Shown here: positions 1 through 36,349 of the stretch, one piece after another
Position numbering within the stretch: the first letter of the stretch is position 1
Layout: each line of letters begins with the position of its first letter
From: an uncultured Mycoplasma sp.
GTDB taxonomy: Bacteria; Bacillota_I; Bacilli_A; Mycoplasmatales; Mycoplasmoidaceae
DNA: 36,349 nt
Assembly: GCA_949285105.1 (NCBI GenBank)
Contig: CASDXH010000009.1
Location: forward strand, 1 to 36,349
Direction of reading: 5' to 3'
The notes under the pieces: model-generated
The model's input: the letters and a program-made list of their open reading frames with translations, nothing else
Told to the model about the DNA's origin: nothing
Databases searched by the model: none
Program-made: the position numbers and the translations under genes

Positions 1-49
1 ACAAATCGAAATAATATAGTCATTCATTTTTGCTTAATTGTTTACTCAT
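1..49 (-). CDS. Start of a gene running off the left edge
   Basis: An ATG at 49 reading leftwards gives MSKQLSKNEWLYYFDL (TGA read as Trp) and stays open to the window edge. GGAG lies 9 nt upstream of the ATG, which is good Shine-Dalgarno spacing. That GGAG sits in the 3' arm of a hairpin which also looks like the rpsD terminator. Only 16 residues are visible, so no function can be given. The start is supported by the SD and by lying just downstream of rpsD on the same strand. Confidence 0.5.
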
Positions 50-50
50 T

Positions 51-80
51 AAAAAACACTCCTTTTTTCTGGAGTGTCCC
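51..80 (-). terminator. Hairpin plus T-run after rpsD
   Basis: Read on the minus strand, GGACACTCC and GGAGTG pair around an A-rich loop and are followed by TTTTTT, a typical rho-independent terminator for rpsD. The 3' arm GGAGTG also sits at SD distance from the ATG at 49, so the element may serve both as terminator and as a structured translation start for the next gene. Confidence 0.75.
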
Positions 81-123
81 ATTTTAATGTCCTAGTTTAG
101 CCATTAAACCTAATATTTTTTTC

Positions 124-732
124 CTAAGTAAGTCTATTGTATCATTCAACAACGTATGATTCATTAATTTCAGCTGGTAATTCGCTACGTTCTGGATATC
201 TTGTATATTTACCTTTTTTAGTTTTTAAATCAGAATCTACAAATTTAAATTGAGGGTTTTTTGCACCATCCTCAACAATTTGTAATTTACATGATTTTTC
301 ATGAATTGAAATTTCATCACCTAATTTACAAATAATTGAAGGGATATCAGCTCTTTTACCATTTAATAAAACATGACCATGGTTTACTAATTGTCTAGCT
401 GCTCTTCTTGTAGGAGCAAAACCCATTCTAAATACTAAATTATCTAATCTACTTTCTAATACTATAAAAAGATTTAATGTAAGAGCACCTTTCATGTGCT
501 TTGCAATTTTAAATGTTCTTCTGAATTGTCTGTCATTTAAACCATACAAGTACATCATTTTTTGTTTTTCTTGTAGCTGTTCACCATAACCAGATAATTT
601 AATTCTTCTATTACCATGTTGACCTGGTGCATATCTTCTTTTTTTACCACCAGAAAATTCATTTTCGTTTTCTAATAATGAAAAATTATAACGTCTAGAC
701 TTCTTAGTAATACTGCCTAAATATCTTGACAT
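124..732 (-). CDS. rpsD: 30S ribosomal protein S4
   Basis: Encodes a 202-residue S4, the primary 16S rRNA-binding protein that starts assembly of the 30S body. The N-terminus MSRYLGSITKKSRRYNFS, the RRYAPGQHG stretch and the S4 RNA-binding domain around residues 92-155 (SRLDNLVFRMGFAPTRRAAR, then NHGHVLLNG) are all typical. The TGA at 142-144 is Trp, so the protein continues as WYNRLT to a TAG at 124-126. This restores the usual VVEWYNR C-terminus. An AGGT SD lies upstream of the ATG at 732. A long 5' leader precedes it, suggesting feedback control by S4 as in Firmicutes (inference). Confidence 0.97.
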
Positions 733-878
733 ATATTACCTCATAAAATCTATACACAGAGTTAAGTGTTCTAAATTAAGAAATATAATATTGATATTTT
801 CAGTTATTCAGCAAAACTTACTCATAAAACATTTTGTTATTATATTTATTTAATAAATACACCTATGCTGACTGTGCC
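733..878 (-). promoter_or_regulatory. rpsD leader with nested stems, candidate S4 operator
   Basis: The leader from the predicted start near 878 to the rpsD ATG is about 146 nt. Its first transcribed segment GCACAGTCAGC can pair in nested fashion with two later segments: TCAGC with GCTGA (808-812) and GCACAG with CTGTGT (754-759, one G-U pair). The second pairing brings the transcript start close to the SD. A long structured leader before rpsD is the known arrangement for S4 autoregulation in Firmicutes. I cannot confirm the exact Rfam family by eye. Confidence 0.45.
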
Positions 879-883
879 TAATA

Positions 884-889
884 ATTATA
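884..889 (-). promoter_or_regulatory. -10 box of rpsD promoter
   Basis: A perfect TATAAT on the minus strand, preceded directly by TTG. A GG start is expected about 6 nt downstream at 878-877, where the structured leader begins. No convincing -35 box is seen at the usual distance. Confidence 0.6.
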
Positions 890-1080
890 CAATAAAAAAT
901 TATTATTTAATAAATTTCAAATATTTGCTTGCGAGTTCTGTGTCAGTTACAAGTGATTTTGTCACTAAATGACTTAATCAGTCCTAAGTTATTTTGTTCT
1001 CTAAACACTTAATGAATTAGAAGTTATTTGTTCAATATAAAAAACAATCTGTAAAAACTATTTAATAATAAATATAAGTT
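890..1080. other. Non-coding spacer between rpsD promoter and reductase terminator
   Basis: This stretch belongs to the 390-nt gap upstream of rpsD. I see no open frame with an SD, no tRNA cloverleaf and no repeat. It is AT-rich and may hold upstream promoter elements only. Confidence 0.5.
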
Positions 1081-1106
1081 AAAAAACTCCATGTAAACAT
1101 GGAGTT
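1081..1106 (-). terminator. Terminator after aldo/keto reductase
   Basis: On the minus strand AACTCCATG, loop TTTA and CATGGAGTT form a perfect 9-bp stem followed by TTTT. It lies 17 nt past the TAA of the reductase gene. Confidence 0.9.
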
Positions 1107-1122
1107 ATAAACTCTAATATTC

Positions 1123-1998
1123 TTATGTGTTATTTAGTTTGTATTTTGTTTTTCTAGTTTTGTATCAAGAATTACTTAATGATAAATTAGCATATGTATC
1201 ATTCTTAGCTGAAGTTGTAGGCTCATGAGTATTAACTCTTAATTGAATAAGTTCAACTTCCCTTTTAGTAAGTTTTATTTTCAAACTCTTTTTATTACTT
1301 ATAATTCTTTCACAATTAGAACTTTTAACTATTGGAATAACGTTAAAGTATTTACAGTAAGAAATTAAAACATCAACAACTGAACATTTATGTCTACGTG
1401 CAATAGCTTTTAAAGTTTTGTTTTCTAAATTTTCAGATAACAATCCAAGTGGTCTTCAACCTTGAATCGATGCTTCAATACTCTTGTTATAGTTTATTCT
1501 ATCCATTCTGCAATAAGTTGCTGAGTGTTCAATTTGATTAATTTCAGGATATACCCCAGTTTCATTAAAAAGGATCTCAATCATATCTCTATCAAAATTT
1601 GAAACACCTATATGATTAACTAAACCAAGTTCTTTAGCTTTTATCAACCCTATTCAAGCTTTAACATTATATTCCATGTTTGTATGAGGTCTATGTAGTA
1701 ATACAGAATCTATGCATTCAAGATTTAACTTTTTCATAGATTTTTTAACTTCAGCAACAATATTTTTATCGAATTTATCTACTCATATTTTTGTTTGTAT
1801 AAAAGGAATAGTCATATTATTTTTGATTGCATATTTTATAGCTTTTCCTATTATTTTTTCGTTCTTATAATAAGTAGCTGTATCTATAAAATCATATTTG
1901 TTTTTTATTGCACATATTATTGCATCAAAAAGTTCAGTTTCATCAGTCATTAAGTATGTACCAAAACCTATTTTTGAATTTAATATACTTTTATCCAT
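1123..1998 (-). CDS. Aldo/keto reductase (first copy)
   Basis: A 291-residue NAD(P)H-dependent reductase of the AKR (beta/alpha)8 family, predicted to be cytosolic. The catalytic tetrad is visible: Asp39 and Tyr44 in DTATYYKNE, Lys70 in IQTKIW and His102 in LLHRPH. GVSNF, the usual AKR motif, is also present. Four TGA codons are read as Trp. The last one, at 1165-1167, extends the protein with WYKTRKTKYKLNNT to a TAA at 1123. The GGAG SD upstream of the ATG at 1998 is strong. It is clearly paralogous to the reductase inside the mannitol operon (16280-17131), sharing the same ends and the NxWYKT tail. It stands alone here, divergent from the kinase-like gene. Substrate unknown. Confidence 0.93.
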
Positions 1999-2063
1999 AA
2001 AAATATCTCCAATTTATTTATAATAATTATTGTATATTTGTTTAACTTCATTTTTTAATTAAT

Positions 2064-2069
2064 TATAAT
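2064..2069 (+). promoter_or_regulatory. -10 box of the kinase-like gene
   Basis: TATAAT, 18 nt upstream of the ATG at 2088. The transcript would have a very short leader containing AGGTG as SD. Confidence 0.5.
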
Positions 2070-2087
2070 TTAAGTTATAGGTGCTGT

Positions 2088-3191
2088 ATGAGTATTAATT
2101 TTTCAAACTTAAGTAAGAAAATAGAATTTGTTCATTTCTCAAAAATTAGTCGTGGTAATGGAAAAGAGCTAAAATACATAGTCAAAGACAAAGATATGAA
2201 TAGATATCTATTCAAGATCAATTCAATTATTAAATTAAATAACAAGGTTAATGAATTTAGATTTGCAAAGAGAATTGAGCACTTACCATTTGAAAAAAGC
2301 GAAATAGTTGATTTATGTGTTTTTGATTCTAACAGATATATATGTTCAATATATAAATGAATTGATGGAAAAATTTTAGAAGATCAAATAAAAAATTACC
2401 CTATAAGCAAACAGTACTCATTAGGTTTTAAAGCTGGTAAAACTTTAAATTTAATTCATAATCTACCAATTAGGGATGAAGAACAAAAACAAGCAACACA
2501 GCTTCCTCTTAGGGAAATAATGGAATATTACCACCAAAACAAAAGATTTGAAAACGATAACCTTATAATTGATTTTATATTGAAAAATCATCCAAAAATA
2601 AAAAATGAAAAAATATGTTTCCTTCATGGACATTACTCAATTAAAAATTTCATAATTAGAAACAATGATGAACCATGTTTAATTGATTATAACCAATGTT
2701 ATTTTGGGGACTATGTACAAGACTTTTCTAAAAACGAAATCTATAACAGTTACTATAGTGAGCAATTTGCTCAAGGTCTAATTGAAGGATATTTTTATAA
2801 TAGAAAAATACCAGAATATTTCTGATTAAAATATGCATACTATACAGCATATAATTGTATTACCTTGTTTTTATGAGCATCAAAACAAGAAGTTATTTCT
2901 ACAAGAATTAAGGTAAAAGAGATGATTCAAAATGTTCTAAATCAATTTAACAACTTTGAATCAGTAGTACCAAACTGATACAAAAAGAATGTTCAAAATA
3001 AAGAAAGACAAAAATTCATTAATTCACCATACACTTTAGAGAAGATACTTGGCAATTCAAAAAAGGAAAATGAAAGTGATTATAAAACAAGATATTTTGA
3101 AGAATCATTTGATCAAGATAATCATGACCTATTAGATGAAAAGATGTTAGATTCGTTTAAAGAATTTCTTAAAAACGCAGCAAAAAAATAA
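2088..3191 (+). CDS. APH/choline-kinase-fold protein with HGH in place of HGD
   Basis: A 367-residue protein with the aminoglycoside phosphotransferase/choline kinase fold. Residues 1-90 resemble the N-lobe. FLHGHYSIKNFI (His180-Gly181-His182, Asn187) aligns with the catalytic loop HGDxxxxN, and LIDYNQCYFGDYVQDFS (Asp200) aligns with the metal-binding segment. The catalytic base Asp is His here (CAT rather than GAT), so activity is doubtful or uses another residue. The C-terminal 70 residues are charged and not recognisable. TGA is Trp at several places, and the frame runs to a TAA at 3189-3191. AGGTG precedes the ATG. The family phosphorylates choline, sugars or amines; the substrate here cannot be told. 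Confidence 0.8.
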
Positions 3192-3204
3192 AGCTGCTTT
3201 TTTT
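3171..3204 (+). terminator. Terminator of the kinase-like gene
   Basis: GCAGC (3177-3181) pairs with GCTGC (3193-3197), flanked by A-run and T-run. The hairpin overlaps the last codons and the TAA of the gene. Confidence 0.85.
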
Positions 3205-3230
3205 GTTTATTATTAAAAATATATGAAAAC

Positions 3231-3265
3231 AAAAAATGCATTCTGCAATATAAACAGAATACATT
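3231..3265 (-). terminator. Terminator of the acidic protein gene
   Basis: On the minus strand AATGTATTCTG and CAGAATGCATT form an 11-bp stem (one G-U pair) around a 9-nt loop, followed by T-residues. It faces the + strand terminator at 3171-3204, so the two genes converge. Confidence 0.85.
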
Positions 3266-3295
3266 AATTTTATATTTATTAATTATTGGTTAAGA

Positions 3296-4375
3296 TTATT
3301 TATTAGAACTTCTCATTTCTAATAATCTTTTATCAATTTTTCTTCTATAAGCAAACATCTTAGCTTTTTTATTTAACATCACTTTTCTTACTTGGTTGCC
3401 ATTTGATTCTGGAACTTTATAGAAAGAATAGTAGTTTCTTTGTCCATTATTTTTTTGTTCTTCATATTGTCTTAATGCAACCTTGTTCTTAAAGAACGAA
3501 TAAACTTGTTCTGGTTCTTTGTTTTCAACTGTGATTGGTTGAGCATCATCATTATAATCAACATAATCTGTTTGAGGATTTACAGGAGCTGTGTAATCAT
3601 TACTTACAGAGTTTTGACTTTGATAGTCTTGATAATCTGAAGATTGAGGAGCAGCAACATTTTCACCATCTAATAGTGCGTCATTTTCGATTTCTGCAAC
3701 ATTGTTAAAATTATCATCAATGTATAGCTCATCAGAACTTGGTTGTTCTATATTATTATCTGATGAAAGATTATTATTAACGCTATTTTTTAATGAATCA
3801 TCAAATATTTCTTCAATTTTATCTCAATCACCATTTCTATCTTCACTTGGAATAACAATTTTAACATCATCAATATTGTCAACTTCAGGATCTTTTTCCA
3901 CTGGATTGTAATCAACTAAAGTGATATTAATAGAATCGTCTTTTAAAGAAATTATTGAAGCTTGTGGAACACCAAGAGGAAGGTTTTGCTCATTTATTTC
4001 ATCAAACTCTTTATCGCTTGTTGAAGAAAACATTGAAGAGATGTTTTCAGCTTTTTCTTCTGTTATCTTGTGTTCATAATACTTGCTATACTCATATTCA
4101 CTTGGAATGATTCTTGTAATTTGATCATCTAGTATATTTGCATAACCTTTTGTATTAACTTCTTCTTGTAGTTTTTTTAGTTCTTCATAAGGCAAAGAAA
4201 CATCAACGACACACTTTTGTTCTCCTGTTGGTTTTCTTAGAACAATTAATCTTTGATAAGGTTTTAAGTCCTTTGGTGAAATATTATTATCAACTAGGAT
4301 ATAGTCGTGTCTCATTCAGTCATCATCAACAACCAAATTTTCTTCTTGTTTGATTTTTTTACTAAAGATTCCCAT
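3296..4375 (-). CDS. Acidic hypothetical protein, 359 aa
   Basis: I do not recognise this protein. It starts at an ATG at 4375 behind GAGG (MGIFSKKIKQEENLVVDDDW) and ends with a TAA at 3296; a shorter start at 4315 has no SD. Three zones are visible. Residues 20-100 form an ordered-looking domain (DYILVDNN, PYQRLIVLRKPTG, SLPYEELKKLQEE). Residues 110-280 are rich in Asp, Glu, Asn and Ser and probably disordered. The last 75 residues are basic (YSFFKNKVALRQYEE, NKKAKMFAYRRKIDKRLLEM). No signal peptide or membrane helix is seen, so it is probably cytoplasmic. The acidic middle with a basic tail recalls cytoskeletal or attachment-organelle proteins of mollicutes, but that is only a resemblance. 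Confidence 0.85.
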
Positions 4376-4418
4376 AAAAACCTCACTCAATATTACAAAA
4401 ATTCAATATAACATTTAA

Positions 4419-4427
4419 ATTATAACA
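4419..4427 (-). promoter_or_regulatory. Extended -10 promoter of the acidic protein gene
   Basis: TGTTATAAT on the minus strand, an extended -10 of TGnTATAAT form, 44 nt upstream of the ATG at 4375. Confidence 0.6.
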
Positions 4428-4493
4428 TTTTAGGAATGCATAAAAAAGTGGTATCAATTAAATTGTTTTCTGGTGCATTACATACAAAATTAA

Positions 4494-4516
4494 AAGAACC
4501 TTTTTAAAAGATTCTT
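4494..4516 (-). terminator. Weak terminator after small membrane protein
   Basis: AAGAATC pairs with GGTTCTT (one G-U) around a 9-nt loop, followed by TTAATTTT. It lies 15 nt past the TAA at 4531. The stem is AT-rich, so termination may be partial. Confidence 0.45.
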
Positions 4517-4530
4517 AAAAAATTTATAAA

Positions 4531-4893
4531 TTAGAATTTTTTATTTGATTTTTTATGTTTAATTCCATATCAAGTCATTAAACCAATTAATACAATTGAT
4601 AATATAAAGAAACTTACACCTGGAGCAAACATATCAATACTTGCTTTTGTTCACTCATTTGTGCTTGATACATTAGCATTATATGTTTTAAGAGTTTCAA
4701 AAAAATCCAGATTATTTGATTTTGCTCAAGTCATTAATTGTGAATAGACAACAAAGTTTTTATGACCAAGACCGATTAATACAGATCCTGTAATTAATAG
4801 AGCAATTATTAATATTGATGCAACAACAACAATAGCAATAAACTTTTTATCAATATTCATATTTCTATTTTTAAGATCTATTTTTTTCTTCAT
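4531..4893 (-). CDS. Small two-helix membrane protein, 120 aa
   Basis: Hypothetical protein starting MKKKIDLKNRNMNIDKK, then a hydrophobic helix (about residues 18-42, FIAIVVVASILIIALLITGS). A roughly 35-residue polar segment and a second helix (about 85-107, FFILSIVLIGLMTWYGI) follow, with a lysine-rich tail. Basic ends and a polar middle predict a hairpin with the loop outside. The TGA codons are Trp. AGGTTTAGTATG supplies the SD. It lies 85 nt downstream of the epimerase gene on the same strand and may be co-transcribed. Function unknown. Confidence 0.8.
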
Positions 4894-4978
4894 ACTAAAC
4901 CTATTGGATTAATTATTAATATTACTAAAAATTTTAACAAATTAATTTACATTTTTCTATTAATATTTATTAATGCTT

Positions 4979-5638
4979 TTACTTGTTCAATAAGGTATTA
5001 AGTTCACTAATTCTTTCTTTTCAATCATCACTTTTATAGAGTATACTTCCAATAACCATAAGGTTGCATTTTCTTTTTAAAATATTAAGATGATTTTCTC
5101 TTATTGATCCATCCACACAAAAAACAAAATTACTTCCATACATTTCTTTGAATTCATCAATCTTCTTGTAAACTCTTTCATCAAATAATTCTCCAGTTTT
5201 ACCAATGTTTACCACAGACATAAAATTTACAAATCCAATATCTTTTATAAAATCTTTAAGTTTTGATAAATCATCATTTAAATCCAAAGTTATTCCAACC
5301 ATTAAATTATGTTTTTTCACTTCAGTTACAAAATCTTTGTAATCGTCAACCATTCTTAAATGAGTATGAACAAAACAACTATTAATAATAGGTATTGTTT
5401 TAATTAAATTAATTGGGTTTGATGACATAATATGAAAATCAATTATTAAATCATTTATTTTTTTATTTATTAATACATTTGGATTTATGCCAAATGAATC
5501 TGTAGCAGTTGCGTCCATTAAGTCTATATGCAAGGCATTAATTCCACTATTAATTAAATTATTTAAACCTTCATCAAAATTAAAGTTTGGTAGAGCTTGC
5601 AAACTTGGTGATATGGTTTTTATTTCTTTTTTTCTCAT
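4979..5638 (-). CDS. Ribulose-phosphate 3-epimerase family protein
   Basis: A 219-residue TIM-barrel sugar-phosphate epimerase related to Rpe and AlsE. The metal and acid/base residues of the family are present: Ser10/Ser12 in ISPSL, His37 and Asp39 in LHIDLMD, His69 in DFHIMSS and Asp176 in CVDGSI. The central phosphate region reads MSVVNIGKTGE instead of the usual MTVEPGFGGQ, so this looks like an AlsE-type or otherwise specialised epimerase rather than the housekeeping Rpe. A terminal TGA is Trp (W-KERISELNTLLNK), giving a TAA end at 4979. Its start lies 19 nt inside the preceding gene, implying translational coupling. Downstream of a ula-type PTS it could convert the imported sugar phosphate to a pentose or ketohexose phosphate (inference). 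Confidence 0.82.
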
Positions 5639-6324
5639 ACTGTATCCTTTAAAGGTAAATTAACAAAAGGTAGTTTAATTCTTTTTTGAAAGTTATGTGA
5701 TGCTATTTTCTTTCTAATAGAATTTAAATCTTCATTGACAATTTTTTCAGTTTCATTTTCAATACTACTAATTAATTGAGATAAATTATTAGAGCATATA
5801 AAATGAATTGACTCATTTAGTGGGGAACAATAATGCTTAAATCCCTTATAACTACAAGGAACAATTATTTTTATTTCCTTATTATCAAGACTCTTCTTTA
5901 TGTTTTTTAGGTTTTTAAAAACAGAATCTATTTCAATTGGAAAGTTAAACTCTTTATTTTTTTTATCAATAACTTTTAAATCGTTATTAACTTTTCTAAT
6001 CCCTCTTCCTTTTTGAGATAACTCATATGTAATTAAAAATATATTTTTAGTTGTTATCAAAGCATTGTTTAAATAGAAAAAGCAGGTTTTATTTGTTTCA
6101 GTATCGCTATAAAAGATATCACTCATTAAAATGTATTTATCTTTGTCATTAAAGCTTTTACCAATATCTTTTTTTATAAGGTTAATTGTAAATAGTGTTT
6201 TATTGCAATTAACCCAATCATTCTTCTTTATTATTTTAGTTCAGATTAATGCTGCAATTAAAGCAACTGCCCCAATACAGATTAAAACAATAATTGTTAT
6301 TTCAATATTTTTATTTTCAAACAT
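5620..6324 (-). CDS. Membrane-anchored hypothetical protein, 234 aa
   Basis: The frame runs from an ATG at 6324 (AAGGTG SD) to a TAA at 5620. A shorter version starting at 6126 would lose the membrane anchor and has no SD. Residues 8-29 (IEITIIVLICIGAVALIAAL) form one transmembrane helix. The remaining 200 residues are soluble and Lys/Asn-rich, with no motif I recognise (for example IKIIVPCSYKGFKHYCSP). A TGA near the end is Trp. The 3' end overlaps the epimerase start by 19 nt, so the two proteins are probably made together. It follows the PTS operon with a terminator in between. Confidence 0.82.
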
Positions 6325-6336
6325 AAAACACCTTAT

Positions 6337-6369
6337 AAAAAATACTTTTCAAAAAATGAAAAGTATTTT
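6337..6369 (-). terminator. Terminator after ulaA
   Basis: On the minus strand AAAATACTTTTCA and TGAAAAGTATTTT form a 13-bp stem followed by TT-rich sequence, directly after the ulaA TAA at 6379 and 13 nt before the ATG of the next gene. It may allow partial read-through into the epimerase pair. Confidence 0.8.
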
Positions 6370-6378
6370 ACTAAATTA

Positions 6379-8058
6379 TTATTTACTTTTAGATTCTTGT
6401 GTTTCTTCTTTAGAATCTTTTTCTTCTGTTGCAACTTGATTTTCTTCTTTATTTTTTTCTTCTTCAGTTGAAGTTACAACTTCATTTAAAGTTGTGTTTA
6501 ATTTAACTTTTTTTCTATCAATACCTCATTTTGCAACACCATCAATAATTAAAGCAAGATAGATTAATACTGGTACAAGTACAACAAGAACTCTACCTAC
6601 AACTCCACCAGCTAAAGCTAATAAACCAGGAATCACACCTAACAAGAAGTCAGTATCTCCTCATGATAAATTGCTACCTGGAGTTCATCCAGCACCTATG
6701 AATACCCATGGAACAAATGTGATTATTAATCCATTTACAAATGCACCAATTGCACAACCTCAAATACCACCTTTAGAGTTTCCAAATACACCACTTGTAG
6801 CTCCTAAAAAGAAGTGAGGGATAACACCTGGGATAATTACAGGTAAGTTAGAAACTGAAGCAACACCAATACTTACAGCCATTCCAATAAACCCTGCAAC
6901 CAATGAACAAACAAAACCAATTAAAACTGCATTTGGTGCATAAGGGAAAACAATTGGACAATCTAGCGCTGCTTGAGAGTTTTTAATAAACTTAGTTGAA
7001 ATTCCTTTAAATGATGGAACAATTTCACCAATTATCATTCTTACCCCAAATAGTAAGATTTCGACACCCGCTGCAAAAGTAAATGCATCTAAGAACATTT
7101 GAATAACTCAGTTAGTGTTAGCATCCTTACTAAATAAAGATGTTAAAGTTGTTTTAATTGAAGCATCTGTTACATCTCTTAATTGTTTAATTCCAGCGTT
7201 GTACATAATACCTTCAGGGATATAGATTATTAAGAATATAACAAGCATTGTGATTGAAACAGAAATAAATGTATTTCTAAAAAATTGTAATCACTTTGGA
7301 AAATTAATTTTTTCTGTACTTTTAATGTTTTGGCCTTTTTTAATTTTATATACAGCTTCACCAATTCAACCAGCTGTAATATATGATAATGACCCAGTAT
7401 GTGCTAATGAAATATTGTTTTGACCCGTTATTTGTTGTACAAATCTTTTACAAGCAGCAGCTGACAATACCATATATGTAGCCATTAAGAATGCCGATGA
7501 AAATAAAGCTATCACATAATCACCAGGATTATTTAAATTTAAAAAACCTTGGTTATTTGAATAAACCATAACAGCTGAAAGCATTATTGACATATAAAAT
7601 AAAACATGACCACTTAAGAATACATATTTAAATCTTGAAAAACCAGATAAGATCAAGTTTAAAACAATTGCTAATACCATGACAATACTTCCAAGTTGAG
7701 CAGCATCTTTAGCTATTGTAAAGAATGATGCTGCAAAAGCATCGTTATTTGGTATGGTTCCAGATACTTTAAATAAATCTTGGAATAATGCTTGAAAGTT
7801 ATTCAACGGCGTTTGAATAACAGTAGCGCCTGCACTTAAAATTAAAAACCCTGCAATTGTTTTAAAAAATGTTGTGACAACTTCTGTAAACTTTTTTCTC
7901 AACAAAACAGAACCTAACAGCGAAAAAATACCTACAAGAATTGCTGGTGTTCCAAAGAAACTTTTAAAAAGTCCTAGAAAGAAATCTCCAGCAGATATTT
8001 GTGCTGTAACATTAGTTACAGTTTCTGTTGCATTTAAAATAATATTTGCAAAATCCAT
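6379..8058 (-). CDS. ulaA: PTS ascorbate-type EIIC (UlaA family)
   Basis: A 559-residue integral membrane permease of the ascorbate/galactitol PTS superfamily, with about ten hydrophobic segments. Family signatures include GIFSLLGSVLLRKKF near residue 45, TGSLSYITAGWIGE around 225-238, and GVIPHFFLGATSGVFGNSKGG in the second half. The C-terminal ~40 residues are a Glu/Lys-rich cytoplasmic tail not usual for UlaA. TGA is Trp at several sites. AAGGTAGAATG gives an SD that overlaps the end of ulaB, so translation is coupled. It imports L-ascorbate or a related compound with phosphate relayed from UlaC and UlaB; substrate is inferred from family only. Confidence 0.92.
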
Positions 8059-8059
8059 T

Positions 8060-8338
8060 CTACCTTACAACCTTAGAAATTTTTTCTTTTAACTCGTTTG
8101 TATCCATTATGTTAACTAATACAATTTTTTCTGTACCGTTTGCAACCATAACACTTGGTGCAATATCTTCACCACAAATTACAATATCAAAATTATTTGG
8201 TGAGTAAGTATTTAAGTTTTCATGACTAACTTCAAATTCATTAGCCACACCCAATTCTTCTAAAGCTTGTTTAACATTAAGTTCAACAATTAAAGATGAT
8301 CCCAATCCTTGACCACAAACTGTAACAATCTTTTTCAT
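8060..8338 (-). CDS. ulaB: PTS ascorbate-type EIIB
   Basis: A 92-residue cytosolic phosphocarrier. The phosphocysteine loop is Cys8 in VTVCGQGLGSS, as in UlaB/SgaB. A second conserved stretch is DIVICGEDIAP. Length is normal. The gene sits between EIIA (4-nt gap) and EIIC (1-nt gap) with GGAG in front of the ATG. It receives phosphate from UlaC and passes it to the sugar bound by UlaA. Confidence 0.95.
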   Translation of the reverse strand: MKKIVTVCGQGLGSSLIVELNVKQALEELGVANEFEVSHENLNTYSPNNFDIVICGEDIAPSVMVANGTEKIVLVNIMDTNELKEKISKVVR

Positions 8339-8342
8339 TTTC

Positions 8343-8783
8343 TTAATCTCCTAATATAGTTTTTATTTCATTTATAGATTTAACTTTACATAACTTATCA
8401 ACAATTTCTTGATTACCAAATACCTTAGCAAATCAAACAATAAGATCCATATGACTTGTAGCATCAGGGGCTGATAATGTAACTAGCACTTGCACATCAT
8501 GTTTTTTGTCTTTGGAAAAACTTATTGGTTTATCAAAGACTATTAAAGACATAGATGGTTCTAGACAATAGTTACCTGGAGCAGCATGAGCTAATGCTAA
8601 CATTGGAGAAACTATAAAATATGGACCATTTTTATCCATTGATTCAAGAATCGCATCTTTTAGATTTATAGTAGCCTTTTTATTTTTTTCTAAAAGTTTG
8701 ACACCTAATTCAATAGCACTCTTGTAATCTAAATTGTTTGCATTAATAAAATCCATTTCTACAAACTTATTCATTTCATTCAT
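8343..8783 (-). CDS. ulaC: PTS ascorbate-type EIIA
   Basis: A 146-residue EIIA of the fructose/mannitol/ascorbate fold. The phosphohistidine is His66 in ALAHAAPG, and the following SLIVFDKPISF and VLVTLSAPDATSHMD segments are typical. The TGA at 8433-8435 is Trp, so the gene continues with FAKVFGNQEIVDKLC to a TAA at 8343. GGAG lies before the ATG at 8783. It is first in the ulaC-ulaB-ulaA operon and takes phosphate from HPr. Confidence 0.95.
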
Positions 8784-8801
8784 TTTTATCTCCTGAAATT
8801 T

Positions 8802-8814
8802 ATTATAACTTATA
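8802..8814 (-). promoter_or_regulatory. ulaC promoter with palindromic TATAACTTATA
   Basis: The -10 hexamer TATAAT (8802-8807) overlaps the palindrome TATAACTTATA (8804-8814). The same 11-mer lies in the mtl promoter at 18640-18650. The overlap would suit a repressor, but such AT-rich words can recur by chance. Confidence 0.45.
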
Positions 8815-8843
8815 TATATAGGTTTTCATAACAAAAACACAAT

Positions 8844-8899
8844 AAAAAAGAGTAAGCATTATTTGCTTGAACTAACAGCAACAACACTTACTCTTTTTT
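8844..8899 (-). terminator. Terminator folded from the end of rpmA
   Basis: AAAAAGAGTAAG inside the last rpmA codons pairs with CTTACTCTTTTT past the stop, about 12-14 bp. A short inner hairpin AAGCA/TGCTT sits over the TAA. The T-run completes a terminator for the rplU-prp-rpmA operon. Confidence 0.75.
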
Positions 8900-9161
8900 T
8901 GTTATCTCCAAAAGAAGAATATTTAACAATACCATCTACTTTAGCATATAAAGTATTATCTTTTCCTTCTCCAACGTTTTTACCTGGGTGAATTTTGTTC
9001 CCTCTTTGTCTATAAATTATTTGACCTGATTTAGCAAATTCACCATCAGCTTTTTTAGCTCCTAAATATTTAGGATTAGAGTCTCTACCATTTTTAGTTG
9101 AACCAACCCCTTTTTTAGAAGCAAAAAATTGTAAATTAAACTTAAAATTTAATGGCTTCAT
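8859..9161 (-). CDS. rpmA: 50S ribosomal protein L27
   Basis: A 100-residue L27, a 50S protein next to the peptidyl-transferase centre. It has the Firmicutes/Mollicutes N-terminal extension ending in LQFFA before [15 protein letters not shown]; this is the site cleaved by the Prp protease encoded just upstream. GQIIYRQRG and HPGKNVG are family hallmarks. AAGGAG stands before the ATG. Ends with TAA at 8859. Confidence 0.97.
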
Positions 9162-9170
9162 AATCGCTCC

Positions 9171-9473
9171 TTAAATATATTTATTATGTTCAATAAGAGA
9201 TACATAATTAGCATAAGAACGTGAAATTTCTTTCAATTGATTTTTAATTAAACCTAAACCTGAAATTGTTTTAGGATTTAAACTTAATTTCAATTTAACT
9301 ATTGGAATAGAATTATCTACAACAATATCTAATATTTCATTTTCTTTAAATCAATTAATTGATCCAAGAACAACTGCACTAACACCTGCACAAACAATAT
9401 CTCTATTTTGAATATCATAATTTGAATGGTTTTTTACTTGAAAACCATTTTTATAAAAATCAATATTAATCAT
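9171..9473 (-). CDS. prp: Ribosomal-processing cysteine protease Prp
   Basis: A 100-residue protein between L21 and L27, the fixed position of Prp in Firmicutes and mollicutes. The catalytic pair is visible as His16 (VKNHSNYD) and Cys28 (DIVCAGVSAV). It removes the N-terminal extension of L27 at LQFFA. One TGA (NWFKEN) is Trp, which hides the gene from standard-code translation. The ATG at 9473 is 5 nt past the L21 stop with no clear SD, so it is probably coupled to rplU. Its stop overlaps the SD of rpmA. Confidence 0.93.
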
Positions 9474-9478
9474 TTTAA

Positions 9479-9781
9479 CTATTTAACATTAATACTTGTT
9501 ACTTCAAGTTTTGTATATGGTTGTCTATGACCCTGTCTTTTTAAATAACGTGAGTATCTTTTATGTTTAATGATTCTTATTTTCTTTTGTTTCCCTTGTT
9601 TAACAACTTTACAACTAACTGTTGCATTTTTAACAAATGGAGAACCAACTTTTGAATCAACCATTAGAACTTTGTCAAAAGACATTGTTTGTCCTTCTTT
9701 AGCGTCTAATTTTTCAACATAAATAACATCACCCTTTTTGACTCTGTATTGTTTACTTCCAGTTTCAAAAATTGCAAACAT
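9479..9781 (-). CDS. rplU: 50S ribosomal protein L21
   Basis: A 100-residue L21 with the typical start [18 protein letters not shown], the [18 protein letters not shown] 23S rRNA-binding stretch and the C-terminal KLEVTSI. GGAGGATATAAATATG gives an excellent SD. It is first in the rplU-prp-rpmA operon and ends with TAG. Confidence 0.97.
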
Positions 9782-9890
9782 ATATTTATATCCTCCTATG
9801 TTATACTTAGACTCGCCTCATTTGGTACATACATGATGTATGTTTATAAACCTATAAGTGCGGTTGAAGCTGCATAGTTTGATATACAGC
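9782..9890 (-). promoter_or_regulatory. L21-type leader RNA
   Basis: The leader begins with a hairpin whose arms GCTGTATA and TATGCAGC (9869-9890) pair over 8 bp. An ACCGCA segment and a second hairpin ACATAC/GTATGT follow before the SD. Rfam knows an L21 leader in Firmicutes at this position. A by-eye match to its ACCGC core and hairpin order is plausible but unproven. It would let L21 repress its own operon. Confidence 0.6.
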
Positions 9891-9896
9891 ATATTA

Positions 9897-9905
9897 ATAA
9901 TATCA
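9897..9905 (-). promoter_or_regulatory. Extended -10 promoter of rplU
   Basis: TGATATTAT on the minus strand (TGn plus TATTAT). The expected start falls on the G at 9890, the first base of the leader hairpin. Confidence 0.55.
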
Positions 9906-10092
9906 TATTTATCTAATATATTATTTTGTTTTTTATATTGGGTTATACCTAAAAATAATGATTCAATCTTAGGTAAATTAATTGGTTAATGACATCAAAT
10001 TATATATAATTATAAAACTTGATTTATTTTAACTATAAAATGTAATACTATATTTCATAACCTTGCATATTTATTTAGAATTCTAATAATGT

Positions 10093-10098
10093 TATAAT
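10093..10098 (+). promoter_or_regulatory. Extended -10 promoter of small membrane gene
   Basis: TGTTATAAT upstream of the ATG at 10123. The rest of the gap 9906-10090 is AT-rich without a gene. It holds one 7-bp inverted repeat, TACCTAA (9946-9952) and TTAGGTA (9969-9975). Confidence 0.6.
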
Positions 10099-10122
10099 AT
10101 TTTTACTATATTGGGGGAAAAT

Positions 10123-10455
10123 ATGAAAGGCAAATTTACTCTATTAAATGGTTTTAATTATTTATTTGTAATAATAGGTTTTTTATTATTGCTTTCAGCA
10201 GCTTTTAGTTATGGAGTAGCTTTATGAGCTCCAACAAGTTTCCAAACAACAATTCAAGGTGTTCCAATCTTTGGTTCTTTATATAATTTCTTTGTTCAAA
10301 CATTACCAGACTCTTTTGGAAGTGTGTTAGATAAAGCTAAAGATCACCAAACATTCTATAAATGATCATTTGGTATCTCAACTCTATTAGTAGGAATTCC
10401 AACTTTATTGTTTGCTTACACTAAATTGAATAAAAAAGATAAAGATTCAAAATAG
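10123..10455 (+). CDS. Small two-helix membrane protein, 110 aa
   Basis: Starts with MKGKFTLLNGFNYLFVIIGF behind GGGGG. A first hydrophobic helix covers residues 12-33 (YLFVIIGFLLLLSAAFSYG). A 50-residue polar, presumably external segment follows, then a second helix near 85-102 (ISTLLVGIPTLLFAYT) and a Lys-rich tail. Two TGA codons (ALWAP, YKWSF) are Trp. It has its own promoter and terminator and is monocistronic. Not recognised. Confidence 0.82.
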
Positions 10456-10472
10456 TAAATATCAAAATCGCT

Positions 10473-10510
10473 AAACACCAAAGTAGTTAAAGCTATTTTG
10501 GTGTTTTTTT
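10473..10510 (+). terminator. Terminator after small membrane gene
   Basis: AACACCAAA-GTAG pairs with CTA-TTTTGGTGTT, followed by seven Ts. Confidence 0.9.
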
Positions 10511-10600
10511 ATTATTGTACAAATTAAATAATTTAAATTACATTGTTAAAAATATGGTAAAAATTATGTTTAAATTATTCTAATTTGAAAAGGTGAATTT

Positions 10601-11446
10601 ATGGTTATAGATTGTATAAAAATTTCCAATGATATCCAAGAAGAAATTAAAAAAGAAATATCGGAATTAAAAGCAAAAAAAATAAATCCTAAGCTTGTAA
10701 TCATTAAAGCTAATGATGATTTAGCTAGTGAAAAATATATTAATAATAAAGTAAAAAAAGGAGAAGAAATTGGTGTTGATGTAATAATAGAAAAATTTGA
10801 TAAAAAAGACAATAAGTCTTTTGTTGAGCTAATTAAAAAATATAACAATGACAAAAACACACATGGTATTCTTGTTCAGTTACCAATATACAATGAACTT
10901 GATTCAAATAATATATACAAGTATGTATCTTGCTATAAAGATGTTGATGGCTTAAGTTATGAAACAGTTGGTTCTTTTTGACTAAATCCGAAGGAAAGTG
11001 TTATTGCACCTTGCACAGCAAGAGGAGTAATTAATGTTATCGAGAGTATCAATTATGATCTAACAGGAAAAAATGTTGTCATTATAAATAGAAGTAATAT
11101 TGTTGGTAAGCCCTTAATAAATTTATTATTATCAAAGAATGCAACAGTAACTATTTGTCATTCAAAAACCAAAAACATACATAAGATAACTAAAAAAGCT
11201 GATGTGATTATTAGTGCAGTTGGAATAAGAAATTTTATAACTAAAAAAATGGTTAACAAAAAATCATTCATCATAGATGTTGGTATAAATATTGAAAATA
11301 AAAAAGTATATGGTGATACAAATTTTGAGGAATTAAAAAAATATGTTAAATACATAACTCCTGTTCCAAACGGTATTGGAAAATTAACTGTAATTAATGT
11401 TTTTAGAAATTTAGTTGATCTAATCAAAAAGCAAATAGGAGAATAG
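10601..11446 (+). CDS. folD: Methylene-THF dehydrogenase/cyclohydrolase FolD
   Basis: A 281-residue bifunctional enzyme that oxidises 5,10-methylene-THF and hydrolyses the product to 10-formyl-THF. The catalytic pair is Tyr46 and Lys50 in ASEKYINNK. Other markers are [22 protein letters not shown] (usual PCTPxG), NRSNIVGKP of the NADP site and [11 protein letters not shown] (usual TPVPGGVGPMT), all somewhat divergent. A TGA at 10979-10981 is Trp. AAGGTG precedes the ATG. The TAG is 1 nt before the thyA ATG, so the two form an operon that links methylene-THF supply and use. Confidence 0.95.
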
Positions 11447-11447
11447 C

Positions 11448-12314
11448 ATGAAACAATATTTAAAACTATTAAAAACTGTATTGAAAAAAGGACAACTTGT
11501 AGACAACAGAACAGACATCAATACTATCTCATATTTTGGTACCCAAACAAGATATGATATCTCAAAAAATTTTCCTTTATTAACTACAAAAAAAGTTTAC
11601 TTCAAAGCAATTGTTCATGAGCTTCTATGGTTTATAAAAGGGGACACAAACATTAAATATCTTGTTGATAATAATGTAAGAATATGAAATGAATGACCAT
11701 ATGAAAAATATAAAAAATCAAAAGATTTCAAAGAAGAAACAATAGAAGAATTTGCAAAAAAGATAAAAGAAGACGAAGTATTTGCAAAAAAATGGGGAAA
11801 CCTAGGTCCAGTATATGGAAAGCAATGAAGGGACTTTGGCGGTGTCGATCAACTAATGAATGCCATAAATGATTTAAAGAATAATCCAAGAAGTAGAAGA
11901 ATTATTGTATCCTCGTGAAACCCAAAGGAAATAAACAACATGGCACTACCACCATGTCACTGCTTCTTCCAATTTTATGTAAAAGACAATAAACTGTCTT
12001 GTCAGTTGTATCAAAGAAGTGCAGATCTTTTCCTTGGTGTACCTTTCAATATTGCATCATATGCATTACTAACATATATGATAGCTCAAGTTACCAATCT
12101 AGAACCCTGTGAATTTGTTCACACAATTGGTGATGCCCACATTTATGAGAATCACATAGAACAAGTTAAGACACAAGTAAAAAGAAAACCTAAAAAACTT
12201 CCTACCCTGAAACTAAATCCTGATATAAAAGAGATAACACAATTTAAATTCGAAGACATAGAATTAAAAGATTATAAGCCACATGAAAAAATAGAGGCAA
12301 AGGTAGCTGTTTAA
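11448..12314 (+). CDS. thyA: Thymidylate synthase
   Basis: A 288-residue homodimeric enzyme that makes dTMP from dUMP with methylene-THF as methyl donor. The catalytic Cys170 lies in [32 protein letters not shown] binds dUMP and phosphate, and [12 protein letters not shown] is the conserved C-terminal block. Six TGA codons are Trp (for example RIWNEWPYE). SD AGGAG overlaps the end of folD. The C-terminus AKVAV is normal. No dihydrofolate reductase gene is in the window to recycle the DHF produced. Confidence 0.97.
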
Positions 12315-12335
12315 ACAAATAGCATTTAATAACAC

Positions 12336-12374
12336 TAATCTTTTATCAAAATTAATCTGGTAGAAGATTTTTTT
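12336..12374 (+). terminator. Terminator after thyA
   Basis: AATCTTTTATCA pairs with TGGTAGAAGATT (two G-U pairs) around a 9-nt loop and is followed by TTTTT. Confidence 0.85.
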
Positions 12375-12420
12375 ATTATTTATTTTTACTGTAGCAATAC
12401 AAGTTACTTAGAAAATATAA

Positions 12421-12453
12421 AATAAAAAGACATGTTATTAACATGCCTTTAAA
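12421..12453 (-). terminator. Terminator of the four-helix membrane gene
   Basis: AGGCATGTT and AACATGTCT (one G-U) form a 9-bp stem with a T-run behind, minus strand, 14 nt past the TAA at 12467. Confidence 0.85.
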
Positions 12454-12466
12454 AAGTTAGAAAATT

Positions 12467-13357
12467 TTATTCATTATTTAAATCTTTAATGGAAGGGGGT
12501 TTTGATTCAGATTTTTGATCATCATTATTTGGCTTAACAGTTTCTATTTGATTTGGATTAGGTTTATCATGGTTTAGTTTAGAATCACTTATTTGGTTTA
12601 CTTTATCATTATCTTCTTTATTTTTAAAACCGTCTCACACAATTTTGATATTTAGCTTTCTTAATACTTTATTAACAAGGTATAAAATATTACCTAATAC
12701 AGAAATTGATATTGTTGATACAAGGTATGGAATATAATTTCCTTTTTCTGGATTATTACCAACCGGAATTTGAATTTGTGAAGGAGATGAAGTACCAGAC
12801 CCTGGTAATTGGATAGTAGTTCATGGAACTCTTTTCTCTGTTACTCTAATTACTTGACTATTCATTATTGGACCTTGAGTTTTAATTAAGTTATTTTCTA
12901 TACCGATTGGAATATTAGAATTATTAAAACCATAAGCCAACATAAAAGAAGAAACAAAAAATAAAATGAAAACAAAGAAGCTTAAATATAACTTTCATTT
13001 AATAACTTTATTATCTTTAATCATTAATATAACTTCAATTGCTAAACTTAAACAAGTAGCAAATCCAAAAAATGATGCTGCAAATGCTATATAAACAGCA
13101 TTTTTATTTGAAAATAATCATTGATTAAAAACATAGTAGTTTGTTCTATCGATAGTTACACTCCCATTGCTTGTTGACACAACAGCATTTCATGATTGGT
13201 TGCAATTTATTAAATAAATTATAGAAGCTGTTAAACCAAGACAAATAAACATAGTTATAAATAACAAAGTAAAGTATTTAATATACTTTAAATACACAGG
13301 AAATAACTTCTTTACTGTATCAAATATTTGACTTGATTTTATTTCGACCTTTTCCAT
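12467..13357 (-). CDS. Four-helix membrane protein with hydrophilic tail
   Basis: A 296-residue hypothetical membrane protein. The start at 13357 is chosen because AGGAAG precedes it; an upstream in-frame ATG at 13387 lacks an SD. Predicted helices: about 26-50 (YFTLLFITMFICLGLTASII), 85-112, 118-142 and 205-225. An external Pro/Ser-rich segment (TTIQLPGSGTSSPSQIQIPVG) lies before the last helix. The C-terminal 55 residues are polar, rich in Asn, Asp, Lys and Pro, and probably cytoplasmic. Several TGA codons are Trp. No family recognised. Confidence 0.8.
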
Positions 13358-13668
13358 AAACTTCCTATAAGAATAATAAGCTAGCAAATTGCCCTATTTA
13401 TGTTTATACACGATTCAGTTGCAAAAATAAATAGTTTTTATTTTTATTTAGCTATTTATTACAAGCAAATTATTGTTTTTATAAGAAAGTTTTAGTATTT
13501 ATTTATGAATTAAAAAAGCACATTGTTAACACATTTATTTTATGTGAAAATGAATATATTTAATTTATCTTGATGTGTATAAACATGCAGACAAAATACT
13601 TTTAAAGCTATACTCGTTAAAATATTAATCAATAAATATTTGAATAGAAACTATCTATATTTTAAATT
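13358..13668. other. AT-rich spacer upstream of four-helix gene
   Basis: No open frame with an SD and no RNA gene seen. A weak minus-strand hairpin CACAT/ATGTG near 13535-13552 is followed by TTAACAATGTGCTTTTTT. A TGTATAAA -10-like word lies near 13409-13416. Confidence 0.4.
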
Positions 13669-13692
13669 AAAAAATGCCTCTTAAGGCATTTT
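13669..13692 (-). terminator. Terminator after mtlA
   Basis: AAAATGCC and GGCATTTT form a perfect 8-bp stem with loop TTAAGA and a T-run, 15 nt past the mtlA TAA. Confidence 0.9.
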
Positions 13693-13706
13693 AAATTATT
13701 TAGAAA

Positions 13707-16277
13707 TTAAAGTTTAACATTTTTTATAGTATCAATAAGTTCTTTATATTCATCCTTTTTTAAGAATTGATTAATTCCATAAACATAGCTATTTGGATGA
13801 TTTTTAACCACAAATTCTTTGAACGTTTTTTGGGTAACAATTATATCAACATCTTTTGGTAAATCTTTTATTGCACAATTTGTAACTTCAATGTCGTTTA
13901 TTCCAAGACTTGTTATCATCTTTTTGATCATACCAGCACCCATAGCTGAAGAACCCATTCCAGCTTCACATGCAAATATGATCTTTTTAGCTTTTTTAAC
14001 AACATTACTTAATTCTTCATTAGTTGAAGCATTATTATCAGAATTTGATTGGTTGATTACATCATTAATATTTTCTTGTTTAGAATTTACATCAATTAAT
14101 TTAACATCGTTTTTAAAGTAAGACTTATTTACTAATTTACCATCTTTTTCAATTTTAATAATTGAATTAATTTGGTTTATTAATTGTTCTTTAAGTTTAT
14201 CTTTTTCGATTTTGTTTTTTACAACATCTGATTCATTTATATTTTTTAAATCTTTAGCATATTGCTTTTTAAGTTCTTTAATTTTTTGTTTATCAGCTTT
14301 TTTCTTTTCTAAATTATTTTCAAATATGATTGTTCTTTTTGAGAATTCAATTTGTTTTTGTTCATAGTTAACTGAATCAATTTCACTTTCTTCTATGCTC
14401 ACTTTAATTCTTTTCGCGTCATAGTAATTGTTCTTATTTATTTTGAATTTTAAAAGATCAATCTTTTTATTGAACTTAAATTGTTCTGTCGAAATTTTTA
14501 GTTTGTAATCTCTTTCTAAGTTTTCAATACTAAAAGTGTCATTTGAATTTAATTTAGAAGCTATATCTTCTTTTCATAAGTTAATTTCATTAATCTTAGC
14601 TTCGTGTTTTTTACTTAGTTCTTCAATTTTTAAATTAAGCTTATTTGATTGAACATCTCTTTTAGCTTTTACTTTAGATAAATCAAATCCATCCTTATTG
14701 TAGAATTTTTCACAGTATTTTTCTTTTCTGTTTTCATCTTTTTCATAAACTTTATAATTTATAGTTTCTATTTTCTTATCTTTATCTTTAATTGGGAAAA
14801 ATTCTTGGTTACCATCTTTTAAGTTTACAATTTCTCATAAGTAGTTATTTTTATCTTTAATGTTTTCATATTCAACATTTTCAATCTTTTTAGTAATGTT
14901 AATATCTTTAATTGAATCAAATTCTTTAGATTTATAAATGTTTGAAACTAATTTCATTTTGAATGGGTTTAAAATAACTCTTTGTCCGTTTCTAATACTT
15001 ACTCATAATAAACTTAATGAAGTTAATACAAATACAATAGCACTAGCTCCAAAGATTGCAATTGTTAGCGCTAAATAGTTTAATGGTTTACCACTATATA
15101 CAGCTAGATAGTTCATAATAACACTACCTGGACTTGGAGTGAATATACCACCAAAATCAAAGATTTGATACATAGCACCAGCAAACACCCCACCAGCCAT
15201 CATGAATAACAAGTTAATTGGTTTCATTAATACAAATGGGTAATAAACTTCGTGAATACCACCTACAAAATGAATTGGGGCTGCAGCTGTTGCTTGTGAT
15301 TTTTGTTCTTTTGTACCAAAACAGATATAAGCCAATAATAATCCTAAACCTTGTCCAGGATTTGGATCAAGGAAGAATAACGGAGAATAACCACTAGTTG
15401 CTACTGCTTGATATCCTAATGGTCCTAAAATACCATGGTTAACAGCATTATTTAAGAATAAGATCTTTTCAAACTCAACAAATATAGGAAGAATGAATAG
15501 TAAACCAGCACTGTTAATTCCTTGAATTATAAAAAAGAACACAACTTGCAACACAGCCATTAATGGTCCAATACCTCAGAAACAAACAAATATTGCTGTA
15601 GTTCCAAATATTCCAAGCGAAAAGTTATTAACTAACATTTCAAAACCTTGTTTAATGTTGTTTTTATAAAGCTTTTCAAAGTTCTTAAATATTCAAGCAA
15701 ATAAAGGTCCTGAAATTAAAGCACCAAGAATCATTGGTGAAGCACCAGTATTTATTAAACTAACATTACCAGTAATTTGTACCATTATGGCATTAAAAGT
15801 TCATTTGTATGTAAGCTCATTAATGTTTTTTATATCAGACTGTAATGATATTTGTGAATATGCAATTACACCAATTACACTAGCAAAACCTACAAGAGCT
15901 CCTCTTCAATCATATATTTGCCTTCCACCTAAAAAGGCAATTATTAAAGGTATTGTGAACTGTATCCCAAGATCAACAACCTTATCCATATTAAATAAAT
16001 ATTTTGAAGAGTCAGCTGCTGTTCATTTGTCTATAGCTATACCATGTTGGTAAGCAATACCGGTTTTAACACCAAGGATTATAGCTGTGAAAAGACCTCA
16101 AGCTATTAATACACCTATCGCCGGAATTACCATACCAGCCATAAAAGAACCAAACTTTCTAACTTTAGCTAAAAATTTTTTTGATGAATCTGATTTATTA
16201 CCCAGTTGCTTTAGTTTACCAGTTAATGGAGTTTTATAAGTTAGCTCATACTGAGTAGGTTTAAAAATAGCTTTCAT
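13707..16277 (-). CDS. mtlA: PTS mannitol-specific EIICB with long insert
   Basis: An 856-residue mannitol transporter. Residues 1-430 are the membrane EIIC domain, with GGIHEVYYPFVLMKP and the start KKFLAKVRKFGSFMAGMVIPAIG as in MtlA. Residues 765-856 are EIIB with the phosphocysteine Cys770 in IIFACEAGMGSSAMGAG. Between them lie about 330 charged residues (Lys, Glu, Asp, Asn, Ile), with heptad-like stretches such as NLEKKKADKQKIKELKKQYA and NKLNLKIEELSKKHEAKIN. The usual MtlA linker is only tens of residues. The frame is continuous; I walked codons across both joints and all interruptions are TGA (Trp). A GTG at 14402 is an internal Val. The ATG is 2 nt past the reductase stop, so translation is coupled. 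EIIA is MtlF at 18127-18570. Confidence 0.93.
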
Positions 16278-16279
16278 AT

Positions 16280-17131
16280 TTAGTTAGTTTTGTATCAGTC
16301 ATCATCTAATGCAAGATTTGCATAAGAGTCACATTCATTATGAGTAGTTGATTTATGAGTGTTAAATTTTAATTCTAAAGTTAGTAAGTCTACATCACTA
16401 ATTTTGATGCTTGTTGCCTTTATATTTTCTCTTATTTCAGATTCAATTGCACTTCTTACAATTGGACAAAATCCTAAGTTATGTGAGTAAGCAATTAATA
16501 ATTGAGCAACAGAACAATTATATTTAGCTGCTAACTGTTTTAAATATTCGCTATTAAAATTTACTTTTGGATTTCCAAGAGCTCTTCAACCTTGCATAGC
16601 AATGTTGTGTTCTTTACAAAAAACCATTCTGTCTCTTCTTATGTATGTAAGACTTGCTTCGTTTTGTACAACTTCAGGATACACACCTGTTTCATTGTAT
16701 AGAATTCTTATCATGTCTGGTTCAAAGTTTGAAACACCAATAACATCAACAAGACCTTTTTTCTTACATTCAATAAGTTCTTTTCATGCTTTAACATTCA
16801 TAGTGTTATCAACATGTGGTCTATGTAGCATGTAACAATCAATCTTAGATATTTTTAATCTTTTTAAAGATTCTCTAAGTTCATATTCAACACCATTTTT
16901 AAAATCAGATGGTCAAATCTTTGATTGTAATGTTGGATAAACAAAAGAAGGATTTTCCATTTTTAATTTTTCTAATGAGTTACCAACAAGAGGTTCTGTA
17001 TTATAAAGCTTTGCAGTATCTATAAAATCATATCCTGATTCAATAGCCCACTTAATAGCATTATCCATATCATTTTGATCAAGGATTTTGTAAGTACCAA
17101 ATCCTATTTTAGCTTTTAGTATATTATTCAT
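16280..17131 (-). CDS. Aldo/keto reductase in the mannitol operon (second copy)
   Basis: A 283-residue AKR-family NAD(P)H-dependent reductase. The tetrad is complete: Asp38 and Tyr43 in DTAKLYNTE, Lys71 in LQSKIW, His103 in MLHRPH; GVSNFEPDMI follows. It ends NLALDDDWYKTN, matching the NxxLxxxWYKT end of the copy at 1123-1998, so both are recent-looking paralogs or relatives. It lies 1 nt after mtlD and 2 nt before mtlA, so it is firmly in the operon. That place suggests a role in polyol or ketose interconversion, but no AKR step is part of the standard mannitol route. Translation is probably coupled, as no SD is evident. Confidence 0.93.
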
Positions 17132-17132
17132 T

Positions 17133-18134
17133 TTAACAACCTTTTTCTTCTATATATTTTTTAGCAATATTTAAAATATGATCAAATGTTTCGTGTTTCT
17201 TATTATTATTTTTTAATCATTGATATATTGGTAAAATTCTCTCATTATCACCAATCTTTTGTTTTGCGTTCCTAGCAACTCTATCAATATCATCTAGTAG
17301 ATATTGGTTCGAAAATCTTTCAACGTTCTTTTTTAAATATTGGTGAATATCTTGCAATTCAAAATTTGTTAAATTTGATATTGCAAGACTCATTTCATCA
17401 ACTAAATTATTTATAGTAGATAAACATTCTTTATCCATTATGGTTTGGTTAATGTATTTCATTTTTCTACTATACCCTATCATTGCAATAGAAAAATGCA
17501 AACCATTAACTCCATAAAATTTCTTATTAAAAAAATCTTGATAATCCCCATTAATTGGTGTTGTATTTTTATTAAACAATCAATTTGTTGAACTTTCATT
17601 CTTCTTGTATCAAACACTATAAAAGTCTTCAACTTTAACATCCAAACTATCTTTACTTTGATCTGGAACCAATCTATCAACAACTACATTAACAAAATCA
17701 AGTTTTGATAAATTATCTTTGTTTTTTTGTATTACTCCATTAAATAAATGTTCTGAAGCTTTAAACCCATTTTCAAAGCATGCAATAACTAGTTTGTTTT
17801 TGTTATCTCTCTTTTGTAAACCAATATTAATGATGTCACAAAGATAGTTAAGGTTATTAATGCCAATTGAAGTTGTTATCATATCAGCTTCTGATATGAT
17901 GTTAATTAATTCATCCTTTTGTTTTAATAAACTTAAACCTTTGCAATTATTAATTTCAATTTCTTTATTTGATGGTAGACAATGAATTTGATATTTTTTT
18001 TCTTTATTTATTTTGTTTATTAATTCGTCTGAAATATCAACAAATAGAATATCAACATTATTTATATAAGCTAATTCTGCAATCAACCCTCTACCAATAT
18101 TACCTGCACCAAAATGGACAACTTTATTATTCAT
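17133..18134 (-). CDS. mtlD: Mannitol-1-phosphate 5-dehydrogenase
   Basis: A 333-residue NAD-dependent enzyme that oxidises mannitol-1-phosphate to fructose-6-phosphate. VVHFGAGNIGRGLI at the N-terminus is the Rossmann nucleotide site, VVVDRLVP the mid-domain motif, and GVNGLHFSIAMIGY matches the catalytic NGxH region. It is about 50 residues shorter than the usual ~380. Start taken at 18134, the second of two adjacent ATGs (18137 also possible); it overlaps mtlF by 8 nt, so it is coupled. TGA codons at three or more places are Trp, joining pieces that look separate under the standard code. Confidence 0.93.
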
Positions 18135-18570
18135 CATGCATTGCCAATCATTCAAGTACTTTATTAGGATTTAAATCAGTGCCATAGTAAAATTTCTTAA
18201 CTTCATCTTCATCTGAAAAAGCAACACCTATATTTCCAATTACATCCATTGTTTTATCTCCAGATAAAGCAAGACCTAAAACAACTTTAACTTCATTACC
18301 ATCTCAATCAATTGGATTTTTTAAAACCAAAATACACATAGCGTCTTTTTTAATTAAATGCTTTGTTTCAACAGTACCATGAGCTATAGCAATAAAGTTG
18401 CCTATTGCAACACTTGCATTCTTATCTCTTTCAATCATTGAATTGAGATACTTATCTTCTATAGCATCTTGTTTTTTTAAACATTCAAACACTTTATTAA
18501 ATGCTTCATTTTTATTTTTAACATCAACATTAATTAAAATGTTTTCTGTATTTAAATATTTTTTGATCAT
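18127..18570 (-). CDS. mtlF: PTS mannitol-specific EIIA
   Basis: A 147-residue cytosolic EIIA. The phosphohistidine is His64 in IAIAHGTVETK, followed by LVLKNPIDWDG and VVLGLALSGD as in MtlF. A TGA at 18304 is Trp, so the protein continues to LEWLAMHDE and a TAA at 18127. AAGGAG stands before the ATG at 18570. It is first in the mtlF-mtlD-AKR-mtlA operon and passes phosphate from HPr to the EIIB part of MtlA. Confidence 0.95.
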
Positions 18571-18621
18571 TTGATGATCTCCTTTCTATATTAGCAATCA
18601 TAAGATGTACCTAAGTTATAT

Positions 18622-18630
18622 ATTATCACA
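18622..18630 (-). promoter_or_regulatory. Candidate mtl promoter, extended -10
   Basis: TGTGATAAT on the minus strand (TGn plus GATAAT), 52 nt upstream of mtlF. The -35 position would fall at about 18645-18650, inside the large inverted repeat at 18636-18663. Confidence 0.5.
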
Positions 18631-18635
18631 AGAAA

Positions 18636-18663
18636 TATATATAACTTATAAAAGTTATATATA
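18636..18663 (-). promoter_or_regulatory. 12-bp inverted repeat, candidate mtl operator
   Basis: TATATATAACTT and AAGTTATATATA are perfect inverted repeats separated by ATAA. The repeat covers the expected -35 region of the mtl promoter. A further half-like word AAGTTATATATTAT begins near 18613, next to the -10. The core TATAACTTATA is also in the ulaC promoter. A repressor or activator site is plausible; the AT-rich background lowers confidence. It could also fold as an RNA hairpin if transcribed. Confidence 0.5.
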
Positions 18664-18685
18664 CACAATTTATAAAGGTAATGGG

Positions 18686-18721
18686 ATCAAAAAATAATAG
18701 GACAACCTATTATTTTTTGAT
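18686..18721 (-). terminator. Terminator overlapping the hpt stop codon
   Basis: A perfect 16-bp stem, arms 18686-18701 and 18706-18721, loop of 4 nt, containing TAATAGG/CCTATTA and A/T runs. The hpt TAA at 18710 is inside the hairpin, and the run of six Ts ends the minus-strand transcript. Confidence 0.85.
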
Positions 18722-19261
18722 AAGCGAAGCAATATAAGGTAGATTTCTAAATTTGTTTTCGTAATCCAAACCTCATCCAATTAATTCATCTTCATTAGTT
18801 ACAAAACAAGTATAGTGAGGATGAATATCAACTTTTCTCTTTTCTGGTTTATTTATTAAAGATACAACAGTAATGTCAGAAGCATCTTTGTTTTTTAGAT
18901 CTTCAATTATGTATTCTAGTGTTCTACCAGATTCTATAACATTTTCTATAATAACAACATGTTTGTCTTTTACATCTGTTGTAATGTCTTTAACAATCTT
19001 AGGAAAGCTAATTTTTTCTCTATAGGATTTAATTGTATAAAAATCTAAAGTAAATTTAAAATTTAACCCTAATAGTAAGTGTGATGAAAAACAAATAGAG
19101 CCATCAAGAATTGGAATAACAACAATTTTATTTTTTTTCTTTCTACCAACAAAATATTTATTTAATCACTTAGCGCAATCATCTACTCTTTTTTTTATTT
19201 CACCCTCACCAAAAAGTATTTTTTGATCAAAAATATCTTTAAATTTATTCTTATCAAACAT
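18710..19261 (-). CDS. hpt: Hypoxanthine-type phosphoribosyltransferase
   Basis: A 183-residue purine salvage enzyme family member (base plus PRPP to nucleotide). The fold markers are PILDGSICFSSHLL near residue 50, the PRPP loop VVIIENVIESGRTLEYI (residues 102-118) and ENKFRNLPYIASL at the C-terminus. The PRPP motif is unusual: Glu106-Asn107 replaces the Glu-Asp pair, and Glu110 replaces the catalytic Asp of DTG. TGA codons (CAKWLN, LIGWGL) are Trp. No good SD: the ATG at 19261 follows TTTTTGCA. It lies 29 nt after the ATPase gene upstream. Hpt is the best call; another purine phosphoribosyltransferase is possible. Confidence 0.85.
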
Positions 19262-19290
19262 TGCAAAAACTACCTTGTTAATTATGAATA

Positions 19291-20340
19291 TTATTTAGTA
19301 AAAGAATTCTGGAAATTTGAATTTCTATTTCTCTCTTCAATACCAACTATTTTACCATCTTGAATTCTAATAATTTTAGTCGCTATAGAAACTAAACTAT
19401 TATTGTGTGTAACCATTACGATTGTTGTATTAAATTCTTTATTAACTTTTAAAAATAAATCGATTATATTCTTTGATGTTTCATCATCCAATGCTCCAGT
19501 GGGTTCATCACAAAGCATTATTTCAGGTTGCTTTAAAATTGCTCTAGCAATAGCAACTCTTTGCTTTTGACCACCAGATAATTCATGCGGAAATTTATTT
19601 TTAATTTTTTCTATACCAACTATATTTATCACTTCATCAATATCAACTGTTCTTTTATTTTTTGGAACAAGATTTTGTCCTAATTTGATATTATCTCATA
19701 CAGTTGATATTGGTACTAAACCATATCTTTGATAAATATATGCAATGTGGTTTCTTCTAAATTCAGTTAATTCTTTATCATTAAGTTTGTTTATAACTTT
19801 ATCCTTAATGAAAACATCACCGCCAGTTGGATGTTCAATACCTGCAATAACGTTAAGTAATGTAGTTTTACCAGAACCACTTGGTCCTAATATAATAACT
19901 ATTTCACCTTGATAAATTTTTAAATTAATATTTTGTAAAATATCAGCTTTAAAAGATGAAGTTTTAATAGTCTTAGAAATATTTCTACATTCTATTTCAA
20001 CATTACTATTTCCAGTACTATTGTTTTGATTGTTAATATCTGGATTTGGATTATTTACATAAGGTTGGTTATGCTGTGGTTCATTATTATAATGGTTTGG
20101 ATTGGCAACATTTTGATGATTTGGAATATTTGGTTCTTTATTTTGATTAACTGGTGTATTAACTTTAGCTCTTGGATTTCTAATCTTTTTTTGTGGGGAT
20201 GGATTATTGTTGTTATTAATAAAGGTATTTATTTCTTTATTAACTGTAGTTTGGTTAATATTTTTTGATTTAAATTTGTATTGATCATTAACATAAGGGT
20301 TAATGATTTTTTTATTTTGTGTCTTTGTCTTATTTTTCAT
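19291..20340 (-). CDS. ABC transporter ATPase with Asn-rich N-terminal tail
   Basis: A 349-residue ATPase of the LolD/MacB/FtsE type. The ABC domain starts near residue 114: Walker A GPSGSGKT (152-159), Q-loop YIYQRYG, signature LSGGQKQR, Walker B IMLCDEPTGALD and H-loop VMVTHN are all intact. Residues 1-112 are low complexity, dominated by Asn, Pro, Gln and Lys (for example INNNNNPSPQ). TGA at 19696-19698 is Trp. No SD precedes the ATG at 20340, which lies 21 nt past the BI-1-like gene. There is no permease gene directly beside it; it may serve the permease at 22579-27465 or one elsewhere. Confidence 0.92.
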
Positions 20341-20361
20341 AATAATACTATAATATACAAA

Positions 20362-21153
20362 TTATCTGTTTCTTGATAATAAATATAAAAATAATCTTAG
20401 TAAAGCCACCATATTGATTAAAATATTAAACCCAATAAGCATTGCTATTGATCTTGCAAACTTTGGATCAAGATTTTCTCTAAATTGATCCATATTTTTT
20501 AAGTTTCATAAACTGTATCAAATAATTAGGAAAGAAACTAATCCAAATATTAATTGAATAACAAAGTAAGTTCATTTACCTGCAAATAAACTACCACCAA
20601 AAAATAAGTTTAATTGTCCAAAACTAAATATAGTTAAGAAAAGGTTAACAATTAAGAATATAAAATATATTGCAAAAAAGATTGCTAATATCTTACTGAT
20701 TGTGTAACCAACCTTATTACTTGTAATTCTACTTAATCCATAACACAAAAATAATACAAGAGATGTAATTCCAAAACAGAATATTACTTCTGTTAATTCA
20801 AAGATTGTAAATATGATTCCAAAAGTTATCCCAACACTTAAACAGTAAACTGAAATAACTGCAATATTAAACCCTAAAGACATGTTGACCTTAAAGATTC
20901 AAATAAAATACATCACTAGTGCAACAACACCAAATATACCTGATGTTAAATACAATGAATTATAAAGCGATGGGTCTAAAACATTATCAGTTAAAATTGC
21001 ATATCTTATAAGTAATCCTATACCAAAGATAGCAAGCAATCCCAATGCCGCAACTAACATTCCAATAGAAACCATTGATGTTTGTAAAGACGTATATTTT
21101 GCTTTATATGTTCTATTAGCTGTTGTTTCATATACATTGCTTTCTACACTCAT
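20362..21153 (-). CDS. Bax-inhibitor-1/YccA-like membrane protein
   Basis: A 263-residue polytopic protein with about seven helices after a polar N-terminus (MSVESNVYETTANRTYKAKY). The order of helices, the central CFGITSLVLFLCYGLSR region, SFLIIWYSLWNLKNMDQ and the C-terminal LLRLFLYLLSRNR resemble the BI-1/YccA family, whose members leak calcium or modulate membrane proteases. Length is near the usual ~230. The assignment is by overall pattern, not by a decisive motif. GGGGG upstream of the ATG serves as SD. It shares a transcript with the following ABC ATPase. Alternative: an unrelated permease subunit. Confidence 0.6.
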
Positions 21154-21182
21154 ATAAATCCCCCTATTTTATGTTTGATAAT

Positions 21183-21188
21183 ATTATA
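21183..21188 (-). promoter_or_regulatory. -10 box of the BI-1-like/ATPase operon
   Basis: TTG followed directly by TATAAT on the minus strand, the same arrangement as at the rpsD promoter, 30 nt before the ATG at 21153. Confidence 0.6.
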
Positions 21189-21218
21189 CAATGATTATTC
21201 AAAAATGAAATTTGGGAA

Positions 21219-21246
21219 TAAAAAAAGAATGGTTTTTCCATTCTTT
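21219..21246 (-). terminator. Terminator of the permease/ATPase operon
   Basis: AAAGAATGG and CCATTCTTT form a perfect 9-bp stem with loop AAAAA and a T-run, 16 nt past the ATPase TAA at 21262. Confidence 0.92.
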
Positions 21247-21261
21247 ATATTTAGAAATGAA

Positions 21262-22569
21262 TTATTCTCAAGAAATTTCAGCAACAGTTTTTTTGTTATT
21301 GTTTATATAGTCTTCAATAATTCTTCCACTATCAACTTTAATAATGTGGTCTCCAAGTTCTAAGATTTTTTCATTGTGAGTAACTATAACAATTGTCGTT
21401 TTAAACTTTTGATTAATGTTGCAAAATATATTCATTATTTGTTTTGTTGCATCAATATGGATAGCCCCTGTTGGTTCATCACCATACAAGATGTCAGGGT
21501 TTCTCACTAAAGCTCTACAGATAGCAACTCTTTGAGCTTGTCCCCCAGAAAGATTGCTAGCTTTTTTATATTTGTGTTGGAAAAGATCAACAGATTTAAG
21601 TAGTTCATCAATATTAAGAAGTTTCTTTTTATCTGGTTGTAAACTAGTAGCTAATTTAATATTGTCATAAACTGACAAATCAGTTAAAAGACCATATTGT
21701 TGGAAAATATAACCAACATGCTGACTTCTAAGTTTTGTTAGTTGTGATTCATTTAAAGAGATTGTATTTTTATCAAACATATAACATGTACCATTGCTTG
21801 GTCTATCAAGCGCAGAAATTAAAGTTAGCAATGTTGTTTTACCAGAACCACTTGGACCATATATAACAACAAACTCACCTTTTTTAATTTTAAGACTAAC
21901 GTCTTTAAGAATGTGTTCACAACTATACCCATTGGTCATAAGTTTGTTAACATTTTCTAAAACAATGATGTCAGAATTTTTATCATAGTTTTTTGGTTTC
22001 TTATTTTTTTCATTCTTATGAGGTTTATTAAGTGATTTAATTTTTCTAATCTGTGCTCTTAATTCTTTTTTTATTTTTTTTTCTTCTATTTTTTCTTCTT
22101 TAGTTTTTTTATCCTTCTTTTCCTTAGCTGGTTTTTCTTTCTTTTCTTTTTTATCTTCGGGTTTACTTGCTTGTTTCTCGGCTTGTTTTTCTATAGGTTG
22201 TTGTACAGGTTTTTCTGCAGGTTTTTGATTAATATCTAAAGAATGGTTAATAGTAACTAGATTAGGTTCATTTTTAGTTTGTTCATTAGTTACTGGAGTT
22301 ACAAGTTCTTTTTTAACAGCATCATTTTCTACAGTTGAAGATTTTGAATCTTTTTCATTATTAACATCTGAATTTTTTTTTGTTGAAGCTTTTTTATCAG
22401 CACCTTTTTTAGAAGCAGATTTTGTTTCCTTCTTGTCTTTTTTTTCAGATTCTTTTTTGGCACTAGATTTTTTCTTTGGATCAAAAGTTAAACCTTTATC
22501 AGCATAATCTTCTAAAAAAGTATTGATCTTTTTAACTGTCATTTTCTTTTCTTTACTTTTCTTTTCCAT
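21262..22569 (-). CDS. ABC transporter ATPase with Lys-rich N-terminal tail
   Basis: A 435-residue LolD/MacB-type ATPase. Residues 1-199 are a highly charged Lys/Glu/Ser extension with AKKESEKKDKKETK-like runs. The ABC domain follows: Walker A GPSGSGKT (238-245), Q-loop YIFQQYG, signature LSGGQAQR, Walker B ILYGDEPTGA and H-loop VIVTHN. The D-loop is odd: AIH instead of ALD. The TGA at 21268 is Trp, so it ends ISWE with TAA at 21262. AGGAAG SD overlaps the permease stop, so the two are translationally linked and surely partners. The tail may bind nucleic acid, membrane or the permease; not known. Confidence 0.93.
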
Positions 22570-22578
22570 ATTAACTTC

Positions 22579-25500
22579 CTATTGATTAATAACTTTCTTT
22601 AAATTCATTTTCTTTAATAATACAACTGTAAACACAAAATTAATAATCATAATACCAACTATTGATGCCACACCATAGATATAAGGTAATCAACTAATAG
22701 CTGGTGATATATAGATTGATGATAAACCATACAATGCGAATTGAAGAACATATATCATAGCTATCATTAATGCAAAACCTATCAATAAAGCTAATATCAT
22801 AACTGGGAAATAAGTGAACACTATACTTAAAATATTTTCTCTATCTGAATATCCAAGCGTTTTCAATACTGCAATCATATTCTTAAATTCATTCATCATT
22901 ATTGAAGTCATAACTAAAATCATAATAACAATTAGTGGAACAAAAATAGACATTCCAATTGTTTCAACAATATTAACACTTGAAAATAAACTTGAATATA
23001 TTTGGTATTGGCTTATAAAACTATCAATTGTTGATATTGAAACTTTTGTAGGATTATTACCATATATTCTAATTGCATAATCTGCTAAATTCTTAGCATC
23101 ATTTGCAACAGAATTACCCAATTGCATTCTTAGTGATTCCCTATCTTTTAAAAGATTAGTATTGTGTGTTACAAGTTTATCTGTAAAGACAAATTTAAGT
23201 TCTGTGTTGCCACTAGGAATACTTTGGTCTCTTGTGTTCATTGTCCAAATATTTTTAAAGTTAACACGTCAAATATCAACAAAAGTATTTTGATCTAAAT
23301 TGATAATATTAGGTCAAATACCCCATTGTGCATAGAAGCTAATATTTTTAGAAAGATATACAGGATTTTCTTTTTCTGTGAATACACCATTAAATGGAAC
23401 ATAACCATTTTTTTCTAGAGTTGTCTGATCAGCATATTTATTTTGTTGTTTATCTGTGCTTGTAACTTCTGTTTTTAAAATGATGTTTCCACCATTGCTT
23501 TGTTCAGTTTTATTGAAACCTAACCCAAGGATCTTGTTAGCGTTGTCTTGGGATATATAGAATTCTTCACCAAATGAAGTTGAAGCAATACCTGCAACCG
23601 TTAATGTGTATTCAGAATTCCCATATCCATCTGGGCTTGGCTGAGTTTGAATACCTTGTGAATCTAGAACTTTTCTACTAAATCTAAAGTAAGAGTTATT
23701 AACATTAATTTTTATTTTATCTCCAACTTTTAGCTTGTAGTGATAAGCTGCACCATTATTAATTATCATAGGATATTCATATTTTGAAGTAGTTAGTAAA
23801 TCAGATATCTCTCTTTCTTTTTGATCTTTTAAAGTTACAAAAGAAGAATTGTTTTTAATACCAACGATGTTAATATTTTCTTCTTTATTTCTTAATATTG
23901 TATTTGCATTAATATAAGAATAAGTTTCTGTACTTTCTTTATCTTCATAAGGAATTATTCCATATGAAATCTTAACATCTTTATTACTTAATTCTTCATC
24001 CCCATAAACACAACCAATGAAAGATAAAAATTCATCTGTAAATCTAATTTGAGTATAATTTAAGTTTATGTCAACAACAGTTTTTGGGTTAACACTATAA
24101 AGTTTAGTGTCTTGATCATATAGGATAAAGTTATTCTTTTTTTGTAATTCTGAAAGCATTGTATTTTCAGGATTTTGAGCAGCTTCATAAACATCTTTTA
24201 AAAAGATTTGTGATTGGGATTCAGATCTTGCAATAATTTCTGGTGGTAAAAAAGCTTTAACAAATTCCCATGGGTTTATTTGGAAACCAAAGTTTATTTC
24301 AAAATCCAATAATCATTTAGCAAATACAGCACTTTCTCCAAAGAATATATCATTTTTAACAGCAAAATTTGCTTGATAAGAAGGAAGAAGAATATTACCA
24401 AAGTAAAGTGGTTCTCCATTTTCAATCTTTTGAGTTCCATCTTTATTTAAAACTTTTAAATCCTCTAGTTTATATGGAGTATCATAACCTCTTGTTTGAT
24501 AGAATTTTTCTTGTTTACCATTATGCATTATAGTACCAGGATATAAAGGATAAATACCATTATCTACATCTGTAAAACCAAGGTTAGAGTATTTTTGCAT
24601 TTTGTACAACCCACTCTGTTCTGTTGGTGTTACTAAATCAAAACTATAAGTATAATTTTTATTAACTTTGGTTAGTGTTGTTGATTGATCAAATTTTTGA
24701 GGAAGTGAAATACCTGAAGTTACAAAAGCTAATCCAAAAGAACAAAGCATTGTGTAGAAGATAAATCTATAGAAGTTACTAAATGATAAGTTCAATCTAA
24801 ATTTAAATAGTGGTTGAATACCTTGAGAACCGTTTTTAATCATTGTTAAAACTTTACTTACTTTAGTTTCAACATTACTTGATATCAATAAGTTAATTGG
24901 TTTTTTAAATGTCAATTTAAGAATAACTCAAGTAAAGATTAAAAAAACAACAAATACAGAAAATGCTCCACCAAAGAAACCTATGATAGAAAACTTTAAA
25001 AAATCTAAAGGAACATATCAGAAAGGAGATATAGCTGAATAGAAAGTACCTTGTAAAAATAAAGCCCCAATGTATCCACCAAACCCTGCAAGTAATGCTA
25101 CTATTAATCCAAATAATGATAAAGCCATTGCAATTTTTAATGTAGAAAAACCATTTGCTTTAACAATAGCTAGCTGAACCAAGTTTTTAGAAATATAACT
25201 TCTTATCAATAAATAAGAAAGATATAAACCAAGAACAATTAAAACTATAATAACAGCAATTGCAACAATTGATATATATAAAACTATTGAATCTGGCAAA
25301 TAAATTCTAAAAGTTAATATATTTTTATTATTAGAAAAATCATTTGTTTTATAAACTAAATCACCAGAATAATCTTTATTAAAATTGTTTTTATATTCTT
25401 TATTTAGTTCATTGATGTAACCATCAGTTACACGTTCTTTTGTAATTCCTGAAAAATATTTATTTTGGAAGGTAGCAGGACTTGTGGAAAGAATTGAATT

Positions 25501-27465
25501 ATAACCTTGTTGATTTGTAAATAATACAAATTCAGTTCTTGGATTAATAATTAAATTCTCTAAAGAAGTAGATGGATAAAGTAGATCAGGACTTATACCT
25601 GTCCCAATAATTACATACTTCTGGGTATTTATTGTAACTGTATATTTACTATCAAGTATAGATAATCATTCTTTCACATAATTACTAAAGTTTTTAATTT
25701 TAGAATTTATTTCTTCATCTGTTAGTGAAAAAAAATTATCTCAGGAGTTTAATAATTCATTCCATCTAGTTATTAGATCATTTCATTGGTTAACGGGAAT
25801 ATATTCTTTATTATTTACATCTAAGAATTTATCTGGAACAACTGTTGCAAAACCATAAGGAGTATAAACACTTAAGATAACATCAATTGCAGTTTCTGCA
25901 ATTGCAACTCCATCTTCAAAACTAAAGCGTAAATCTATCTTTTGTTTATTAGTTGAAACAAATTTACTTAAATCTATATCTGGTTGATAGATAGCAAAAA
26001 TTACTCTATATTTAGAGTTATCAATTGGTCTTCCAGCTTCCAAGTCTTTTAATATATCTACTATATATTCTTTTATGTATGGTTTTACTTCAAAACCAGC
26101 TTCTGCTGTTGATGAAAGCAGCAACATCAATAAGTTTTTAAGATATGGCTTATTATCAGATGAGTAGAAAGGCTTAGTTGCTTCATCAGCAATTTTTAAA
26201 TAAGTATCACTATCAACTAATCTATTACCACTACTATAAACAATTTTATTTATTTCAGAGTTCTCTTTATTTGATACTAAGTATTTAAAAGAAGAATCAT
26301 TATCAATAATAGTATAAGAAGACTCAAACTGAGTTAGTATGTTTTTTTGTTTTAAAAAGCTATCTGCACTATTGCTTACAGCAGCCTGAAGAAATTCAGA
26401 TAATTGATCAGATTTTTGTTCAGCTATATTTTGAAGTCAAAGTTTAACTAAACCTTCTTTTGTAGTTGGTGGACCATTTTCTACCCCAGGGTTTTCAGTT
26501 CCAACATTTTTTCCTTCTTTCTTGTTGATTTTTGATTCAACTCAATCATTCTTAATAACAACTTCAACATTTAACAAACTATTTTTTTGTTGTTCTGGTA
26601 AAGATTCAATGATATTTTTTTCAGCTGGAGAAAGTGAGTCAATGTTTAAAGTTAAAGTATAAACATTCTCACTTTTTTTCATTGTGTTATCTAATAACGC
26701 ATTATATAAATCAGCATAGTAAGTAACATCTGTAATATTTAAATTTGTTGATGATGTTGGTAACTGAGTAACACTATTTGTAAATAAAGTATGTGGTATA
26801 GTAGTTGCTGGAGTTGCAGAATCTGTATCATACTTATTAAACATAGCTTTATTTGCAACATAGTTACCTTGTAGTATTGTAAAATATTCATCAACCTTAC
26901 CAGTTTCAGAATTAAAGTAACCTGATAAAAAAGGTTTTTGATTTTCATCATAACTAAATAATAAATTTGATGGGTTAAAGTATGTACTCATTTTATAACC
27001 AATACCATGTCATTGCTTATGGTCTGACATGTTTATATCAAGCGGCACATATTTTCCTTCTTTATCAATTGACACACCTGTAGATTTTAAGATCCCAGGT
27101 TTTCTACTTCATCTATCAACATTTAAATTTGCACTTGTAAAGTCTTTAGGTTCATAAGGAAAGATTACATTATTTTCACTATATTGATATTTAGAAACCA
27201 ATATTTCTTTTGTTTTAGGTGAGGTTATTTCTGCTTCACTAGGCAAAGTATATTCAGGTTTAGGCAAGCCATAATTTTGTTCAATAGTAACGTTTGCGCT
27301 GTTACCATACTTGTTAACATTATCAATACTATTTGTAATATTTGTGTTTAGATACAATAAACTAAATGAACTTAATATAATACAAAAAGTAATGAATATC
27401 AGCGCAAAAATTAATAACATTGAGCTCTTAAATGATTTTAAAACTTGCTTTATTAACTGAAACAT
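22579..27465 (-). CDS. Giant FtsX/MacB-type ABC permease, 1628 aa
   Basis: One continuous frame of 1628 codons once TGA is Trp; seven blocks that look separate share one frame. An N-terminal helix (about 14-38, MLLIFALIFITFCIILSSF) anchors a roughly 680-residue external domain. A membrane bundle lies near 723-850 and about 898-920, with NLVQLAIVKANGFSTLKIAM as in FtsX domains. A second ~560-residue external domain follows, and a C-terminal FtsX domain with helices near 1500-1625 has EFKNMIAVLKTLGYSDREN, the coupling-helix motif. Two FtsX domains with large ectodomains mark a MacB/LolCE-like mechanotransmission or lipoprotein/peptide export system. SD AAGGT before the ATG at 27465. Partner ATPase at 21262-22569. 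Confidence 0.93.
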
Positions 27466-27540
27466 TTTATACCTTAATTCACCTATTTTAATATTTATAA
27501 ATTTATCATAAAAATAATTTATTGCTATATAAAATTAACC

Positions 27541-27546
27541 ATTATA
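27541..27546 (-). promoter_or_regulatory. -10 box of the permease operon
   Basis: TATAAT on the minus strand, giving a leader of about 70 nt. The remaining gap 27547-27704 holds two copies of the palindrome TACTAGTA (27612-27619 and 27627-27634) and otherwise nothing recognisable. Confidence 0.5.
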
Positions 27547-27704
27547 GATAATTTAAGTTTTTAAAACAAAATAATGAATGTAATTGTAAAAAAATAACAA
27601 AATAAAAAAATTACTAGTATTGGTAGTACTAGTAGTTACTATCTCATTTTTTTGGAGAAACTCATTCTTAGAAAAAAGTTTAAAATAAATTTTAGAAGCG
27701 AGCT

Positions 27705-28297
27705 ATGTCAAAAAAACCAGAAAACAAAGACAAATTAAATATACAAGAATTATTTAAAAATAGTGGTGTTTAATCTATGTTAGATTTAAACAAACTAATT
27801 GGTAAGCTTAAAAAACATTTTATTGAATCTACTTTAGATGCTGAATTTGATGAACATACAGGTTATCAAAACATGATTAAAATTCTAAAGATGTTTTTAA
27901 TAATTATAGAAAAGGAAAAACTAAGAAAACAATCTCAGCCGATAATGGAAAAATTGATATTAAAGTTCCAAGAAAACAACTATCAACATTTGAACCAAAA
28001 ATTGTCAAAAAGCATGAAAGAAACATCTATAGAATTGAACATCAAATACTTTTCTTATATTCAAAAGTAATATCTGCAAGAGAAGTTCAAGAAACAATAT
28101 ATCATATGTTTTATTGTGATTTAGACAAAGACACAATTTCTATAATTACAAATGAAATAATTCCATAAATTATGACGCGACAACAAAGACCGTTAGAGTC
28201 TGTTTATCCAATTATGTACATAGATGGAATCATATTCAAAATTAGAGAGAATTCTGTCTACAAAGAAAAATTAGTTTATTTATATAATTGGGATTAA
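27705..28297 (+). pseudogene. IS256-family transposase remnant
   Basis: Broken 5' part of a mutator/IS256 transposase. Recognisable pieces in order: LNIQELFKNSGV, LIGKLKKHFIESTLDAEFDEHTGYQN, DIKVPRKQLSTFEPKIVKKH, FLYSKVISAREVQETIYHMF and RPLESVYPIMYIDGIIFKI, which holds the first catalytic Asp. Damage: TAA after SGV, a frameshift near 27882, a TAA after ITNEIIP near 28166, and loss of everything after YLYNWD, including the other DDE residues. No terminal inverted repeats recognised. It cannot be active. Confidence 0.85.
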
Positions 28298-28309
28298 TAT
28301 AAGACCGAA

Positions 28310-28834
28310 AATAAAATTTTAAATTTTTCAATAACTAAACCTGAATCATATAGACAATGATTCATTCATTGATCAACCAATTCCATATCAAGTATTAAAA
28401 CTACTACCTATGTTATTTGGTTTATATACTCCATTTTCAATTCCAGCCCCATTTAATTTTAACATCTCAAATTTTCTTTCTCATGGTTTTAAATTAACAT
28501 TGGATTATTAAAATCTGAAGTTGAGTAAGGAAAGATAACATTTTTACTCTATGAAATAATTTAGATTTGAAACAGGAATTGCTTTTTTGACGGGGTTATT
28601 TATTGAATTAGGATTAAATATAAAACTTGTCTTTTGTAAATCATAACTTTGTTCAACATTAAGATTTACTGAATTACCGTAAGTATTTAAGTTATTAATA
28701 CTATTTTGAGTGTTTGTGTTTAAATACAGCATACTAAATATAGTCGTGATTATACAAAGACAAATGAAAGCAAGAGAAAAATCAATAATGCTGATTTTTA
28801 AAGGATAACAAAACTTGCTTATTAATTGCAACAT
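28310..28834 (-). pseudogene. Decayed 5' end of a second giant permease gene
   Basis: The start MLQLISKFCYPLKISIIDFS and helix resemble residues 1-40 of the intact permease. YLNTNTQNSINNLNTYGNSVN matches its YLNTNITNSIDNVNKYGNSAN. A TAA at 28544 stops the frame. In another frame the homology goes on as VIFPYSTSDFNNPM, then PWERKFEMLKLNG and NTWYGIGWSMNES, matching the intact VIFPYEPKDFTS and QWHGIGYKMS. Homology fades near 28310, where the IS256 remnant begins. About 170 of roughly 1600 codons remain. It is a dead paralog, possibly deleted through the insertion sequence. Confidence 0.85.
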
Positions 28835-28907
28835 ATGTAAACATCTCTTTTCAATATTTAAAACTCAAGTTTAAAAATAATTTTAAAAGATAAACTTTTT
28901 ATTAATT

Positions 28908-28941
28908 AAAAAACTCAGTATCTAATTTAATAGATACTGAG
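28908..28941 (-). terminator. Terminator after uvrA
   Basis: CTCAGTATCTA and TAGATACTGAG form a perfect 11-bp stem with a 6-nt loop and a T-run, 13 nt past the uvrA TAA. Confidence 0.95.
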
Positions 28942-28953
28942 GAAAACAAAAAA

Positions 28954-31803
28954 TTATTCCATTATTTTTTCTAAAAATTCACCTGTATAAGAAACTTCTT
29001 TTTTATTAATGATTTGTTCAGGAGTTCCAGTTGCAATAACTCTTCCTCCATTATCACCACCATCTGGACCTAAATCAATTATGTAATCTGCTACTTTTAT
29101 TAAATCTAAATTATGTTCAACAACTATAACAGTATCACCATGATCTACAATGAAATTTAAAACATTAATTAGTTTAGAAATATCGTGAACATGTAGACCA
29201 GTTGTTGGTTCATCTAATACATATATCGTTTTACCTGTTGGTTTCTTTTGTAAATATTTAGCTAGCTTAATTCTTTGAGCCTCACCACCAGATAATTGAG
29301 TTGATGGAGTACCAAGTTTTAAATAAGATAATCCTACATCATGCATTAGATCAAGTTTTCTTTTAATTTGAGGATTATCATAAAAGAATTCTATCGCCTC
29401 ATAAACACTCATTTCTAATACATCATAAATTGATTTACCTTTGTATAAAACTTGTAATGTTTCTTCATTATATTTTTTACCACCACATTCAGTACATTTA
29501 ACATATACATCTGGTAAAAAATGCATTTCAATTTTTATTACACCGTCTCCACAACAATTCTCACATCTTCCGCCTTTTACATTAAACGAAAATCTTCCTT
29601 TATCATAACCTCTAGCTTTAGATTCTTTGGTTTTTGTATAAAGGTCTCTTATATCATCAAACACAGAAACATATGTTGCAGGATTACTACGTGGTGTTCT
29701 ACCAATTGGATCTTGAGAAACTTTTACTAATTTGTCGATAAATTCTGTACCCTTTATTTTCTTAAAAGGTTTTGGAATTATAAATGGATTTGAAATCTTT
29801 TGCTCTATCCCTTTTATTAGTGTTTCATTAACAAGAGTTGATTTTCCGCTTCCACTAACTCCTGTGACAGCAATAAATTTACCAAGAGGAAATTTAACAT
29901 CAACATTTTTTAAATTATTACCACTTGCACCAATAATTTCAATTACTTTCCCATTACCACTACGTCTTGTCTTTGGTACTTCAATCTTTAATTTTTTTGA
30001 TAAGTATTTACCTGTAATTGAATCAGGGTTTTTCATAACTTCTTCAACTGTACCTTGAGCTACAACATTACCACCATAAATACCAGCACCTGGACCTATA
30101 TCAATTAAATGGTCTGATGCCATCATTGTATCTTCATCATGTTCTACAACAATTAAAGTGTTACCAAGGTCTCTCATATTCTTCAACGTATTAATTAATT
30201 TTTCATTATCTTTTTGGTGAAGACCAATTGATGGTTCATCAAGAACATATAAAACACCCGTTAAAGATGAACCTATCTGAGTTGCTAATCTAATTCTTTG
30301 ACTTTCACCACCACTTAAAGTAGCTGCTGCTCTAGATAATGTTAGATAATTCAATCCAACATTTTCCAAAAAAGACAAACGATTTACAATTTCTTTTAAA
30401 GCGAGATTTGCAATTTTTTGATCTGACTCACTTAAAGATAATTCCAAAAAGAATTTAGATAAAGATGTAATATTTTTTTCTGTTAATTCAATGATATCAG
30501 TTTCGTTTATCTTTACAGATAATGATTCATCAGAAAGTTTTTTACCATGACAAACATTACAAGGAATATTAGACATGAATTTAGAATAAAATTCTCTTGC
30601 AGCTTCACTTGTTGTCTCATGATATCTTCTTTTAATCAAATTAGATACACCTTCAATGTATTCTTGTGATTCAACTTTTTTACCATTAGATAATTCAATG
30701 GAATAACTTATTGGTTCATCAGAACCATAAAGAATTATGCTTCTTTCTTCCTTTGTTAAATTTTTAACTGGTTTGAACATATCAATTTTGTAATGTTCTC
30801 ACATCGCCATCATTTTCTTTAAATCATATGGTGGATCTGTAATTACATTCTTATAATATTCAATTCCACCTTCATAGATAGATAAGTCTTTATTAACAAA
30901 TATTTTTGCTTCGTCTGGCTCATAAGTAAAACCTAGTCCATTACAGTATTTACATGCTCCAATTGGAGAGTTAAAAGAAAATAATCTTGGTTCAAGTTCA
31001 GGAATTGAAAAACCACAAACATCACAAGCATGAGTTTGACTATAACTGTACTCTGATTTGTCACATAACACAGTTACTTTACCATTTGATTCTTTTAAAG
31101 CTTTTTCAACAGCTTCATAAATTCTACTTCTTGTTGGAGTATCTTTATTTAAGACAACTCTATCAATAATTATTTCTATGGTGTGTTTTTTGTTTTTATC
31201 TAATTCAATCTCTTCATCAAGAGAATAAATATTATTATCAACTCTTAATCTTAAAAAACCTATTCTTTTTAACTCTTCAAACTTATTTTTAAATGTTCCT
31301 TTTTCTTGCACAACAATTGGAGAAAGGATTTGGATCTTTGAATTGTCTTCAAATTTAAAAATGTTATCAACTATTTGTTTTGTTGAAAGGGTTTTAATTA
31401 AACCATGACCATTCTTACAATATGGTTTACCAATTCTTGCATATAAAAGTCTTAAGTAATCATATATTTCAGTTACAGTACCAACTGTACTTCTTGGGTT
31501 GTGAGATGTGGTTTTTTGATCTATAGAAATTGATGGAGAAAGTCCATCAATTGAATCCACATCAGGTTTTTCATTACCACCTAAAAATTGTCTAGCATAA
31601 GAACTTAAAGATTCTAAATATCTTCTTTGCCCTTCAGCATAAATAGTATCAAAAGCTAGTGATGATTTACCACTACCACTTAAACCTGTAATCACTACAA
31701 ACTTATCTTTAGGAATAGTGATATCAATATTTTTTAGATTATTTTCTCTTGCACCTTTAACAACAATATAATCTTTTGTATTAACTAAATTTTTAGAACT
31801 CAT
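28954..31803 (-). CDS. uvrA: Excinuclease ABC subunit A
   Basis: A 949-residue UvrA, the damage-sensing ATPase of nucleotide excision repair, acting as a dimer with UvrB. Two ABC modules are complete: Walker [10 protein letters not shown] (40-48) and GVSGSGKST (about 628-636), signatures LSGGESQR and LSGGEAQR, Walker [11 protein letters not shown] and [10 protein letters not shown]. Zinc-binding cysteines are seen in CDVCGF...CKYCNG and CENCCGDG...CTECGG, and a third CNVCHG near residue 414. A TGA at 30799 is Trp and joins the halves. SD AAGGA overlaps the end of the gene before it. It is last in a four-gene operon. Confidence 0.97.
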
Positions 31804-31804
31804 A

Positions 31805-32158
31805 TTAATCCTTCTTCTTTTTAGATGTAATTATTTTTTTCTTGCTCTTTGATGACATAATAGTGGTAACAATATCAGCTACTTCATCAACGTCTTTTTG
31901 TATTTCTTCTTTATTTATTGAATCTAGTGATTCAACAAACAAATTAAAATTCTTTTTGAATTCAGATTCCTCGCTTCTCAGATTTTGGAAACCTTCATCA
32001 AAAGAATCGATTAAGTCTATTAACTCCATTAATTTTGGTTTATATTTTATAACCTTGTCTTTAACAACACTTTTTATAGCAATTTTTGAATCATCATCAA
32101 TTAGTTTATATAAATAAACTAAAGCAGCTAATTTAATTCCATTTTTTAAATATGACAT
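31805..32158 (-). CDS. Small hypothetical protein before uvrA, 117 aa
   Basis: Starts [20 protein letters not shown], a short amphipathic or weakly hydrophobic N-terminus. A long charged helical region follows ([19 protein letters not shown]), then a lysine-rich end ([15 protein letters not shown]). It is likely helical and peripheral to the membrane. It lies 3 nt after the next upstream gene and 1 nt before uvrA, so it is co-translated. No family recognised. Confidence 0.78.
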
Positions 32159-32161
32159 AAA

Positions 32162-32536
32162 TTATTTTTTATCTGTAGCTATAACGTCTTTTATTTTCTT
32201 TTGGAATTTTTTAACTGCTTCTTTATTGTTTGATACATAAGTTATTAATGAATCTGAATTCTTTTTAATTACTGCTTCAAAAAGATCAACATAACTTGAT
32301 AGCTTTACTAAAGCTTCAACTGTAGGAGTAACAAATTCTGACTTATAAATTAAATCTTCCAAAAGATAATCCATTTTTTTGCTTACAATGCTTATTTTTC
32401 TGTAAGAAATAATTTTATATATACCAGCAATAATAGATATAACAACAAGAATCCCAATTAGTATTAGCAACCATAATGGAATACCCAAAACATTAGCTGT
32501 ATTGTCAGTTGCATTAATTAAATATGTTAACTTCAT
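32162..32536 (-). CDS. Single-helix membrane protein, 124 aa
   Basis: A transmembrane helix at about residues 19-43 (IPLWLLILIGILVVISIIAGI) leads into a basic, helical cytoplasmic domain (YRKISIVSKKMDYLLEDLIY and FQKKIKDVIATDKK). The layout resembles DUF948-type proteins, but I cannot assign it. GAGG SD before the ATG at 32536. Second gene of the uvrA operon. Confidence 0.78.
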   Translation of the reverse strand: MKLTYLINATDNTANVLGIPLWLLILIGILVVISIIAGIYKIISYRKISIVSKKMDYLLEDLIYKSEFVTPTVEALVKLSSYVDLFEAVIKKNSDSLITYVSNNKEAVKKFQKKIKDVIATDKK

Positions 32537-32559
32537 TTTTACCTCGTTATGTAATACTT

Positions 32560-32931
32560 TTAAATTATAAAAGAACTCATTATGCTAATAGTGTTGCTTT
32601 GATCTGTATTTTTATCACCACTTAAAAATACACTGTTCATTAAGAAAAATATTATAGAACAAATTAATAATATCAAAGTTATCATAAATAAAAATGTGAA
32701 TCTATTAAGATATCAGAATTTTTTTAATCAATGAAAACTATCAGCGATTCCTTCATATTCTTTTTTGCTATTTCTATAGATGAAGCAAAATACACCAGCA
32801 GTTATAGCAAGAGCAAGGAATATACCACCTATTAAATAGTAAACTCAACTTTGTGGCCCAAAGTATCCTGTTGAGTTATTAATTGGATCATTATTGTTTA
32901 CAGCGTTGAAAAACATAAATAAATAATTCAT
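32560..32931 (-). CDS. Two-helix membrane protein, 123 aa
   Basis: First gene of the uvrA operon, missed under the standard code because of TGA (Trp) codons such as in SFHWLKKFWYL. Helices at about 29-52 (WVYYLIGGIFLALAITAGVF) and 78-100 (FTFLFMITLILLICSIIFFL). The loop KEYEGIADSFHWLKK between them is polar and probably inside. Start at 32931 (MNYLFMFFNAV) with only a weak GGTG SD; an ATG at 32916 is an alternative. Ends with TAA at 32560. Not recognised. Confidence 0.75.
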
Positions 32932-32958
32932 AACAAAAACACCAATTCTATTTATATT

Positions 32959-32964
32959 ATTATA
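32959..32964 (-). promoter_or_regulatory. -10 box of the uvrA operon
   Basis: TATAAT on the minus strand, 28 nt upstream of the ATG at 32931. No LexA-type (SOS) palindrome is evident. Confidence 0.5.
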
Positions 32965-33063
32965 GTTATTTTTAATTGTTTAAGTTTAAAAACTTATTGT
33001 ATTACAAATCATTAATAGATTCTAATAATCCTTATTCACAAAAATGAATCCTATTAGAAAAAT

Positions 33064-33094
33064 AAAAAAAGCTATAAATATAAAATTTATAGCT
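33064..33094 (-). terminator. Terminator after the structured RNA region
   Basis: AGCTATAAAT and ATTTATAGCT form a perfect 10-bp stem with a 5-nt loop and a run of seven Ts. Confidence 0.92.
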
Positions 33095-33207
33095 CCGAAT
33101 TAAGGCTGGTTTATATTCACTGAATATAAACATAGTCACGGGTGATAACTACAATTAAATTCTACAACAAATTAAATGTTATGTTAATAGCTTGTAGTTT
33201 TTATCAA
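33095..33207 (-). ncRNA. Structured 3' region or small RNA after BspA-like gene
   Basis: This 113-nt stretch between the gene stop and its terminator is unusually structured. A perfect 10-bp hairpin GTTTATATTC-AGT-GAATATAAAC lies at 33109-33131. AACTACAA (33192-33199) can pair with TTGTAGTT (33147-33154), or alternatively its CTACAA part with TTGTAG (33162-33167), giving two exclusive folds. GTTATCACCCGTGAC, relatively G/C-rich for this genome, and CAGCC lie between. It may be a long 3' UTR, a small RNA processed from it, or an RNA with its own promoter. No known family recognised. Confidence 0.4.
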
Positions 33208-34140
33208 CTATTTTTTAACATTAAAACTAATGTTATCAGCAACCATTACATCATTTCCTTTTTCTTTTAAATAATCAGAAATTTTTACTATTTCTGATTT
33301 AAACTCAGATGTAGATGTAATTACTACTTTATTTTCTTTACTACCTGAATTGCTAAATAATCATCATAAGCTTCAGAATGTTACATTAGCTTTGTCAGTA
33401 GGCAGTTTAGCAACTGAATAGTCAAAACCTTTAATGTCTGCAAAATCAACATTTTTAAGATTTGTACAATTAGCAAAAGCTGCAGAGTCTATTCAAATTT
33501 TGTTGTCATTTCCAATAAAGTTTACATCTACTAAAGAGCTACAAGCATAGAAAGCTTGGTAACCTACAGTTTTTATATACGTTGATATTTCAACTTCTTT
33601 TAATTTCTTAGCTCCTTTGAAGAAACCATCAGGAATATTATTTGCTCCTTTACCAATTTCAGCATACTCTAAACCTCTTAAAAAACTTGGCGCATTAGTA
33701 ACAGCTTCTTGAAGTCTTAAATGTTTAAATCCTTCTTCATCTCCAATGAAAAGTTTTTTAATAGCACTTGTTTTAGAACTATCAAACATGTTTCCGTTGC
33801 CCTTAAAGTAATTTCTTAATTCTTTGTAATAGTCTTCAGAGTAAGTTACATTTTTATTGTCAATTTTTGATGGAAGAATTATTTTATCAAATTTTTCATC
33901 TCCATTTGTTTGTGGTTGAAATTTTGAAATAGTAATATCACCATTTTCACCTATAGTAATATTTTCTTTTCCAAATATTATAGAAGCGTCATCAAAACTA
34001 ATGTTGTCAACTATAGAATCATTTTTGTTTTCAACAACTCTTTCTACCCTATCCAAATAAATTAAAGCTCCAACTGTACCAACAACCAAGGCACATCCAA
34101 GAGTAATAAATAAAGATTTTAAAAATTTTCTTTTAGCCAT
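33208..34140 (-). CDS. BspA-like leucine-rich repeat surface protein
   Basis: A 310-residue protein with an N-terminal signal or anchor (KRKFLKSLFITLGCALVVGT, residues 3-22, plus GALIYL). A spacer follows, then LRR_5 (BspA/Treponema type) repeats at about 150-240: IPDGFFKGAKKLKEVEI, YIKTVGYQAFYACSSLVDVNF and WIDSAAFANCTNLKNVDF. The C-terminal 60 residues are outside the repeats. LGC in the signal is not a clean lipobox, so an uncleaved anchor is as likely as a lipoprotein. TGA codons are Trp (VTFWSLWWLF). Such proteins are surface exposed and often bind host matrix. SD AAGG lies a few bases before the ATG at 34140. Confidence 0.85.
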
Positions 34141-34262
34141 AAAAACCTTCTAAAAGTATATAGTAATTATATTATGAAAATCGTCAATTTTAATAAAAAG
34201 AATTTTTTAATTTATGGCTTTGAAAAATAATATTTTCTAACCAATTTTTACATCCAAAAATT

Positions 34263-34296
34263 ATAAAAAAATGATGATTTAAACAAAAAATCATCA
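34263..34296 (-). terminator. Terminator after the S9 peptidase
   Basis: TGATGATTT and AAATCATCA form a perfect 9-bp stem on the minus strand, followed by seven Ts. Confidence 0.9.
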
Positions 34297-34311
34297 ATAA
34301 TAAATAAGGAT

Positions 34312-36318
34312 TTATAGATATTTTTTAAGTCAATTTAGTATCTCAGAATATCATTTAACTTTATGATTTGGTTTACCTGTAAGCAAGATACTATGATTTT
34401 CATTTTTAAAAATAATAAGTTTAGATTCAATGTTCTTATACTTTAATCCATTGTACATTTGAACAGATTCATTTAGATTACATCTATAATCAAGTTCTGG
34501 ATGTAAAAATAGTGTTGGTGTACTAACTTTATTCAAGTAGTTTATTGGAGAATGAAAATCTACCTTATCTTTATTTTCAAAAGGTGTAGATCCACATATT
34601 TTATAAACTAAGCCCTTACCTATATCACTTGTAAAAAATGTTGATCTTAAATCTGATATTCCTTTACATGATATTGCAGCTTTAAAGATATCGGTATGAC
34701 CTATTATTCAATTCACTAAATAACCACCATATGAGTTACCAATCACTGCAATTTTATTTTCTAAAATATTATCATTAAATTTGCTAATAAATCAGTTAAC
34801 AAAGTCCATTATGTCAATATAGTCTAATACTCCAAACTTCCCAGAGATATTTGAAAAAATATCACCCTTACCATCGCTTCCTCTAGGATTACAATAAATC
34901 ACAAAATAACCATTAGAAGCTAATAATTGAGCTTCATAATATAATTGATTACTATAAATAATTTTTGGTCCACCATGAATTAATAAAACAACAGGATATT
35001 TTTCCTTTTTATCAAAATTTGAAGGATAAACAACAAACCCCTCAAGTTTATTATTTTCTATTTCCTTATAACAAAAAACATTAACATCACAGAAGTTAGT
35101 ATTATCAGAATAATCTTTATTAAATGTTGTTAAACATGATGATAAATCTTTATTAACTAAATAAAGTTCTTGTGGTTTATTACTTGTTAATAAGTTAATA
35201 ATAAATTTATTTTCTTCTATTATTTCAAGATCAATAATATTCCCATTATTATTGCTATCGAATATTTTCATTATCTCTCCTGATTTGTTAACCTTATAAA
35301 TATTGTTTGCATAATCTTCAGTAGTACATAAATACAATTGATTATTAAAAACTTTAGGAACAAATTTCTGATTATATGTTAAATCACTTGAAATAGTATT
35401 GTCATAAGATAAATCAAGTTTATTAATACTTATTCATTCTATATTTTTAGTATTAATATGGAATAACTTACCATTAATATTTTTATTTAATGTTGAGTAA
35501 TTTTGCACACAACAAATAACATCTGTATCATCAACTAAATTAGCAAATTGCACTCTATAATCTTTATCTATAATAAGAGACTTAATATCATCTCTTTCAT
35601 TATCAAATAAATATAGTCCATTATTTGTAATAAGACTATCATTAAAAGAACTTGTTATAAAAAGTATTTTGTTATTGTAAACTGTATAATCAGAACAAAA
35701 TTGTTCTTTCTTATTTAAACACTTATATCTATCTTCTTCTTTGTAGTATAGATACAAGTGAATGTATATATCATTTGTATAACCCAAACCATTTATGTTA
35801 ACTGGGGTTTTATTTATTAAATAGTAATCATTGTTTTGGTTATTTATAAAATTAATTTTTTCTTTTTCAGGACTTCTTATATCATTAATTATTTTTTTAA
35901 AAGGGTTAGTAACAACCTTAAAAATATAAGTGTTATCTTTTAACTTATCAACAGAAATAATATTTAATTTAACATTGAAAAAATATCTTGGTTCACCATG
36001 ATTTATATTTATTTTATAAATAGAACTTCAGGTTTCTCCTCTATCAATCAATGCAAGTATTTCCTTATTTCTATATGTTCCATCAAAAATAATTTCATCA
36101 TCACTATCCCAACAAAAATCACTAATCTTTCCATCAAATGTTAGCTGATTTATTTTGTTAGAATCAAGATCCATTAGAAAAAGATTACTATCATATTTAT
36201 TTTCATTTTTATTTGCTTCGCTAACAATAAAAGCTAAATGCGATTTTGTTCCATTTAACTTCATTTTAGAAATAAACTTATGTTTAAAAATATCATTTAA
36301 ATTTACATTTTGTTTCAT
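34312..36318 (-). CDS. S9 family serine peptidase (acylaminoacyl/dipeptidyl peptidase type)
   Basis: A 668-residue prolyl-oligopeptidase-fold enzyme that cleaves short peptides. The N-terminal ~380 residues form a beta-propeller-like region (SNLFLMDLDSNKINQLTFDG is a WD40-like PD40 repeat). The C-terminal alpha/beta hydrolase has PVVLLIHGGP, NPRGSDGKGD, nucleophile Ser529 in GNSYGGYL, Asp610 in HPELDYRC and His642 in KNENHSILL, so the triad is complete. No signal peptide, so cytosolic; likely used to gain amino acids from peptides. TGA codons are Trp throughout, and the gene is whole. SD is weak (AGGG, 14 nt from the ATG). Confidence 0.93.
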
Positions 36319-36341
36319 AGACTATAATATTACCCTAAGAA

Positions 36342-36347
36342 ATTATA
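36342..36347 (-). promoter_or_regulatory. -10-like box before the S9 peptidase
   Basis: TATAAT on the minus strand at the very end of the window, 24 nt upstream of the ATG. The -35 region is outside the window. Confidence 0.45.
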
Positions 36348-36349
36348 AA

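Follow-up and report, generated by a model that had tools for sequence, protein, structure and literature searches.

A mycoplasma mannitol-type EIICB permease with an inserted domain between EIIC and EIIB

It has long been asked of PTS permeases how a short linker lets EIIB travel between EIIA and the EIIC active site. In the mannitol EIICB and EIICBA permeases of the MtlA type, represented by Escherichia coli MtlA and the families TIGR00851 and NF011663, EIIC precedes EIIB, a GGIHE motif and a phosphocysteine are present, the EIIB fold is that of PDB entries 1vkr and 1vrv, and the gene lies in an operon with mtlD and EIIA. All of these features recur in a locus that we analyzed within a 36,349-nucleotide stretch of DNA from an uncultured Mycoplasma sp. 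(contig CASDXH010000009.1; the whole stretch is referred to here as the window). The locus differs from known MtlA systems in having a linker of the insert type, with 212 to 333 residues instead of 33 to 58, in including an aldo-keto reductase (AKR) gene in the operon, in encoding EIIA as a separate gene, and in its match to TIGR00851 (2e-76), which at 257.2 bits lies below the curated cut-off of 468.4.

The mtlA gene corresponds to the ORF at 13707-16277 on the minus strand. It is open under genetic code 4, with nine TGA codons read as Trp, and encodes 856 residues with a calculated mass of 96.9 kDa, close to the roughly 98 kDa given in a preliminary description of this DNA. The EIIC transport domain (residues 49-362; 15192..16133, minus strand; Pfam PTS_EIIC, 1.1e-13) carries the GGIHE motif at residue 339. 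The EIIB domain (residues 764-849; 13731..13988, minus strand; Pfam PTS_IIB at 765-849, 5.8e-12) carries the phosphocysteine, Cys770, and both phosphotransfer motifs are intact. By sequence, the EIIB part matches the IIB domain of E. coli MtlA (PDB 1vkr, 4.2e-18), and by fold it matches PDB 1vrv (Foldseek, TM 0.86). Mannitol-type MtlA was the best-matching family among the NCBIfam models, although the score against NF011663 (320 bits) was also below its curated cut-off of 589; because the protein is divergent and its scores are sub-cut-off, we filed it as mannitol-type rather than as a member of a curated model. A single chain holds mannitol-type EIIC and EIIB, with the phosphocysteine and GGIHE, and the gene is in an operon with mtlD and EIIA; the short linker that is usual for, but does not define, such proteins is replaced by 339 residues. 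The product is thus one mannitol-type EIICB permease with an added domain, at about residues 430 to 762 (13992..14990, minus strand), between the Pfam EIIC and EIIB matches; the interval named previously, 13989-14990, corresponds to residues 430-763. Judging from the neighboring genes and the family, mannitol is the presumed substrate.

The length of 339 residues was taken between positions equivalent to 424 and 764. By the same measure, the linker of 48 other EIICB homologs drawn from 320 genomes of the order comprised 33 to 58 residues (median, 44.5), so that the linker, previously put at about ten times the usual length, is indeed far longer, but by a factor of about 7.6. A separate ORF-based measure (425 to 759) gave 212 to 333 residues in six insert-type proteins and 25 to 49 in thirty other proteins, and no intermediate lengths were seen among the EIICB proteins measured. 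A paralog with a 37-residue linker (L020) is encoded in the window's own genome, and therefore both kinds of permease coexist in one cell. This paralog (G000:C8:17494-19896; L072 2405-4897), an open frame of 831 residues, belongs to the same family; its linker (about 37 to 45 residues) lacks the insert, and it has instead a hydrophobic C-terminal extension of approximately 240 residues without a Pfam match. It adjoins tuf and is followed by a 6-phosphogluconate dehydrogenase-like gene. The insert-type mtlA of Mycoplasma imitans is followed directly, on its downstream side, by a short-linker EIICB gene paired with a 6-phosphogluconate dehydrogenase-like gene (L005 8803-12201). A natural permease in which a predicted folded domain replaces the linker, together with a short-linker paralog in the same cell, lends itself to comparative work on linker length and subunit exchange.

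Seven insert-type copies were found: six complete loci, including the window, and one incomplete locus (G078). The same architecture is present in G022, which belongs to the same genus and is assembled as a single contig (85-86% identity), and in M. imitans ATCC 51306 (NZ_JADI01000007.1, locus L005; 63-64% identity), with which G080 is the same genome or near-identical. Shorter versions of the insert occur in G003, G071, and G073, with open frames of 702 to 778 residues. The continuous EIIC-insert-EIIB frame reported earlier is therefore borne out by one open ORF in the window and by five other complete orthologs. The preliminary description had also allowed for a sequencing error that fuses two genes, which the identical architecture in independent assemblies, one of them a single contig, excludes, and for separate EIIC and insert-EIIB products through an internal start. 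There is indeed an in-frame GTG at 14402 (V626), and in G078 an insert-plus-EIIB frame survives without EIIC. However, the two nearest orthologs have GTT and GTA at the V626 codon, the GTG is not preceded by a Shine-Dalgarno-like sequence, and the three genomes compared have no in-frame start within the insert in common. We consider two products, or two genes joined by error, hardly credible. The G078 frame (L010 1492-2871) stands behind a tmRNA-like gene, and the NCAI motif of its EIIB reads NWAI; since it has no ATG start and both EIIC and AKR are missing, it is probably a decaying remnant of a deletion.

In a maximum-likelihood tree of EIIC plus EIIB calculated without the insert, the six insert-type proteins formed one clade with an ultrafast bootstrap value of 100. 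The simplest reading of this tree is that the insert was gained once in this permease lineage. Its present distribution is patchy, covering 7 of 95 genomes and 6 of 11 genera of the family, which includes M. imitans (NCBI placement, Mycoplasmoidaceae), and would have arisen by loss or transfer.

The insert is rich in Lys (19.8%), Asn (12.9%), Ile (10.8%), and Glu (10.2%), as the preliminary description had stated, and its best 19-residue Kyte-Doolittle mean is 0.02; it is therefore charged, soluble, and without a membrane segment, again as described. Between PTS_EIIC (49-362) and PTS_IIB (765-849), Pfam found nothing on the full protein. Searched alone, the insert gave nothing convincing against Pfam (best E value, 0.011, for one member only) or PHROG, matched nothing in the PDB by sequence, and its model retrieved no Foldseek structure at an E value of 0.001 or below. 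The profile search of the insert alone against mycoplasma proteomes, proposed earlier as a check, yielded convincing matches in only seven genomes, all of the window's family and all at MtlA-type loci; among 395 genomes of the class, there was none besides the window's own. A mobile domain used elsewhere was rejected on the same search of 320 genomes of the order, in which the single exception was a weak match in another family (L066; G169:C27:95913-96134; E value, 4.2e-4 over 73 positions) that is probably a charged helix of similar composition. In the literature searched, mostly without subscription papers, we found no paper describing the insert, in agreement with the earlier statement that no function had been described for it. 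The permease is of a known kind; for the inserted domain, the searched databases and literature disclosed no precedent. These searches also bear on the proposal that the insert anchors a sugar transporter to the cytoskeleton or attachment organelle. Only its charged helical segment and the fact that the host is a mycoplasma would suit such an anchor, but the profile has no convincing similarity to other proteins of the order and most related mycoplasmas lack the insert, which makes this role very improbable.

We modeled the insert (residues 430-762) with AlphaFold from an alignment of two sequences (mean pLDDT, 59.9; pTM, 0.44). The model predicts, with low to moderate confidence, a beta-rich module at residues 465-527 (14697..14885, minus strand) with five strands (465-472, 480-486, 491-496, 502-514, and 517-527), and alignments show this module to be common to all seven copies. 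It is followed by a predicted helical hairpin at 533-615 (14433..14681, minus strand; helices 533-575 and 581-615), which reached a pLDDT of 81 to 96 in this run and is restricted to the long-insert branch, being absent in L009, L011, and L012; long helical blocks are confined to the copies of the window, G022, M. imitans, and G078. A predicted sixth strand at 620-630 (14388..14420, minus strand) lies beside the best conserved stretch of the insert, 626-668, which is 86% identical to G022. A second predicted hairpin at 635-717 (14127..14375, minus strand; helices 635-681 and 687-717; pLDDT, about 45 to 66) leads into a probably flexible tail to EIIB at 718-762 (13992..14126, minus strand), where a pLDDT of about 30 to 40 indicates no confident structure. 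A second run that included EIIB reproduced the strands and the hairpin, while the sixth strand did not form. On our reading of these models, in which strand confidence is low, the insert may be built on a beta module that is interrupted between strands 5 and 6 by a helical hairpin, an arrangement that fits the conservation pattern. An internal repeat among the strands ("I..I.Y", about 496-512 versus 626-642) was not significant (hhalign E value, 0.03; probability, 1.7%).

The insert had been called coiled-coil-like with heptad-like runs. In shuffle tests, heptad periodicity of helix 533-575 was clear in two orthologs (5/2000 and 11/2000 shuffles) and marginal in the window (171/2000); it was not detected in the other three of the four predicted helices. 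The heptad-like runs therefore hold for one helix, and sustained periodicity of the kind expected over a coiled-coil protein was not found. The coiled-coil label applies at most to the lineage-specific helical part, since the N-terminal third (465-527) is predicted as beta strand and the part conserved across six genera is beta-rich; predicted strands and a heptad signal confined to one helix rule out a coiled coil over the whole insert.

In the comparison of the window with G022, the insert had a dN/dS of 0.20, as against 0.047 in EIIC and 0.027 in EIIB; values across the sub-regions of the insert ranged from 0.14 to 0.29, and helical hairpin 2 (635-717) evolves fastest. The comparison with M. 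imitans was given less weight because synonymous sites are near saturation. The insert is thus under purifying selection, with weaker constraint than its flanks. The first approximately 100 residues are common to all seven copies, with invariant G, R, P, N, E, G, Y, and Y, and a later stretch contains I633 and Y638, again invariant in 7/7 copies. Over the same alignment columns, the four long copies measure 346, 346, 345, and 345 residues despite 43 to 75% identity. These figures weigh on the possibility that the insert is a lineage-specific expansion under weak constraint, tolerated without a specific role, like many mycoplasma tails and insertions. Its dN/dS is about four to seven times that of EIIC and EIIB, copies range from 212 to 333 residues in length, and its helical parts come and go; Mycoplasma pneumoniae ribosomal proteins likewise carry sequence extensions, largely of unknown function (PMC9534751). 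The two cases share the character of lineage-specific, partly helical additions to conserved proteins, but the ribosomal extensions are terminal and mostly predicted to be disordered, whereas the insert is internal, between two catalytic domains, and has a predicted fold. Tolerated expansion also sits poorly with the dN/dS range found in every sub-region between the two closest genomes, with the near-constant length of the four long copies, which differ by no more than one residue, and with the residues of the beta part that do not vary among six genera. We regard it as unlikely, albeit the strongest competitor. The insert provides a case of an added domain kept by reduced genomes.

A spacer or oligomerization role is most likely among the functions considered, and we give an even chance to the specific reading that the insert is a structured cytoplasmic arm, serving as a spacer or for oligomerization, for EIIB. 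A new soluble domain would have entered the EIIC-EIIB junction in one Mycoplasmoidaceae-type lineage; this domain may hold EIIB off the membrane while keeping it tethered and may set its orientation relative to the EIIC dimer, whether in cis or toward the partner subunit, and the helical hairpins may make homotypic contacts. The arm is favored by the intact motifs, the orthologs, the single clade, selection, the kept length, and two agreeing AlphaFold runs, together with the superposition of about 80 model residues on 5izs, a structure of designed homo-oligomeric helical hairpins (TMt, 0.91; rmsd, 1.1; E value, about 1). It is weakened by the insert pTM of 0.44 and by the weak heptad signal in three of the four helices. 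Helical parts are absent in three of the six complete orthologs, and dimerization through helices is therefore not a role common to all; as the 48 short-linker homologs demonstrate, such permeases in general do not require the arm.

The operon of the window has the order EIIA-mtlD-AKR-mtlA, all on the minus strand. EIIA (18127..18570) is of the fructose/mannitol type (mtlF; NCBIfam) and matches the EIIA part of the MtlA model NF011663; mtlD (17133..18155), for mannitol-1-phosphate 5-dehydrogenase, scores just below the NCBIfam NF002651 cut-off (6.5e-75); and AKR (16280..17131), immediately upstream of mtlA, matches NCBIfam DkgA below cut-off (5.7e-42) and is nearest by sequence to 2,5-diketogluconate reductases and prostaglandin F synthases. 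AKR is directly upstream of mtlA in 6/6 complete insert-type loci, and none was detected within the 1.5-kb flanks of the short-linker loci examined. The pair is constant while EIIA and mtlD change place (AKR-mtlA-EIIA-mtlD in G071 and G003) or are missing (G073). Insert-type loci thus link a mannitol permease to an aldo-keto reductase, and this constancy is what would be expected if the insert were a docking platform for enzymes of the same operon, above all AKR, with product or cofactor passed on at the membrane. Sharing an operon does not prove physical contact, however, and because all six loci descend from one ancestor, the association may be a single event; we consider docking rather doubtful. 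A more elaborate version, in which the insert would be a new protein-binding domain tethering AKR, and perhaps mtlD, to MtlA, so that the permease acts as the scaffold of a membrane-bound complex for sugar-alcohol uptake and oxidation or reduction, is less probable still.

Downstream of mtlA, the window encodes a 306-residue membrane protein (12467-13387) without a Pfam or NCBIfam match, which shows no similarity to the C-terminal extension of the short-linker paralog. In G073, the region upstream of the AKR-mtlA pair (L070 3548-4915) encodes a 456-residue protein that has a weak match of EIIB type and may be a PTS-controlled activator. The window also contains two ABC ATPases with long N-terminal extensions (21262-22569 and 19291-20340), in which the ATPase domain begins at residues 221 and 135, respectively, and the former adjoins a 1628-residue FtsX-like permease (22579-27465).
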